A stretch of DNA of 64,000 nucleotides from Desulfovibrio aminophilus DSM 12254 (lineage in GTDB: Bacteria > Desulfobacterota > Desulfovibrionia > Desulfovibrionales > Desulfovibrionaceae): positions 186,001 through 250,000 of the forward strand of contig NZ_AUMA01000009.1 in NCBI RefSeq assembly GCF_000422565.1, read 5' to 3'. Below, piece after piece: positions 1-64,000 of this stretch. Position 1 is the first letter of the stretch. Every line of letters begins with the position of its first letter. The notes beneath the pieces are model-generated. The model searched no databases and had not been told where the DNA came from. It worked only from the letters and a program-made list of their open reading frames with translations. Made by a program: the position numbers and the translations under genes.

Positions 1-353
1 GCGCGTCCGGGACCGACGAGCTCGGGGGGTGCCTCTGGTCCCCGGCCGCCGACGTGCTGGAGACGCCCTCGGCCTACGTGCTGCGCGTGGAGCTGCCCGG
101 CGTTCCCTTGGAGAACGTGGTCCTGGAGGCCGTGGGCCGCGAACTGCGCATCAGCGGCAGGCGTCCCTCGGAACGCGACTTCCCGGGCACGGTGTTTCAG
201 GCCGTGGAGCGGCCCCAGGGCCCCTTCGCCCGGGCTTTCGCCCTGCCCGCCGACGCCGACGCCGAAGCCGTCACCGCCGCGCTCAAGGACGGACTCCTGA
301 CCGTGACCATTCCTCGAAAGGCCCCGGCCGAGCCGGGCCCGCTCAGGGGCTAG
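1..353 (+). CDS. Hsp20/alpha-crystallin family small heat-shock protein (3' part)
   Basis: This is an ATP-independent holdase chaperone of the cytoplasm, open to the left edge in frame 3, so the start lies outside the window. The visible frame reads W-S-P-A-A-D-V-L-E-T from about position 36, the usual entry into the alpha-crystallin domain. ELPGV follows, and near the C-terminus comes GLLTVTIP, the conserved last strand of the domain. The tail after it is short (about 13 residues) and has no clear I-x-I motif. The nearest internal start codon (GTG at 54) would cut the domain, so it is not the real start. A strong promoter follows, so this gene is probably the last of its unit. Confidence 0.85.
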   Translation, partial: ASGTDELGGCLWSPAADVLETPSAYVLRVELPGVPLENVVLEAVGRELRISGRRPSERDFPGTVFQAVERPQGPFARAFALPADADAEAVTAALKDGLLTVTIPRKAPAEPGPLRG

Positions 354-362
354 GTCCCCGGC

Positions 363-391
363 TTGACTTGCCCGGCGTTCCCCCTTAATAC
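363..391 (+). promoter_or_regulatory. sigma-70-type promoter for the ffh operon
   Basis: A -35 box TTGACT (363-368) and a -10 box TAATAC (386-391) are separated by exactly 17 bases. They lie about 70 bases upstream of the ffh start and directly after the Hsp20 stop. Both boxes match consensus at five or more of six positions in a very GC-rich background. Confidence 0.75.
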
Positions 392-463
392 ACAATCCCT
401 TTATCCGCGCTCCCCAGGGGAGCGCCCAGGAACCGCATCCATCCGCCGCGCGGAGGAAGACGT

Positions 464-1987
<1,524 letters not shown>

Positions 1988-1992
1988 TTCCC

Positions 1993-2018
1993 AAGGCGAG
2001 AAGCGTCTTGCCTTTTTT
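1993..2018 (+). terminator. intrinsic terminator or attenuator between ffh and rpsP
   Basis: AAGGCGAGA (1993-2001) pairs with TCTTGCCTT (2006-2014) around a 4-base loop, with one G-T pair. The right arm runs into six T (2013-2018). It lies immediately after the ffh stop. Because rpsP continues on the same strand, it may be a partial terminator that sets the ratio of SRP to ribosomal protein mRNA. Confidence 0.7.
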
Positions 2019-2061
2019 GGAAAGAAGCCGTAATCAACTCAAATATGGGGGAAAAGACAGT

Positions 2062-2301
2062 ATGGCCATGAAGATTCGCCTGACCCGCATGGGCTCCAAG
2101 AAGCGTCCGTTCTACCGCATCGTGGCTCTCGACAGCGCCACCCGCCGCGACGGCCGCGCCCTGGAGTACATCGGCCACTACAATCCCATGGTGGAGCCCG
2201 CCGAGATCGTCGTGGACGCCGCGCGCCTGGACTACTGGGCCAAGCAGGGCGCCACCTGTTCCGATTCCGTGCGCACGCTCCTGAAGAAAGTCCAGAAGTA
2301 G
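2062..2301 (+). CDS. rpsP: 30S ribosomal protein S16
   Basis: This is a small-subunit ribosomal protein that binds 16S rRNA and helps 30S assembly. The 79-residue product begins [11 protein letters not shown], continues [13 protein letters not shown] and then [10 protein letters not shown], all hallmarks of bS16. The ATG at 2062 is preceded by a GGGGGAA purine run. A start two codons later (2068) would give the more common MKIRL beginning, so the exact N-terminus is open by two residues. It sits in the usual ffh-rpsP-KH-rimM-trmD-rplS order. Confidence 0.97.
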
Positions 2302-2393
2302 CCGGGCCCCGACGCTCCGGGCCCGGCTCGGTTCATACGGCAGGCGCGGCCCTCGCGGGTCCGCGCGCGGGCACTCAAGCGGAGGTGAAGCTC

Positions 2394-2627
2394 ATGCTCA
2401 GGGAAATGATCGAATTCATCGCCAAGTCCCTCGTGGATCACCCGGAACAGGTCCAGGTTTCGGAAGTGGAAGGCGAGCAGACCTCCGTGATCGAGCTGAA
2501 GGTGGCCAAGGAAGACCTGGGCAAGGTCATCGGCAAGCAGGGCCGCACGGCCCGCGCCATGCGCACCCTGCTGGGAGCCGCTTCTTCCAAGGCCCGGAAA
2601 CGCTCGGTTCTGGAAATCCTGGAATAG
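2394..2627 (+). CDS. KH-domain RNA-binding protein (KhpA/YlqC family)
   Basis: This small protein of 77 residues carries a type II KH domain. The signature [16 protein letters not shown] near residue 45 contains the GxxG loop (GKQG) that contacts RNA. In the Firmicutes such proteins (KhpA) act with KhpB in small-RNA and cell-wall control; that role is not shown here. The ATG at 2394 is preferred over the GTG at 2385 because GGAGG lies 8 bases upstream of it. It keeps its standard position between rpsP and rimM. Confidence 0.93.
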
Positions 2628-2633
2628 CGACCC

Positions 2634-3185
2634 ATGCCCGCTCAAGCCCCCGGCGACCGCCTCGTGGCCGTGGGGGTGGTCGTCAAGCCCCACGGAGTCC
2701 GGGGGGAGTTCTGCATTGATTTCCATGCGGACTCCCCTTTCCTCTTCGAGGACGCGGGGCGGGTGTTCCTGCGCCGCCCCGGCGGCCGCGCCAGGGAATA
2801 CGCCGTCACCGGCTCCCGGCCCCACCAGGGCCGGATGCTCCTGACCCTGAAAGGCGTTTCCGACCGCGATGCGGCCGATGCCCTGCGAGGTCTGGAGGTG
2901 GCCGTGGCGGCCGCCGATCTCCCTGATCCCGACGAGGACGAGATATACCTCCACGAGCTGGAGGGTCTGGTCGTGCGCCTGAGCGACGGCCGGGAACTGG
3001 GCGTTCTGGAGGGCTTCCTCTTCGCCGGAGGGCAGGAGACCTGGGTCATCCGCGACCCGAAGGGCCGCGAGATCCTCCTGCCCGCCACGCCGGAATTCGT
3101 CCTGGACATCGACCTGGACGCCCGCGTCGCGATGGTGGAGCCGCCCGAAGGCCTCCTGGACCTCTATCTCAAGGACCAAGCGTGA
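2634..3185 (+). CDS. rimM: ribosome maturation factor RimM
   Basis: RimM helps mature the 3' domain of 16S rRNA in the 30S subunit and binds ribosomal protein S19. The 183-residue protein has the N-terminal beta-barrel, with VGVVVKPHGVRGEFCI at 12-27. A C-terminal PRC-barrel follows, with a DEIYLHELEGL stretch at about 100 and an ETWVIRDPKGREILLPATP stretch at about 135. It starts 6 bases after the KH gene and its stop overlaps the next gene by 4 bases, so the genes are translationally linked. Confidence 0.95.
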   Translation: MPAQAPGDRLVAVGVVVKPHGVRGEFCIDFHADSPFLFEDAGRVFLRRPGGRAREYAVTGSRPHQGRMLLTLKGVSDRDAADALRGLEVAVAAADLPDPDEDEIYLHELEGLVVRLSDGRELGVLEGFLFAGGQETWVIRDPKGREILLPATPEFVLDIDLDARVAMVEPPEGLLDLYLKDQA

Positions 3186-3931
3186 AGACTCTCGCCGCGC
3201 TCCTGCTCACGCTGCTCCTGCTGCCGGCCGTCCCGGTCCGGGCCGAAAAACCCGTGCTGCGCATGGTCTACGCCGAGGGCTTCGCGCCCTTCTCCTGGAC
3301 CAGCCAGGGCCGGGTCACCGGCATCCTGCCGGACATCATGGACGAGGCCGCCCGGCGCATGGGCGTCACGGTCAGCCATCAGGCCCGGCCCGGCGACGAG
3401 GTCATGACCGCGGTCAAGGGCCTGGGGGCCGACGGCTTCCTCTCCGTCCCGTCCAGGGACTACGACGCCTTCGCCGCGCGGGGCGAGAAGCCCGTGCTGA
3501 CCACCTCCATCGGACTCTTCGTGAGCCTGAGCTACGAACCCCTGATCCAGCGGTTGCGTCTTGTGCGCGACCCGGCCGAACTCAAGGGCCTCAAGCTCTG
3601 CGCATCGCGCTACGACTCCTGGTCCCAGGCCAGGCTGGCGGACCTCGACCTGACCCTTTACCCCAACCTGGCCGAGGCCCTGTCGGCCCTGGCCCGGGGC
3701 GACGCCCAGGTCATGGCCCAGGTGCCCGAGGTGGTGGAGTTCCAGACCGCCCGCCTGGGTCTTTCGGCCCAGGTGCTGCGCGTGCCCGGTGTTTTCCTGA
3801 ACGAGATTTCCCTCTTCCTGCACCTGAACCGGCACGGAGCCGCGGCCGCGCTCATGCCCGCCTTCGACAAGGCCCTGGCGGACATGCGCGCCGACGGAAC
3901 CCTGGTGGCCATCCTCACCCGCCCGCGCTGA
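3182..3931 (+). CDS. periplasmic substrate-binding protein (SBP_bac_3-like)
   Basis: This is a 249-residue protein with a typical signal peptide (K-T-L then a leucine-rich core, cleavage near V-R-A). It is followed by a family 3 solute-binding fold: a VYAEGFAPFSW opening and ITGILPDIMDE-like spacing (here VTGILPDIMDEAARRM). No cysteine lipobox is present. No permease or ATPase gene is nearby, so it may act as a stand-alone binding or sensing protein, or serve a transporter encoded elsewhere. Its GTG start overlaps the rimM stop (GTGA). It is out of place between rimM and trmD, and the ligand cannot be named from sequence. Confidence 0.8.
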   Translation: MKTLAALLLTLLLLPAVPVRAEKPVLRMVYAEGFAPFSWTSQGRVTGILPDIMDEAARRMGVTVSHQARPGDEVMTAVKGLGADGFLSVPSRDYDAFAARGEKPVLTTSIGLFVSLSYEPLIQRLRLVRDPAELKGLKLCASRYDSWSQARLADLDLTLYPNLAEALSALARGDAQVMAQVPEVVEFQTARLGLSAQVLRVPGVFLNEISLFLHLNRHGAAAALMPAFDKALADMRADGTLVAILTRPR

Positions 3932-3945
3932 CCGGAGCCCTTGCC

Positions 3946-5238
3946 GTGCGCTTTCATCTCGTGACCCTCTTCCCGGAGTTCTTCGACTCCCCCCTGTCCG
4001 CCGGGCTCATGGGCAAGGCCCGCGAGGCGGGCATCGTGGATTTCGAGACAGTCAACCCGCGCGACTTCGCCCAGAACAAGCACCATCACGTGGACGACCG
4101 GCCCTACGGCGGCGGCCCGGGCATGGTCATGCAGGCCGATCCCCTGGCCCGGGCCCTCCGGAGCATCGAGAATCCCGGGCGCATCCTTCTGCTCACCCCG
4201 CGCGGCCGCCCGCTGTCCCAGGCCCTGGCCCGGGAGCTGGCCGCCGAGGGCGGCGACCTGACGCTCATCTGCGGCCGCTACGAGGGCCTGGACGAGCGGA
4301 TCATGGAACTTTTTCCCGTGGAGCCGGTGAGCGTGGGCGACTTCGTGCTCACCGGCGGCGAGTCCGGAGCCCTCTGTCTGCTGGAGGCCGTGGGCCGTCT
4401 CCTGCCCGGATTCATGGGCAAGGAGGAGTCCGGGACCGAGGAGAGCTTTTCCGCCGGACTCCTGGAGTACCCGCACTATACCCGGCCCGAGGTCTTCGAG
4501 GGCCTGCCCGTGCCCGAGGTGCTCCTCTCCGGCGACCACGCCCGCATCGAGGCCTGGCGTCGGGAGCAGTCCCTGGCCACCACGCTCCGGCACCGGCCGG
4601 AACTTCTCTCCGGCGCGCCCCTGACCCGGGCGGACGCGGAATTCCTGCGCGAACGGCCGCGTCCCGGGCTCGGCCGCTGCCTCTATCTGGGGCTCTGCCA
4701 CCATCCGGTGAAGAATCGCGCCGGAGAAACCATCACTGTCTCTTTGACAAATCTCGACGTTCACGATATGTCCCGCGTTTCCCGCTCCTATGATCTGGGA
4801 GGAGCTTATGTGCTCACGCCGCTGGAGGACCAGCGGCGGCTGGCCCGGACCCTTCTGGGCCACTGGACCGAGGGGCCGGGAGGCGCGGCCAACCCGGACC
4901 GGGCCGAGGCCCTGGGACTGACGACGGTTCTCGGGAGCATCGCCGAGGCCGTGGAGGACGTGGCCGAGAGGGCCGGAAAACAGCCCTTCGTGGTGGTCAC
5001 CAGCGCGCGCTTCGAGCGTTGCGGGCCGCCCCTGGCCGGCCCCAGCGAGGTGCGGGAACGACTGGCCCAAGGCCCCGTGCTGCTGCTCTTCGGAACAGGC
5101 TCGGGTCTGGCGCCGGAGGCCTTGGAAACGGCGGACGCGCGGCTCGCGCCCATCCGCTTCCTGGGCGGATACAATCACCTGCCTGTGCGGGCGGCCCTGG
5201 GCATCACCGTGGACCGCCTCCTGGGCGACGCATATTGA
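3946..5238 (+). CDS. trmD: tRNA (guanine37-N1)-methyltransferase TrmD fused to a C-terminal SPOUT-like RNA methyltransferase domain
   Basis: TrmD makes m1G37 in tRNAs read by codons starting with C, which prevents frameshifting. Residues 1-240 are a full TrmD: FHLVTLFPEFF start, YGGGPGMV near 55, ICGRYEGLDERI near 108, and SVGDFVLTGGE near 128, which forms part of the trefoil knot. About 190 more residues follow, beginning LYLGLCHHPV near 247 and containing LLLFGTGSGL near 380. This resembles the Methyltrn_RNA_4 family, so the protein joins two SPOUT-type domains. Such long TrmDs of about 430 residues are typical of Desulfovibrio relatives. The target of the second domain is unknown to me. 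GTG start at 3946. Confidence 0.93.
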   Translation: MRFHLVTLFPEFFDSPLSAGLMGKAREAGIVDFETVNPRDFAQNKHHHVDDRPYGGGPGMVMQADPLARALRSIENPGRILLLTPRGRPLSQALARELAAEGGDLTLICGRYEGLDERIMELFPVEPVSVGDFVLTGGESGALCLLEAVGRLLPGFMGKEESGTEESFSAGLLEYPHYTRPEVFEGLPVPEVLLSGDHARIEAWRREQSLATTLRHRPELLSGAPLTRADAEFLRERPRPGLGRCLYLGLCHHPVKNRAGETITVSLTNLDVHDMSRVSRSYDLGGAYVLTPLEDQRRLARTLLGHWTEGPGGAANPDRAEALGLTTVLGSIAEAVEDVAERAGKQPFVVVTSARFERCGPPLAGPSEVRERLAQGPVLLLFGTGSGLAPEALETADARLAPIRFLGGYNHLPVRAALGITVDRLLGDAY

Positions 5239-5274
5239 GAAGAAATCGGGTTTTCCCGAACAAGGAGACAAGAC

Positions 5275-5628
5275 ATGAACGCCATCCTGAAAAACATCGA
5301 AGCCGAGCAGATGCGCATGGACATCCCGGCGGTCAAGGCCGGGGACACCATCAAGGTCCACCTGCGCATCATCGAGGGCGAGAAGGAGCGCATCCAGGTT
5401 TTCCAGGGTGTGGTCATCCGCGTCCACCGCGGCGGTGTCGGCTCCACCTTCACCGTGCGCAAGATGTCGGACGGAGTGGGCGTGGAGCGCGTGTTCCCCT
5501 TCCATTCGCCCTTCATCGAGCGGGTGGAGGTTCTCTCCGAGGGCAAAGTCCGCCGGAGCCGCCTCTACTACCTGCGCGAACTCAAGGGCAAGGCCTCGCG
5601 CATCAAGTCCAAGCAGATCTGGGAGTAG
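5275..5628 (+). CDS. rplS: 50S ribosomal protein L19
   Basis: This large-subunit protein lies at the interface with the 30S subunit. It has 117 residues with the hallmarks [18 protein letters not shown] at about 25-42, [22 protein letters not shown] at about 58-80, and an end in [16 protein letters not shown] lies 8 bases upstream of the ATG. It closes the conserved rpsP-rimM-trmD-rplS block and is followed by a strong terminator. Confidence 0.97.
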
Positions 5629-5644
5629 TCCCAAGGAATTCCGT

Positions 5645-5685
5645 CCGGGAAGGGTCCGTTCCAGAGGCCCTTCCCGGGCTTTTTT
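5645..5685 (+). terminator. intrinsic terminator after rplS
   Basis: CCGGGAAGGG (5645-5654) pairs perfectly with CCCTTCCCGG (5668-5677). GGC and six T (5680-5685) follow. It ends the ribosomal protein unit 16 bases after the rplS stop. Confidence 0.85.
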
Positions 5686-5809
5686 CCCGGATCGCTCCCG
5701 TCCCTCCGTCTCCCTGTCCGGCCCCTCCGTGGCGCGGATTCCGGCCAGACCGCCGCGCGCGGCAACCGGAACCGGCCGCGCAGCCACGATTCCAACCGCC
5801 GGAGAACCC

Positions 5810-6466
5810 ATGCCCCAGTTCTTTCTGCACGAGCACGCCGATCCCCCCGCCGCCCTGGTGGCCGGAGTGGACGAGGCGGGCCGGGGCTGTCTGGCCGGGC
5901 CCGTGGTGGCCGCGGCGGTGATCCTGCCGGAATCCTACGACCTGCCCGGGCTGGGGGACTCGAAAGCCCTCTCCGAACACTCCCGCGAGACGCTGGCCCC
6001 GCTCATCCGAGTCCAGGCCGCGGCCTGGGCCGTGGCCCTGGCCCGCCCCCGCGAGATCGACGCCCTGAACATCCTCCAGGCTACCTTCCTGGCCATGAGC
6101 CGCGCCGTGCGCCACCTGCGGGTCCGGCCCCGGCTCCTGCTCGTGGACGGCGACAAGACCATCCCCGAACATCTTTTGGACGGCCCTTCGGCCCAACGCG
6201 CGGAGGTGGACGGCGACGCCCGGATCGCGGCCATCTCGGCGGCCTCGGTCCTGGCCAAGACCGTCCGCGACCACATGCTCCTGGCCCTGGACCGGCGCTT
6301 TCCGGGCTACGGCCTGGCCGAGCACAAGGGCTACGGCACGGCGGTCCACCGCGAGGCCCTGCTCCGGCTGGGCCCCAGCTCCATCCACCGGCTCACCTTC
6401 CGAGGCGTGCTGCCCGAAGACCGGCGCAAAGGCGCGTCATGCCCGCAAGGCCGCCTGCCCATCTGA
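5810..6466 (+). CDS. rnhB: ribonuclease HII
   Basis: RNase HII cuts RNA in RNA-DNA hybrids and removes single ribonucleotides from DNA. The protein has 218 residues. The metal-binding residues are visible in [14 protein letters not shown] (Asp and Glu near 20) and LLVDGDKT (Asp near 112), with a further acidic site in the [13 protein letters not shown] region. ATG at 5810 is chosen because GGAGAA lies 6 bases upstream and the domain begins about 15 residues later. The 3' end overlaps yraN by 28 bases, so rnhB-yraN-rsmI form a compact unit behind the rplS terminator. Confidence 0.95.
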
Positions 6467-6846
6467 GGCTCGGCGCGCGCGGCGAGACGACCGCCGCCCG
6501 CTTCCTGGAGCGGGCCGGGCTGACCGTACTCGAACGCAACTGGCGCTGGAAGCAGTGGGAGCTTGACATGATCTGCCGCGAGGGCGACACCCTGGTCTTC
6601 GTGGAGGTCAAGACGCGCGGGCCGGGCTCACTGGCCACCCCCGCCGAGGCCGTGGACGGCCGCAAGCAGGCCAAGCTGGGCAAGGCCGCCGCGCAGTATC
6701 TGAGCAAGAACAAACTCTGGGATAGTCCCTGCCGCTTCGACGTGGTCTGCGTGCGCGTCGGCGACGACGGGGAGGAGATCGAGCATGTGCGCGACGCCTT
6801 CAGCCCGGCTCTGGGTGGTGGCCACGCCGCTTGGCAACCTTGGTGA
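6439..6846 (+). CDS. YraN/UPF0102 family endonuclease-fold protein
   Basis: The 135-residue protein has the UPF0102 signature: [18 protein letters not shown] near residue 10, then a PD-(D/E)XK-like core [21 protein letters not shown] (about 34-54) with the Asp, Glu and Lys of a nuclease fold. Its role is not settled; the fold suggests DNA processing. It overlaps rnhB at its start and rsmI at its end (62 bases), a very compact arrangement common for this trio. Confidence 0.9.
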
Positions 6847-7627
6847 CCTCTCGCCCCGGGCCCGCGAGATCCTCGCCTCGGCGGACCTCGTCCTGGCCGA
6901 GGACACCCGCCGCGCCGGGTTGCTCTTCCAGCGCCTGGGCCTGCCCGCCAAGGGATTCCTGAGCCTCTACGAGCACAACGAGGAGGCCCGGGTGGAGCAG
7001 GTCCTGGCCGCTCTGGCCGAGGGCCGGAACGCGGCCCTGGTCTCGGACGCGGGCACCCCGCTCCTCTCGGACCCGGGCTACCGCCTCGTGCGCGCCTGCC
7101 GAGCCGCCGGGTTGCCGGTGTCGCCCGTGCCCGGGCCCTCGGCCCCCGTCGCCGCGCTCTCGGCCTGCGGCCTGCCGCCCCTGCCCTTCGTCTTTCTGGG
7201 CTTTCTCCCGCGCAAGGACGGCGACATCCGCCGCCTGCTGGAAACCTACGCCGCCCTGCCCGCCACCCTGGTCTTCTTCGAGCGCAAGACCCGGCTCTCC
7301 TCCACCCTGGCCCTGGCCGCCGAAGTCCTCGGCCCCCGGGAGTTCTGCGTGGCCCGTGAGCTGACCAAGGAGTTCGAGGAGTTCGTCCGGGGCCGCCTGG
7401 ACGCCCTGGACGCCCTGCCCGAGGAGTTCCTGGGCGAGATCACCGTGGTGCTGGGCCCGCCCGAGACTCCGGCCAAGCTGACCGAGGAGGCCCTGCTGGA
7501 TCTTCTGCGCGAGGAATCCGCGCGCGGAGGCAAGCCCCGCGAGGTGGCCCGCCGCGCCGCGTCCCGGGCCCCGGGCTGGAGCGCCAAGGAAGCTTACGAT
7601 AAACTGAACGCCCTGCGAAAGGATTGA
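6785..7627 (+). CDS. rsmI: 16S rRNA (cytidine1402-2'-O)-methyltransferase RsmI
   Basis: RsmI adds the 2'-O-methyl group to C1402 of 16S rRNA in the decoding centre. The 280-residue protein has the tetrapyrrole-methylase fold: [18 protein letters not shown] at 9-26, ALVSDAGTPLLSDPG at about 85, and VPGPSAPVAALSACGLP at about 115. The ATG at 6785 lies inside yraN. The conserved region begins only 8 residues later, so the long overlap appears real. It ends 33 bases before bioB. Confidence 0.95.
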   Translation: MCATPSARLWVVATPLGNLGDLSPRAREILASADLVLAEDTRRAGLLFQRLGLPAKGFLSLYEHNEEARVEQVLAALAEGRNAALVSDAGTPLLSDPGYRLVRACRAAGLPVSPVPGPSAPVAALSACGLPPLPFVFLGFLPRKDGDIRRLLETYAALPATLVFFERKTRLSSTLALAAEVLGPREFCVARELTKEFEEFVRGRLDALDALPEEFLGEITVVLGPPETPAKLTEEALLDLLREESARGGKPREVARRAASRAPGWSAKEAYDKLNALRKD

Positions 7628-7647
7628 GCGGCCGGGCCTCCGGCCGC
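7628..7647 (+). repeat. perfect hairpin in the rsmI-bioB gap
   Basis: GCGGCCGG and CCGGCCGC form a perfect 8-base stem around a GCCT loop, directly at the rsmI stop. No T run follows, so it is not a standard terminator. It could stabilise mRNA or weakly pause transcription. Confidence 0.5.
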
Positions 7648-7660
7648 CAGGACATGCCGA

Positions 7661-8647
7661 ATGAACCGCTTCGATCAGATCGCCGAGGCCGTGCTGAACG
7701 GCCGCACCTTGTCCGACGCCGAACTGCGGACCGTGACCGAGGCCAGGGACGAGGACGTTCCCGCCATTTCGGCCGCCGCCTTCACCGTGCGCCGGAGCTT
7801 CCTGGGCGACACCGTCACCTTCTGCGCCATCGTCAACGCCAAGAGCGGCCGCTGTTCCGAGAACTGCGCCTTCTGCGCCCAGTCCGGCCACCACACGACA
7901 GACGCCCCGGTGCACGACTTCCTGCCCCTGCCGAAGATCGTGGCGGCCGCGCGGCGGGCCCGCGAGGCCGGGGCCTGCCGCCTGGGCATCGTGACCAGCG
8001 GGCTCACCCCTCGCGGCGGGGACTTCGAGCGGCTCGTGGAGGCCGTGGCCGCGGTCCGGGCCGAGGGCGTCCTGGCCGACGTCTCGCCCGGGCTCCTGGA
8101 CGGCGGGCAGATCGAGCGCCTCCAGGCCGCCGGGCTCGCGGGCTACCACCACAACCTGGAGACGTCCCAGGACTTCTTTCCGAACATCTGCACCACCCAC
8201 GCCTGGGAGGACGACGCCCTGGCCGTGCATCAGGCCGTGGCCGCCGGGCTCTTCGTCTGCTCCGGCGGGCTCTTCGGCCTGGGCGAGTCCTGGGAGGACC
8301 GCGTGGATCTTGCTTTGTCCCTGGCCCGGCTGGGGGTCCGGTCCGTGCCCATGAACTTCCTCACGCCCATCCCGGGCACACGCCTGGAGAATCGGCCGAT
8401 CCTCTCCCGGGCCGAGTCCCTGAAGATCCTGGCCCTGTACCGCTTCCTCCTGCCCCGGGCGCACCTGCGCGTCTGCGGCGGCAGGCCCGCCGTGTTCGGG
8501 GCCGACCGCGAGGCCGTGCTCCTCTCCGGAGCCGACGGCCTGATGATCGGGGATTATCTCACCACACCGGGCGAGAACCCGGAGCGGGACCGTGAGGCGG
8601 CGGCGGGCCTGGGCCTGCGCCTGGAGACGCCGGAGGACGCGGCGTGA
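7661..8647 (+). CDS. bioB: biotin synthase
   Basis: BioB is a radical-SAM enzyme that inserts sulfur into dethiobiotin, the last step of biotin synthesis. The 328-residue protein shows the radical-SAM cysteines in CSENCAFCAQSGHH (C-x3-C-x2-C, about residue 63). YHHNLETSQDFFPNICTTH follows near 164, then PMNFLTPIPGT near 228 and ICGGR-like VCGGRPAVFG near 269. AGGA lies about 9 bases upstream of the ATG. The stop overlaps the bioY start, and no other biotin gene is in the window. Confidence 0.93.
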   Translation: MNRFDQIAEAVLNGRTLSDAELRTVTEARDEDVPAISAAAFTVRRSFLGDTVTFCAIVNAKSGRCSENCAFCAQSGHHTTDAPVHDFLPLPKIVAAARRAREAGACRLGIVTSGLTPRGGDFERLVEAVAAVRAEGVLADVSPGLLDGGQIERLQAAGLAGYHHNLETSQDFFPNICTTHAWEDDALAVHQAVAAGLFVCSGGLFGLGESWEDRVDLALSLARLGVRSVPMNFLTPIPGTRLENRPILSRAESLKILALYRFLLPRAHLRVCGGRPAVFGADREAVLLSGADGLMIGDYLTTPGENPERDREAAAGLGLRLETPEDAA

Positions 8648-9234
8648 ACCCCCTGGCCCCGCTGCACCGGCTGGTCTGGACCGCCCTGCTGGCCGCCGCC
8701 GTGGCCGCCGGAGCCTGGATCGTGGTGCCCATCGGGCCGGTGCCGGTGTCGCTCCAGCCGCTGTTCGTCTTCCTGGCCGGATACGCCCTGGGTCCGCGCC
8801 GGGGCGCGCTCTGCATCCTGCTCTACATCCTGGCCGGGGTCATCGGCCTGCCGGTGTTCGCGGGCGGACGCTCGGGACCGGCCCAACTCCTGGGCCCCAC
8901 GGGCGGCTACCTCCTGGGCTTCGTCCTCTCCGCCTGGATCACGGGCCTGGCCACGGGCGGACACGGCCGCGCCCTGACCTGGGTCAGGGGCCTGGGCTTC
9001 GGGATTCCGGCCCTGATCGCGGCCTACGTCCCGGGCGTCTTCTGGCTGCGCCACGTCCTGGACACGGACTGGACCCGGGCCCTGGCCCTGGGGCTGGCCC
9101 CCTTCCTGCCCTGGGACTGCCTGAAGATCGTGGCCGCCGTGGCTTGCTACCGGCTGCTCTCCCGGTGTAGGCTGCTCCCAGGAAACGGGGACGCCGCGCC
9201 CCCCGGAGGAGGTTCATGCCCGCGGACAGGCTGA
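8644..9234 (+). CDS. bioY: BioY-family biotin transporter S component
   Basis: BioY is the membrane substrate-binding component of biotin ECF transport. The protein has 196 residues and about six hydrophobic segments. IGPVPVSLQPLFVFLAGY (about 25-42) and the LGPTGGYLLGF stretch (about 83-93) are typical of BioY. GTG at 8644 overlaps the bioB stop (GTGA). No EcfA/EcfT genes are adjacent, so it may work alone or share modules encoded elsewhere. The last 19 bases overlap the next gene. Confidence 0.9.
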   Translation: MNPLAPLHRLVWTALLAAAVAAGAWIVVPIGPVPVSLQPLFVFLAGYALGPRRGALCILLYILAGVIGLPVFAGGRSGPAQLLGPTGGYLLGFVLSAWITGLATGGHGRALTWVRGLGFGIPALIAAYVPGVFWLRHVLDTDWTRALALGLAPFLPWDCLKIVAAVACYRLLSRCRLLPGNGDAAPPGGGSCPRTG

Positions 9235-9980
9235 CCAAGGCCGTTATCCTGTCGTTTCTGCGCTGCTACCTGATGGGGGCCAACTTCAACACCAGGGGCA
9301 TGCAGAACATCGGGCTGGTCTACGCCATGCTTCCCGGGCTGGCCGCCATCCACAAGGATCCGGCCCGCTTCCGCCAGGCCGTGAAGCGCTACGTGCGCCA
9401 CTACAACTCCCATCCCTTCTGGGCCCCCTGCCTGGTGGGCATCTTCCTCTCCACGGAACAGCGCATCGCCGCCGGAGCCTTCCCTCCAGCCATGCTGGAA
9501 AAGGTCAAGGACCGGACCACCTACACCCTCTCGGCCATCGGCGACTCGGTCTTCGCGGGCAGCCTGCTCATCTACTGGGCCCTGTCCACGGCCTGCCTGC
9601 TCCTGGCCGGGCACACGGCGGCGGCGCTTCTCGAAGGTCTCATTTTTTTCATTGGTCTCCAGGTGTTCAAAGTGTATACTTTCTGGCGCGGGTTGCGCGG
9701 CGGCTTCCTCTTCCTGGAAAGCCTCAAGCGTTGGGATCTCATCAACTGGGGCCAGCGCATCAAGTACGCCAACGCGGCGCTCTTGCTCTGGTTCTGGATG
9801 CTGGTGTGGCCCAAACCCGTGGCCTGGCAGGGATGGCTGGCGGGCATGATCGGCCTCGCCGTGACAGCCCGGCTCGTGCAGCAGTTCCGCCTGCCCCGGA
9901 CCATCCCGGCGGTGGGGCTGGCCGCGCTCTGGGCCCTTTATCCGGTCGTCGTCGAATCCCTCGGCGGCTGGCCGTTTTGA
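9216..9980 (+). CDS. PTS mannose/fructose/sorbose-type IID component
   Basis: IID is a membrane subunit of mannose-family phosphotransferase permeases. The 254-residue protein starts MPADRLTKAVILSFLRCY. Family-typical features follow: FNTRGMQNIGLVYAMLP near 23, a YNSHPFWAPCLVGI-type loop near 62, and several C-terminal membrane segments. GGAGG lies 5 to 10 bases upstream of the ATG. HPr and EI genes follow, but no IIA, IIB or IIC gene is in the window. The upstream neighbour is bioY instead. Confidence 0.88.
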   Translation: MPADRLTKAVILSFLRCYLMGANFNTRGMQNIGLVYAMLPGLAAIHKDPARFRQAVKRYVRHYNSHPFWAPCLVGIFLSTEQRIAAGAFPPAMLEKVKDRTTYTLSAIGDSVFAGSLLIYWALSTACLLLAGHTAAALLEGLIFFIGLQVFKVYTFWRGLRGGFLFLESLKRWDLINWGQRIKYANAALLLWFWMLVWPKPVAWQGWLAGMIGLAVTARLVQQFRLPRTIPAVGLAALWALYPVVVESLGGWPF

Positions 9981-9994
9981 TCGAGCGGGACATT

Positions 9995-10312
9995 ATGGGT
10001 GAGATGAACGAGGCGAGGGACGCCGAGGCAGCTTTCCCGGGCGAGGTGACCCGGCGGGTGGTGGTGACCAACCAGCTCGGCCTGCACGCGCGTCCGGCCG
10101 GAAAGCTGGCCCAGACCGCCCAGAATTTCAAGGCCTCCATCTCCATCGTCTGCCAGGACCAGGAAGTGGACGCCAAGAGCATTTTGGAAATCCTGACCCT
10201 GGCGGCGGCCCAGGGCAGCTCCCTGGACCTCAAGGCCAAGGGAGAGGACGCCGCCCAGGCCGTTGAAAGCCTGGAACGGCTTTTCCGCTCCAAGTTCGGC
10301 GAGGAACGCTAG
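9995..10312 (+). CDS. phosphocarrier protein HPr
   Basis: HPr passes phosphate from EI to IIA-type proteins. The 105-residue protein carries the active-site histidine in GLHARPAGKLAQTA (His about 33). The regulatory serine region is DAKSILEILTLAA (Ser about 64). The N-terminus is some 18 residues longer than a minimal HPr, which is acidic and may be disordered. The stop TAG shares its last base with the GTG start of EI, so the two are tightly coupled. Confidence 0.92.
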   Translation: MGEMNEARDAEAAFPGEVTRRVVVTNQLGLHARPAGKLAQTAQNFKASISIVCQDQEVDAKSILEILTLAAAQGSSLDLKAKGEDAAQAVESLERLFRSKFGEER

Positions 10313-12096
10313 TGGCCCGAGTCATCATTCCCGGCATTTCCGTCTCCACGGGCATCGCCATCGGCAAGGCCTTCTTCCTGAACCGCAACCGGACGGCCCA
10401 TCTGCCTCGGCTCACCGTGGCCGAGGAGGCCGTGGCCCACGAGGCCGAGCGCCTGGCCCAGGCCTTCCTCCAGGCCGAGGACGAGCTGGCCGCCGCCCGC
10501 GACAAGGTTCCCGCCGAGCTCAAGGAGCACCGGCTCATCATCGACTCCCACCTGATGATGCTCAAGGATCCCAAGCTGCGCAACGCCGCCCGCGCCTACA
10601 TCACGGACATGCGCCTGAACGCCGAATGGGCCCTGGAAAAGGCCCTCGGCGACCTGGAGAAGACCTTCGGAGCCCTGGACGACGTCTACATCCGCGAACG
10701 GATGCAGGACGTCCGCTTCGTCATCGTCAAGGTCCAGTCCCACCTCATCGGCCAGGACAAGGATCTGCGCTCCATCGAGGGCCGGGTCATCATCATGGCC
10801 CACGACCTGACCCCGGCCGACACCGTGGAGCTGGACGTGAACAAGATCCTGGGCTTCGCCACGGTCCAGGGCGGCAAGACCTCGCACACCGGCATCATGG
10901 CCCGCACCCTGGGCATCCCGGCCATGGTCGGCGTGGCGGACCTGGAATCCCACGTCCTCGAAGGCGACTTCGTGATCATCGACGGCCTCTCGGGCAAGAT
11001 CGTGATCGATCCCGACGAGGACGAGCTGACCCGCTACAACGAACTTTCCGCCCAGTTCGAGGACTACACCCGGCGCATCATCCGCGAATGCCAGCTCCCG
11101 GCCGAAACCAGCGACGGCTACCGCGTGCAGGTCCTGGCCAACATCGAACTGCTGGAGGAGGTGGCCGCGGTCCTGGACCGGGGCGGCGAGGGCATCGGCC
11201 TCTACCGCACCGAATACTCCTACCTCAACCGCACCGACCTGCCGAGCGAGGAGGAGCTGGCCGAGAAATACTCGGACCTCGTCTCCATCATGTCCCCCCG
11301 CCGGGTCATCTTCCGCACCCTGGACCTCGGCGCGGACAAGTTCATCCAGAGCTTCGGCTCCCTGGAGGAGCCCAACCCGGCCCTGGGCATGCGCGCCATC
11401 CGCTTCTGCCTGCGCCACCCGGACCTCTTCCGCACCCAGTTGCGGGCCGTCTGCCGGGCCAGCGCCTACGGCAACGCCTCGATCATGTTCCCCATGATCT
11501 CCGGCCTCAAGGAGCTGCGCCGGGCCAAGAGCCTCCTGCGCGACGCCCAGGACGAGCTGCGCCGCGAGGGCATCCCCTTCAACGAGGAAATGCCCGTGGG
11601 CATCATGGTCGAGCTGCCCTCGGCCGTGATGATCGCCGAATTCCTGGCCGAGGAGTGCGACTTCTTCAGCATCGGCACCAACGACCTCATCCAGTACAGC
11701 GTGGGCATCGACCGCACCAACCGGCACGTGTCCTACCTCTACCAGCCCCTGCACCCGGCCGTTCTGCGCGCCATCAAGCACGTCACCGACGCCGCCCACC
11801 AGGCCGGCATCGAGGTCAGCCTCTGCGGCGAGGTCGCTTCCGACCCCTTCTGCGTGCCGATCATCATGGGCATGCAGGTGGACAGCATCTCGCTGACCCC
11901 CCAGGCCATCCCGGGCATCAAGCGGGTCATCCGCCAGGCCCGCATGACCGACTGCCGCGACCTGCTGCGCGAGGTTCTCTCCTGTCGCACCGTGGGCCGC
12001 GTCAACCGGCTGGTCAAGGAAACCATCTTCAAGCGCTTCCCCGAGGAACTGACCTTCTTCGCCTCTCTCCTGGACAACGAGGAGCACGGCGGATAG
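10312..12096 (+). CDS. ptsI: PTS enzyme I (phosphoenolpyruvate-protein phosphotransferase)
   Basis: Enzyme I takes phosphate from phosphoenolpyruvate and gives it to HPr. The 594-residue protein has the phospho-histidine loop [19 protein letters not shown] (about 183-202). In the PEP-binding barrel it has [13 protein letters not shown] near 300 and the [20 protein letters not shown] stretch near 450, and near 500 the [12 protein letters not shown] region. Length and motifs indicate an intact enzyme. GTG start overlaps the HPr stop by one base. Confidence 0.95.
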
Positions 12097-12106
12097 CCTC
12101 CACTCC

Positions 12107-12586
12107 ATGAGCGAGAAACCAGAAGCGGCCGGGCGCAAGCCCATCGCCGAGAACAGAAACGCCCGGCGGCTCTATGAGCTCACCGAAACCCTGGAGGCCG
12201 GACTCGCGCTCCAGGGCTCGGAGGTCAAGTCCCTGCGCGACGGCCGCGTGAGCTTCAAGGACGGCTACGTGGACGTGAAGAACGGCGAGGCCTTCCTCGT
12301 CGGCGTGCACATCGCGCCCTACGAGAAGACCTCCCTCTTCGACCGGCCCGACCCCGAACGCCCCCGCAAGCTCCTCCTTCACCGCCGCGAGATCGACCGT
12401 CTCCAGGCCAAGGCCGAGCAGAAGGGCCTGACCATCGTCCCCGTGCGCCTCTACTTCACGCGCGGCCGGGTCAAGCTCGAAATCGCCCTGGCCAAGGGCA
12501 AGAAGGTCCACGACCGCCGCGACGACCTGAAGCAGAAGGACATCGCCCGCGACACCGCGCGCCAGCTGGCCCAATACAACAAATAG
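12107..12586 (+). CDS. smpB: SsrA-binding protein SmpB
   Basis: SmpB binds tmRNA and brings it to stalled ribosomes for trans-translation. The 159-residue protein shows [23 protein letters not shown] near 14, [19 protein letters not shown] near 38, and a basic tail with [20 protein letters not shown]. It begins 10 bases after ptsI. I looked for tmRNA downstream and did not see it. Confidence 0.95.
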
Positions 12587-12589
12587 CAC

Positions 12590-12606
12590 CCGGGGCTCCG
12601 CCCCGG
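12590..12606 (+). repeat. short GC hairpin after smpB (dispersed-repeat type)
   Basis: CCGGGGC and GCCCCGG flank TCC. A second hairpin, CCAGGGGCC / GGCCCCTGG (12613-12633), follows at once. The GGGGCTCCGCCCC core recurs at 32503-32519 in another intergenic gap. Confidence 0.5.
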
Positions 12607-12640
12607 ACCCCGCCAGGGGCCGGCGGCCCCTGGACCCGGC

Positions 12641-12701
12641 GATAGTGCTGCGGGAACGCCCCGGAGAGCGACGCTCTCCGGGGCGTTCCCGCAGCACTGT
12701 C
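12641..12701 (+). repeat. 29-base inverted repeat with 3-base loop
   Basis: The left arm 12641-12669 and right arm 12673-12701 match at 28 of 29 positions around the loop GAC. The stem is GC-rich and has no T run. It lies in the smpB-glcD gap, about 55 bases after smpB. It may act as a Rho-independent-like end, a processing site, or a palindromic element of the genome. Confidence 0.75.
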
Positions 12702-12838
12702 AGCCAGGGGAAAAGTCTCTTCCGTCTTTCTTGAAACGGACCGAAGGCCCCCCGGCGTCGCCGGGTGACGCAAATTGGCCGAAGACCCGCGACGGCCCAC
12801 GCTTTTCTTTCGGGCCGATGCACCGTATGATCGTTTCC

Positions 12839-14254
12839 ATGCTGACCGATCGTCAGAAAGAATCTCTGCTCTCGCTGTTTCCGGGCGACGGCTGCGTCCT
12901 GGATCCGGAGCAGGCCCTGGCCCTGGGCGCGGACGCCTCGCGCCGTTTCGCCCGCCCCTGGGCCGTGGTCCGTCCGGAGACCGAGGAGCAGACCGCCGAG
13001 TTCCTGCGCTTCGCCCAGGCCGAGAACCTGCCCGTGTATCCCCGCGCCCGGGGCACCAGCCGCGTGGGCGGGGCCGTGCCCGCCGAGGGCGGGGTGGTGG
13101 TTTCCATGCTGCGCATGGACAAGATTCTGGACGTGGACGCGGCCGACTTCGTGGCCGAGGTGGAGCCCGGTGTGGTCACCGGCGCGTTCCAGGCCACGCT
13201 AAGGGAAAAACGTCTGTTCTATCCGCCGGACCCGGCCAGCGCGGGCTACTCGACCATCGGCGGCAACGCCGCCACCTGCGCCGGAGGAATGCGCGCGGTG
13301 AAGTACGGCGTGACCCGGGACTACGTGCTCGGACTCTCGGCGGCCCTGCCGGGCGGACGGATCATCCGGGCGGGCGGGCGCTGCCACAAGGACGTCTCGG
13401 GCCTGGACCTGACGCGGCTCTTCGTGGGTTCCGGCGGCACGCTGGGGATCATCACCCGGCTGACCCTCAAGCTCCTGCCCCTGCCCGAGGCCCAGGCCTC
13501 GCTGCTCTGCGCCTTCGCTTCCCTGGAGGCGGCCCTGGACGCGGCCCGGGCCGGATTCGAGGCGGGCATTCTGCCGGTGTCGCTGGAATTTCTCGACGCC
13601 ACGGCCCTGGGCGCGGTGGCTGATGCGGGCTGCGCCCTGTGCCCCCAGGATTCCGGCGCGGCCCTGCTCTACCGCCTGGACGGCTCGGCCGGGGCGGTGC
13701 TGGCGGACCTGGACCGGCTCAAGGCGGCCCTGGCCCCGCTCAAGCCCCTGGCCCTGGAGACGGCGGCCACCCCAGAGGCCGAGGAAAAGCTCTGGGAAGT
13801 GCGGCGCACGGTGAGCCAGGCCCTGCACCGCGTGGGTCCGGACAAGGCCGCCGAGGACGTGGCCGTGCCCCGGGGACGCATCCCGGCCGCCGTGGCCGCG
13901 TTCCGGGAGGCCGGGCGCGCCAACGGCCTGCGCGTGGCCTGCTTCGGCCACCTGGGCGACGGCAACATCCACGTGAACGTGCTCTTCGACGCCCGGAAGC
14001 CCGACGAACTGCGCCGCGCGGCCTCGGCCAAGGAGGCCATTCTGCGCGCGGCCCTGGATCTGGGCGGCACGCTTTCCGGCGAACACGGCCTGGGGCTGAC
14101 CAAGGGCGCCTACCTGCCCTGGCGGCACGGCCCCGAGGAGATCGCGCGCATGCGCGGGGTCAAGGCCGTCTTCGACCCCCAGGGAATCATGAATCCCGGC
14201 AAGGAATGGGGCTCGGGGAGAGCCGCCTGTTCCGGCCGTGAAGGAACGTCATAG
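12839..14254 (+). CDS. FAD-binding oxidoreductase, GlcD/D-lactate dehydrogenase type
   Basis: This flavoprotein oxidises a 2-hydroxy acid such as lactate or glycolate and passes electrons on through a partner Fe-S protein. The 471-residue protein has a PCMH-type FAD domain: VYPRARGTSRVGGAVPAEGG near 62-81, YPPDPASAGYSTIGGNAATCAGG near 125-147, and FVGSGGTLGIITRLTLK near 195. The C-terminal FAD-oxidase domain includes CFGHLGDGNIHVNVLFD near 364 and LSGEHGLGLTKG near 410. ATG at 12839 is chosen by homology; ATGs at 12818 and 12827 are alternatives. The likely Fe-S partner lies 3 kb downstream at 17340. Confidence 0.9.
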   Translation: MLTDRQKESLLSLFPGDGCVLDPEQALALGADASRRFARPWAVVRPETEEQTAEFLRFAQAENLPVYPRARGTSRVGGAVPAEGGVVVSMLRMDKILDVDAADFVAEVEPGVVTGAFQATLREKRLFYPPDPASAGYSTIGGNAATCAGGMRAVKYGVTRDYVLGLSAALPGGRIIRAGGRCHKDVSGLDLTRLFVGSGGTLGIITRLTLKLLPLPEAQASLLCAFASLEAALDAARAGFEAGILPVSLEFLDATALGAVADAGCALCPQDSGAALLYRLDGSAGAVLADLDRLKAALAPLKPLALETAATPEAEEKLWEVRRTVSQALHRVGPDKAAEDVAVPRGRIPAAVAAFREAGRANGLRVACFGHLGDGNIHVNVLFDARKPDELRRAASAKEAILRAALDLGGTLSGEHGLGLTKGAYLPWRHGPEEIARMRGVKAVFDPQGIMNPGKEWGSGRAACSGREGTS

Positions 14255-14256
14255 GC

Positions 14257-15393
14257 ATGGGGTATCTTCTCACCGTCCAGATCAACATGTTCATGTGCCT
14301 GCTGCTGGCGGTCTGTCTGGCCGTCGCGTTCCTCAAGCTCGATCTGGAGAAGACGGAACACAAGCTCTTCATCGGCATGGTCCTGAGCATCCTCGCCCTG
14401 CTCGGGCTGGAGATCTGGAGCGTGGTGCTCAACGCCGAGTTCAACGCGGCGGTCCGGGCCGACGGGCATCTCGTGGCCCTCAACAAGCTCGTCAACGTGG
14501 TCGGCTTCGCCCTCGTCCCCTTTCCGCCCCTGTTGCTCCTGCTCTTCCTGCATTCGTGGATCTCCAGGCCGATTCCGCGGATATTGCTGCCGCTCTATGC
14601 CGCGCCGCTTCTCGCCAGCGTCATTCTGGCCCTCCTGAGCTACCACGGCGGCGTGCTGTTCAACATCTCGCCGCTGAACGAGTATTCCCGGGGGGAGTAT
14701 TTCCTCGCCTCGCCGCTGGTGAGCTACGCCTATTTCCTCCTCAACGCCGTGTTCATCTGGAAGAACAGGAGCAGACTGCGGGTTCAGGAGATCGTCTTTC
14801 TGCTGGCCACGATCATCATCCCGGCGTTCATCGGCCTGGTTCAGCTGATGTATTTCGTCTACCTGACGATCTGGAACAGCTGGGCCGTTTCGGCGGTCGT
14901 GCTCTTCGTCTACATCCTGGTCTACAAATCGGAAATGGATGAGCTCACGAGGCTCGGAAACCGCAGGGTCTACCGGGAAATCATCTTCAAGGCCAGGCGG
15001 ATGAAGGAGCTGAGAATGTCCATCGCCATGCTCGACATGGACGACCTCAAGAAAATCAACGACGCCTACGGCCACGGCGAGGGAGACCACGCCATCCGCG
15101 TGCTCGCGGATGGAATGCGGCGGTTCTTCGGCCGCGAGTTCCACCCCATGCGCTTCGGCGGGGACGAGTTCGCCGCGGTGCATTTCGACGACGACCCAGC
15201 CGTGCTGGCCGAAAGGCTCGCCGGGCTGGAGGCCTATTTGGAGGAATACAACGCCTCCTCCGGCAAGCCCTACCGCATTTCCTTCAGCCACGGCATCGCC
15301 GTGTCCGGCGCGGGGGAGTGCGTGAACGATCTGCTGCGGCGTTGCGACAAGATCATGTACGAGCGCAAGCGCCGTCGGATCTGCGCGGACTGA
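14257..15393 (+). CDS. membrane-bound diguanylate cyclase (GGDEF domain)
   Basis: This enzyme makes the second messenger c-di-GMP. The 378-residue protein has about seven hydrophobic segments in residues 1-225, resembling a histidine-kinase-like 7TM sensor (HisKA_7TM). A GGDEF domain follows, with the intact active site RFGGDEFAAV near 302, MLDMDDLKKINDAYGHGEGD near 258, and a C-terminal YERKR. The I-site RxxD is not obvious. It starts 2 bases after the GlcD-like gene, so it may be cotranscribed with it. The codon mix is a little less GC-biased than its neighbours. Confidence 0.9.
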   Translation: MGYLLTVQINMFMCLLLAVCLAVAFLKLDLEKTEHKLFIGMVLSILALLGLEIWSVVLNAEFNAAVRADGHLVALNKLVNVVGFALVPFPPLLLLLFLHSWISRPIPRILLPLYAAPLLASVILALLSYHGGVLFNISPLNEYSRGEYFLASPLVSYAYFLLNAVFIWKNRSRLRVQEIVFLLATIIIPAFIGLVQLMYFVYLTIWNSWAVSAVVLFVYILVYKSEMDELTRLGNRRVYREIIFKARRMKELRMSIAMLDMDDLKKINDAYGHGEGDHAIRVLADGMRRFFGREFHPMRFGGDEFAAVHFDDDPAVLAERLAGLEAYLEEYNASSGKPYRISFSHGIAVSGAGECVNDLLRRCDKIMYERKRRRICAD

Positions 15394-15414
15394 CGCCGCC
15401 GGAGCGGCTTCGGT

Positions 15415-17223
15415 CTAGCCTTCCTTCAGTTCCCGGATCAGGTCGCGCAGGCGGGCCATCTGCTCGTCGAGTTCCTCCACGGCCCGCGCCGAGTCGGCCA
15501 CGTTCCGGGCCGTGGACGTGGTGATCCCGTTGATCTCCTCCACCGACTTGTTGATCTCCTCCGAGGCCGCCGACTGCTCCTCGGCGGCGGTGGCGATGCC
15601 CCGGATCTGGTCGGCCGAGGTCTGCACCCCGGCCACGATGGCCCGCAGGGCCTCACCCGAATGGTTGGAGAGGTCCACGGCCCGGCTCAGGTCGTCGAGC
15701 ACCTTGCGGGTGGTCCCGATGTTGGCCGTGGCCGCGTTCTGGATTCCCGCGATGGCCTCGCCCACCTCCCTGGTGGCGGTCATGGTCTTCTCGGCCAGCT
15801 TGCGCACCTCGTCGGCCACCACGGCGAAACCCCGTCCGGCGTCGCCGGCCCGGGCCGCCTCGATGGCCGCGTTCAGCGCCAACAGGTTGGTCTGGTCCGC
15901 GATGTCCGTGATGACCCCGAGAATCCGACCGATGGACTCGGCCTGGCCGCCCAGCTGGTTCATGTTCTCCTGCAGATGGTCGGCCTCGCTGTAAGTGGCG
16001 CGCAGGGCCTCCACGGACTGGCTCACCACCTCGGAGCCCTTCTCGGCCTGGGACCGGGCGCGGTTGCCGGACTCGGCGGCCTCGGAGGCGTTGCGGGCCA
16101 CCTCCAGCACCGTGGCGTTCATCTCCTCCATGGCCGTGGCCGTGGACTGGATGCGGTCGCGCTGCACGTCGGTTCCCTCGCGGATGTCGCGGGAACGAGC
16201 CGCGATGGCCTCGGCCGCGCCGGTGACCTTCTCCACTATGGCCTCCAGGCGGCCGGCGGCCAGGAGGATTCCCTCGCGCCGGGCTCTCTCGGCCTGCCCC
16301 CGGGCCTGTTCGGCGTCGGCCAGGGCGCGCTCGGCCATGCGGGCCTTGTCCTCGGCCTCGGCGGACTTGGCCGTGATCTGGGCGATGTTCCCGCGCAGGG
16401 TGCGGGCCATGCTGTTGAGCGCCTTCTGCAGGCTGGCCACCTCGTCGCGGCCGGACTCGTCGAGGTTCACATCGTAGCTCCCCTCGGCGATGCCGCAGGC
16501 CGCCCTGGTGGCCTGGGACAGCGGCCGCACGATGCCCCGGATGGTCACGACGCTCAGCGGCAGCACGAAGAAGAGAAAGACGGCCCCGAGCACCGAGAGA
16601 AGCATCAGGGTGTCGGCGCGGACCAGCTCCCCGACGGCCTGGGCGATACCCTTCTTGGCCTGTTCGATGTTGTCGATGTAGATGCCGGTGCCGATCCAGA
16701 GGTCCGTGCCCGGAATCATCTCGGCATACCCCAGCTTGGGCTGGTCGCCCTTGCCCGGCTTGGGAAAGATGTACTGCACGAAGCCGCCCCCGGCCGCCGC
16801 CTGCCTGGCCAGCTCCCGGACGAAGAAGACCCCGTTCTTGTCCTTGCTCTCGGCCATGTCCGACCCCTGAACCTCCTTCTTGGGCGGCAGGGCCACGTTC
16901 ACCGTGCCCCGATAGACGAAGTAGTAGCCGGACTTGTCCTCCTCGAAACGGATGGGGTCCACGGCCCGGCGGATGAACTCCACCCGTTCCGCGTCATCGG
17001 AAACGCCCGTCAATCCCTGGCCCAAGGACAGGGCCATGCTGCGCGTGGCCACCTGGATCTTTTGTTTCTGGAGGTCGAGCATCTGAACCTGGACCTGTTC
17101 AACGCCCATGGCTTCGATCTTTCCGGCGTTGTGCAGAAAGGCCAGCACCGTCCCGGCCACGAAGCAGACGATGAGGCCCAGCAGGAGGAATATCCGTGTT
17201 CCGATGGACATGAGACGCATCAT
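15415..17223 (-). CDS. methyl-accepting chemotaxis protein with single Cache sensor domain
   Basis: This transmembrane receptor controls the CheA kinase. The 602-residue protein has a first membrane helix (about 8-30) and a periplasmic sCache_2-type domain (about 45-185), with an F-V-Y-R-G motif and GTGIYIDNIEQA near its end. A second helix (about 197-217), a HAMP linker and a long coiled-coil signalling domain follow. The conserved hairpin tip is at about 430-450, reading IADQTNLLALNAAIEAARAG. ATG at 17223 is chosen because GGAGG lies 6 bases upstream. It is convergent with the GGDEF gene and divergent from the Fe-S gene. The ligand is unknown; such Cache domains often bind small organic acids. 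Confidence 0.94.
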   Translation of the reverse strand: MMRLMSIGTRIFLLLGLIVCFVAGTVLAFLHNAGKIEAMGVEQVQVQMLDLQKQKIQVATRSMALSLGQGLTGVSDDAERVEFIRRAVDPIRFEEDKSGYYFVYRGTVNVALPPKKEVQGSDMAESKDKNGVFFVRELARQAAAGGGFVQYIFPKPGKGDQPKLGYAEMIPGTDLWIGTGIYIDNIEQAKKGIAQAVGELVRADTLMLLSVLGAVFLFFVLPLSVVTIRGIVRPLSQATRAACGIAEGSYDVNLDESGRDEVASLQKALNSMARTLRGNIAQITAKSAEAEDKARMAERALADAEQARGQAERARREGILLAAGRLEAIVEKVTGAAEAIAARSRDIREGTDVQRDRIQSTATAMEEMNATVLEVARNASEAAESGNRARSQAEKGSEVVSQSVEALRATYSEADHLQENMNQLGGQAESIGRILGVITDIADQTNLLALNAAIEAARAGDAGRGFAVVADEVRKLAEKTMTATREVGEAIAGIQNAATANIGTTRKVLDDLSRAVDLSNHSGEALRAIVAGVQTSADQIRGIATAAEEQSAASEEINKSVEEINGITTSTARNVADSARAVEELDEQMARLRDLIRELKEG

Positions 17224-17339
17224 GGGGCACCTCCGAAGATAGTGGGTAATCACTTTAAATTGCTTTCGGGAATCTGGTCAACGCCGGGCTGATGATTATT
17301 GTCAGACGATTCGCGCGCCACGCGCGCGGGAAGCACCAG

Positions 17340-18470
17340 ATGCGGAAACACGCGCCCCATACCCCGCCCGGCCTCGACGGCTGCGTGCTCTGCGGCAAGT
17401 GCCTGGAGGCCTGCCCGCTTCTGGCGGCCACGGGCCGCGAGGAACTGTCGCCCCGGGCCAAGGCCGTGCTCACCGCCCACGGCGACTCGCGCACGGCCGA
17501 GGATCTGGCCCGGCTCTGCCTGGGCTGCGGCCGCTGCGTGCGGGTCTGCCCCCAGGGCCAGGACGCGCCCGCCGTGGTGGCCGGTTTGCGAGCCGCGCGG
17601 CCGGACTTCCGGCAGTGGCTCTGGAAGGCGGCCCTGGCCCGAAGCGGGGCGCTCTGGCCTGTCGCCGCCACGCTCGCCAAGCCGATTCCCAAGGACTTTC
17701 TGCAAAAGCGCCTGGGCGGTCTGCTCAAGGGGCTGGGCGCGCTCTCCCGGCCGGGCTGCGAGCCGTTCGCCCGGGTCGAGAGCCCGTCCGACGCATGGCG
17801 CGGGCGGCGCGCGGCCCTGTTCAGCGGCTGCGCGGGCGCGCACGCGGCCCGACGCTGGACGGACAAGGCCGCGCGAATCCTGGAGCTGGCCGGAGTGGAA
17901 CGCGCGCAGGCCCATTTCCAGTGCTGCGGCGCGACCCTGGGCTCGGCCGGGTTGCCCCGTGAACGCGACGCGGCCCGGGCGGCCAACGTGGCGGCCTGGC
18001 GCGCGGCCGGGCGGCCCCTGCTGGCGGCCTTCTGCGCCTCCTGCCTGGCGGGCCTGCGGGCCTACGCCGGGTCCGGGCTCTTCCGCGACGCGGAGGAAGA
18101 GGCGGCCTGGACCGCGTCGATCACCCCCCTTTCCGCGATTTTGCAAGGCGGCGGCTTTGTGCTAACCAGGAACCCGGGCCGCGTGGCTTGGCACACGCCC
18201 TGCCACGCCGACGTCCCGGACCCGGACCCGGCCCTCTGGCTCGGCGTGCCGGGCCTGGACCTGGAATCGCCCGAGGCGCGTTGCTGCGGCTTCGGCGGTG
18301 TGCTCCAACTGGCCGACCCGGCCCTGGCGGCGCGGGTGTCGGCGCTACGATGGGAAAACCTCCGGGCGGACCTCGTGCTCACGGGCTGCTCGGCCTGCGC
18401 CATGCAGCTCGCGGCCACGGCCTCCGAAGGAGTCCGGGCCGCGCACTGGCTGGACGCCCTGGACCTGTAA
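17340..18470 (+). CDS. Fe-S oxidoreductase subunit with two 4Fe-4S motifs and CCG domains (GlcF-like)
   Basis: This is the electron-accepting partner of GlcD-type flavoproteins. The 376-residue protein begins with two clusters, CVLCGKCLEACP (about 15) and CLGCGRCVRVCPQGQ (about 60). Two CCG-type cysteine-rich domains follow, with CCGATLGSAGLP near 198 and ARCCGFGGVLQLADP near 307, and GCSACAMQL near 348. ATG at 17340 has GGAAG 6 bases upstream and is preferred over the ATG at 17292. It probably pairs with the flavoprotein at 12839 although two genes lie between them. Confidence 0.85.
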   Translation: MRKHAPHTPPGLDGCVLCGKCLEACPLLAATGREELSPRAKAVLTAHGDSRTAEDLARLCLGCGRCVRVCPQGQDAPAVVAGLRAARPDFRQWLWKAALARSGALWPVAATLAKPIPKDFLQKRLGGLLKGLGALSRPGCEPFARVESPSDAWRGRRAALFSGCAGAHAARRWTDKAARILELAGVERAQAHFQCCGATLGSAGLPRERDAARAANVAAWRAAGRPLLAAFCASCLAGLRAYAGSGLFRDAEEEAAWTASITPLSAILQGGGFVLTRNPGRVAWHTPCHADVPDPDPALWLGVPGLDLESPEARCCGFGGVLQLADPALAARVSALRWENLRADLVLTGCSACAMQLAATASEGVRAAHWLDALDL

Positions 18471-18483
18471 TCATGGAGATGCA

Positions 18484-19188
18484 ATGAACAGCAGACCGGC
18501 GTTCATCCTGGCCCTGGGCCTGATCCTGGCCTCGGCCGTCCTGGCCTGGGCCTTCTACGCCTCGCGCCTGCCGCAGAACACCATCGAGGCCACGGGCTCG
18601 GCCCGGGTCAAGGTGGTTTCGGACGTGGCCAAGTGGCGCGGGAGCATCTTCCGCACCGTGGCCGAGACGGACCTCAAGCAGGGCTACGCCCAGCTGCGTA
18701 CCGACCTCCAAGCCCTCAAGGACTACCTCAAGGCCGCCGGGCTGCCCGAGACCGCCCTGGAGCTTCAACCGGTCAGCATGGAGCAGGTCTACCAGCAGAA
18801 CCCCAGCGCCCCGCGCGAACAGACCCTGCGCCAGGGCTTCACCGTGACTTCCTCGGACACGGCCAGGATCACGACCCTGGGCCTGGACCAGACTCTCATG
18901 GACCAGGGGGTGCAGTTGACCACCTATTCCCTGGAATACTACGTTTCTCGGTTGCCCGAGATGCGCGTGGAGCTGTTGGGCCAGGCCGTGAAGGACGCCC
19001 GCCGCCGGGCCCAGGAGATCGCCGGCAGCGACGGCCGGGGCGTGGGAGCGCTCCAGTCCGCGCGCATCGGCGTGGTCCAGGTTCTGGCGCCCAATTCCGT
19101 GGAAGTTTCCGGCTCCGGCGCCTACGACACCTCCACCGTGGACAAGGAAGTCATGGTCACGGTGCGCGCCGAATTCGCGGTGCGCTAG
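18484..19188 (+). CDS. SIMPL domain (DUF541) protein, exported or membrane-anchored
   Basis: The protein has 234 residues. An N-terminal hydrophobic helix (about 5-27) serves as anchor or signal. The SIMPL domain follows, with the opening IEATGSARVKVVSDVAKWRG at about 33 and a strand near the C-terminus ending VMVTVRAEFAVR. SIMPL proteins are periplasmic or surface proteins of uncertain role, some linked to oxidative stress. GGAG lies 5 bases before the ATG. It starts 13 bases after the Fe-S gene, so it may share its transcript. Confidence 0.82.
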   Translation: MNSRPAFILALGLILASAVLAWAFYASRLPQNTIEATGSARVKVVSDVAKWRGSIFRTVAETDLKQGYAQLRTDLQALKDYLKAAGLPETALELQPVSMEQVYQQNPSAPREQTLRQGFTVTSSDTARITTLGLDQTLMDQGVQLTTYSLEYYVSRLPEMRVELLGQAVKDARRRAQEIAGSDGRGVGALQSARIGVVQVLAPNSVEVSGSGAYDTSTVDKEVMVTVRAEFAVR

Positions 19189-19278
19189 GCAATTGAAACA
19201 ACCCAAGATGGCTGCGTCGCTTCAAGAAAACCACATCCTCGCGCAGCGGGGATTCGCGTCGACCGCGCGGAGGCGGGC

Positions 19279-19674
19279 ATGACCGGCAGAACCCCGCTGG
19301 TTCTGGCCCCTGGCCTGGCCCTGGGCGCGGCCCTGCTGGCCGGAGCCCTCTGCGTCGCCCTGCCGCCCCAGGAGGCCCTGGAGGTCGGCAACGCGGCCCG
19401 GATCAAACTCGTGGCGGCCGCCGCCAAGTGGCGCGGCGGCATGTTCCGCGCCGTGCCCCGCCTGGCCGCCGGGCATGTCCTGCGCGACGGCCTGGGCCAG
19501 ACCGACCCGGACGGCATCGGCAACCCGATCCCGGCCGCGATCACCGGAGCCCTCGGCCTCCACGTCGCGCTTCCGGCCCTTGCTCCCGATCTTCCGCCCG
19601 CTCCCGGCTCACGCGAGGCCCTGCCCTCGAACCGCGCCGGGCGCGCCCCGCCCCGTTCCGCGGACCACGCCTAG
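19279..19674 (+). pseudogene. probable decayed second copy of the SIMPL gene
   Basis: A 131-codon frame follows the SIMPL gene. Its first 60 residues align with the intact neighbour: a hydrophobic N-terminus, then [21 protein letters not shown], against A-R-V-K-V-V-S-D-V-A-K-W-R-G-S-I-F-R-T-V upstream. After that the likeness is lost and the frame runs into low-complexity Ala/Pro/Arg sequence. It looks like a tandem duplicate cut down by deletion. It might still be a short expressed membrane protein. Confidence 0.5.
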
Positions 19675-19792
19675 CGCGGTCCGTCCCGGTTCCGGCAGTC
19701 CCACATCCGACACCAACACAAGGTTGCGACATGCACGGCATGTCCCGGCCATCGGGGCGCATCCCACGCCCCTTTCCGTCAAGGAGAATTCC

Positions 19793-22345
<2,553 letters not shown>

Positions 22346-22372
22346 GGGGCCTCGCCCCATTTCAGAAAGACA
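22346..22372 (+). repeat. dispersed repeat copy directly after secA
   Basis: A GGGGC-Y-TCGCCCC hairpin followed by R-TTTCAGAAAG begins at the secA stop. A near-identical copy begins at the stop of the FemAB-like gene (23918-23945). Such stop-adjacent hairpins may protect mRNA 3' ends. Confidence 0.5.
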
Positions 22373-22398
22373 GGGTTTCGGCCCGTCTCAGAAAACAA

Positions 22399-22436
22399 AC
22401 GGCCCGGGATCATGTGGTCCCGGGCCGTTTTCTTTT
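22399..22436 (+). terminator. intrinsic terminator after secA
   Basis: ACGGCCCGGGA (22399-22409) pairs perfectly with TCCCGGGCCGT (22418-22428), and TTTTCTTTT follows. The upstream side is A-rich, so it can also work on the other strand. Confidence 0.9.
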
Positions 22437-22518
22437 GTGAGGCGCGGCCCCGCCTCCTCGCGAAAGAGTCTGTTTTTCCCACCATCTGCGGCAAACTTTC
22501 TCCAGTCCGGCCGACAGG

Positions 22519-22546
22519 TTGCATTCTTTCCCGGTTCCGGTATGCT
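22519..22546 (+). promoter_or_regulatory. promoter for the leader peptide and FemAB-like gene
   Basis: A -35 box TTGCAT (22519-22524) and a -10 box TATGCT (22541-22546) are separated by 16 bases. Transcription would begin near 22553, 34 bases before the leader reading frame. Confidence 0.55.
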
Positions 22547-22586
22547 GCCCGGACGCAATGACTGACACACAGTATGGAGTGATTCC

Positions 22587-22700
22587 GTGAAGCAGCACCA
22601 GCCCCTGTCCTCCGCCCGTTCTCCCCGCATCGCGGCGGGTTCCACGCATGCCCGCCGGGAGGGCCGCATCCTCTCCCGGAAGACGGGGGCCGTCGTGTAG
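22587..22700 (+). CDS. 37-codon leader peptide, arginine-rich (putative)
   Basis: A GTG start at 22587 has GGAG 7 bases upstream (22576-22579). The 37-residue peptide begins MKQHQPLSS and contains six Arg, including an Arg-Arg pair near residue 23, and ends at TAG 22698-22700. A strong terminator follows 26 bases later, before the FemAB-like gene. I do not recognise it as a known protein. Its setting (promoter, ribosome site, short peptide, terminator, gene) is that of an attenuation leader. It could also be a chance frame. Confidence 0.4.
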   Translation: MKQHQPLSSARSPRIAAGSTHARREGRILSRKTGAVV

Positions 22701-22725
22701 CGTCACACCCAACGCACGCAGACAG

Positions 22726-22768
22726 GCCCCATCTTTCCGAACGGCGGAAGATGGGGCTTTATTTTTTT
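22726..22768 (+). terminator. terminator/attenuator upstream of the FemAB-like gene
   Basis: GCCCCATCTTTCCG (22726-22739) pairs with CGGAAGATGGGGC (22745-22757), with one bulged T. TTTATTTTTTT (22758-22768) follows. It lies 17 bases before the FemAB start and after the leader peptide, so readthrough would be needed to express the downstream gene. Confidence 0.8.
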
Positions 22769-22785
22769 CGCCGGAGGAACCCGAC

Positions 22786-23919
22786 ATGAATGCGGGCGAG
22801 CCTCGGGCACGGCACCCGTTCATGACCGGAGAAAGCGACGTGGACATCAGATCAAAGGCAATGGCCGCATTGTTCCCCACGGACATCCTGTTCCAGACCT
22901 CGTACTGGGCGCAGGTCAAGGCCCGGCTCGGCCTCCAGCCCAGGGCGTTCGACATTCCAACGGCCGGGCCGGGCAAGGATGTGCTCGTCCTGCTCAAGCC
23001 GTTCGGAAAGCACAACATCGCCATCGTGCCCCAAGGGCCGGAACATGCGCCGGCCGAGGAGGAGTACGGAACTTTCCTCGAGGACTTCTCCGCGGCCCTG
23101 GCCAAGACCCTGGGCCCGGAAGTGGCCTTCATCCGCTACGATCTGCCCTGGCTCTCCCCATACGCTGGCGTGATGCAAAATGAGGGCTGGGACGCCTTTC
23201 CCGAGCCGAGAGTGCGCGAACTGCGCATGAACATGGGCACCAGGTTCTGGAACATCAGAAAAGCCCGCGAAGACATGACCGTGGCCAGTTCCCTGGTCGT
23301 GGACCTCGTGGGGAACGAGGAAGAGATGCTCGGGCGCATGAAACCGAAGACGCGTTACAACATCGGGCTCGCGCGGCGCAAGGGCGTCATCGTGCGGGAA
23401 GCCGACGCGCTGGGCCTGCCCGACTTCCACGCCCTGTACCGGCAGACGGCCCTGCGCAACGGTTTCACCCCCTGCGGGTCGGAGCACTTCAGCGCCATGT
23501 TCCAGTCCCTGCTCTCCGCCCCGGATCGCTCGGATCTGCTCTTTCTGCTCGCGCGGCACGGCTCCGACGTCCTGGCCGGAGCCATCGTCGGCATCTCGGG
23601 CGAAACGGCGAACTTCCTCTACGGGGCCTCCTCCGACACCAAACGGAACATGATGGCCTCCAGCCTCATGCACTGGACCGCCATGCTCATGGCCCGCGAA
23701 CGCGGCTGTGTCCGGTATGACCTGGGGGCCGTCTCGCCCTCCGACACTCCGGACCACCCGTTCCACGGCCTCTACCGCTTCAAGACGGGATTCGGCGGCA
23801 GGATCGAGTACAGGTCCGGTTCCTGGGACTACCCCCTGCGCCAGGACGTGTACGACGAATACCGCAACGCGGAACTCGTGTTCTCGGCCCACGGGCAGCA
23901 CACTCCTTATCCGCACTGA
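22786..23919 (+). CDS. FemAB-family (GNAT-fold) peptidyltransferase-like protein
   Basis: FemAB proteins transfer amino acids from aminoacyl-tRNA to peptidoglycan precursors or similar acceptors. The 377-residue protein has two GNAT-like halves. The first opens with LFQTSYWAQVKARLG near 35. The second has MKPKTRYNIGLARRKGVIV near 190 and an F-L-Y-G-A-S-S stretch near 285. The C-terminal signature is HPFHGLYRFKTGFGGRIEY near 330. The ATG has CGGAGGAA 8 bases upstream. The substrate is unknown; in Gram-negative bacteria such genes may serve cell-envelope or exopolysaccharide modification. An upstream leader and terminator suggest attenuation. Confidence 0.82.
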   Translation: MNAGEPRARHPFMTGESDVDIRSKAMAALFPTDILFQTSYWAQVKARLGLQPRAFDIPTAGPGKDVLVLLKPFGKHNIAIVPQGPEHAPAEEEYGTFLEDFSAALAKTLGPEVAFIRYDLPWLSPYAGVMQNEGWDAFPEPRVRELRMNMGTRFWNIRKAREDMTVASSLVVDLVGNEEEMLGRMKPKTRYNIGLARRKGVIVREADALGLPDFHALYRQTALRNGFTPCGSEHFSAMFQSLLSAPDRSDLLFLLARHGSDVLAGAIVGISGETANFLYGASSDTKRNMMASSLMHWTAMLMARERGCVRYDLGAVSPSDTPDHPFHGLYRFKTGFGGRIEYRSGSWDYPLRQDVYDEYRNAELVFSAHGQHTPYPH

Positions 23920-23945
23920 GGGGGGCTTCGCCCCGTTTCAGAAAG
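23918..23945 (+). repeat. dispersed repeat copy directly after the FemAB-like gene
   Basis: It has the same GGGGC-TTCGCCCC hairpin and TTTCAGAAAGG tail as the copy after secA at 22346. A second small hairpin of GGGA / TCCC type follows. Confidence 0.5.
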
Positions 23946-23984
23946 GCGGGAACCGTCTCCCGGCTTTCATCCGCCAGCAGCCGA

Positions 23985-24452
23985 TCAGATATCCACGAAA
24001 CGACAGGCGGGGCGTCGGCCGGGCTCCAGGGTGAGCAGGGCCAGGGAGCCTTCGGCCAGGGAACCGGGATTGACGAGCAGCGCGCCGTGCTCGTCGGAGA
24101 AGTATCGGGCGTGGGTGTGCCCGAAGCAGACGAGGTCGGCCTCGGGGCCGAGGGCCTGGGCCACGCGGCGGGGCACCTCGGAGCGGGGGCCGAAGCCGTG
24201 AGTCACGGCGATGTTCAGACCGTCGAGGGAAAGCCGGGCCACGGGTTGGAGCTGGGAGCCGAGGGTCCAGTCGCAGTTGCCGAGACAGGCGTGGAAGTTG
24301 GGATGCTGGAGAAAAAAGGCCCAGACGGACTCGGCGGTGATGTCGCCGCAGTGGACCAGGGCGTCGGCCCCGGCCAGGTGGCGCGTGTAGACGGACTCCA
24401 GCCAGGGCGAGGGCGCGCCCAGGTGGGAGTCGGAGATGACGGCCAGGAGCAT
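23985..24452 (-). CDS. YfcE/MJ0936-type metallophosphoesterase
   Basis: This small phosphodiesterase has a two-metal active site. The 155-residue protein shows all motifs in order: ISDSHLG (D-x-H, about 6), LVHCGDIT (G-D, about 34), CLGNCDW (G-N-x-D, about 56), THGFG (about 85) and FGHTHARY (G-H-x-H, about 108). The natural substrate is unknown. It begins 10 bases downstream of mlaA and is probably the last gene of the mla operon. Confidence 0.92.
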   Translation of the reverse strand: MLLAVISDSHLGAPSPWLESVYTRHLAGADALVHCGDITAESVWAFFLQHPNFHACLGNCDWTLGSQLQPVARLSLDGLNIAVTHGFGPRSEVPRRVAQALGPEADLVCFGHTHARYFSDEHGALLVNPGSLAEGSLALLTLEPGRRPACRFVDI

Positions 24453-24462
24453 GGGTCCGGTG

Positions 24463-25260
24463 TTATTCCTGGACCTTCTGCGCCCGGTAGCGGAGATAGG
24501 CGTCGCGCATGGCGATGTAGGGATCGATGGCGCTTTCGGTCAGCGTCTCGTACTCGCCGATGCGCAGCGACAGGTTGTTCAGCTTGTCGTAGGCGGTGGC
24601 GCCCATGGACCAGTACCAGGGGTGGAGGTACGTGGTGGGCCGCATGAAATAGTCGCCCGCGTAGCCGAAGGTGTCGCGCACGGTGGAGGGGCCGATGATG
24701 GGCCAGACGAGATAGGTGCCGTTGCCCATGCCCCAGGCGCCGAAGGTCTGGCCGGTGTCCTCGTCGCCCGAAGCCGTGGGCTTGGTGGGCTTGAGGTCGT
24801 ATGCGAAGTTGGAGAGGCCGCCGTAACCGAAGGCGGTGTTGGCGATGAAGCGGGACGTCTCGACACCCGCGGCGCGGAACTTGCCCTGGAGCAGGCAGTT
24901 CACGAAGCGCATGGGGAAGAGCAGGTTGTGGAAAAAGTTGTTGACCCAGGTGCGGGGCTTTTCCGGGATCACGTAACCGTAGCCCTGGGCCACGGGCTTG
25001 AACAGGTAGTAATAGAGCCGGTCGTTGACGTCGAACCAGAAGCGGTTCCAGCCGGGAACGGAGTCGGGGGCGATGTCCGAGGTGTCCGGCGTGGCGGCGG
25101 GGCCCGTGGGGGTCTTGCCGGAGGCGTCCCACAGCTCCTGGGAGTAGTAGGTGTCCTCAAGCTGGGCGACCTGCTGACCGTCGGCGGCCAGGGCGGCCCC
25201 GGCCATGAGGAACAGAACGCCGATGGTCAGGACGAGTGAGCGCGCCGCGGATGTGCCCAT
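24463..25260 (-). CDS. mlaA: MlaA-family outer-membrane phospholipid-removal protein (VacJ)
   Basis: MlaA removes misplaced phospholipids from the outer leaflet of the outer membrane and hands them to MlaC. The 265-residue protein has a signal peptide ending near A-L-A. The MlaA domain follows: WNRFWFDVNDRLYYYLFKP near 71, FANTAFGYGG-type IANTAFGYGGL near 140, and TFGAWGMGNGTYLVWPIIGP near 166. The usual lipobox cysteine is missing, so it appears to be a soluble or differently anchored form. It lies 15 bases downstream of mlaC in the same operon. Confidence 0.92.
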   Translation of the reverse strand: MGTSAARSLVLTIGVLFLMAGAALAADGQQVAQLEDTYYSQELWDASGKTPTGPAATPDTSDIAPDSVPGWNRFWFDVNDRLYYYLFKPVAQGYGYVIPEKPRTWVNNFFHNLLFPMRFVNCLLQGKFRAAGVETSRFIANTAFGYGGLSNFAYDLKPTKPTASGDEDTGQTFGAWGMGNGTYLVWPIIGPSTVRDTFGYAGDYFMRPTTYLHPWYWSMGATAYDKLNNLSLRIGEYETLTESAIDPYIAMRDAYLRYRAQKVQE

Positions 25261-25275
25261 GTGCCGATCGCTCCG

Positions 25276-25953
25276 TTACTGTTTCGCCGTGGCCGACTGC
25301 TTGGCCGCGTCGTTAAGCACTGCCTTGTCATCAGCCGGGGCCCTGCCCGCGGCGATGTCGGCCACCCTGTCGCGGACCTTGCCGATGAGGCTGTCCGGGG
25401 TGCCGTTCTGCAATTCCTGCGCGAACTGGCTGCGGTAAATCTCCATGATGGAGATGCCCTCGCCGATCACGTCGTAGATGAGCCAGTGCCCATCCTTTTG
25501 AATGAGGCGGAAGTTGACCGCGAGGAGCTTGCCGTCGTTGGCCTGGACCTGGCTCTGGACAAAGGCCAGATTTCCCTGGGCCATCTCCTTCTGGTAGTCG
25601 AACTTCTCGCCGTTGTACCCCTCGAACTTGCTGATGTACGTCTTCTCCAGCAGTTCCTGGAAACTCGAGCTGAGATCCTTCTGCTGCTGCGGCGTGAACT
25701 TGAGCCAGGGGCGGCCCACGGCACGGGCGGTCAGCTCGTCGAAGTCGAAGAACTGCCGGATGGCCGCCCGCAGGCGGTCCAGCTGTTCGCCGGAGATCGC
25801 CTTGGCCCCTTTATACTTAGGGTCTTGCAGGATGGAGATGACCTTGTCAACCCCCTCCTTGACCGTGTCGGTGGGCACACCGGCCCAGGCGGTGGCGGTC
25901 AGGAGCCCGAAAAGCGCGATGCCTGCGGCGAACGAGAGTATGGTGCGTTTCAT
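25276..25953 (-). CDS. mlaC: MlaC-family periplasmic phospholipid-binding protein (Ttg2D)
   Basis: MlaC shuttles phospholipid across the periplasm between MlaA and the inner-membrane MlaFED complex. The 225-residue protein has a signal peptide (about 1-24) and the Tol_Tol_Ttg2 domain. Visible features are FDFDELTARAVGRPWLKF near 68, a QELLEKTYISKFEGY stretch near 98, and DGHWLIYDVIGEGISIM near 152. A Q/A/T-rich tail follows. It has an ATG start and lies 53 bases downstream of mlaD. Confidence 0.93.
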   Translation of the reverse strand: MKRTILSFAAGIALFGLLTATAWAGVPTDTVKEGVDKVISILQDPKYKGAKAISGEQLDRLRAAIRQFFDFDELTARAVGRPWLKFTPQQQKDLSSSFQELLEKTYISKFEGYNGEKFDYQKEMAQGNLAFVQSQVQANDGKLLAVNFRLIQKDGHWLIYDVIGEGISIMEIYRSQFAQELQNGTPDSLIGKVRDRVADIAAGRAPADDKAVLNDAAKQSATAKQ

Positions 25954-26006
25954 GTGCGGCCGTCGTATTCGATTCTTGTTACGGAATCAAGAGGTTCCTT
26001 GTTAGA

Positions 26007-26465
26007 TTATTTGTTGACGCTTGGCGTGGCGAACTTGGCCAGCAGATCTTCCAGGTCCAGGGCCGGGTTCGTCTGGAAGATGCCGTCCCCGTCCTTGAGG
26101 GGCTGGCCCACGGCTCCGGCGGTGAGTCCCACGAACTTGTCGCCGATGAGGCCGCTGGTCTTCACCGAGGCCGTTGCGTCGTCGCGGATGTCGATGCCCT
26201 TGTGCACCTTCATGCTCACCCGGGCCAGGGGAATGTCGCCGGAGAGGTCGAGCTGGATGCCGTCCACGTAGCCCACGTCCACGCCGTACATCTGCACGGG
26301 CGAGTTGATCTTGAGCCCGGAGACGTTGGTGAACGCGGCCCTGAGGGTCATGTAGTTGTCGGTGAACAGGCCCAGGTTGCCGAGCTTGATGCTCATGTAG
26401 GCGATGCCGATGAGGCCCACCAGCACGAAGATGCCCACCGAGGTTTCCTTGGAATATTTCTTCAT
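26007..26465 (-). CDS. mlaD: MlaD-family inner-membrane MCE protein
   Basis: MlaD forms the hexameric MCE ring of the Mla lipid transporter, anchored by one helix. The 152-residue protein has an N-terminal membrane helix (about 9-27, V-G-I-F-V-L-V-G-L-I-G) and a single MCE domain with VSGLKINSPVQMYGVDVG near 48-65 and SGLIGDKFVGL near 105. It ends close to a L-E-D-L-L-A helix. It starts 18 bases downstream of mlaF. Confidence 0.93.
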   Translation of the reverse strand: MKKYSKETSVGIFVLVGLIGIAYMSIKLGNLGLFTDNYMTLRAAFTNVSGLKINSPVQMYGVDVGYVDGIQLDLSGDIPLARVSMKVHKGIDIRDDATASVKTSGLIGDKFVGLTAGAVGQPLKDGDGIFQTNPALDLEDLLAKFATPSVNK

Positions 26466-26483
26466 GGCCTCCCCTTTGTCTCC

Positions 26484-27323
26484 TCAGCGGCCGTTTCCGG
26501 CGCCCAGGTACTTGCTGCAGTCGATCTTCATGACCTTGGGATCCAGCTTGGGCATGGAGAGCATCTCTCCCGCTCCCTCCTCGGCCCGGCGTTCCAGGAA
26601 GCGCCGCAGGTACGGATCCTGGGTGGCCTCCAGTTCGGCCTGGGTGCCGTCGAAGAGCACCTTGCCCCGGCCGAGCACGACCACGTGATCCGCGATGCGC
26701 CGCATGCTGGCCAGGTCGTGGCTGACCACCACCAGGGTCATGTCGAAACGGCGCTTGAGCTCCAGAAGCAGGTCGTCCAGGGCCGCGGAGTTCACCGGGT
26801 CCAGGCCCGAGGTGGGCTCGTCGCAGAAGAGGATCTCCGGGTCCATGACCATGGCCCGGGCCAGGCCCGCGCGCTTGCGCATGCCGCCCGAAAGCTGGTT
26901 GGGGAAAAGATGCAGGGAGTCGGCCAGGCCCACCAGGGCGAGCTTGGCCCGCACGACCTCGGCGATCTGCGGCTCCTTGAGCCGGGTGTGCTCGCGCAGG
27001 GGCAGGGCCACGTTGTCGAAGAGGTTCAGCGAACCGAGCAGCGCGCCGTCCTGGAAAAGCAGGCCCAGGCGCTGCTTGAGGCAGCGCAGGGCGTTGCGCG
27101 ACAGCTTGAAGATGTCGTGGCCGCCGATGGTCACCCGGCCGGTGATGGGCCGGTGCAGGCGCAGGATGTGCTTGAGCAGGGTGGATTTTCCCGAGCCCGA
27201 GCCGCCCAGGATGACCGTTATCCTGCCGCCGGGCAGGGTCACGTTCACGTCCGAGACCACCACGTGCTCGCCGTAGCCCACGCTCAGGTCCTCCAGGCGG
27301 ATGTCGTATCGGCTTCGTTCCAT
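26484..27323 (-). CDS. mlaF: MlaF-family ABC transporter ATPase
   Basis: This ATPase powers the MlaFED lipid transporter. The 279-residue protein has Walker A LGGSGSGKSTLLKHIL near 39, the signature QLSGGMRKRAGLARAM near 142 and Walker B ILFCDEPTSGLDPV near 164. The SGGM(R/Q)KR form of the signature is typical of MlaF. The C-terminal tail is about 30 residues longer than the minimal ATPase. It lies between mlaE and mlaD. Confidence 0.95.
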   Translation of the reverse strand: MERSRYDIRLEDLSVGYGEHVVVSDVNVTLPGGRITVILGGSGSGKSTLLKHILRLHRPITGRVTIGGHDIFKLSRNALRCLKQRLGLLFQDGALLGSLNLFDNVALPLREHTRLKEPQIAEVVRAKLALVGLADSLHLFPNQLSGGMRKRAGLARAMVMDPEILFCDEPTSGLDPVNSAALDDLLLELKRRFDMTLVVVSHDLASMRRIADHVVVLGRGKVLFDGTQAELEATQDPYLRRFLERRAEEGAGEMLSMPKLDPKVMKIDCSKYLGAGNGR

Positions 27324-27332
27324 GATCCGGGC

Positions 27333-28136
27333 CTAGTAGAGAATGGAGGTGAGCACGTAGTCGGCCACCAGAATGAGCACGCAGGACATGACCACGGCCG
27401 TGGTGGTGGCCTGGCTCACGCCCTCGGGCCCCTTGTCCTCGCGCAGATGGGTGAAGTAGCCCTGGTAGCAGCAGACCGTGCAGACGATGACCGCGAAGAC
27501 CATCGCCTTGATGTAGCCGCCGGAGACGTCCTCCCAGTCCAGGGAGGAATCCACGCGGTAGAGGTAGGCTCCGGCGTTGCCGCCCATGAGCATGACGCCC
27601 GTGAGGTAGCCGCCGAGCATGCCGATGAGGTCGAAGAGCGTGGTCAGGATCGGGAAGCTGATGAGGCAGGCGGCGAGCTTGGGGCTCACCAGGTAGCTCA
27701 TGGGGTTGATGTCCATGATCTCCAGCGCGTCGATCTGCTCGCTGATGCGCATGACGCCGATCTCGGCGGTCATGGACGAGCCCGCCCGGCCGGTGACCAT
27801 GAAGGCCGTGAGCACCGGGGCCAGCTCGCGCACCAGGGAGAGGGCCACGGCCGCGCCCAAAAATCCCTCGGAACCGAACTTGGACAGGGCGTAGTAGGTC
27901 TGCAGGCCGATGACCATGCCGGTGAACAGGCCGATGAGGGCGATGACGCTGATGGACTTCACGCCGATGAAGAAGACCTGGCGCACGGTCTTGGGAATCT
28001 GGCCGAAGGACGAGAACATGAGGCGCAGGGAGTCGGCCAGGAAGAGGAACATGGCCCCCATCTCCCCCAGGAAGCGGAGACTGGCCCCTCCCAGGGCGGC
28101 GACGGGCGCGAGAACGCCTTTCTGTTCCTGACCCAT
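27333..28136 (-). CDS. mlaE: MlaE-family ABC transporter permease
   Basis: MlaE is the membrane permease of the Mla phospholipid transporter. The 267-residue protein has about six membrane segments. Family motifs are FIGVKSISVIALIGLFTGMV near 58, LVRELAPVLTAFMVTGRAG near 101-119, and GVMRISEQIDALEIM near 128. ATG at 28136 is chosen since the family begins close to it; the frame is open further upstream without likeness to MlaE. First gene of mlaEFDCA-yfcE. Confidence 0.94.
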   Translation of the reverse strand: MGQEQKGVLAPVAALGGASLRFLGEMGAMFLFLADSLRLMFSSFGQIPKTVRQVFFIGVKSISVIALIGLFTGMVIGLQTYYALSKFGSEGFLGAAVALSLVRELAPVLTAFMVTGRAGSSMTAEIGVMRISEQIDALEIMDINPMSYLVSPKLAACLISFPILTTLFDLIGMLGGYLTGVMLMGGNAGAYLYRVDSSLDWEDVSGGYIKAMVFAVIVCTVCCYQGYFTHLREDKGPEGVSQATTTAVVMSCVLILVADYVLTSILY

Positions 28137-28288
28137 GACGAACGATCCTTTGCGCGCGGTTCCGGGAAGCGGCCACGCGCCCCCCATCAATGATCTCAAT
28201 TGCCTTAACGAATCTCGGGGCCGAGGGCAAGCCGTGAAATCCGGCAAGAGGTCCAGAAATGACCCTTCCGTCGGCCGCGGTCCGGGCC

Positions 28289-28732
28289 TCACGCCCCGTT
28301 CGCGTCCACGTTCCGGGCGTAGCGAGGATGCAGGGAACGGGCCTCCAGTGGCTCGGCCTCGCCCTCGCTGAGCACCTCGGCCCCGCCGCGCCAGGCCTCG
28401 TAGTCCGAGCCCCAGTCGCGCATGGCGCAAAGGATCGGGAACAGGCCCAGGCCCTGGGCGGTGAGGGAATACTCCACCTTGGGCGGCACCTGGCGGTAGA
28501 CCTCGCGATGGATGAGCCCGTCGGCCTCCAGCTCGCGCAGCTGGCGCGTGAGCATGCGGTCCGTGACCTCGGGCATGTCGCGTTTCAGTTCGCCGAAGCG
28601 CAGCACCCCGGCATGGCCCAGGTGGTAGAGCACGATGGGCTTCCACTTGCCGCCCATGACCGCCAGGGCCAGCTCGAAGAAACAGCGGTAGGTCTTGCCG
28701 TGCAGCTGCTTCACGGCGCAGGCTCGGGTCAT
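28289..28732 (-). CDS. HxlR-family winged-helix transcriptional regulator
   Basis: HxlR-type regulators often sense redox or electrophile stress through cysteines and control a divergent oxidoreductase gene. The 147-residue protein has the HxlR domain with ALAVMGGKWKPIVLYHLG near 24-41 and LRFGELKRDMPEVTDRMLTRQLREL near 45-69. One cysteine lies near the N-terminus (Ala-Cys-Ala-Val, residue 5) and one is in YRCFFE. ATG at 28732 has AGGAG 6 bases upstream. It is divergent from the flavoprotein at 28863, its likely target. Confidence 0.92.
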   Translation of the reverse strand: MTRACAVKQLHGKTYRCFFELALAVMGGKWKPIVLYHLGHAGVLRFGELKRDMPEVTDRMLTRQLRELEADGLIHREVYRQVPPKVEYSLTAQGLGLFPILCAMRDWGSDYEAWRGGAEVLSEGEAEPLEARSLHPRYARNVDANGA

Positions 28733-28759
28733 GGCGGGCTCCTCACTATACCGGATGAT

Positions 28760-28784
28760 AGTACCTGACAAAAAAGACAGTACT
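28760..28784 (+). promoter_or_regulatory. candidate HxlR operator between the divergent genes
   Basis: AGTACCTG (28760-28767) and CAGTACT (28778-28784) form an imperfect inverted repeat around 10 bases. It lies between HxlR and the flavoprotein genes. A -10-like TATAGT for the minus strand lies at 28745-28750, so binding here could control both promoters. Confidence 0.45.
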
Positions 28785-28862
28785 TGCGAAAAACGCACGC
28801 GCTGGGTATCCGATAGCCGTCCTCTGATCGCGAGTCAACGACAACCATTTTGGAGGTTCCGC

Positions 28863-29480
28863 ATGAAAGTCGTCGCCATCAACGGCAGCCCCCGCAAGGA
28901 CGGCAACACCCGCCTGCTCCTGGAAACCGCGCTGGAGCCCCTGGCCCAGGCCGGTTGGGAAACCGAAATCGTGCAGTTGGGCGGCAGGACCATCCAGGGC
29001 TGCCGCGCCTGCTTCAAGTGCTGGGAGAAGAAGGACAAGCGCTGCGTCTTCGGCGGCAAGGACGTCTTCAACGAGGTCTTCGAGAAGGCCTTGTCGGCCG
29101 ATGCCCTGATCCTGGGTTCGCCCACCTACTTCGCGGACGTCTCGGCCGAGATGAAGGCCTTCATCGACCGCGCGGGCTTCGTGTCCATGGCCAACGGCTG
29201 CCTGCTGGCGGGCAAAATCGGCGCGGCAGTGGTGGCCGTGCGCCGGGGCGGGGCCACGCACGTCTTCGACACCATGAACCATCTGTTCTTCATCTCCCAG
29301 ATGGTCGTGCCGGGCTCCACCTATTGGAACATGGGCTACGGCCTGGAGCCGGGGAAGGTGGCCGGGGACGAGGAGGCTCTGCGCAACATGCGCCACCTGG
29401 GCCGGGCCGTTGACTGGCTCGGCTCGGCCATGAGGAACAGCGCCGCGCCATACCCCGTATTCGCCGGGGGCGAAGGCTGA
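28863..29480 (+). CDS. NADPH-dependent FMN reductase / iron-sulfur flavoprotein family
   Basis: This is a flavodoxin-fold redox protein with 205 residues. The FMN-binding start is INGSPRKDGNTRLLLE near 6. A cysteine motif CRACFKCWEKKDKRC (about 41-55, C-x2-C-x2-C-x7-C) matches iron-sulfur flavoproteins that hold a compact 4Fe-4S cluster. SPTYFADVSAEMKAFIDR follows near 80. The ATG has GGAGG 6 bases upstream. It is divergent from an HxlR regulator, suggesting control by oxidants or electrophiles. Substrate unknown. Confidence 0.9.
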   Translation: MKVVAINGSPRKDGNTRLLLETALEPLAQAGWETEIVQLGGRTIQGCRACFKCWEKKDKRCVFGGKDVFNEVFEKALSADALILGSPTYFADVSAEMKAFIDRAGFVSMANGCLLAGKIGAAVVAVRRGGATHVFDTMNHLFFISQMVVPGSTYWNMGYGLEPGKVAGDEEALRNMRHLGRAVDWLGSAMRNSAAPYPVFAGGEG

Positions 29481-29518
29481 CCGGTCGGAGCAACACGGGA
29501 AAACACGAAAAAAACATA

Positions 29519-29560
29519 CGCCCACGCGTAGCTTCACCTACGCGTGGGCGCGAATTTTTT
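29519..29560 (+). terminator. bidirectional terminator between convergent genes
   Basis: CGCCCACGCGTAG (29519-29531) pairs perfectly with CTACGCGTGGGCG (29538-29550). CGAATTTTTT follows on the + side and AAAAAAAC precedes it, so it can end both the flavoprotein (+) and the HD gene (-). Confidence 0.9.
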
Positions 29561-29596
29561 CGGCAGCACGGCCGACGCGAAATCCTCTACGACCAG

Positions 29597-30214
29597 CTAG
29601 CCTTTTATTTTGCGTCCGCCGTTCTTGTTCGCCCACCAGGAGGGGTCCGGGCCCAGGTACCACCAGTCCGTGTGGTCGGTCTCGCGGATGACGCGGGCCA
29701 GCTCCCGGCCCTCCTCGGTGCGCAGGCGCTGCACGGCCGAGTCCATCCACTTGTCGGCGTATGTGTTGCCCAGGTCGGACTGCTCCTTGAGGTTCAGGAT
29801 CAGGTCGATCTGGTCCGCGTCCTGGGCCAGCCGGGCCTCGGGCGTCTCGGTGGCCTCCAGCTCGGCCCAGAGCGCGAGGAGCTCCTCGGTGAAGCCCGTG
29901 CCCGCAGTGGCGTCCTTGAGGGCCGCGCTGCGCTCGGAGGTGTTGTACATCCGATTGACGTAGTTGAAATCCCCGATGCGGGCCTCGTGCAGATCGTGGA
30001 ACAGCCCGAGGAGCGCGGCCCGGCCCGGGTCGGCCCCGGCCATGCGCGCCAGCACGTAGCAGATCACGGCCGTGCGGAAGGAGTGCTCGGCCACGTTCTC
30101 CTTGCCCGTGCCCAGGAACTGGTAGCCCGTGCGCGGGGTCTTGCGCAGCATCCCGGCCTCGAAGAGAAAATCCGCGATGCGCTTGAGCCGGTCGCGGCCC
30201 TGTTCTCCGCTCAT
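29597..30214 (-). CDS. HD-domain hydrolase (YfbR/5'-nucleotidase-like)
   Basis: This is a metal-dependent phosphohydrolase of the HD_3/YfbR kind, probably acting on nucleotides. The 205-residue protein has ENVAEHSFRTAVICYVLA near 40 (first His), LFHDLHEARIGDF near 71 (the H-D pair) and QDADQIDLILNLKEQ near 128 (C-terminal Asp). Substrate not shown. It begins 4 bases downstream of argJ and is likely cotranscribed with it. Confidence 0.88.
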   Translation of the reverse strand: MSGEQGRDRLKRIADFLFEAGMLRKTPRTGYQFLGTGKENVAEHSFRTAVICYVLARMAGADPGRAALLGLFHDLHEARIGDFNYVNRMYNTSERSAALKDATAGTGFTEELLALWAELEATETPEARLAQDADQIDLILNLKEQSDLGNTYADKWMDSAVQRLRTEEGRELARVIRETDHTDWWYLGPDPSWWANKNGGRKIKG

Positions 30215-30218
30215 GGCC

Positions 30219-31403
30219 TCAGGTCCTGTAGTCCGCGTTGATGGCCACGTATTCCTTGGTCAGGTCCGAGGCCAGCAGGGAGTATTCGCCGGGGCCCGCG
30301 CCCAGGGACACGCGGATGTCGATGTCCTGCCTGCGCATGAGCGGGACCAGCACGCCGTCCAGGTCGCCCTGGGCCGGGCGGCCCTTGGCGAAGATCACGA
30401 TGCCCCCCAGGGAAAGCACCACGTCCTCGGGGTCGAACTCGGCCCCGGAACGGCCCACCGCGGCCACGATGCGGCCCCAGTTGGGATCCTGGCCGAAGAG
30501 CGCGGTCTTGACCAGGGGCGAGGTGCCCACGGCCCGGGCCGCGCGCTCGGCGTCGGCGGCGTCGGCCGCGCCGGTGACGGTGATCCGGGCCACCTTGGTG
30601 CCGCCCTCGGCGTCCTGCACGATCATGTAGGCCAGCCCCTGGAGCACCTCCAGCAGGGCGGCCTCCAGGGCGGCGTTGGGCTCCCGGCCGGAGATCCGCG
30701 CGCCCGAGGCGCCGTTGGCCAGGGCCAGAATGCAGTCGTTGGTGCTCGTGTCGCCGTCCACGGTGACGCGGTTGAAGGAGCGGTCGGCGCAGGAGCGCAG
30801 CATCTCGCGCCAGGAGTCCGGCTCCACGTCCGCGTCGCAGAGCACGAAGCCGAGCATGGTGGCCATGTTCGGGCTGATCATGCCCGCGCCCTTGGCCATG
30901 CCGAGCAGGCGCACCTCCTTGCCGCCCACGCGCACGGAACTCCAGGCGGCCTTGGGAAACTTGTCCGTGGTCATCACGGCCCGGGCGAAGCTCATGGCCT
31001 CGACCTGACCCAGGCTCTTCTTGAGCGCGGGCATGGCCTCCTTCCACTTGTCCATCCTGAGCTGCGCGCCGATGACGCCGGTGGACGCGGGCAGAACCTC
31101 GCCGGGCTCGATCTTGAGCGCCTTGGCCACCATCTCCTGGGTCAGGCGGCAGTTCCGCAGGCCCTCCTCGCCGGTGCAGGCGTTGGCCTGGCCGGAGTTG
31201 GCCAGCAGGGCGCGGGCCGTGCGCGAGGCGTTCAGGCGGTCCTTGCAGACCAGCACGGGCGCGGCCTGGAACTTGTTCGTGGTGAAGACCCCGGCGGCCT
31301 GCGCCGGGCGGGCGCTCAGGATCACGCCCAGGTCGAGCCGGTCGGGCCGCTTGAAGCCCGCGGCCGCCGCGCCGAAAAGAAATTCCCTGGGAACCGGAAT
31401 CAT
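30219..31403 (-). CDS. argJ: glutamate N-acetyltransferase / amino-acid N-acetyltransferase ArgJ
   Basis: ArgJ transfers the acetyl group from N-acetylornithine to glutamate and may also use acetyl-CoA, closing the cyclic arginine pathway. The 394-residue precursor has the self-cleavage site ISPNMATMLGFVLCD near 180, where Thr of A-T-M-L-G becomes the nucleophile of the beta chain. LLANSGQANACTGEEG is near 67. The NDCILALANG stretch follows, and the end is EYVAINADYRT. Length is normal. Other arg genes are absent from the window. Confidence 0.95.
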   Translation of the reverse strand: MIPVPREFLFGAAAAGFKRPDRLDLGVILSARPAQAAGVFTTNKFQAAPVLVCKDRLNASRTARALLANSGQANACTGEEGLRNCRLTQEMVAKALKIEPGEVLPASTGVIGAQLRMDKWKEAMPALKKSLGQVEAMSFARAVMTTDKFPKAAWSSVRVGGKEVRLLGMAKGAGMISPNMATMLGFVLCDADVEPDSWREMLRSCADRSFNRVTVDGDTSTNDCILALANGASGARISGREPNAALEAALLEVLQGLAYMIVQDAEGGTKVARITVTGAADAADAERAARAVGTSPLVKTALFGQDPNWGRIVAAVGRSGAEFDPEDVVLSLGGIVIFAKGRPAQGDLDGVLVPLMRRQDIDIRVSLGAGPGEYSLLASDLTKEYVAINADYRT

Positions 31404-31558
31404 GCTCTCCTCCTGGAGGCCGAAGCCACGTCAGACCCCCTTCCATACTCCACGGCCTCCCGCTTTTCAAAACCTTTTTCCCCGGCGTCATCGAGCGGCG
31501 CGCCCTCTTCCCAAGCCCGGACGGAATGCGTATTCTTCCTCTTCGGAGGACGACCCCC

Positions 31559-32494
31559 ATGTCGCAACACACCCCGCGCCTCACCCGGCGCGACTTCCTG
31601 AAGACCGGCGCCCTGGCCGCCGGAACCGTGGCGGGCTCCGGCCTGCTGGCCCCGCTCTCGGCCTTGGCCGCCGCCCCGGACGTGGCCCGGGCCAAGGGCG
31701 ACCCCGCCGCAGCCACCCGCAAGGCCGTGGAGGCCCTGGGCGGCATGGCCGCCTTCGTCAAGCCCGGCCAACGCGTGGTCATCAAGCCGAACATGAGCTT
31801 CGCCGCCGGGCCGGATTCCGCCTGCAACACCCACCCGGCGGTCATCGCGGAGCTCATGCGCCTGTGCAAGGAGGCCGGCGCCGCGCGTGTGCTCGTCCTG
31901 GACAACACCCTGGCCGACCCCGAGGGCTGCCTGAACCTCTCCGGCATCCGCGCGGCCTGCCAGGGCATCGAGAAGGACTCCGTGCACAACCTCAAGGAGG
32001 AGCGGTTCTTCGCCAAGGCCGCCATCCCCGGGGCCAAGGTCCTGGCCGAAACCCTGGTCATGCAGGACGTGCTGGAGGCCGACGTGCTCATCGCCGCGCC
32101 CAAGGCCAAGTCCCACGGGGCCACCGGCGTGACCCTGGCGCTCAAAGGCATGATGGGCCTCATCTTCGAGCGCGAGAGCTTCCACCGCATCGGCCTGGAC
32201 CAGGCCATCGTGGACCTGGCCTCGCTGCTCAAGCCCAAGACCCGGCTGGCGGTCATCGACGCCACCACGGTGATGACCTCCGGCGGGCCCTACGGTCCCG
32301 GCCCGGTGGTCAAGCTGGACACGGTGCTGGCCTCCGCCGACATGGTCGCGGCCGACGCCCTGGCCGTGACCCTGACCCCCTGGTACGGGCAGAAGATCGC
32401 CCCCTCCCAGGTCCGGCACATCCGCTACGCCGCCGAGCGCGGCCTCGGACGCATGGACGTGGACAAGCTGAACGTGGCCGACGTGACCGCGTAG
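31559..32494 (+). CDS. Tat-exported DUF362 protein
   Basis: The 311-residue protein has a twin-arginine signal, LTRRDFLKTGALAAGTVAG near residue 8. A DUF362 domain follows, with GQRVVIKPNMSFAAGPDSACNTHP near 72-95, VLIAAPKAKSHGATGVTLALKGMMG near 180-204, and ASADMVAADALAVTL near 260. The function of DUF362 is not settled; it is often next to ferredoxins. ATG at 31559 has GGAGG 9 bases upstream. A 4Fe-4S fusion protein follows on the same strand after an 87-base gap holding a GC repeat. Confidence 0.88.
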   Translation: MSQHTPRLTRRDFLKTGALAAGTVAGSGLLAPLSALAAAPDVARAKGDPAAATRKAVEALGGMAAFVKPGQRVVIKPNMSFAAGPDSACNTHPAVIAELMRLCKEAGAARVLVLDNTLADPEGCLNLSGIRAACQGIEKDSVHNLKEERFFAKAAIPGAKVLAETLVMQDVLEADVLIAAPKAKSHGATGVTLALKGMMGLIFERESFHRIGLDQAIVDLASLLKPKTRLAVIDATTVMTSGGPYGPGPVVKLDTVLASADMVAADALAVTLTPWYGQKIAPSQVRHIRYAAERGLGRMDVDKLNVADVTA

Positions 32495-32502
32495 ACGGAC
32501 AG

Positions 32503-32519
32503 CGGGGGCTCCGCCCCCG
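32503..32519 (+). repeat. GC hairpin of the GGGGCTCCGCCCC type
   Basis: CGGGGGC / GCCCCCG flank TCC, 9 bases after the DUF362 stop. It has the same core as 12590-12606, and in both cases G-CCCTGGACCC-like sequence follows. Confidence 0.45.
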
Positions 32520-32581
32520 GGCCCTGGACCCGCGACGGGCGTGCGCCCGGCCGGGCTCGCGCGGGGAAAAACGGAACAGGC

Positions 32582-34315
32582 ATGAAACGGCCGCGCCTTC
32601 AGCGAATCCTCCAGACCATGAGCCTGGGAACCTTTCTGGGGTTCCTGGGATTTCTGTCGTTCCGCGCGGCCCAGGGCATCGCCCCGGACGTCTTTCTCTG
32701 GCTCGATCCCCTGGGCGCCGCGGGGGCCATGCTGGCCGCGCGGGCGATCATCCCGGCCTTGCTGGCGGGTTTGGCGGTCGTCGCCACGGGCCTGTTCGTG
32801 GGCCGGTTCTTCTGCGGCCACGTCTGCCCCATGGGCGCGACCCTGGACCTGGCCCAGGGAGCGCTCCATATCAAGAGGAAGAAAGGGGCCGAGCCCGGGC
32901 CCGGCGCGCGGCGGATCAAGTACGGCCTGCTGGCCGCCTGCCTGGGCTCCTCCGCGCTGGGCGTGTCGCTGCTCTACTGGCTCGCGCCCATGCCCCTGGT
33001 CACGCGATTCTGGGGCCTCGTGGTCCTGCCCGTGGTCCGGCTGGGCCTGGACGCCGGCCTGGGAGCCCTGCGGCCCCTGGCGCGGGCCATGGACTGGCGG
33101 GCCCTGAGCTTCGCCGTGGTCCCGGTGCCGCGCTTCGCGACCATGCTCTTTGTGGCCCTGCTCTTCGCGGGCCTGTTCGCCCTGGCCCGGTCGGCCCCGC
33201 GCTTCTGGTGCCGTTATCTCTGTCCCGCCGGGGCACTGCTGGCCCTGTTCTCCGGCCGTCCGGCCTGGCGGCGCTCCGTCTCCGAAAACTGCACGGGCTG
33301 CGGGGCCTGCATCCGGGCCTGCCCCATGGGGGCCATCCCGGAGGAGCCCGGCCGGACCCGCTTCCGCGAGTGCATCGCCTGCCTGCGCTGCGTGCGGGTC
33401 TGCCCCGAGGCTGCGATCCATTTCCGACTCTTCCCGCAGTCGGCCGGAGCCGAGTCCTTCATGCCCGAACGCCGCCTGTTCCTGGCCTCCGGCCTGTCCG
33501 GCGCGGGCATGGCGGCCCTGGCCCTCACCGGCCTGGACTCCCCGGCCCTCAAGGAGGGCGTCACCGGAACCATCGTGGACCCCGGCCGAGTGCGGCCGCC
33601 AGGAGCCTTGCCCGAAGGGGACTTCCTGGCCCGCTGCCTGCGCTGCGGCGAATGCATGGCCGCCTGTCCCACGAACACGCTCCAGCCCGCCTGGCTCCAG
33701 GCCGGGGTCTGGGGCATGTTCAGCCCCGTGGCCGAGGCCCGGCGCGGAGCCTGCGACCCGGACTGCGCCGAGTGCGGCCGGGTCTGCCCCACGGGCGCGG
33801 TGCGGCCGCTGCCGCTTTCCGAAAAGATGTGGGCCAAGATGGGCACGGCCCATGTCCTGCGCCAGAAATGCCTGGCCTGGGAATGGGGCAAGCCCTGCCT
33901 GGTGTGCAAGGAGGTCTGCCCCTACGGGGCCATCGAGATGCGCCGGGTGGAGTCCTCGCCCGTGACCGCGCCCTTCGTGCTCGGCAGCCGCTGCACGGGC
34001 TGCGGGGCCTGCGAGAGCCGCTGCCCGGTGCAGGCCGAGGCCGCCATCCAAGTGGAGCCCATGGGCTCCCTGCGCCTGGCCGAAGGCTCCTTCGAGCGGG
34101 CCGGCCAGGGCATGGGCCTGGACATCCGGCGCGCCGTGCAGACGATCCGGCCTCCCCACGGCCCGGCCGAAGGCTCCCCGATCTTCGATCCAGCGCCCAA
34201 CGCACCGACGGCTCCAGCCTTCGATCCGGCTCCCCGGACGACCGCTCCCTCGCCCTTCGATCCGGCCCCCGAAACCTCGACCCAGCCCTCGCCCTTCGAT
34301 CCACCAAGCAAGTAG
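32582..34315 (+). CDS. membrane polyferredoxin, NapH-like and NapG-like halves fused
   Basis: The protein has 577 residues. Residues 1-215 have about four membrane helices with NapH/CcoG-type cysteines in FCGHVCPMG (about 80) and WCRYLCPAGA (about 211). Cytoplasmic-type 4Fe-4S motifs follow: CTGCGACIRACPMGA near 238 and CIACLRCVRVCPEAA near 264. From about 300 a NapG-like part starts with a hydrophobic stretch and holds CLRCGECMAACP, CDPDCAECGRVCP, CLVCKEVCPYGA and CTGCGACESRCPVQ. The last 55 residues repeat an FDPAP unit four or five times. It probably moves electrons from quinol to a periplasmic acceptor such as the DUF362 protein. Confidence 0.87.
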   Translation: MKRPRLQRILQTMSLGTFLGFLGFLSFRAAQGIAPDVFLWLDPLGAAGAMLAARAIIPALLAGLAVVATGLFVGRFFCGHVCPMGATLDLAQGALHIKRKKGAEPGPGARRIKYGLLAACLGSSALGVSLLYWLAPMPLVTRFWGLVVLPVVRLGLDAGLGALRPLARAMDWRALSFAVVPVPRFATMLFVALLFAGLFALARSAPRFWCRYLCPAGALLALFSGRPAWRRSVSENCTGCGACIRACPMGAIPEEPGRTRFRECIACLRCVRVCPEAAIHFRLFPQSAGAESFMPERRLFLASGLSGAGMAALALTGLDSPALKEGVTGTIVDPGRVRPPGALPEGDFLARCLRCGECMAACPTNTLQPAWLQAGVWGMFSPVAEARRGACDPDCAECGRVCPTGAVRPLPLSEKMWAKMGTAHVLRQKCLAWEWGKPCLVCKEVCPYGAIEMRRVESSPVTAPFVLGSRCTGCGACESRCPVQAEAAIQVEPMGSLRLAEGSFERAGQGMGLDIRRAVQTIRPPHGPAEGSPIFDPAPNAPTAPAFDPAPRTTAPSPFDPAPETSTQPSPFDPPSK

Positions 34316-34357
34316 CCACGCACGATTCCCGGCCTTTTTCCGGTTCGTGAAAAAAAT

Positions 34358-34374
34358 CCTACCAAGTTGGTGGG
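34358..34374 (+). promoter_or_regulatory. candidate Rrf2-type operator upstream of hmcA
   Basis: CCTACCAAGTTGGTGGG is a near-perfect dyad (CC-Y-ACCAA-N-TTGGT-R-GG). It lies 8 bases upstream of a -35-like box of the hmc operon, whose last gene encodes the founding-type Rrf2 regulator. Binding is inferred, not known from sequence. Confidence 0.4.
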
Positions 34375-34381
34375 AACCCGC

Positions 34382-34410
34382 TTGACGAAAGGTTCACAAT
34401 TTCATAGTGA
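34382..34410 (+). promoter_or_regulatory. candidate hmc operon promoter
   Basis: TTGACG (34382-34387) is followed by CATAGT (34403-34408, 15 bases) or TAGTGA (34405-34410, 17 bases). Only the -35 box is convincing. It would give an mRNA leader of about 210 bases before hmcA. Confidence 0.35.
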
Positions 34411-34424
34411 CCTCGTAGGAAATT

Positions 34425-34449
34425 AATTCATACCCTCAAAGTATGAATT
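34425..34449 (+). promoter_or_regulatory. perfect 9-base inverted repeat in the hmc leader
   Basis: AATTCATAC (34425-34433) and GTATGAATT (34441-34449) flank CCTCAAA. The AT-rich arms stand out from the GC-rich surroundings. Placed just after the candidate promoter, it could be an operator or an mRNA hairpin. The remainder of the 34316-34628 gap shows no other clear element. Confidence 0.5.
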
Positions 34450-34628
34450 GACCCGAGAGAGACGGCTTGTTTTTCTTCTCACTGCATTCGTTCCAGCGGG
34501 CCGGACGGGAGACCGGCCGCACCGGACGCACCGGTCGGGAGGCACCGGCGAGCGCCGCGCCCCGGGCGTCCGGAGGAGTCTGAAGGCTCTCTGTCCATGA
34601 AATCAAAGAGGTGCGAGGACTGGATGTT

Positions 34629-36308
34629 ATGAAGGCAAGACCACTGCTGAGATGGGCTGGAATCCTGTGCGTGTTCGCCGCCGTGTCGGTGTACTGCATC
34701 GAGGCCCGGGGCTCCGGCGAACCCAAGGCTCCGGCCGCCGAACAGGCGGACATCATCCTGATCGACGACATGTCCGCCTATGGCAAGCTCGAATTGCCGC
34801 CCGTGGCGTTCGCCCACGACAAGCACACCGACGCCCTGAAGAAGGCGGGCAAGGACTGCACGGCCTGCCACAAGCAGGAGAACGGCAAGCTCGTCCTCAA
34901 ATTCATGCGCGTGGCCGACGGCGACGCCCAGGCCATGAAGACGGTCTACCACGACAACTGCATCGGTTGTCACGCCCAGACCGCCGCCAAGGGCCAGAAG
35001 ACCGGGCCCCAGGACGGCCAGTGCCGGTCCTGCCACAATCCCAAGGCCGCGGCCGGGAAGCAGCTGGACATGGGCTTCACCAACGTCCTGCACTTCCGTC
35101 ACGCCGAGTCCAAGGACATCGCCTCGCCCACCGGCGACAAGGACAACTGCGGCCGCTGCCACCACGAGTACGACAAGGCCGCCAAGAAGACCGTCTGGGC
35201 CAAGGGCAAGGAAGGCACCTGCCGTTACTGCCACCTGGACAAGCCGGTGAAGGACGCCGCCCTGGGCGTCGAGGTCAAGAGCTTCCGCCAGGCCGCGCAC
35301 AACGACTGCGTGACCTGCCACCAGACCATGGAGCAGAAGAAGCAGGCCTCCGGTCCGGTGCTCTGCAAGGGCTGCCACGGCGCCGAAGGCCAGAAGGCCA
35401 TCCGCGCCAACGACAAGAAGGCCCTGGAGAAGGTCGGCGAGCTTCCGCGCATGAAGCGCGGCCAGCCCGACGCCGCCGTCATAGCGGTGAACGTGGACAA
35501 GGCCCAGGCCGCCTCCGGCGCGAAGGTCTACGCCATGCGCCCGGTGCCCTTCGACCACAAGGCCCACGAGCAGGCCAACGACACCTGCCGGTCCTGCCAC
35601 CACAAGTCGCTCGACTCCTGCACCAAGTGCCACACGGTCCAGGGCACCAAGGAGAGCGACTTCGTGACCTTGGAGACGGCCATGCACGGCATGGCTTCGA
35701 GCCGTTCCTGCCTGGGCTGCCACCAGACCAAGCAGGCCGACCCCAAGTGCGCGGGCTGCCACACCTCCGCCGACAAGACCCGGAAGGCCTCCACCGAAAG
35801 CTGCCGCAAGTGCCACGCCGAGCCCGTGCAGGGCCTGCCCGCCCTCGACCCGGCGGCCTTGTCGGGCATGAAGATCGCCGACGAGAAGCCGCTGGCCGAG
35901 CCGTATCTGACCGGCCGCAAGATGGAGGCCCAGATCTACGCCCTGGACGACATCCCGGACAAGGTCACGATCAAGGTTCTGGCCGACGAGTACGAGCCGA
36001 GCGAACTGCCGCACCGCAAGATCGTCATGACGCTGCTCAAGAACATGAAGGACGACAAGCTGGCGGGCTACTTCCACAGCGACATGGGCGCGGTCTGCCA
36101 GGGCTGCCACCACAACAGCCCGGCCTCCAAGACTCCGCCCAGTTGCGCCAGCTGCCACGCCAAGCCGTTCTCCCCGAACGAGCCCGGCCGTCCCGGTCTG
36201 AAGGCCGCCTACCACGATCAGTGCATGGGCTGCCACAAGGCCATGAAGCTGGAAAAGCCCGTGGCCACCGACTGCACCAACGGTTGCCACAAGCCCCGGA
36301 AAAAGTAG
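34629..36308 (+). CDS. hmcA: HmcA, high-molecular-weight multiheme cytochrome c
   Basis: HmcA is the periplasmic electron-entry subunit of the Hmc complex, taking electrons from hydrogenase-reduced cytochrome c3. The 559-residue precursor has a signal peptide (about 1-30) and 15 CxxCH heme motifs spread from CTACHKQ (about 78) to CMGCHKAM. A last motif CTNGCH (C-x3-CH) near the C-terminus brings a possible total of 16, the number known for HmcA. Distal histidines are frequent (for example H-H after motif 4). ATG at 34629 gives the signal peptide directly. First gene of hmcABCDEF-rrf1-rrf2. Confidence 0.94.
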   Translation: MKARPLLRWAGILCVFAAVSVYCIEARGSGEPKAPAAEQADIILIDDMSAYGKLELPPVAFAHDKHTDALKKAGKDCTACHKQENGKLVLKFMRVADGDAQAMKTVYHDNCIGCHAQTAAKGQKTGPQDGQCRSCHNPKAAAGKQLDMGFTNVLHFRHAESKDIASPTGDKDNCGRCHHEYDKAAKKTVWAKGKEGTCRYCHLDKPVKDAALGVEVKSFRQAAHNDCVTCHQTMEQKKQASGPVLCKGCHGAEGQKAIRANDKKALEKVGELPRMKRGQPDAAVIAVNVDKAQAASGAKVYAMRPVPFDHKAHEQANDTCRSCHHKSLDSCTKCHTVQGTKESDFVTLETAMHGMASSRSCLGCHQTKQADPKCAGCHTSADKTRKASTESCRKCHAEPVQGLPALDPAALSGMKIADEKPLAEPYLTGRKMEAQIYALDDIPDKVTIKVLADEYEPSELPHRKIVMTLLKNMKDDKLAGYFHSDMGAVCQGCHHNSPASKTPPSCASCHAKPFSPNEPGRPGLKAAYHDQCMGCHKAMKLEKPVATDCTNGCHKPRKK

Positions 36309-36340
36309 CGTGAACGCTCGAGAATATTGAGGAGTCCGTC

Positions 36341-37399
36341 ATGAGACGCAGAAAGTTCCTGGCCCTGATGGGGGCGGCCGGGGTGGGCCTGGCCCTCGGC
36401 AAGACCCCGGCCCACGCCGCTTCCAACGCGCACTTCGAAGGCTATCCCGACGCCAAGGCCGTCCTCTTCGACGCCACCCGCTGCATCGGTTGCCGCAAGT
36501 GCGAGGAGGCCTGCAACAAGGTCAACAAGCTCCCGGCCCCGGCCAAGCCCTTCACCGACCTGACCGTGCTCGGCACCGAGCGCCGCACCTCGGCCAAGGC
36601 CCACACCGTGGTCAACAAGTACATGCCCGCCGGAGCCAAGGGCCCGGTGTTCCGCAAGATCCAGTGCAACCACTGCCAGGAGCCGGCCTGCGCCTCGGCC
36701 TGCTTCGTGCGCGCCTTCAAGAAGAACCCCGACGGCTCGGTGACCTACGACGCCTCGGTCTGCGTGGGCTGCCGCTACTGCATCATGGCCTGCCCGTTCA
36801 ACGTGCCGACCTACGAGTACGACGAGCCGCTGACCCCCCGGGTCATGAAGTGCACCATGTGCCACCCGCAGATCACGGCCGGCGAGCTGAACATGCCCGG
36901 CTGCGTCGGAGCCTGCCCCAAGGAGGCCCTGGCCTACGGCAAGCGCTCCGACCTTCTGAAGATCGCCCACGCGCGCATCGCGACCTTCCCGGACCGCTAC
37001 GTGGACCACGTCTACGGCGAGCGCGAGATGGGCGGCACCAACTGGCTCTACCTCTCGGGCGTGCCGTTCAAGGAACTCGGCATGCGCGAGGATCTGGGCG
37101 TGACCAGCGCCCCCGAGATGACCTCCGGCGCGCTGACCGTGGTGCCCATGGTGGCCGCCCTCTGGCCCGCCCTGCTCGGCGGCATCTGGGCCATCTCCAA
37201 GAGCAACGAGAAGACGGCCGACAAGGAGCGCATGGAGGCCGTGAAGGCCGCCATCGACGGCAACCAGGCCGCCAACGACGCCAAGCTCGCCAAGTTCAAG
37301 GAGCAGGCCGAGAAGGACAAGGCCGACAGCATCGAGCGCGAGGTCAAGAAGGCGCTCGAGGAAGCGGCCGCCGCCGCCAAAGAGGAGGAGGGCGCCTAG
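36341..37399 (+). CDS. hmcB: HmcB, periplasmic 4Fe-4S subunit of the Hmc complex
   Basis: HmcB is an electron carrier between HmcA and the membrane subunits. The 352-residue protein starts with a Tat-like signal ([11 protein letters not shown]). Four cysteine clusters follow: [12 protein letters not shown] near 48, [14 protein letters not shown] near 108, [13 protein letters not shown] near 142 and CTMCH...CVGACP near 170-190, as in DmsB/HybA-like ferredoxins. A membrane helix lies near 265-285 ([12 protein letters not shown]). The end is a long charged coiled coil (about 290-350). It is 32 bases after hmcA and abuts hmcC. Confidence 0.95.
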
Positions 37400-38563
37400 A
37401 TGACCGCCGAAACCAAGAAATCCCTGTTCACCCCGTTCAACATCTTCGCGGGGATCGTGGTGATCATCGGCCTGGTGCTCACGGTGCTGCGTTTCACCAA
37501 GGGCATCGGCTCGGTCACCAACCTGGACGACAACAACCCGTGGGGCATCTGGATCGGCTTCGACCTGCTCTGCGGAGTGGCCCTGGCCGCCGGAGGCTTC
37601 ACCACCTCGGCCGCGGCCTACCTCTTCGGCATCAAGAAATACAACTCGGCGGTGCGCCCGGCGATCCTCACGGCCTTCCTGGGCTACGCCCTGGTGGTCT
37701 TCGCCCTGCACTACGACGTGGGCCGGCCCTGGCGGCTGGTCTACCCCATCTTCTACCAGCCGGGCACGACCTCCCTGCTCTATGAAGTGGGCCTGTGCGT
37801 GTTCCTCTACCTGAGCGTCCTGGCCATCGAGTACTCGGTGGCGGCGCTGGAGTGGCTGGGGCTCAAGAAGCTGCGCGGCCTGGTCCACAAGCTGACGCTG
37901 GTCCTGACCATCTTCGGCGTGGTCCTCTCCACCCTGCACCAGTCCTCGCTGGGCGCGCTCTACCTCATCGCGCCCTCCAAGCTGCACCCGCTCTGGTACT
38001 CGGCCTACCTGCCGATCCAGTTCTTCGTCTCGGCCATCGCCGTGGGCCTGTCCATGGTCATCTTCGAGGGCACGCTCTCGCACAAGGCCTTCCACGACAA
38101 GATGGACGCCACCTACCTGGCCCAGCACGACGGCGTGGTCCTGGGCTTCGCCCGGGCCGCCTCCGTGGTCCTGGCCGCCTACCTGGGCATCAAGCTCATC
38201 GCCTTGGGCGCGGACAACAACTGGAAGTACCTGCTCACGGGCTGGGGCGCCTGGTACCTCTTCGAGATCCTGGGCTTCGTGGCCCTGCCCAGCCTGCTCT
38301 ACGCCATCGGTTCGCGCGAGCGGAACCTGCCGCTCATCAAGTGGACGGCGGGGCTCACGGTGCTCGGCATCGTGCTGAACCGCTTCAACGTCTCCCTGGT
38401 GGCCTTCAACTGGCAGCTGCCCTCGGCCCAGCGCTACTTCCCGAGCTGGGGCGAAATCGGCGTGTCGCTGTTCGTGGTGGTGGTCGGCATCCTGGCCTTC
38501 CGCTTCATCGTCACCCGGATGCCCATCTTCTACGAGCATCCCGACTTCAAGGACGCCCACTAA
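37400..38563 (+). CDS. hmcC: HmcC, NrfD-type integral membrane subunit
   Basis: HmcC is a large NrfD/HybB-family membrane protein that likely binds menaquinone. The 387-residue protein has about ten hydrophobic segments. NNPWGIWIGFDLLCGVALAA near 48 is typical of the family, as is the YDVGRPWRLVYP stretch near 105. It also has LHQSSLGALYLI near 182 and HPLWYSAYLPIQF near 199. Its ATG directly follows the hmcB stop codon, so the genes are translationally coupled. Confidence 0.95.
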   Translation: MTAETKKSLFTPFNIFAGIVVIIGLVLTVLRFTKGIGSVTNLDDNNPWGIWIGFDLLCGVALAAGGFTTSAAAYLFGIKKYNSAVRPAILTAFLGYALVVFALHYDVGRPWRLVYPIFYQPGTTSLLYEVGLCVFLYLSVLAIEYSVAALEWLGLKKLRGLVHKLTLVLTIFGVVLSTLHQSSLGALYLIAPSKLHPLWYSAYLPIQFFVSAIAVGLSMVIFEGTLSHKAFHDKMDATYLAQHDGVVLGFARAASVVLAAYLGIKLIALGADNNWKYLLTGWGAWYLFEILGFVALPSLLYAIGSRERNLPLIKWTAGLTVLGIVLNRFNVSLVAFNWQLPSAQRYFPSWGEIGVSLFVVVVGILAFRFIVTRMPIFYEHPDFKDAH

Positions 38564-38575
38564 AGGAGATCTGAC

Positions 38576-38731
38576 ATGGAGTTCTTCACCTATCACGACT
38601 TCATGCTGAACGCCAAAAACGCGGTCTACATCCTCATGGGTGTCATCGTGCTCGGTTTCGTCGGCCTCTGGAGCTTCATCCTGGCCCGTGACACGGACCA
38701 CGAGAAGAGCGGCCACGACGGGCACCATTAA
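38576..38731 (+). CDS. hmcD: HmcD, small membrane subunit
   Basis: This is a 51-residue protein with one membrane helix (about 17-36: [19 protein letters not shown]) and a histidine-rich C-terminus ([10 protein letters not shown]). AAGGAG lies 7 bases upstream of the ATG. Size and position match HmcD of the known Hmc operon. The gene is short and easily missed. Confidence 0.9.
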
Positions 38732-38742
38732 GGAGAACGAAG

Positions 38743-39420
38743 ATGTACGAGTTCATCACCGGTCCCCTGCTCTGGGTCGTGTTCGCCGTGTTCCTGGGCG
38801 GCCTGGCCTATCGCGTCGTCTGGTACGTCAAGGGCCTGAGCCAGCCCCTCGACCGCGTGGCCTACTCCTCCTTCCCCGCCGACGGAGCCAAGGGCGCGGC
38901 CCGCTCGATCCTCTTCTGGCTGCTGCCCTTCGGCACCCACAGCTGGCGCACCAAGCCGGGCTTCACTGCGGCCTTCTTCGGCTTCCACATCGGCGCGGTG
39001 CTCGTGCCGCTGTTCCTGGCCGGGCACGCCGTGCTGCTCAAGCAGCGCTTCGGCCTCTCCTGGCCCTCCCTGCCCCAGGGACTGGCCGACGTGCTCACCG
39101 CCCTGGCCCTGGTCTCCATCGTGGGCATCGCCCTGCGCCGCATCAGCCTCCCCGAGGTGCGCATCGTGACCACCTGGTACGACTGGCTGCTCCTGGCCAT
39201 CGCCGCCGCGCCCCTCTTCTCGGGCTTCATCGCGGTCATGCACTGGGGCGATTACCAGTTCTGGCTCCTGGCCCACATCCTGACGGCCGAGCTGCTGCTG
39301 GTGGCCATCCCCTTCACCAAGCTCTATCACGTTGTCGGCTTCTTCCTGAGCCGGGCCCAGATCGGCATGGACTACGGGATCAAGCGCGGCGGCCGCAAGG
39401 GCCGGAACATGCCCTGGTAA
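38743..39420 (+). CDS. hmcE: HmcE, cytochrome b-like membrane subunit (NarI/DsrM type)
   Basis: HmcE is an integral membrane protein that probably holds heme b and contacts the quinone pool. The 225-residue protein has about five helices, with conserved histidines in [10 protein letters not shown] near 64 and [22 protein letters not shown] near 78-99. More occur near the end in [29 protein letters not shown] lies 6 bases upstream of the ATG. It sits between hmcD and hmcF as expected. Confidence 0.94.
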
Positions 39421-39452
39421 CATCGATCCGGTGCGATCGAAGGAGAACGGAA

Positions 39453-40847
39453 ATGCCCGAAGGCAGACTCTGCAACAAGCAGCCCGTGACCACCAAGGAA
39501 CAGCTGGACGCGCTGCTGGCCGACACCCGAGGCCGCGTCTACTACGAGGAGATGAACCACCTCGAGGTGGACAAGGAAAAGCTGCGCACCAGCCTCAAGA
39601 ACACCCTCAAGTCGCGCACCCGCACCTGGCTCGACATGTGCGCCCACTGCGGCCTGTGCGCCGACTCCTGTTTCCTCTATACGGTGAACAACCGCGACCC
39701 CAAGCAGGTCCCGGCCTACAAGATCCAGTCCACTCTGGGCGAGATCGTCCGCCGCGACGGCGACGTGGACAACGCGTTCATGCAGATGGCCATGGAGACC
39801 TCCTGGGCCAAGTGCACCTGCTGCAACCGCTGCGGCATGTACTGCCCCTACGGCATCGACATGGGCGTCATGTTCAGCTACCTGCGCGGCCTGCTCTTCT
39901 CCCAGGGCTTCGTGCCGTGGGAGCTGAAGATCGGCTCCGGCATGCACCGCATCTTCCACGCCCAGATGGACGTGACCAGCGAGGACTGGGTGGAGACCTG
40001 CGAGTGGATGGCCGACGAGAACTCGGAGGAATGGCCGGGCCTCGAGATCCCCGTGGACAAGGAAGGCGCGGACATCATGTACACCTGCAACGCCCGCGAG
40101 CCCAAGCACTACCCCGAGGATCTGGCCGAGGCCGCGATTCTCTTCCACCTGGCGGGCGAGAACTGGACAGTGCCCTCCGAGGGCTGGGAACAGACCTCCC
40201 TGACCATGTTCGCGGGCGACTGGGAAGGCTGCAAGCAGCAGGTGCAGAACGTCTACTCGGCCATCGAGCGGCTCAAGCCCAAGCGCGTCATCGGCACGGA
40301 ATGCGGCCACGCCCACCGCGCCACGGTCATCGAAGGCCCCTACTGGGCCGGACGCCCCGACGGGCTGCCGCCCGCGCCCTACATCCACTATGTGGAGTGG
40401 GTGGCCGAGGCCCTGCGCACCGGCAAGATCAAGATCGACCCGACCAAGCGCATCAAGGAGCCCGTCACCCTGCAGGACTCCTGCAACTACGTGCGCAACC
40501 ACGGCCTCGCGCTTGTCACCCGCGAAATCATGAGCTATCTGGTGGAACCGGGTTACTTCATCGAAATGACGCCGAACAAGGAGCACAACTACTGCTGCGG
40601 CGGTGGCGGCGGCTTCAACGGCGTCGGCAAGTTCCGGCCGCAGCGCAACGTCGCGCTGCGCAAGAAACGCGACCAGATCCTGGCCACCGGGGCCAAGCTG
40701 GTCATCGCCCCCTGTCACAACTGCTGGGACGCCATCCGCGACCTGGAGGAAGAGTACAAGATCGGCATCCGCTGGTCCTTCCTCAAGCCGCTCCTGATCA
40801 AGATGGCCATCATCCCGGACCACCTGAAGCCCAAGGAAGATGAGTAG
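39453..40847 (+). CDS. hmcF: HmcF, cytoplasmic HdrD-like Fe-S subunit
   Basis: HmcF is a cytoplasmic iron-sulfur protein resembling the catalytic subunit of heterodisulfide reductase. The 464-residue protein has two 4Fe-4S motifs, [13 protein letters not shown] near 63 and [14 protein letters not shown] near 118. Two CCG-type domains follow. The second has [11 protein letters not shown] near 343 and [16 protein letters not shown] near 380, followed by [13 protein letters not shown] at 39453 has AGGAGAA 6 bases upstream. The stop overlaps rrf1 by 8 bases. Confidence 0.94.
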
Positions 40848-41292
40848 CAGGGACACACACCCCAGGAACGATCCTTCCGACGCCGCCCCCGAAACCGGGG
40901 GCGGCGCTCCGGAGGGTGTCTCCCGGGCCGCCGGACGACGTCGAAAGAAAATCCTGATCATCGACGACGACCCGAACATCGTGCTCTTTTTCAAGGCCCT
41001 TTTCGAAGATGAAGGCTACGCCACCTGCGTGGCCCGCGACGGCGAGGAGGCCATGCGGGTCTTCCGCGCGGAGAAACCCGACCTGATCACCCTGGACATC
41101 GCCATGCCCAAGGGCTGGGGGCCGCGCTTCCACCACCGCCTGGTCCAGGACGGGGTCAAGAACATCCCGCCGGTCATCGTGGTCAGCGGCATGCCCGCCG
41201 GTCGCCACGCCGTGCCCGGGGCCAAAGCCTTCCTCACCAAACCCGTGAAACCGGGAGAACTCCTGAGCCATGTCCGCGCCATCCTCGGATGA
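40840..41292 (+). CDS. rrf1: Rrf1, single-domain response regulator
   Basis: This is a receiver domain without an output domain. The 150-residue protein has an N-terminal extension of about 30 polar residues. A full receiver domain follows, with ILIIDDDPN near 35, phospho-acceptor Asp in LITLDIAMP near 85, Ser in IVVSGMP and Lys in [10 protein letters not shown]. In the known Hmc operon this gene and rrf2 control hmc expression. ATG at 40840 overlaps the hmcF stop. Confidence 0.93.
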
Positions 41293-41302
41293 AATCTGCG
41301 CC

Positions 41303-41713
41303 ATGCGCATCACCACCAAAAGCCGCTACGGCACCCGCATGATCCTGGACATCGCCCTGCACGGCGAGGAGGGTCCGGTGCCCATATCGGACATCGCCAA
41401 ACGCCAGGGCATTTCGGAAAAATACCTGGAAAAGCTCATCAACGAGCTGAAGAAGAGCGGCTTCATCAAGAGCCGACGAGGGGTCGGCGGGGGCCACGCC
41501 CTGGCCCGTCCCGCATCGGAGATCACCGTGGGCGACATCGTGCGCGCCCTGGAGAAGACCGAGTGCCTGGCCCCGTGCAGCGAGTGCGGCGAGTGCAACC
41601 GCGCCGGACAGTGCATGACCCGGGGCATCTGGATCGAGGCCGCCCAGGCCATGATGGGCACCCTGGATTCCATGACCATCGAGAGCCTGCTCTCCGACTG
41701 CCCCTGCCGCTGA
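41303..41713 (+). CDS. rrf2: Rrf2-family transcriptional regulator of the hmc operon
   Basis: This is the founding type of the Rrf2 family, a winged-helix repressor that can bind an Fe-S cluster. The 136-residue protein begins MRITTKSRYGTRMILDIALH and has SEKYLEKLINELKKSGFIKSRRG in the DNA-binding region. Its cysteines are CLAPCSECGECNRAGQC (about 87-103). That is five Cys, more than the three common in IscR-like members, so a cluster is likely. ATG at 41303 matches the family start; an upstream in-frame ATG at 41270 would overlap rrf1. The dyad at 34358 is a candidate target. Confidence 0.92.
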   Translation: MRITTKSRYGTRMILDIALHGEEGPVPISDIAKRQGISEKYLEKLINELKKSGFIKSRRGVGGGHALARPASEITVGDIVRALEKTECLAPCSECGECNRAGQCMTRGIWIEAAQAMMGTLDSMTIESLLSDCPCR

Positions 41714-41733
41714 AGCCCTGGCGGCAACCTTCA

Positions 41734-41769
41734 GGCCGGTTCGGCGCGCGCCGACCGGCCGCCTTTTTT
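41734..41769 (+). terminator. intrinsic terminator after rrf2
   Basis: GGCCGGTTCGGCG (41734-41746) pairs with CGCCGACCGGCC (41749-41760), with one bulged T. GCC and six T (41764-41769) follow. It ends the hmc operon 20 bases after rrf2. Confidence 0.88.
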
Positions 41770-41930
41770 CCTCCCCTTCCCCTTCCATCATCGACAAAAC
41801 CGTTCGATCCAGCCCGGAACCATAGCCTTTTCGTATTTGCCAGGCGCGGGAAAATACTATTGATGGAGGAATACTACCTGGCTCGGCCGGAAAACGGCCG
41901 CATTTCGAACCACGGAAAAGGGGAGGGGCG

Positions 41931-43013
41931 GTGAAGAACTCACTGGCCACGAGATGGGGCATCATCGGCGTGGGATTGGCCATCGGCGTACTGGCGCCTC
42001 TGCTCCAGTTCTGGGGCAATCCGGGCAACATGGGCGTGTGCGTGGCCTGCTTCGAGCGGGACATCGCCGGGGCCGTGGGACTGCACCGGGCCGACGTGGT
42101 CCAGTACATGCGGCCGGAGATCATCGGCTTCGTCCTGGGATCGCTGCTGGCCGCGCTGGCGGCCAAGGACTTCCGGCCCCGCGCCGGGTCCGCGCCCATT
42201 GTGCGCTTCCTTCTGGGCGCCTTCGCCATGATCGGCGCGCTCATCTTCCTGGGCTGCCCCTGGCGCGCCCTGCTCCGCCTGGCCGGCGGCGACCTGAACG
42301 CCGTGCTCGGCCTGGCCGGGCTCATCGGCGGCATCTGGATCGGCACCCTCTTCCTGCGCGGCGGCTTCACCCTGGGACGCAGCCAGCAGGCCCCGGCCGC
42401 CGTGGGGCTGGTCCTGCCCCTGGTCATGGTCTTTTTCCTGGCGCTCCTGTTCATATTCCCGGCCCAGGAGGGCCAGCCGGTGAGCGGCGTGCTCTTCTAC
42501 AGCCTCAAGGGCCCCGGCGCGCAGCACGCGCCCCTGGTCCTGGCGCTGGGCGCCGGTCTGATCATCGGCGGTCTGGCCCAGCGCAGCCGCTTCTGCACCA
42601 TGGGCGCGTTCCGCGACCTGCTCCTGTTCCGCCAGACCCACCTGCTCGGCGGCGTGCTGGCCCTGCTGGTCGCGGCCCTGGTGGTCAACCTGGCCCTGGG
42701 GCAGTTCCGTCTGGGCTTCGAGGGACAGCCCGTGGCCCACGCCCTGCACTTCTGGAACTTCGCGGGCATGGTCCTGGCCGGTCTGGCCTTCGCCCTGGCC
42801 GGAGGCTGCCCCGGACGCCAGTTGTTCATGGCCGGCGAGGGCGACGGCGACGCGGCCGTGTTCGTCCTGGGCATGATCGTGGGCGCGGCCTTCGCGCATA
42901 ACTTCGGGCTGGCCAGCTCGCCCAAGGGCCTCGGCCCCCACGGCCTGGAGGCCTGGCTTCTGGGCATGGCCTTCTGCCTGTTCATCGGCTTGGCCATGCG
43001 GAAAAAGGCGTAA
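41931..43013 (+). CDS. yedE: YedE-family putative selenium transporter (YeeE/YedE membrane protein)
   Basis: The protein has 360 residues and ten or so membrane helices. It belongs to the YeeE/YedE family, which moves reduced sulfur or selenium compounds. The family cysteines are visible in GCPWRALLRLAGGDLNAV near 105, in CTMGAFRDL near 223 and in GGCPGRQL near 297. The selenium-linked branch has the first of these motifs in this form and is paired with TusA-like and DUF3343 proteins, as here. GTG at 41931 follows a GGGGAGGGG run. First gene of a five-gene operon; GC-rich hairpin CGGCCG/CGGCCG lies upstream at 41882-41899. Confidence 0.88.
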   Translation: MKNSLATRWGIIGVGLAIGVLAPLLQFWGNPGNMGVCVACFERDIAGAVGLHRADVVQYMRPEIIGFVLGSLLAALAAKDFRPRAGSAPIVRFLLGAFAMIGALIFLGCPWRALLRLAGGDLNAVLGLAGLIGGIWIGTLFLRGGFTLGRSQQAPAAVGLVLPLVMVFFLALLFIFPAQEGQPVSGVLFYSLKGPGAQHAPLVLALGAGLIIGGLAQRSRFCTMGAFRDLLLFRQTHLLGGVLALLVAALVVNLALGQFRLGFEGQPVAHALHFWNFAGMVLAGLAFALAGGCPGRQLFMAGEGDGDAAVFVLGMIVGAAFAHNFGLASSPKGLGPHGLEAWLLGMAFCLFIGLAMRKKA

Positions 43014-43024
43014 GGAGCGAAACA

Positions 43025-43243
43025 ATGGCTGAAACAGTCGACGCGCGCGGGCTCTCCTGCCCCCAGCCGGTGCTGGACGCCCTGGCCGCCATGAAACGGC
43101 TCGGCTCCGGGACCATTGAAGTCCTGGTGGACACCGAAGCCTCCAAGGAAAACGTATCCCGGGCGGCCGCCGGCTCGGGCTGGCGGGTGGAGAACGTGGC
43201 TGAAAACTCAGGCGAATACCGGCTGACCATCAGCAAGTCATGA
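43025..43243 (+). CDS. TusA-like (SirA/YedF-type) sulfur/selenium carrier protein
   Basis: TusA-like proteins carry a persulfide, or by inference perselenide, on a conserved cysteine. The 72-residue protein has the signature ARGLSCPQPVLDALAAM near 8-24, with the C-P-x-P active Cys at 13. Next to yedE it corresponds to the N-terminal TusA part of YedF, a protein linked to selenium metabolism by gene context. AAGGAG lies 6 bases upstream of the ATG. The stop overlaps the next gene by 4 bases. Confidence 0.92.
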   Translation: MAETVDARGLSCPQPVLDALAAMKRLGSGTIEVLVDTEASKENVSRAAAGSGWRVENVAENSGEYRLTISKS

Positions 43244-43788
43244 GCCTTCTGGACCTGCTCCGGCCCAAGGGCCGGAGGAAACAGGCCCCGTCCACGGACC
43301 GGGGCATCCTGGTCTTCGCCAACACGAGCGAGGTCATCCGCGCCGAAACCGTGCTCAAGGCCGGGGGCTGGCCCGTGACCGTCATGGGTCCGCCCCCGGA
43401 ACTCCAGCGCGGCTGCGACCTGGTGGTGGTCTATCCGCTCATAGAGACGGCCCGCATCCTGAGCGTCCTGGAGGAGGCGGGCAACCCGCCCCTGGAGGCC
43501 GCGCCCCTGTCCGGTCCGCTGCTCAAGCCCGTGGATCTCTACCAGACCAAGGACTTCGGGCGGCACCTCATGGTCCGGGCCGCGAACATGAAGATCACCG
43601 TGGACAAGAAAACCCGGGTCATCGTCAACGTCTCGGGCGGCGGCTGCCCGGACGTGCCCTGGCTGGCCCGCGAGCTGACCGGCAGGCCCCTGGACGAGGC
43701 GGCCAGTCCGCGCGACCAGGGCCACACCCTCTGCGCCTACGCCCTGGACCTGGCCCTGAAGGAGATGCGTCGCCTGTGCTCGCGGTGA
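43240..43788 (+). CDS. DUF3343 protein (putative Se/S carrier-like)
   Basis: The protein has 182 residues. The DUF3343-like part (about 20-90) has GILVFANTSEVIRAETVLKAG near 22-42 and a conserved VMGPPPELQRGCDL segment with a single Cys. A further C-terminal region of about 80 residues is less usual and holds CPDVPWLARELTG near 140 and a late Cys. DUF3343 co-occurs with selenium-trait genes and resembles the C-terminal half of some YedF proteins. ATG overlaps the TusA stop (ATGA). Confidence 0.85.
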   Translation: MSLLDLLRPKGRRKQAPSTDRGILVFANTSEVIRAETVLKAGGWPVTVMGPPPELQRGCDLVVVYPLIETARILSVLEEAGNPPLEAAPLSGPLLKPVDLYQTKDFGRHLMVRAANMKITVDKKTRVIVNVSGGGCPDVPWLARELTGRPLDEAASPRDQGHTLCAYALDLALKEMRRLCSR

Positions 43789-44642
43789 TCGGCACCCTGC
43801 CCGAGCCTGGCGCGCCCCTGCTCACCGGCCCGGCGGCCTGGGACGGCGGCCCTCTTTCCGTGGCCGGGACGGCCGTGGACGTGGCCCGAGGCACCCCAGC
43901 CCTGCTGGCCGCGGCCTCGGCGACCGCTCTGGCGTTGGGCCGATCGGCCCCGCACGCCGTGCTGGCCGGGGACATCGGCCGGGGCGACGGCAGCCGCGCG
44001 GTCTACGCCCATCTCGTGGAAACGCTGCCCGCGAGCCCCTTCTCCGTCCTGGCCTTCCACTACCTCCAGCCGGACGTGGACTGGCACAACAAGGTGCTCT
44101 TCACGGTGCAGGCCATGCGGCCCAAGCCCCTGCTCCTGGCCGACGCGGGCTTCATGTACGCGGCCAAGATGAGCGGCCAGGCCCCGGAGTACGACCTGTT
44201 CACCCCGGACGCCGGGGAGCTGGCCTTTCTGGCCGACGAAACCGCGCCGCATCCGTTCTACGCCCGGGGCTTCCTGCTCAGCCAGGAAAACCGCGTGCCG
44301 GAGCTGATCCGGCGGGCCCACGTTCACGACAACGCGGCCCGCCACCTGCTGGTCAAGGGCGTCACGGATCACGTGGCGCGGGGCGGCGAGATCCTGGGCA
44401 GCGTGGACGCGCCTTCCGAATCGGCCCTGGAGGCCATGGGCGGCACGGGCGACACGCTGACCGGCGTCACGGCGGCGCTCATCGAGGCGGGCTGGGACAT
44501 CCCCCGGGCCTGTCTGGCCGGGGCGCGGGTCAACCGCGTGGCCGGGGCCCTGTTGCGGCCCACTCCCGCCAGCCAGGTGCGGGAACTGATCGCACACATC
44601 CCGGAGGCCCTGGAAACCGTGCTGCGCGAGGAAGGCCTGTGA
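43776..44642 (+). CDS. CARKD-like (NAD(P)HX dehydratase/ribokinase-fold) protein in the selenium operon
   Basis: The 288-residue protein has the ribokinase-like fold of ADP-dependent NAD(P)H-hydrate dehydratases. Motifs are EYDLFTPDAGELAFL near 144, HLLVKGVTDHVARGGEIL near 188 and the catalytic-type glycine loop AMGGTGDTLTGVTAALIEAG near 221. The NnrE epimerase domain of the usual fused repair enzyme is absent. Its place between DUF3343 and DUF1858 genes suggests a selenium- or sulfur-related job rather than NAD(P)HX repair. GTG at 43776 overlaps the DUF3343 stop by 13 bases. Confidence 0.75.
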   Translation: MLAVIGTLPEPGAPLLTGPAAWDGGPLSVAGTAVDVARGTPALLAAASATALALGRSAPHAVLAGDIGRGDGSRAVYAHLVETLPASPFSVLAFHYLQPDVDWHNKVLFTVQAMRPKPLLLADAGFMYAAKMSGQAPEYDLFTPDAGELAFLADETAPHPFYARGFLLSQENRVPELIRRAHVHDNAARHLLVKGVTDHVARGGEILGSVDAPSESALEAMGGTGDTLTGVTAALIEAGWDIPRACLAGARVNRVAGALLRPTPASQVRELIAHIPEALETVLREEGL

Positions 44643-44860
44643 TCTCGCCCCAGGACACCATCCTGGACACCGTGTACCGTCACCGGGCCACGGAAGCCGT
44701 GTTCCGGGCCCACGGCGATCGCGCCGGGGCCTGCATCCTCTGCGAGGCCCTGTTCGAGCGCATCGAGGATGCGGCCACGCGCTACGGCATCGACCTCGCC
44801 GCCCTGCTGAAGGATTTGGAGGCGGCGGCCGCGGGAGATTCCCTTACGAAAGGGGCCTGA
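44639..44860 (+). CDS. DUF1858-domain small protein
   Basis: The 73-residue protein has a DUF1858-like domain: ISPQDTILDTVYRHRATEAVF near the start and GACILCEALFERIEDAATRYGID near 30-52, with a C-x2-C pair (Cys 32 and 35). It ends in LLKDLEAA. DUF1858 proteins are small redox-disulfide proteins of unknown role. GTG overlaps the previous stop (GTGA). The last 17 bases overlap the convergent selenoprotein gene. Confidence 0.85.
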   Translation: MISPQDTILDTVYRHRATEAVFRAHGDRAGACILCEALFERIEDAATRYGIDLAALLKDLEAAAAGDSLTKGA

Positions 44861-45473
44861 AGCCCTTCCCCCGGTCCGCCAACCCGCGCAACGCATTCCT
44901 GAAGGTCTCGATCGGCTGCGCGCCCCGGATGGAACCGAATCCCTCCAGGAAGAAGGTCGGCGCGGCCCGGACGCCGAGATCCTTGCCGCGCGCGGTGCTC
45001 TCGATCACCGTCCGCGTGTAGGTCTTGTCCGCCAGAACCCGCCGCGCGGCCTCGCGGGACAGCCCCGCCTCGCCCGCCGCCGTCAGCAGCACGTCGATAT
45101 TCCCGATGTCCCCGCATTCCGTGAAGCAGGCGCGGAACACGGCCGCGTGATATTCATGGTGCAGGCCCTCGGCCCTGGCCAGCTCGCCGAGCTCCAGCGC
45201 CGCCCGTGAATTGCACAGCAGGGTCTGCGTTCCGAAACGGACGCCCAGGGCCTTGCCCCTGGCGTCCAGACCGGCGAAGAACTCCCGGGGGTCCAGGTCC
45301 GGAAAATGGTCCGTGAGCGGGACGCTCTTCAGGGGCGCGTCCGGATGCACCTCATAGGGTCGCCAGTCGTCCTCGATGGGAAACTCGTTCCGCAATGTGT
45401 CGACAATACCTTTGCCGATGTAGCAGAACGGTCAGGTGTAGTCGGAATAGATCGTGATCTTCACGGGAGCCAC
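44844..45473 (-). CDS. selenocysteine-containing DsbA/FrnE-family oxidoreductase (TGA = Sec)
   Basis: The 209-residue protein has a thioredoxin fold with a DsbA-like insertion, as in FrnE/2-hydroxychromene isomerase relatives. It starts at GTG 45473 (GAGGAGG 5 bases upstream), or less likely at GTG 45464. It reads M-A-P-V-K-I-T-I-Y-S-D-Y-T, then TGA (45434-45432), then P-F-C-Y-I-G-K-G. The family has C-P-F-C or C-P-W-C here, so the TGA replaces the first active-site cysteine. The frame then stays open to TAA at 44844-44846. Later motifs are GVRFGTQTLLCNSRAALELGEL, HEYHAAVFRACF and a C-terminal V-R-A-A-P-T-F-F-L cis-proline loop. No signal peptide, so cytoplasmic. Alternative: a nonsense mutation, which the SECIS-like hairpin argues against. 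Confidence 0.85.
45386..45434 (-). promoter_or_regulatory. bacterial SECIS-like element just after the Sec codon
   Basis: On the minus strand, after UGA (45434-45432), CGUUCUGC (45430-45423) pairs with GCGGAACG (45393-45386), 8 pairs. Inside this, UCGGCAA (45418-45412) pairs with UUGUCGA (45406-45400), 7 pairs, leaving the apical loop AGGUA. The GG of the loop lies 22-23 bases after UGA, within the spacing known for bacterial SECIS elements, whose apical loops carry a guanine followed by U. Codons inside the hairpin (AAA, GGT, ATT, ACA, TTG) are rare in this GC-rich genome, as expected if RNA structure constrains them. Confidence 0.75.
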
Positions 45474-45936
45474 GGAAACCTCCTCGTCGTCGGCTCAAAC
45501 GGTACTTGAAACCACGGACTGAAAAATCAGCCGAAGTCCGCGCATCCAGCCCGCCGGGCCGCCGACGGCGCGGCAGGGTCGCGGACGCGGCACTCTCATA
45601 CGCCGCAGCGCGACGAAACGACATCATATTGAAATAATGTATTTATATTCAGGCAGACAATGGACGCCGCCGCACGACGCGGCGGGCTGGATTGGGAAAT
45701 GCGGCGGAGAAGCGTGAGGATGAAGCCGGTGACGCAGGGAGACGATGATGCTTTGCGGCTTGCCTGGATTCATTGGTGGAAAGGCTGTCGCTGGCTGATG
45801 CCGGGTGCCGAAGAGGCGAAACGATGGGGCTCACCACAACATTTGAGCGGTGATTGCTCCGAGGATGAAGGTTCCGTCACACAGGCCCCCGCCGCATCAG
45901 CGCCGCGTCCGCTACCCGGCGGACGTCGCCAAGGCA
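45474..45936. other. intergenic stretch with an AT-rich island
   Basis: No gene is recognised in these 463 bases. An AT-rich island lies at 45620-45655. On the minus strand it offers a -10-like TATGAT (45628-45623) about 150 bases upstream of the selenoprotein gene, with a weak -35. The other side (45660-45900) has longer open frames that resemble nothing I know. Confidence 0.3.
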
Positions 45937-46092
45937 TCACCGCCCCTTGGGATTCTTGTCCTTGCAGGCGCATCCACCTTGGGCCTTTGCGGCCTGTATG
46001 CGGTGCAGGATGGTGGACGCCCCATGCTCTTCGACATCGCGGACGATGTCCGCCGCCGTGTAGCCGAAGCAATGGCAGACATATTCTTCCAT
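45937..46092 (-). CDS. small BFD-like [2Fe-2S]-binding protein
   Basis: The protein has 51 residues beginning M-E-E-Y-V-C-H-C-F-G-Y-T. The four cysteines lie in C-H-C near the start and C-A-C near the end (GGCACKDKNPKGR). This C-x-C...C-x-C form is known from BFD-like ferredoxins and the N-terminal domain of CopZ-type chaperones, which bind a 2Fe-2S cluster. ATG at 46092 has GGGAG 9 bases upstream; ATG at 46101 is an alternative. It lies upstream of, and on the same strand as, the selenoprotein gene, 460 bases apart. Confidence 0.75.
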   Translation of the reverse strand: MEEYVCHCFGYTAADIVRDVEEHGASTILHRIQAAKAQGGCACKDKNPKGR

Positions 46093-46272
46093 TTGGTTCA
46101 TCTCCCAGCGCTTGCTGCGCCGTGTCCAGCCGGGCCGGGGCATCGTGGTGGGTTGGGGCCACGACCAACGCCTCTCCCCGCCGGCAAAATAAAGAGGGAC
46201 AAAGCCTGCGCCTCATCCCGCCTTTCATTGCGAGAAAACCCTCTTCGTCTTTCCATAATCCCCCGAAGGGGG

Positions 46273-46988
<716 letters not shown>

Positions 46989-46992
<4 letters not shown>

Positions 46993-48209
46993 GCGTGGCC
47001 CCTCTCCTCGGAACGGCCGCCCACGCGCTTGGCGGGCCAGAGTCCCTTGGGCTTGAGGATCATCATCGCGGCCATGACTCCGCCGAAGACGAGCATGCGG
47101 TAAAGCTCGAAGCCCCGGAAGACCTCGGGCAGGGCGATGAGCGCCAGGGCCCCGAGGATCACGCCGGGGATGGAGCCCATGCCGCCCAGGACCACCATGG
47201 CCAGAACCATGGCCGACTCCATGAAGGTGAAGGACTCCGGGGAGACGAAACGCATCCGGGCGGCGAAGAAGCAGCCCGCGAGGCCGCCGAAGACCGCGCC
47301 CATGGCGTAGGCCAGGAGCTTGAGGGCGAAGGTGTTCACGCCCATGAGCTGGGCGGCGGTCTCGTCCTCGCGGATGGCCTCCCAGGCCCGGCCGATGCGC
47401 GAATAGTTCAGGCGATGCACGGCGATGATGGTGACCACGGCCAGGAAAAGAATGACGAAGTAGAGCCCGCTGAGGTTGCGCAGGGACACCAGGGTCCAGT
47501 GCCCGGCGTCCATCCAGAGAACCTTGGGAGGCTTCACGCCGAGGATGCCGTTGGGGCCGTTGGTCAGGCTCATCCAGTTGTTGAGCACGATGCGCACGAT
47601 CTCGCCGAAGCCCAGGGTGACGATGGCCAGGTAGTCGCCGCGCATCCGCAGCGTGGGATAGCCGATGATGCACCCGGCCACGGCGGCGAAGGCCGCGGCG
47701 ATGGGCAGGCAGAGCCAGAAGGACAGGCCGAAATGCACGGACAGCAGGGCGTAGGTGTAGGCCCCCACGCCGTAGAAGGCGATGTAGCCAAGGTCCAGCA
47801 ATCCGGCCAGGCCGACCACGATGTTCAACCCCAGTCCGAGGCAGATGTAGACCATGACGTTGATGGCCACGTCGATGGCGTAACGCTCGTTGAGGAACGG
47901 GAAGGCGAAGGCGCAGGCGGCCACGGCGAGGATGAGCGCCCAGCGCGGCAGGACGCGCACCGGGGCGGCCAGGGACTGGGCCAGCCGCGCGGCCGGGACG
48001 CCGATGAAGTCGAGCGAGCCCTGGCGCTTGAGGCCCCAGAGCACGAACAGGACCAGGGCGGCCGCCGCGACGTAGGACCAGACCTCCAGGGCGGGTCCGA
48101 ACTCCAGGCCCTCGGGCTTGATGCCCATGAGCGGCCAGAGGATGAAGAAGAACCAGACCAGGCCGATGGCGAAGGACGCCCAGTGGCGCTTAGACGCGAG
48201 TGTCGTCAA
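46989..48209 (-). CDS. livM: branched-chain amino acid ABC transporter permease LivM
   Basis: LivM is a membrane permease of the LIV-I-type system. The 406-residue protein is longer at its N-terminus than minimal LivM (about 300), with extra helices in the first 105 residues, as in the LivM of E. coli type. The core has LGLGLNIVVGLAGLLDLGYIAFYG near 125-148, LRMRGDYLAIVTLGFGEI near 190, and an R-I-G-R-A-W-E-A-I-R-E-D stretch near 275. The start is a TTG at 48209 inside livH, with GGGGGAG 4 bases upstream. Confidence 0.92.
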
Positions 48210-49092
48210 CGTTCTCCCCCATGATGCCGGTGGGCATGAAGTAGAGCACGGCGATGAGGATGATGAAGGCGAACACGTCCTTGTACTCGCTGGAGAGGTA
48301 GCCTGCGGCCATGATCTCCACCATGCCGATGATGAAGCCGCCGAGCATGGCCCCGGTGATGTTGCCGATGCCCCCGAGAACCGCGGCGGCGAAGGCCTTG
48401 ATGCCCGGCACGAAGCCCATGTCGTAGCGCACGGAGCCGTAGTACAGGCCGACCATGATGCCCGCGGCGGCGGCCAGTCCCGCGCCGATGGCGAAGGTGA
48501 TCGTGATGATGCGCCCGGAGTTGATGCCCACCAGGGCGCTCATGGTCTTGTCCTGGGCCGTGGCGCGCATGGCCTTGCCGATGCGGGTGCGGAAGACCAG
48601 GGCGTTCAGGCCCACCAGGAGCACGGCGGTCACGACCACGATGATGATCTGCATGTAGGAGAGCGTGACCATGCCGAAGTGCAGGCCGCCCTGGGTCATC
48701 TCCGTGGGGTAGGCCTTGTCGTAGACGCCCTGGGTGAGCATGAGGCCGTTCTGGAGAAAGATGGACATGCCGAGGGCCGAAAGGAGCACGGAGAGACGCG
48801 AGGAGTTGCGCAGGGGCTTGTAGGCCACCTTCTCCACGGCCGTGGCCAGCAGCGCGCAGTAGCCCATGGTCAGGATCAGCGAAAGCGCCAGGCAGAGGGT
48901 CGGGGGCACTCCCTGGGCCGAAAGCCAGGTGAGCATGATCACGCCCATGTACCCGCCGGCGGCGAAGAACTCGCCGTGGGCGAAGTTGATGAGCTGGATG
49001 ATGCCGTAGACCATGGTGTAGCCCAGGGCCACCAGGGCGTAGACTCCGCCCAGGGTGATCCCGTTGATGAGCTGCTGAACGAAATATTCCAT
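48190..49092 (-). CDS. livH: branched-chain amino acid ABC transporter permease LivH
   Basis: LivH is the second permease of the import system. The 300-residue protein has family motifs NGITLGGVYALVALGYTMVYG near 10-30, INFAHGEFFAAGGYMGV near 35, an I-G-K-A-M-R-A-T-A-Q-D loop near 172 and FAAAVLGGIGNITGAMLGGF near 235. It is separated from livJ by a 69-base gap with a strong hairpin, and overlaps livM by 20 bases. Confidence 0.95.
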   Translation of the reverse strand: MEYFVQQLINGITLGGVYALVALGYTMVYGIIQLINFAHGEFFAAGGYMGVIMLTWLSAQGVPPTLCLALSLILTMGYCALLATAVEKVAYKPLRNSSRLSVLLSALGMSIFLQNGLMLTQGVYDKAYPTEMTQGGLHFGMVTLSYMQIIIVVVTAVLLVGLNALVFRTRIGKAMRATAQDKTMSALVGINSGRIITITFAIGAGLAAAAGIMVGLYYGSVRYDMGFVPGIKAFAAAVLGGIGNITGAMLGGFIIGMVEIMAAGYLSSEYKDVFAFIILIAVLYFMPTGIMGENVDDTRV

Positions 49093-49120
49093 CGGGGTTC
49101 CGGGTCGCCGGGCCGGAAAC

Positions 49121-49142
49121 GGGCCCGCCCGAAGGCGGGCCC
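49121..49142 (-). promoter_or_regulatory. stable hairpin between livJ and livH
   Basis: GGGCCCGCC and GGCGGGCCC form a perfect 9-base stem around CGAA. No T run follows on the minus strand. Such hairpins after a binding-protein gene often protect its mRNA, giving more LivJ than permease. Confidence 0.6.
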
Positions 49143-49161
49143 GTCCGGTCGACGGTTCAGG

Positions 49162-50301
49162 CTAGTAGAGCTTGTTGGTCTCGGGATTCCAGTAGTTGGT
49201 GAACTTCCCGCCCTTGACCATCTGGATGATGTAGTTGGAACCGGAGTCGCCGCTCTCCAGGTAGTTGATCTTCTTGGAGGCACCCTGGAACTTGTTCTTG
49301 AGCATGGCCTCGCGGATCTTGGCCGGGTCGGTGGAGCCCACGGCCTTCACGGCCATGAGGTAGGCCATGGCCGAGTCGTAGGAATAGGCCGAATACGCGC
49401 CGGGCTCGCCGTACTTGGGCTGGTACTTGGCGTAGAAGGTCTTGTAGGCCGGGGTCTCCCGGTCGATGAAGCCGAAGGTCAGGAAAACGCCCTCGGCGGC
49501 GTCCTTGGCGATCTCCATGAGCTGGGGATGGTACACGGCGTCCTGGGCCAGGATCTTGGCGGTGATGCCCATGCGCTTGGCCTGGATGAGCATGAGCGCG
49601 CCGGAGGCGGAGTTCTGGAGGCTGACGTAGAACACGGCGGGATTGGCGGCCTTGACCTTGGTGAGCACGGCCGAGAAGTCCTTGTCGCCCTGGTTCACGT
49701 GCTCATGCCCGAGGACCTTCACGCCCTGGGCGTTCGCCAGTTTCTCCAGGTTGTCGGCCAAGCCCTGGGAGTAGGTGGTCTTGTCGTCCACGATGTAGAC
49801 GGTGCCGCCCTTGAGGAATTCCTTGATGAACTTGATGGCCACCTTGGACTGGTCGTCGTCGCGACCGCAAGTGCGGAACATGTACTTCAGCCCGCGCTCG
49901 GTGACCTTCTCGCTGGTGGAGGCCGGGGTGATCATGACGATGTCGACTTCGGCCAGGGCCTCGGAGGCCGGGATGGTGGCGCTGGAGCAGTAGGCGCCGA
50001 CCACGGCCGAAACCTTCTCGTTGATGAGCTTGTTGGCGGCGGCCACGGCCTGGCGGGGATCGCAGATGGAGTCCTCGGCCTGGACCACGATGTCCTTGTA
50101 GCCGGGGATGCCGCCCTGGTCCTTGACGACCTCGACGGCGGCGCGCACGCCGTTGGCGATGTCATTGCCGTCGGCGGCGTAGGGTCCGGTGAGCGGGCTC
50201 AGGGTGCCGATCTTGAGCGCGTCGGCGGCCAGGGCTGCGGCGGGGGCGGCCAGAAGGACCGCCAGGGCCAGGGACAGGACTTTCAGCACAATGCGATTCA
50301 T
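49162..50301 (-). CDS. livJ: branched-chain amino acid-binding protein LivJ/LivK type
   Basis: This is a periplasmic receptor for leucine-type amino acids. The 379-residue precursor has a signal peptide (about 1-25, ending A-L-A). A type I binding fold follows, with KIGTLSPLTGPYAADGNDIANG near 29-50, GAYCSSATIPASEALAEVDIVMITPAST near 100-127, and GLKYMFRTCGRDDDQ near 135. It lies between livG and livH in the same direction. Confidence 0.94.
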   Translation of the reverse strand: MNRIVLKVLSLALAVLLAAPAAALAADALKIGTLSPLTGPYAADGNDIANGVRAAVEVVKDQGGIPGYKDIVVQAEDSICDPRQAVAAANKLINEKVSAVVGAYCSSATIPASEALAEVDIVMITPASTSEKVTERGLKYMFRTCGRDDDQSKVAIKFIKEFLKGGTVYIVDDKTTYSQGLADNLEKLANAQGVKVLGHEHVNQGDKDFSAVLTKVKAANPAVFYVSLQNSASGALMLIQAKRMGITAKILAQDAVYHPQLMEIAKDAAEGVFLTFGFIDRETPAYKTFYAKYQPKYGEPGAYSAYSYDSAMAYLMAVKAVGSTDPAKIREAMLKNKFQGASKKINYLESGDSGSNYIIQMVKGGKFTNYWNPETNKLY

Positions 50302-50328
50302 CCGACATCTCCCTTGTGTTGTGGTTCG

Positions 50329-51087
50329 TCAGGCGTGACCCAAATATGCCTCGATCACCTCGGGATCGCTGCGGATTTCCGCCGGAGTCCCCTTGGCGAT
50401 CAACACACCATGATCCAGCACCACGATGCTGTCGCAGATGCCCATGACCACCTTCATGTCGTGCTCGACCATGAGCACGTTCACGCCGAGATTCGCGATC
50501 CGGCCGATGGTCTCCATGAGTTCCTTGCTTTCGGCGGGATTCAGGCCCGCGGCGGGTTCGTCGAGCAGGATGGTCTTGGGCTCGGAGGCCAGGGCTCGGG
50601 CGATCTCCAGGCGGCGCTGCAGGCCGTAGGCCAAATTGCTGGCCACTTCGTCAGCCTTGGGCGCGAGCCCCATGAACTCCAGGGACTCCATGGCCTTGGC
50701 GCGGATGCGGGTCTCTTCCCGGCGTTGGGAGGGACTGCGTAGGATGGCCCCGAGCACCTTGGCCTTGCTGCGGCAGTGCTGGGCCACCATGACGTTTTCC
50801 AGGGCGGTCATGTTCTGGAAGAGGCGGATGTTCTGAAAGGTCCGGGCGATGCCCCGGGCCAGAATCTGGTGCGGCCTCAGGCCCAGGATGGAAGCCCCGT
50901 CATAGGTCGCCGCGCCCGCGCAGGTGGCGTAGACGCCGGTGATGACGTTGAAGACCGTGGTCTTGCCCGCGCCGTTGGGTCCGATGAGGCCCACGACCTG
51001 CCCAGGCCGCACCTCGAAGCTGACCTCGGTGAGGGCCTGGAGTCCGCCGAACCGGACGCTGATGTCGGAGAGGACGAGTTCAGCCAT
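50329..51087 (-). CDS. livG: branched-chain amino acid ABC transporter ATPase LivG
   Basis: LivG is the first ATPase of the Liv system. The 252-residue protein has Walker A IGPNGAGKTTVFNVITGVY near 35, the signature LAYGLQRRLEIARALASEP near 140 and Walker B TILLDEPAAGLNPAES near 162. The end VIEAYLGHA is typical of LivG. First gene of livGJHMF; its order (G first) differs from the E. coli order. Confidence 0.95.
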   Translation of the reverse strand: MAELVLSDISVRFGGLQALTEVSFEVRPGQVVGLIGPNGAGKTTVFNVITGVYATCAGAATYDGASILGLRPHQILARGIARTFQNIRLFQNMTALENVMVAQHCRSKAKVLGAILRSPSQRREETRIRAKAMESLEFMGLAPKADEVASNLAYGLQRRLEIARALASEPKTILLDEPAAGLNPAESKELMETIGRIANLGVNVLMVEHDMKVVMGICDSIVVLDHGVLIAKGTPAEIRSDPEVIEAYLGHA

Positions 51088-51395
51088 GAGCTTGGCACCG
51101 TACTCGAACCAAGGAAAAAGATCAAGAGAGACGGGCCTTTTTTGACAATTATGTCGAGTTGAAAATCGATCTTTTCCCCACTGGGCACGTTGGCCGCAAA
51201 ACCCGGGCGGACATTTGTGAAAAATGTAGCAAACGCAACAGCGGACCGAAACGCTTTCTCCTATGGTCGTATTACGACCCAGGACGCGGGGGTGGCGGGA
51301 TCCCCCTCGCGGCCGTGACGCACCGTCCGGGCCGGGTTTTTTACAGGGAGGATCATGGAGTCAGGGAAGGAAACACCGAACCAAGGAGACTCGAC
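51088..51395. promoter_or_regulatory. control region between livG and the arylsulfotransferase-type genes
   Basis: In this 308-base divergent gap, TTGACA at 51142-51147 could serve a + strand promoter, with a weak -10 (ATCGAT, 17 bases on). A Crp/Fnr-like half-conserved site TTTGTGAAAAATGTAGCAAA lies at 51214-51233. A perfect palindrome GGTCGTA-T-TACGACC lies at 51265-51279. The Crp/Fnr gene at 54331 is a candidate binder of the first site. Confidence 0.4.
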
Positions 51396-52769
51396 ATGAT
51401 CCAGAGACGAGGAAAGCTGCTGCCGCTGGCGGCCCTGGCGCTGGCAATCTGCGCCCTGGCGGCCCCGGCCCAGGCCTACGAGGCCCATCAGGGCCCCACG
51501 GGCGTGGTCAAGTACGTGAAGGGCGCGGCCTTCGAAGGCTACACGCTCTTCGCCCCCACCGTGAAATGCACGAGCACCTATCTCATCGACATGGAAGGCG
51601 ACGTGGTCCACGAGTGGAAGTCCGCCTATCCTCCGGGCCTCTACGCCGTGATTCTGCCCAACGGCAACCTTCTGCGCTCCAACGCCCCCAAGGAACAGCC
51701 GGTGAAGATCGGCGGCGCGGGCGGCATCCTCCAGGAACTGGACTGGAACGGCAAGGTGGTCTGGGAGTACAAGATGCTCTCGGACAACGAGATCCAGCAC
51801 CACGCCTTCGACCGCATGCCCAACGGCAACACCCTGATCCTGGGCTGGGAGCGCAAGACCAAGGAAGATGCCGTCAAAAAGGGCCGCACCCCCGGCACCT
51901 TCCCCGATGAAGTGACCATCAAGGGCCAGCCCGTGCGCGACTTCTGGGTCGACTTCGTGCGCGAAGTGGACAAGAAGGGCAAGACCGTCTGGGAATGGCA
52001 CGCCTGGGACCACATCGGCACCGGCCCGGACCAGCTGGACATCAACTTCCGCCTGCCCAGCCACGTGGGCGTGGGCTACGACAGCTTCGACTGGTCGCAC
52101 TTCAACACCGTGGAGTACCTTCCGGCCACCAACCAGGTGCTGCTCAACTCGCGCAACCTGAGCGAAGTCTACATCGTGGACAAGAAGAGCGGCAAGATCG
52201 TCCAGCGCTGGGGCAACCCCTCGGCCTACGGCCAGGGCAAGAAGCCGGGCTGGTATGACTCCGGCGACCAGCAGATCTTCGGCTCGCACCACGCCCACAT
52301 GATCGAGAACGGCCACGTCACGGTCTTCGACAACGGCTCCGAGCGTCCCGAGGGCAGCCGCTCCCGGGTCATCGAAGTCGACCTCAAGACCGGCAAGATC
52401 GTCTGGGAATACGCCGCCAACGGCCGCAACAGCTTCTTCAGCTACCGCCAGGGCGCGGCCCAGCGCCTGCCCAACGGCAACACCCTGGTGACCTCCACCC
52501 AGCAGGGCCACCTCTTCGAGGTCACGCCCGAGGGCAAGGTGGTCTGGGAATTCGTCAATCCGATCATGTTCGGCCAGCCCAAGGCCGTGTTCTCGGATGA
52601 GGACGACGCCCTGAAGAACTCCGGCCACGACATGTTCACCAACATGGTCCACCGTTCCTACCGCTACGCCCCGGACTATCCCGGCCTCAAGGGCCGCGAC
52701 CTGAGCGTGAAGCGGCCCCTGGTGGAGGGCGCGCCCAAGATCTTCAAGATCTTGGCGCCCAAGCAGTAA
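51396..52769 (+). CDS. arylsulfotransferase-family (ASST-type) exported protein, copy 1
   Basis: ASST-type enzymes move a sulfate group from one phenolic ester to another without PAPS, through a phospho-like histidine intermediate. The 457-residue precursor has a signal peptide (about 1-27, ending A-Q-A). A beta-propeller-like domain follows, with GLYAVILPNGNLL near 80, IQHHAFDRMPNGNTLILGWERK near 130-151, HFNTVEYLPATNQVLLNSRN near 234 and FGSHHAHMIENGHVTVFDNGSER near 288-310. Repeated P-N-G-N and histidine pairs agree with the family. ATG at 51396 has AAGGAG 8 bases upstream. The donor and acceptor are unknown. Confidence 0.8.
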   Translation: MIQRRGKLLPLAALALAICALAAPAQAYEAHQGPTGVVKYVKGAAFEGYTLFAPTVKCTSTYLIDMEGDVVHEWKSAYPPGLYAVILPNGNLLRSNAPKEQPVKIGGAGGILQELDWNGKVVWEYKMLSDNEIQHHAFDRMPNGNTLILGWERKTKEDAVKKGRTPGTFPDEVTIKGQPVRDFWVDFVREVDKKGKTVWEWHAWDHIGTGPDQLDINFRLPSHVGVGYDSFDWSHFNTVEYLPATNQVLLNSRNLSEVYIVDKKSGKIVQRWGNPSAYGQGKKPGWYDSGDQQIFGSHHAHMIENGHVTVFDNGSERPEGSRSRVIEVDLKTGKIVWEYAANGRNSFFSYRQGAAQRLPNGNTLVTSTQQGHLFEVTPEGKVVWEFVNPIMFGQPKAVFSDEDDALKNSGHDMFTNMVHRSYRYAPDYPGLKGRDLSVKRPLVEGAPKIFKILAPKQ

Positions 52770-52881
52770 CCGTATCACACGGCGCGCGCCCATGCGGGCG
52801 CGCGCCCCTCATTCCGCCTCCGGGCCCGCCTCCGGTCCGGAGGCGTATCGCGTTCAACCCGAATCGAGAGGATCACCGTCC

Positions 52882-54243
52882 ATGCTCACGACCATCATCG
52901 TCATCGCCATCGCGGCCGCCCTCCTGGCCCTTGCGCGACCCGCCTCGGCCTATGAAGTCCACCGCGGCCCCACGGGCGTCATCACCTACGACGCCAAGGC
53001 CGCCGCCGAGGGCTACATCCTGCTTTCGCCCACCGTGAAGTGCAACGTCACCTACCTCATCAACCGGGAAGGCGACGTGGTCCACCAGTGGAACTGCGCC
53101 TACCCCCCCGGCCTGTACGCCACGTTCCTGCCCAACGGGCACCTCCTGCGCGGGGCCGCCCTGCCGGAGCCGCCGGTGAAGATCGGCGGCGCGGCGGGCA
53201 TGGTCCAGGAACTGGACTGGGACGGCAACGTGCTCTGGGAATACAAGATGTTCTCCCCGGACGAGATCCAGCACCACTGTTTCGATCGCATGCCCAACGG
53301 CAACACCCTGATCCTGGGCTGGGAGCGCAAGACCAAGCAGGAGGCCCTGGACAAGGGCCGCATTCCCGACACCTATCCCGAAGTGACCGTGCTCCAGGGC
53401 GTGCCCATGCGCGACTTCTGGTCCGATTTCGTCCGCGAGGTCGACCCCCAGGGCCGCACGGTCTGGGAATGGCGCGTCTGGGACCACATCGGCACCGGCC
53501 CGGACCAGTTCGACCTCAACTACCGCCTGCCCCTGAACGTGGGCGAGGACTACGCCAGCTTCGACTGGACGCACTTCAACACCGTGGAGTACCTCCCGGC
53601 CACGGACCAGATTCTGCTCAACTCCCGCAACTTCAGCGAAGTCTACATCCTGGACCACAAGAGCGGCGAAATCGTCCGGCGCTGGGGCAATCCCTCGGCC
53701 TACGGCCAGGGCAGGAAGCCGGGCTGGTACGACTCCGGCGACCAGCGGATCTTCGGTTCGCACCACGCCCACATGATCGAGAACGGCCACGTGACGATCT
53801 TCGACAACGGCTCCGAGCGGCCTGAAGGCACCCGGTCACGTGTCGTCGAGGTGAACCTGGAGAACGGCGAAGTCGTCTGGGAGTACGCCGCTCATGGCCG
53901 CAACAGCTTCTTCAGCTACCGCCAGGGCGCGGCCCAGCGTCTGGAGAACGGCAACACCCTGGTGACCTCCACCCAGCAGGGCCACCTCTTCGAGGTCACG
54001 CCCGAGGGCAAGGTGGTCTGGGAGTTCGTCAACCCTATCATGTTCGGCGAACCCAAGGCCCTGTTCTGCGACGCAGCCGACTATCTGGAGCCCCTGGGGC
54101 ACGACATGTTCACCAACATGGTCCACCGGGCCTACTTCTACACCCCGGACCATCCCGCCCTGGCCGGACGCGACCTGAGCGTGAAGCGCCCCCTGGTCGA
54201 GGGCGCGCCCAAGTTCTTCCGGCTCTGGCCGGGAGCGGCCTGA
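52882..54243 (+). CDS. arylsulfotransferase-family (ASST-type) exported protein, copy 2
   Basis: The 453-residue protein is a tandem paralog of copy 1, with nearly the same order of motifs throughout: IQHHCFDRMPNGNTLIL, HFNTVEYLPATDQILLNSRN and FGSHHAHMIENGHVTIFDNG. The signal peptide is different (T-I-I-V-I-A-I-A-A-A). It has extra cysteines that copy 1 lacks (N-C-A-Y near 78, H-C-F-D near 138, F-C-D-A near 396). The strong likeness outside the leader suggests a recent duplication or gene conversion. It begins 112 bases after copy 1. Confidence 0.8.
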   Translation: MLTTIIVIAIAAALLALARPASAYEVHRGPTGVITYDAKAAAEGYILLSPTVKCNVTYLINREGDVVHQWNCAYPPGLYATFLPNGHLLRGAALPEPPVKIGGAAGMVQELDWDGNVLWEYKMFSPDEIQHHCFDRMPNGNTLILGWERKTKQEALDKGRIPDTYPEVTVLQGVPMRDFWSDFVREVDPQGRTVWEWRVWDHIGTGPDQFDLNYRLPLNVGEDYASFDWTHFNTVEYLPATDQILLNSRNFSEVYILDHKSGEIVRRWGNPSAYGQGRKPGWYDSGDQRIFGSHHAHMIENGHVTIFDNGSERPEGTRSRVVEVNLENGEVVWEYAAHGRNSFFSYRQGAAQRLENGNTLVTSTQQGHLFEVTPEGKVVWEFVNPIMFGEPKALFCDAADYLEPLGHDMFTNMVHRAYFYTPDHPALAGRDLSVKRPLVEGAPKFFRLWPGAA

Positions 54244-54295
54244 CACCCCTCCGGCGGCTCTTCGGAAACGCCCCGGAGAGCCGCCGGACGATCTG

Positions 54296-54324
54296 TTGCC
54301 CGCGCGGGCGGCCGCATGTACAAT
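54296..54324 (+). promoter_or_regulatory. promoter for the Crp/Fnr-family gene
   Basis: TTGCCC (54296-54301) and TACAAT (54319-54324) are 17 bases apart. The start point would be near 54331, at the A of the chosen ATG, so the mRNA may be leaderless. Confidence 0.5.
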
Positions 54325-54330
54325 GACGGC

Positions 54331-55047
54331 ATGTCCGACGTGTCACGCCCGCGCGACCCGCGACCTTCCGGGGAACCGGAAGGTCGCGAATTCGCCCGCA
54401 TCCCAAAAGACAACAAACCCTGGCGAAGCGTCCTGCACTTGGCGACGGCCTTGGAATTCGCCAAGGACGAGGCCGTGATCCCCGAAAACGCGCCGCCGGA
54501 CTTCCTCTATTTCCTGGAGCGCGGCGAGGTGCGCATGTTGCGCGGCGATCCCGGCGGCCAGGAAAAGACCCTCTGGTACGTGGACCCGGATCACCTCTTC
54601 GGCGAAACGCCCCTACTCTGCGGCGGCACGTCGCGCAACCGCCACGTCTGCACCCGGCCCTCGCGGGTCCACGCCTTCCGGCGCGAAATCGTGCTGGAGG
54701 ACATCTTCCCGGCCCGGCCGGATCTCATGGTCAACCTCATGGGGACCCTGGCCTGCAAGGTGCGCATCCTGAGCAATCAGGTGGCGGACATGAGCCTGGA
54801 CGAGCTGCCCGACCGCATCTGCCGCTATCTGCATCTGCACGCCGAACGCCTCGGCGAACACGACGGCAAGACCGTCCTCGATCCCCGTCTGAACCAGCAG
54901 GAACTGGCCCAGCTCCTCGGCGTGCATCGCGTGACCCTGAACAAGACCCTGCGCGACCTGGAGCACGAGGGCGTGCTCGGCGGCTATCGCCGGGACGAGG
55001 TCCGGGTTCTGGACCTGGCGCGTTTCCTGAGTCACGCCCTGAGCTGA
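54331..55047 (+). CDS. Crp/Fnr-family transcriptional regulator
   Basis: The 238-residue protein has a cyclic-nucleotide-binding-like domain, with PDFLYFLERGEVRMLRGD near 57-74 and HLFGETPLLCGG near 93. The C-terminal winged helix is Crp type, with LDPRLNQQELAQLLGVHRVTLNKTLRDLEHEG near 183-214. The FNR-type N-terminal Fe-S cysteines are absent. ATG at 54331 is preferred to 54316, which overlaps the -10 box. A perfect 13-base hairpin (54359-54388) lies in the first codons. Its neighbours suggest that it controls the two ASST-type genes. Confidence 0.87.
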   Translation: MSDVSRPRDPRPSGEPEGREFARIPKDNKPWRSVLHLATALEFAKDEAVIPENAPPDFLYFLERGEVRMLRGDPGGQEKTLWYVDPDHLFGETPLLCGGTSRNRHVCTRPSRVHAFRREIVLEDIFPARPDLMVNLMGTLACKVRILSNQVADMSLDELPDRICRYLHLHAERLGEHDGKTVLDPRLNQQELAQLLGVHRVTLNKTLRDLEHEGVLGGYRRDEVRVLDLARFLSHALS

Positions 55048-55064
55048 CCCCGGCTCCACGCGAA

Positions 55065-55095
55065 CGAAAAAGCCCCCCGCGCGGGCGCGGGGGGC
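55065..55095 (-). terminator. terminator of the qmo operon
   Basis: GCCCCCCGCGC (55072-55082) pairs with GCGCGGGGGGC (55085-55095). On the minus strand the stem is followed by TTTTTCG. It lies between the convergent Crp/Fnr (+) and qmoD (-) genes. Confidence 0.85.
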
Positions 55096-55149
55096 TTGGG
55101 GCTCATGCTCGGGCCGGACTCGGCCCGCATCAGGGAGGCGTCGCGGGGA

Positions 55150-55827
55150 CTACCAGTTGGAGTCCGCGAAGGGGTTGGAGCCGAAGCCGAAGTCGGCTTC
55201 GGGCTCGCCGCCCGTGGAGGGAGCGCCGGAGGCGTCGCCGGCGGCAGCGGCGGCGTCACCAGCGGGGGCTCCGGCGGCCGCGCCGCCGGCGACGCCGGCC
55301 ACGACCACGCCCTGCTTCTTGACCTTGTCGACCTCGGCCATGAGGTCTTCCAGCTTCTTGATGTGCTCATCCATCTTCTTGGAGGAGACCGAGAGCTTCA
55401 CGTCACCCTGGGCGGCCTGATCCTCGAAGGTCTTCAGCTTGGCCTTGACGCCGGCCAGCTCGGCCTTCAGGGTCTCGACCTCGGCGGTCAGGGCGGCCTT
55501 GTCGGCGGTGAGACCGGCGTTGGCGGTCTTCAGCTCGGCCAGCTTGGCCAGCACGCCCTGGGCCTGGGCGGCGGTTTCCTCGGGCAGGGGCATGAGGGAG
55601 ACCTTCTGGCCCAGGCCCTCGATGTCGCCGGAGGCGGCCTTGGTCAGCTGGGGCTCCTGCTCATAGATCCAGGCCTTGGTCAGGGAGCAGGCCACGGGCG
55701 CGAAGTCGGCGTCCACGTCGGCCTGGGTGACGAAGGCCAGCATGTCGATGAGGTTCTGGTCGGCCAGATCCCCGCCGCGCAGGCAGGACACGAAGGTGTT
55801 CATGGGGAAAACTTTCGCTTCAGCCAT
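55150..55827 (-). CDS. qmoD: QmoD-like protein downstream of qmoABC
   Basis: The 225-residue protein has an N-terminal region with two cysteines (F-V-S-C-L-R-G-G-D and P-V-A-C-S-L-T). A coiled coil from about 90 to 165 follows (repeats of A-L-T-A-E-V-E-T-L-K-A-E-L type). The C-terminal part is rich in Gly and Ala and ends F-G-S-N-P-F-A-D-S-N-W. Desulfovibrio qmoABC operons carry such a fourth gene, needed for sulfate growth in the studied case. The assignment rests on position and general form. ATG at 55827; SD-like GGAGG is 6-10 bases upstream. Confidence 0.75.
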   Translation of the reverse strand: MAEAKVFPMNTFVSCLRGGDLADQNLIDMLAFVTQADVDADFAPVACSLTKAWIYEQEPQLTKAASGDIEGLGQKVSLMPLPEETAAQAQGVLAKLAELKTANAGLTADKAALTAEVETLKAELAGVKAKLKTFEDQAAQGDVKLSVSSKKMDEHIKKLEDLMAEVDKVKKQGVVVAGVAGGAAAGAPAGDAAAAAGDASGAPSTGGEPEADFGFGSNPFADSNW

Positions 55828-55886
55828 TGTCTATGCCTCCTTGAGAGTCCGAAGACTTTCCTTTCGTTGTGGTTCCCGTCTCACGT

Positions 55887-57152
55887 TCAGTGCTGCACGG
55901 GCTGCATGGGAATACGGCCGATCTTGCGCGCGTAGGCCAGGGCCACCGTGCGGTAGACCAGGTGCGCGAGCTTGGACCAGGGCAGGTAGGCCACCAGCAT
56001 GAACACCGCCACGATGTGCACGAAGTACGTCGGGTAGGCGATGGTGGCCAGGCCGGCCAGGCGGAAGATCTCCGAACCCAGGCCGGACAGGGCGATGACC
56101 CAGATCACGGAGAGCAGGTACCAGTCGTCGAAGCTGGAGCCCTGCTTGGCCTTGTCCAGGGAGGCCCGGCGCGAGGTCAGGAAGGTCAGGCCGATGACGA
56201 GCATGATCGCGCCCACGTTGGCCAGGATCTTGACCGGGCTGTACAGCGGCATGGGGGTGGACCCGGCCACGGTGATGAGCTGGGTCAGCGGGTCGGTGAG
56301 GCCCATGACCTTCTGCATCAGGAAGGCTCCGCCCCAGTGGCCCACGGCCACGATGGTGGTCACGACGAACAGGCAGATGAAGGCGTACATGGTCAGCAGG
56401 TGGCCCTTGAAGCGCTTCTGGCTCTTCTCGTCCGCGCCGCAGTCCTGGAACTGGGTGTGCTTGGCCACCTCGTTCTTCAGGGTCTCGATGAAGGCGCACA
56501 GGAAGGACGGCTCCTTGCCCCGGCCCACGATGAAGGTCCTGGGCATGGAGGCGAAGCTCTTCAGCAGGTTGGTCACCCCGGAATAGAAGCCGTAGAGCAT
56601 GAAAACGGCCAGCAGGGCGAAGATCGGGTCGATGGTGTAGTCGCCCGGGAACAGCCCGCCGTAGATGATCTGGCCGGTCTTGGAGACCACCAGGTCATGA
56701 CCGTTCATTTCGAAGAGCGGGAAGGCCGTGCCCAGGGCCGCGGCGCGGATCGCCCAGATGATCAGGTAGATGACCGCTGGGATGAGGATGAGCACGGGCA
56801 GGCCCTTGGAGCTCATGAGCTTGCCGATGAAGTTCGGCTGGGCCAGGTTCTTGTAGGCCATGTTCCGCAGCGCGCCGAGCAGGTCGCCCGGCTTGGCGCC
56901 GCGCGGACACAGGTCGGAGCAGGTGCCGCAGTTGTGGCACAGCCAGATGTCGATGTCGTTGAGCAGGCGGTCCTTCAACCCCCACTGGGCCCAGACCATC
57001 TCCTTGCGGGGATAGGGATTGTCGGCCGGGGAAAGGGGGCAGACCACGCTGCAGGTGGCGCACTGATAGCACTTTTTCAAGGACTCCCCGCCGAACTGCT
57101 GGAGCTCCTTGACGAATTTCAGGTCCGGTTGAACCCTGACGCTGTTCGACAT
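55887..57152 (-). CDS. qmoC: QmoC, membrane and Fe-S subunit of the quinone-interacting oxidoreductase
   Basis: QmoC joins an HdrC-like Fe-S part to an HdrE-like membrane cytochrome b part and takes electrons from menaquinol. In the 421-residue protein the clusters are CYQCATCSVVCPLSPADNP near 25 and CHNCGTCSDLCPRGAKPG near 72. Six or so membrane helices lie between 115 and 400, with histidines that can bind heme b. It follows qmoB after 18 bases. Confidence 0.96.
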   Translation of the reverse strand: MSNSVRVQPDLKFVKELQQFGGESLKKCYQCATCSVVCPLSPADNPYPRKEMVWAQWGLKDRLLNDIDIWLCHNCGTCSDLCPRGAKPGDLLGALRNMAYKNLAQPNFIGKLMSSKGLPVLILIPAVIYLIIWAIRAAALGTAFPLFEMNGHDLVVSKTGQIIYGGLFPGDYTIDPIFALLAVFMLYGFYSGVTNLLKSFASMPRTFIVGRGKEPSFLCAFIETLKNEVAKHTQFQDCGADEKSQKRFKGHLLTMYAFICLFVVTTIVAVGHWGGAFLMQKVMGLTDPLTQLITVAGSTPMPLYSPVKILANVGAIMLVIGLTFLTSRRASLDKAKQGSSFDDWYLLSVIWVIALSGLGSEIFRLAGLATIAYPTYFVHIVAVFMLVAYLPWSKLAHLVYRTVALAYARKIGRIPMQPVQH

Positions 57153-57170
57153 GGTTCGAAACCTCCTCTC

Positions 57171-59450
57171 CTAGTAACCCTTGAAGGGGTTGGGGCCGAA
57201 CTTGGCGACGACCTCGTTCATGAACTTCTCGATGAGGTCGGGAATCTTGTCATAGTCATCGATGGCGACCTCGTACTGCTCCACGCGCTCGGCCTCGACG
57301 CCCAGGCGCTGGAGCGACTCGGCGATGTTCTCCTTGCGGCGGCTGCACAGCTCCGAGCCCTTGACGAAGTGGCACTGGTAGTCGTCGCCGTACTTGCAGC
57401 CGAGCAGCATGACGCCGTCGATGCCCTTGCTCATGGCGTCGGCGACCCAGATGGCGTTCACCGAGCCCAGGCAGCGCACCGGGATGAAGCGGACGTAGGG
57501 GCTCCACTTCTTGCCCCGGAAGGCGGCCATGTCCAGGGCCGGATAGGCGTCGTTCTCGCAGACCAGCACGATGACGCGCGGGCCGCCGGCCACGATGTCG
57601 TCCGGAACCTTCACTTCCTTGATGGTCGAACCGATCTGGTCGACGTTGTAGCTGTCGAACTTGATCACGCGCTCGGGGCAGGCGCCCATGCAGGTGCCGC
57701 AGCGGCGGCAGCGCGTGGGGTTCGGCTTCGGCGTGCCCTTCTCGTCGTCGTCCAGGGCGCCGAAGGGGCATTCCTCGGTGCAGCGCTTGCACTGGGTGCA
57801 GCGCACGAAGTTGAACACCGGGAAGGAGAGGTCGCCGGAGCGGGGATGCACGGCCACGCCGCGGTTGATGCTCTCGATGCACTGCACGGCCTTGAGCACG
57901 GCTCCGGCCGCGTCGTCGCGGGCGTTGGCCATGGTCATGGGCTGGTGCGCGCAACCCGCAGCGTAGACGCCGGTGCGCCGGGTCTCGTAGGGGAAGCAGA
58001 TGTAGTTCGAGTCCACGAAGCCGTCGAACAGCTTGAGGTCCGGGAAGTGCGGGCCCTGGCGGTAGACGAAGTTCATGGTCGGGTCGTGGGCGGTCACCGG
58101 AACCACGGCCGTGGGCAGGACCACCAGGTCGGCCATGATCTCGACGTTCTCACCGAGCAGGGTGTCCTTGGCCGCGACGGAGAGGGTGCCGTCGCCGGAT
58201 TCGGTCACGCCGGTGACCGTGGCCTTGGAGAGCATGATCGAGGAGTTGTCCTGGGCGGCCTTGTAGTACTTCTCGTTGATGCCCGGGACCATCATGTGGT
58301 CGTAGAGCACCATGGCCACCGCGCCGGGAACCTTCTCGGCCACGTAGCCGGCCTGCTTCAGGGCCACCAGGCTGGAGATCTCCGAGCTGTAGGCCAGATG
58401 CTTGGCCGACTCGGTGTTCTCGTAGACGAAGGCGTCTTCCTTGGCCTCGCCCTCGGCCGGGGCGGCCTGTTCGGGCAGCTCCGCCGGGGGCTCGCAGGCC
58501 GCGCCGGCGGAGTAGGACGCGCCCTTCATCGGCAGGTCCATGTCCAGGACGAAGGCCACGGAGGTCACGGGCTTGCCGTCCGAGGGACGGACGATCTTGC
58601 CGTTCTTGGCCATCTCCTCGAACTGCGAGGAGGTGATCACATTCTTCATTGTGCCGTAGCCCAGGGGCTCAAGGTACTTGCCGTCGCCGGGCACCCAGCC
58701 GGTGGCCAGGATCACGGCGCCGACGTCGTACTGGGCTCCGCCGATGGCGGCCTTGTAGAGGCCGGGAGCTCCTTCGAGGGACTCCAGGGTGGCGTTCAGC
58801 AGAACCTTGATCTTGGGATTGGACTCCACGGCCGAGACGAGCTTCTCGATGCCGGTGTCCACGGCCTTGTCGAAGGGAGCCGAGAGCGGGAAGGTCTTGT
58901 ACATGTTCAAGGCCTTGCCGCCGAGCTTCTCGGCCTTCTCGACCAGGAGCACGTCGCGGTTCATGGCCGCGGCGTTGAGCGCGGCGGTGAGACCGGTGAA
59001 GCCGCCGCCGAGCACCATGATCGTCTTGCTCGTCTCGGGGATCTCCGGGACCGGAATGGCGCTTTTGGACAGGCGGGTGACGCCCATGCGCACGTAGTCC
59101 TCGGCCATGCCCTTGAGCAGGCCGGGAACCTTCGGATCGTCCTGGAAGGACCAGACGCACTGTTCGCGCAGATTCACGCGCTCGACCTGGATCGCGTCGC
59201 CGAAGCGGAAAATGTCCCACTTGCTGCGCGGGGAGCAGGCGCAGACCACCACGCCGTCCAGCCCTTCGGCCTTGATGTCGGCCTCGATCTCGGCCACGCC
59301 CTCGGGGCTGCAGAGCACCGGGTTGGTCTTGATCACCTTGCAGAGCGGGGCGACCTTGCTCTTGCCGACGTGCTCGGCGAGCCCGGCGAGATCGAGGGAT
59401 TTGGCGATCTCGCAGCCACCGCAGATGTATACTCCGAGCTTTTCAGCCAT
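57171..59450 (-). CDS. qmoB: QmoB, HdrA-like flavoprotein subunit with MvhD-like C-terminus
   Basis: QmoB is a cytoplasmic FAD and Fe-S subunit. The 759-residue protein has an HdrA-like start (LGVYICGGCEIAKSL), CSPRSKWDIF near 92, an FAD site MVLGGGFTGLTAALNAAAMNR near 147-167, and two 4Fe-4S motifs, CTQCKRCTEECPFGA and CRRCGTCMGACPERV, near 555-600. The C-terminal 130 residues match MvhD (CLGSVNAIWVADA, LLGCKYGDDYQC). The MvhD-like part is a feature of QmoB and of electron-bifurcating relatives. It starts 3 bases after qmoA. Confidence 0.96.
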   Translation of the reverse strand: MAEKLGVYICGGCEIAKSLDLAGLAEHVGKSKVAPLCKVIKTNPVLCSPEGVAEIEADIKAEGLDGVVVCACSPRSKWDIFRFGDAIQVERVNLREQCVWSFQDDPKVPGLLKGMAEDYVRMGVTRLSKSAIPVPEIPETSKTIMVLGGGFTGLTAALNAAAMNRDVLLVEKAEKLGGKALNMYKTFPLSAPFDKAVDTGIEKLVSAVESNPKIKVLLNATLESLEGAPGLYKAAIGGAQYDVGAVILATGWVPGDGKYLEPLGYGTMKNVITSSQFEEMAKNGKIVRPSDGKPVTSVAFVLDMDLPMKGASYSAGAACEPPAELPEQAAPAEGEAKEDAFVYENTESAKHLAYSSEISSLVALKQAGYVAEKVPGAVAMVLYDHMMVPGINEKYYKAAQDNSSIMLSKATVTGVTESGDGTLSVAAKDTLLGENVEIMADLVVLPTAVVPVTAHDPTMNFVYRQGPHFPDLKLFDGFVDSNYICFPYETRRTGVYAAGCAHQPMTMANARDDAAGAVLKAVQCIESINRGVAVHPRSGDLSFPVFNFVRCTQCKRCTEECPFGALDDDEKGTPKPNPTRCRRCGTCMGACPERVIKFDSYNVDQIGSTIKEVKVPDDIVAGGPRVIVLVCENDAYPALDMAAFRGKKWSPYVRFIPVRCLGSVNAIWVADAMSKGIDGVMLLGCKYGDDYQCHFVKGSELCSRRKENIAESLQRLGVEAERVEQYEVAIDDYDKIPDLIEKFMNEVVAKFGPNPFKGY

Positions 59451-59453
59451 GAC

Positions 59454-60698
59454 TTACCTCCCCACCACGTTTTGAATGGCCTTGAGCGCCGCGCCCGTGC
59501 CGGACTGGGCGGACTTCATCACGTCCAGCGGCGACTTGGCGCAACCGGCGGCCACCACGCCCTTGTCCTCGGCGGCGAGCACGAAACCGTCCTCGTCCAC
59601 ACCGGCGAAGGGCTGCTTCTGGCCGGACATCGTGGGCTGCATGCCCGTGGCCAGGACCACCATGTCAAAGGTTTCGTCGCTCTTGATGCCGGTGACGGCG
59701 TTCTCCACCGTGACGACCGGGTTCTTGTGCTTGTCCTCGACGATCTTGGCCACCTTGCCCTTGACCAGCAGGAGCTTGTCGTCCTCGAGGATGCGCTTCT
59801 TGAACTTGTCGTAGCGGCCCGGGGTGCGCAGGTCGATGTAGTAGATCACGACCTTGGCGTCCGGGTAGTTCTTGCGGATGTAGGAAACGTGCTTCAGCGA
59901 GGCCATGCAGCAGATGTAGGAGCAGTAATTCAGGTGGTTCTGGTCGCGGGATCCGGCGCACTGCACGAAGGCGATGCTCTTGGGAGCCTTGCCGTCGGAG
60001 GGACGCAGGATCTTGCCGGAGGTGGGGCCGTTGGGCGCGGCCAGACGCTCCAACTGCATGTTCGAAACCACGTTCTTCAGCTTGCCGGAGCCCAGGTTGT
60101 CCAGGTTCTTCAGGTCGTAGGGCTTCCAGCCGGTGGCGTAGACGATGCTGCCGACGTTCAGGTCGAAGGTCTTCTCCGCGTCGTTCAGGTCGATGGCCTC
60201 GTAGGGGCAGGCGGCCTGGATGGCCGAAAGCTCATCGGCCGGAATGTCCTTCGGGTCGAGCACGTAGCGGTGGGGGAAGGCGAAGGAGTGCGTCTTGAAG
60301 ACGGCCTTGCGCTTGCAGAGCCCGAACTCGAACTCGTTGTCCACCGTGGTGCGGGCGGCCTTCTCGCAGTCGCCGCAGGCCGTGCAGCGCTCGTTCACGT
60401 AGCGGGGGCGCTGCTTGATCTTCACATCGTAGGCGCCCGGGCCGCCGCTGACGGAAACCACTTCGGCCATGGTGTAGAAATGCACCAGGGGGTTGTTCTT
60501 GATGCGCTGGAACTGGATCTCCAGACCGCAGGAAGGCGGGCACAGCTTGGGGAAATATTGGTTCAGTTGCGCCACCCTGCCACCGAGGTATGGATTGGTC
60601 TCCACGATGAAGACCTCGTATCCGACCTCGGCGGCCTCCAAGGCGGCGGTAATCCCCGCGAACCCGCCGCCCACTACGAGAATACTGTTGTTCGCCAT
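59454..60698 (-). CDS. qmoA: QmoA, HdrA-like flavoprotein subunit
   Basis: QmoA is the FAD-binding subunit next to APS reductase. The 414-residue protein begins MANNSILVVGGGFAGITAAL (dinucleotide-binding loop), and continues IVETNPYLGGRVAQLNQYFPKLCPPSCG, CTACGDCEKAAR near 128 and a C-terminal ATGMQPTMSGQ stretch. ATG at 60698 is chosen because the protein family begins there and AGGA lies upstream; the frame is open further upstream without likeness. It is separated from aprA by a terminator and 189 bases of other sequence. Confidence 0.95.
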   Translation of the reverse strand: MANNSILVVGGGFAGITAALEAAEVGYEVFIVETNPYLGGRVAQLNQYFPKLCPPSCGLEIQFQRIKNNPLVHFYTMAEVVSVSGGPGAYDVKIKQRPRYVNERCTACGDCEKAARTTVDNEFEFGLCKRKAVFKTHSFAFPHRYVLDPKDIPADELSAIQAACPYEAIDLNDAEKTFDLNVGSIVYATGWKPYDLKNLDNLGSGKLKNVVSNMQLERLAAPNGPTSGKILRPSDGKAPKSIAFVQCAGSRDQNHLNYCSYICCMASLKHVSYIRKNYPDAKVVIYYIDLRTPGRYDKFKKRILEDDKLLLVKGKVAKIVEDKHKNPVVTVENAVTGIKSDETFDMVVLATGMQPTMSGQKQPFAGVDEDGFVLAAEDKGVVAAGCAKSPLDVMKSAQSGTGAALKAIQNVVGR

Positions 60699-60887
60699 TC
60701 TCACAATCCTCCCTGAGTATACGCTCCGCGCGCGTTTGCGCGGCGGAGCCGTCCGGCCGCCCGGAGCCCCCCGGGCGGTCCTAGGTCCCAAACGTAGAGT
60801 CGAGAAGCGAAGTGAAGGTATCCGACAAAATGGCCTAAACCCGGACTGCGCCCTCATCCAGCCCCGGTTCAGACCACTTCATCCATG

Positions 60888-60922
60888 GAAAAAGCGGCCG
60901 CGGGCTCGAGGCCCGCGGCCGC
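60888..60922 (-). terminator. terminator after aprBA
   Basis: GCGGCCGCGGGC (60894-60905) pairs perfectly with GCCCGCGGCCGC (60911-60922). On the minus strand TTTTTC follows. It lies 16 bases after the aprA stop. The 60699-60887 gap before qmoA shows no clear promoter to me, so qmo expression may depend on readthrough or an unseen promoter. Confidence 0.88.
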
Positions 60923-60937
60923 GGTGGTCACTCCCTA

Positions 60938-62932
60938 CTAGTCAGGGATGATCTGCCAGTAAGCCCGCTTGAAGATCTTGATCTCCTTCTTGGCGGGATC
61001 GTACTTGGAGTTCACGAAGCACTTCCACTTGGAGTCGTCCAGGCCCATGAAGTCGCCGCGGTAGTAGAAGCCCGGGTAACGGGACTCTTCACGGAACTCG
61101 ATGTGCTGCATGTGCAGGCGCACGGTCCACAGGCGGTGGAACTGCTCCCAGCAGCGCATGAGTTCGTGCAGGTCGCGGGCGGCCAGCTTCTTGGAATCCT
61201 CTTCCATCATGCCCATGAGCCAGAAGCCCGTGTTAAGCAGGGCCTTGGAGGTCATGTACAGGGTGGAGCAACCCCCGCCGTATTCATCGGTGCACTTGGT
61301 GAGGCGCATCATGAAGTTCTTGGGGGTGATGTAGTTGGGGTTGATCTCGGGAGCCGTGGAGGCCTTCTTGAACTGCTCGAAGGTGTACCAGGGCTGGTAG
61401 ATCTCCTTGGCCAGGTCGGCGGCCTTCACAGCCAGGGTCGGCTTGAAGTCCTTGTGGTCGACGGCCCAGCGGACCATCGCCTTGCCGGCGATACGACCCT
61501 CGGCGTGCGAGCCCGAGGAGAACTTGTGGCCGGAGGCGCCCACGCCGTCGGCGCAGGTGAACAGACCCATGACGGTGGTCATGCGGTTGTAGACCTTGCC
61601 GTTCTCGGCACGGACCTTGTAGTCCTCGGGAACCCACTCCTCGTCCGGACCGGAGACCCAGATGCCGCAGCAGCCGGAGTGCGAACCGAGCAGGTAGGGC
61701 TCGGTGGGCATGATCTCGGAGCCGCGTTCCTCGGGGGCGCAGTTGGTGGCGGCCCAGAGGTTGGCCTGGCCGACGCACATGTCGAGGAAGTCTTCCCAGG
61801 CTTCGGACTCAAGGTGCTTCCAGAGGGGGTTCTTGAAGTCGTTGTTGATGGTGGCCAGCAGCGCGCCCTTGGTGTCCATGAAGATGGGGCCGCGGCCTTC
61901 ACGCATCTCGCGGAGCATCATGTGGTTGCGCAGGCAGGTCGGAATGACGTGACCCTTGGCGTAACCGCGATCCTCGTAGGGCTTCAGCATGGCGCGGTTG
62001 GTGGCGCAGTAGTCCTCGCCCTTGTAGTTCGTGGCCTTGGCCTTGAACAGCAGGAACCAGGCGCCGACCGGGCCGTAACCGTCCTTGAAGCGGGCGGGCA
62101 CGAAGCGGTTTTCCATCATGGTCATCTCGGCGCCGACCTGAGCGCACATGGTGTAGGTGGAACCAGCGTTCCACACCGGGTACCAGGCGCGACCCATGCC
62201 CTCACCGGTGGAACGGGGGCGGTACACGTTGACCGCGCCGCCGCAGGCCACGAGGCAGGAGTTGCAGGTGAACACGTAGACTTTGTTCTCACGGGTGGAG
62301 AAGCCCACGGCGCCGGCGATGCGGTTGGGGGTGTTGGCATCGAGAAGCAGCTTCACGATGAACACGCGCTCCAGGTAACGGCCTTCGCCCAGGGCGTTCT
62401 TCGCGGCCTCGGCCACGATGACCTTGTAGGACTCACCGTTGATCATCATCTGCCAACGGCCGGAACGCACGGGGGCGTCGCCCTTGCGCAGGGACAGACC
62501 GGCGGCCTTGGCGGCGGCGCCGTCGAGGTTGTGGCCGTCCTTCTTGATCCAGCAGGGAAGGCCCCACTCCTCGAACAGATGGACGGAGTCGTCCACGTGG
62601 CGGCCCAGGTCGAAGATCAGGTCTTCGCGGACCAGGCCCATGAGGTCGGTGCGGACCATGCGGACGTAGTCGTCGGCATCGTTCTCACCCAGGTAGGTGT
62701 TGATGGCGGACAGGCCCTGGGCCACGGCGCCGGAACGCTCGAGGGCGGCCTTGTCCAGCAGCATCACGGAGAGATCCTTGTACTTGGCGTCGACCCAGCG
62801 GCACACCTCGAAGGCGGCGCCGCAGCAGCCCATGCCGCCGCCGACCATGAGAATGTCGGCGTGCTGTTCGATGACCTGCGGTTCGGCCAACGGGACACCC
62901 TTGACGACGTCTTTAGCGGGAATCTGAGGCAT
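60938..62932 (-). CDS. aprA: adenylylsulfate reductase alpha subunit AprA
   Basis: AprA is the FAD subunit that reduces APS to sulfite and AMP in dissimilatory sulfate reduction. The 664-residue protein has the FAD loop ADILMVGGGMGCCGAAFEV near 25, LDKAALERSGAVAQGLSAINTYLGE near 60-84, a C-x2-CLVACGGAVNVYRP stretch near 228, and GCCGIWVSGPDEEW near 420. The C-terminus reaches the usual E-I-K-I-F-K-R-A-Y-W-Q-I-I-P-D end. ATG at 62932, 73 bases after aprB, with GGGAGG upstream. Confidence 0.98.
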   Translation of the reverse strand: MPQIPAKDVVKGVPLAEPQVIEQHADILMVGGGMGCCGAAFEVCRWVDAKYKDLSVMLLDKAALERSGAVAQGLSAINTYLGENDADDYVRMVRTDLMGLVREDLIFDLGRHVDDSVHLFEEWGLPCWIKKDGHNLDGAAAKAAGLSLRKGDAPVRSGRWQMMINGESYKVIVAEAAKNALGEGRYLERVFIVKLLLDANTPNRIAGAVGFSTRENKVYVFTCNSCLVACGGAVNVYRPRSTGEGMGRAWYPVWNAGSTYTMCAQVGAEMTMMENRFVPARFKDGYGPVGAWFLLFKAKATNYKGEDYCATNRAMLKPYEDRGYAKGHVIPTCLRNHMMLREMREGRGPIFMDTKGALLATINNDFKNPLWKHLESEAWEDFLDMCVGQANLWAATNCAPEERGSEIMPTEPYLLGSHSGCCGIWVSGPDEEWVPEDYKVRAENGKVYNRMTTVMGLFTCADGVGASGHKFSSGSHAEGRIAGKAMVRWAVDHKDFKPTLAVKAADLAKEIYQPWYTFEQFKKASTAPEINPNYITPKNFMMRLTKCTDEYGGGCSTLYMTSKALLNTGFWLMGMMEEDSKKLAARDLHELMRCWEQFHRLWTVRLHMQHIEFREESRYPGFYYRGDFMGLDDSKWKCFVNSKYDPAKKEIKIFKRAYWQIIPD

Positions 62933-63005
62933 AGCTACCTCCCTAGCAGCTCTAAAGTTCTCTTTTTCTCAAAGCCACTCTCAAACCAGGCGACGAGATC
63001 GTCGA

Positions 63006-63509
63006 CTAGCCGTTGACAGGCTCGCAGACGCCGTCCTGCCAGCACTGGCTGATGTCGGCGTCGGACACTTCGAACTTCTTCATCAGCACGGCCTTGGGGG
63101 CCTTCAGCGCGGTCTCGGTGAAGAGCAGCTCGTTGTTGATGTCGCCGGGCTCGGGCTTGCCATCGAAAGGCTTGATGGAACCTTCGGGAGTGGTGCGGAT
63201 GGGGAACTTGAACCGCTTCACGGAACCATTGCGGAACTTGATGGTCCACATGATGTCTTCGGCCGAACGCATCGGGATGGAGGTGCCGCCGAGGGGGGCG
63301 AAGTCAGCGTAGGGGCGGGCTTCGATGGCGCCCTGGGGGCAGATCTTCACGCAGGAGTAGCACTCCCAGCAGGCTTCGGGCTCCTGGTTGTAGGCCTTCA
63401 TCTCGGCCGGATCCAGGATCATGAGGTCGTTCGGACAAATGTACATGCAAGCGGTCTTTTCGCCACCCTTGCAGCCGTCACATTTTTCCGGGTTCACAAA
63501 GGTCGGCAT
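63006..63509 (-). CDS. aprB: adenylylsulfate reductase beta subunit AprB
   Basis: AprB is the ferredoxin-like subunit that passes electrons to AprA. The 167-residue protein has two 4Fe-4S motifs, CDGCKGGEKTACMYICP near 10-26 and CWECYSCVKICPQGA near 47-61. A C-terminal tail wraps the alpha subunit. ATG at 63509 (MPTFVNPEKCDG) has GGAGGAG 5 to 8 bases upstream and matches the family; the upstream extension is not coding. First gene of the cluster. Confidence 0.98.
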   Translation of the reverse strand: MPTFVNPEKCDGCKGGEKTACMYICPNDLMILDPAEMKAYNQEPEACWECYSCVKICPQGAIEARPYADFAPLGGTSIPMRSAEDIMWTIKFRNGSVKRFKFPIRTTPEGSIKPFDGKPEPGDINNELLFTETALKAPKAVLMKKFEVSDADISQCWQDGVCEPVNG

Positions 63510-63536
63510 AACATCTCCTCCTAACTTGTTGAATTT

Positions 63537-63545
63537 ATGATACCA
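63537..63545 (-). promoter_or_regulatory. candidate extended -10 promoter for aprBA
   Basis: On the minus strand TG-G-TATCAT (63545-63537) matches an extended -10 element. It lies 28 bases upstream of the aprB start. No good -35 at 17 bases is seen, which is common for extended -10 promoters. Confidence 0.4.
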
Positions 63546-63973
63546 GAATACCGACGGTCCACTGCCAATATGCAAAAGTGCCTAGCGTGCAGGCGGAGCA
63601 CTCGGGATACCAGCCCAAACGCCAGGAGTCAAGCCAAAAGTGAATTTTTGAACAAGCGTCTGTTCCGCAGGCGGAGGAAAAACGGACGGGGAACCCGCCT
63701 CGGAAGCCTATTCCAGGATGCACCGTGTTTTTACAGCATTCAAGCCGTTTCCCGCAAGCTTTTTTTCCCCTGTCGCGGTCCCTCACGGGCCTTGGCGCAA
63801 TCAACCGGAATCACAGCCCTTCCCTCGGGACGCGCGGACCCCGTTTTTCTAGACCTAATCTGAGCGATTCTCCTGCCTGACACAACATCAAAGCTGGCCT
63901 ATCGCCTTGTTTTTGTTTACAATCACATCCAACAACAAATCATGATTATTTCACCCATCAGGTGGAGGGCTGG
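63546..63973. other. divergent intergenic region between aprB and the next + gene
   Basis: These 428 bases hold no gene I can support. The sequence becomes more AT-rich towards 63850-63970, as expected for promoters of the + strand gene; TTTACA at about 63917 is one weak -35 candidate. No Rex- or HcpR-type palindrome was seen. Confidence 0.4.
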
Positions 63974-64000
63974 ATGTCAAAACTCAAGAATACCAAAGCA
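63974..64000 (+). CDS. start of an unidentified gene (9 codons visible)
   Basis: ATG at 63974 has GGAGG 5 bases upstream (63964-63968) and reads MSKLKNTKA to the window edge. The good ribosome site and the promoter-like AT-rich sequence before it suggest a real start. Nothing can be said of the product. Confidence 0.5.

Follow-up and report, generated by a model that had tools for sequence, protein, structure and literature searches.

The frame question at this locus is whether a TGA triplet at the position of an active-site cysteine ends a gene or is read as selenocysteine (Sec), and which type of enzyme would be formed in the latter case. The gene in question is located on the minus strand (44844..45473) of a 64,000-nucleotide stretch of the Desulfovibrio aminophilus DSM 12254 genome (hereafter the window) and displays homology to the Pfam family DSBA. 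Judging from sequence comparison and predicted structure, Sec is very probably inserted at codon 14, yielding a thioredoxin-fold oxidoreductase of the FrnE/DsbA type.

Reading frame and start codon

The frame extends from a GTG start at 45473 to a TAA stop at 44844 (209 residues). Re-reading it bore out the original prediction of a single in-frame TGA (codon 14; 45432..45434, minus strand), the frame being open over its remaining length. The TGA, read as Sec, provides the first residue of a U-P-F-C motif (local context SDYTUPFCYIGKG), while TGC codon 17 (45423..45425, minus strand) encodes the second active-site cysteine. A Shine-Dalgarno-like AGGAGG (45479..45484, minus strand; read by eye) is found 5 nt ahead of the GTG. 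Under the standard code, the mechanically derived ORF comprises only TTG 45395-44844 (183 amino acids) and is devoid of the active site, just as had been anticipated for standard gene calling; the locus thus represents a clean case of a standard-code reading dropping the active site of an enzyme.

Given the base composition of the window, a run of 209 codons would contain no more than one stop by chance with P ~0.05, so that in this GC-rich DNA openness of the frame alone is weak evidence. The frame is convincing because of homology along its entire length, the placement of the TGA, and its recurrence in 26 further class genomes as well as in 2 of 23 loci from outside the class search.

Relatives and the Sec/Cys column

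Relatives, defined as matches at E<=1e-15, were found in 40 of 348 genomes of the class (own genome included), with no match at this threshold in two other listed genomes of the same genus. Codon 14 is TGA in 27 of these 40 genes and TGC or TGT in the remaining 13, whereas codon 17 specifies Cys in all 40; several of the TGA-bearing relatives stem from single-contig assemblies. A pattern search of named genomes retrieved 23 additional loci, two of them with TGA (L023, Smithella sp. MAG; L024, deltaproteobacterial MAG) and 21 with Cys, a ratio biased towards Cys, as the motif in its Cys form was among the patterns searched for. The column therefore contains Cys or TGA and nothing else, which agrees with the claims that the TGA occupies the column of the first active-site Cys and that the second one, three residues on, is kept.

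In the protein alignment (A3; 33 rows, i.e., 31 of the 40 class genes plus L023 and L024), S10, D11, residue 14, P15 and C17 are invariant, and DSBA was matched at E<=0.001 in all 33 rows scanned. The window protein also possesses an extra C-x3-C pair (C116 and C120; 45114-45128, minus strand), both cysteines of which recur in just a single further row of this alignment (L081); no Cys is located beyond residue 120. A second DSBA match in the own genome (L002) is without stops.

Codon 14 was read as Cys in every TGA row of the phylogenetic tree (61 rows; L029 and L032 omitted) and hence cannot drive its topology. At least 7 changes between Sec and Cys are required on this tree, strongly supported branches forcing 7, with the count not separating gains from losses and some deep joins being unsafe (long branches). 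One enzyme occurring in Sec and Cys forms among related genomes offers material for testing the benefit of selenium to disulfide oxidoreductases.

SECIS-like hairpin downstream of the TGA

A bacterial SECIS stem-loop is predicted just past the TGA (45386..45430, minus strand), comprising a lower stem of 8 bp, an upper stem of 7 bp and the loop AGGUA (-18.9 kcal/mol); in TGA relatives, its apical hairpin (45400..45418, minus strand) exhibits compensatory changes. Starting at the TGA, a stretch of 50 nt folds at this energy with a z of -3.76 (1 of 200 shuffles as low). The window stretch in the class-wide folding run yielded z -3.53 and a 66-nt stretch around the 50-nt fold -3.11, while z was 0.32 and -0.10 in two of the four stretches folded, both of which stop short of the lower stem's 3' arm. 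The geometry (upper stem of 7 bp, 5 nt loop with G as its second base, 20 nt between UGA and loop) agrees with the bacterial SECIS model in the available text of PMC13188914. The bare apical hairpin attains only about -6 kcal/mol; the -7.5 kcal/mol limit given in the same text is reached only with the lower stem counted, and on that count the stem-loop fits the published model. Rfam at gathering thresholds produced no match in the window, which counts neither way on a SECIS element.

Across the class, the 27 TGA genes had a mean folding z of -1.40, the 13 Cys genes one of 0.01 (Mann-Whitney P 2.5e-6); other stretches of those TGA genes averaged -0.10. Many individual TGA genes have a weak z, and mean raw energies are close (-13.9 for TGA genes versus -12.9 for Cys genes). 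Hairpins were then scored by a simple rule (>=4 uninterrupted bp, loop 3-9, G within the first two loop positions, spacing 16-37, energy <= -4 kcal/mol, the energy limit being our own choice) and were found in 27 of 29 TGA genes versus 6 of 34 Cys genes (Fisher P 8e-10). In the two TGA genes without such a hairpin (L108, L110), the stem matches except for an internal T-T mismatch. Hairpins according to the rule are also present in two Cys forms that are close kin of TGA forms (L079:7659-7708, minus strand; L100:6291-6340, plus strand), which suggests recent replacement of Sec by Cys.

Base pairing of the apical stem was compared among 27 distinct TGA rows, in which 92.6% of the cells pair versus at most 53% when the pairing is slid. 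Both sides have changed at 4 of 7 pairs, a count reached by 1 of 500 shuffles, and in 11 cells, a count reached by none of the 500; one slid version shows such changes at 3 pairs and in 4 cells. The innermost position is unpaired in twelve rows, and further pair types are not above shuffles (480 of 500 as high). When three divergent rows with a different stem (L108-L110), included in this count, are excluded as in the first count (24 distinct rows), every cell pairs, 5 of the 6 pairs are constant, and the remaining pair has a double change, in 2 rows. These three rows form a divergent TGA clade (own order; L108:7520-7569, minus strand; L109:7523-7572, minus strand; L110:5264-5313, plus strand), where hairpin position and a CGGG loop are kept and the stem letters differ. 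Among Cys rows, 74% of the cells pair, as counted in 9 of the 13 class Cys genes (L111-L114 omitted).

Codon usage within the stem provides a further indication: codon 23 is ATT in 20, ATC in 2 and not Ile in 5 of the 27 class TGA genes, as compared to 63 ATT versus 123 ATC downstream in the same genes (Fisher P 2e-7); as the rows are related, this and all other P values for hairpins and codons overstate significance.

Selenocysteine machinery

A search for the genes of Sec synthesis and insertion, proposed as a check by the original prediction, was positive in the own genome (3.4 Mb, 25 contigs, 99.98% complete): selA (603 bits) and selB (344 bits; 366 together with a neighbour in frame) are located on contig C1, selD (317 bits) on contig C23, and one tRNA-Sec scores over the Rfam cut-off (contig C1, 79.5 bits) and is also called by ARAGORN (anticodon tca). 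The selD gene (L020, G000:C23:149247-150164) itself contains an in-frame TGA in SVRAAG-U-AAK; at the G-U-A-A-K site, SelD proteins usually carry Sec or Cys, and the SelD protein of this genome is probably a selenoprotein as well. At E<=1e-50, 36 of the 39 other class genomes with a relative gave a selA match; those without a match at this threshold are G132 and G169 (both with Cys forms) and G056 (TGA form; 94% complete), the genus mate of which (G058) has selA.

Two findings had been named beforehand as refuting a Sec-dependent oxidoreductase, i.e., a genome without Sec machinery, and homologs with neither Cys nor TGA at the column. Neither occurred, and this reading is supported.

Two explanations dispense with Sec. 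The TGA could reflect faulty sequencing or a newly arisen nonsense mutation in a dsbA/frnE gene of the Cys type, which would then be a pseudogene; the existence of Cys versions in 13 of 40 genomes, with TGC and TGT being one base from TGA, would be compatible with this. However, an error or recent mutation is at odds with the hairpin and its compensatory changes, with the full Sec machinery in the genome, and above all with recurrence of the TGA at one column in 27 of 40 class genomes, several of them single contigs, on which ground it was rejected as extremely improbable. Alternatively, translation may begin at TTG 45395, the start of the ORF listed in frame under the standard code, and the true product would then be shorter and lack the active site. 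However, this start corresponds to residue 27 and would leave the structural model without strand 4-10 and with hardly any of helix 15-27; S10, D11, residue 14, P15 and C17, all invariant in the 33-row alignment, lie upstream of it, and the AGGAGG precedes GTG 45473, which leaves initiation at the TTG equally hard to credit.

Enzyme family, predicted structure and mechanism

The Pfam model DSBA (PF01323) matches residues 6-195 with 88.6 bits (cut-off 25.6; E 6e-25), and FrnE of Deinococcus radiodurans is the closest solved protein by sequence (E 5e-18). An AlphaFold2 model was computed with Cys replacing Sec (mean pLDDT 95.8, pTM 0.90). Among solved folds, it is best matched by the FrnE entries of D. 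radiodurans (E 5e-15; TM 0.87, relative to the query) and by a Streptomyces DsbA (3gl5); matches to kappa class GST (E about 1e-9) and to HCCA isomerase (E about 2e-8) are weaker. Sequence and fold thus both back the earlier assignment to the FrnE/DsbA family. In the model, residue 14 directly precedes helix 15-27 and Pro172 (codon 44958..44960, minus strand; invariant in the 33-row alignment) directly precedes strand 173-176, which we take to be the usual arrangement of thioredoxins; Pro172 may represent the cis-Pro of the thioredoxin fold.

With respect to the mechanism, SelB and tRNA-Sec would decode UGA codon 14 as Sec, directed by the predicted hairpin just past the UGA. The selenolate of Sec14 may then attack a substrate disulfide to form a mixed selenosulfide, resolution of which by Cys17 would generate a Sec14-Cys17 selenosulfide, and a cellular thiol or thioredoxin may recharge the enzyme. 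As the window protein is without a CXXXXC pair, recharging would come from elsewhere. The partners and substrates proposed here are putative, and the short N-terminus indicates that the protein is probably located in the cytoplasm.

Reduction appears to be the somewhat favoured direction of the reaction. The main competing view accepts insertion of Sec and assumes the enzyme to function mainly as oxidase or isomerase, or to depend on glutathione in the manner of kappa class GST and HCCA isomerase, to the folds of which the model is also matched. FrnE (E 5e-15), however, is a far better match than these folds, [U/C]-P-x-C is present in all 40 class genes, as would be expected of a disulfide oxidoreductase, and a disulfide reductase role has been proposed for D. 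radiodurans FrnE (available text of PMC8945050). A function other than disulfide reduction is therefore considered rather unlikely.

Neighbouring operon, probably selenium-related

A likely selenium-related operon (41931-44860, plus strand) is oriented convergently to the selenoprotein gene. Its genes, all on the plus strand, are yedE (41931-43013; TIGR04112, 476.5 bits) and a yedF-like gene (43025-43243, bounds by eye; 53.7 bits where the cut-off is 110), followed by genes for proteins with a Se/S carrier domain (PF11823; 43240-43788) and a Carb_kinase domain (PF01256; ending at 44642). The last ORF (44639-44860; read by eye) comprises 73 residues with a C-x2-C motif and shares 17 bases with the end of the selenoprotein gene. 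YedE, YedF and DUF3343 proteins are given as predicted selenium genes in the available part of PMC9312934.

Linkage was assessed by tblastn of the window neighbours against 39 class regions (<=~7 kb per side, a few <1 kb on one side) and 23 outside loci (<=3 kb), with YedE, the Se/S carrier, the Carb_kinase-domain protein and the small ORF as informative queries, while absence of YedF or DsrK proves nothing. Within these fetched regions, the operon was found beside the gene in only 1 of 62 loci (1 of 39 class relatives, 0 of 23 outside). The relative concerned (L105 in G305) is a Cys form with the operon upstream of the gene and yedE nearest to it, an arrangement unlike that of the window. One may speculate that the Sec-containing FrnE acts together with the yedE-yedF-Se/S-carrier operon in selenium handling, e.g., by reducing intracellular selenium-sulfur adducts; this role is regarded as improbable, and if true the selenoprotein would feed its own supply line.

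Within the largest genus group (g37), 20 of 25 loci have one and the same gene directly downstream. It is presumably an L-asparaginase, based on a motif read by eye, and was not found beside the window gene in the comparison of neighbour ORFs, the picking of which was crude (in several loci an antisense frame was chosen over the gene itself).

Comparison with known DsbA-like selenoproteins and FrnE

The expectation that DsbA-like U-x-x-C selenoproteins had already been reported in delta-proteobacteria proved right according to the available parts of PMC1794560 and PMC1914089. In the former, a table contains the row 'DsbA-like' with the number 4, and a DsbA-like selenoprotein is assigned to Desulfovibrio desulfuricans, Anaeromyxobacter dehalogenans and Desulfotomaculum reducens. 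The latter presents the TGA cluster 'DsbA-like, 2, Dde_1263 + upstream', i.e., the gene call Dde_1263 of D. desulfuricans needed upstream extension. A table of PMC5029168 gives 41 and 45 for DsbA-like protein, here taken as organisms and genes. UxxC DsbA families are placed under pfam01323 in the accessible portion of PMC2398784, and a UxxC 'DsbA-like protein form 1' under PF01323 in that of PMC13188914. As far as described in these excerpts, the published DsbA-like selenoproteins share the Pfam family (PF01323) and the UxxC placement with the window protein, Dde_1263 and NIP15863.1 being likened to it by description and not by sequence alignment. The DsbG-like selenoproteins (NF041057) resemble the window protein in UxxC and in their thioredoxin-like nature; a weak match to residues 125-195 (31.4 bits versus a cut-off of 190), however, shows that it is not a member. 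In the literature retrieved for selenoprotein and FrnE, no title or opening of an abstract pointed to a protein of this kind, and in the available text of PMC13188914, PMC1794560, PMC9312934 and PMC2398784 the name FrnE was not found beside DsbA.

FrnE of D. radiodurans (DR_0659; PDB 5cnw, 5co3) has, like the window protein, an active site of the C-P-[W/F]-C type, in which Sec replaces the first Cys in the window protein. According to the available text of PMC8945050, the D. radiodurans protein has been proposed to reduce disulfides in the cytoplasm, with its C-terminal CXXXXC (residues 239-244) helping to regenerate the active site. Such a pair is absent from the 209-residue window protein; since it is found in many FrnE members but not all (same source), the protein is named FrnE-type and nothing more is claimed. 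DsbA-like UxxC selenoproteins are a known kind, listed since 2006, to which the window gene adds a new member.
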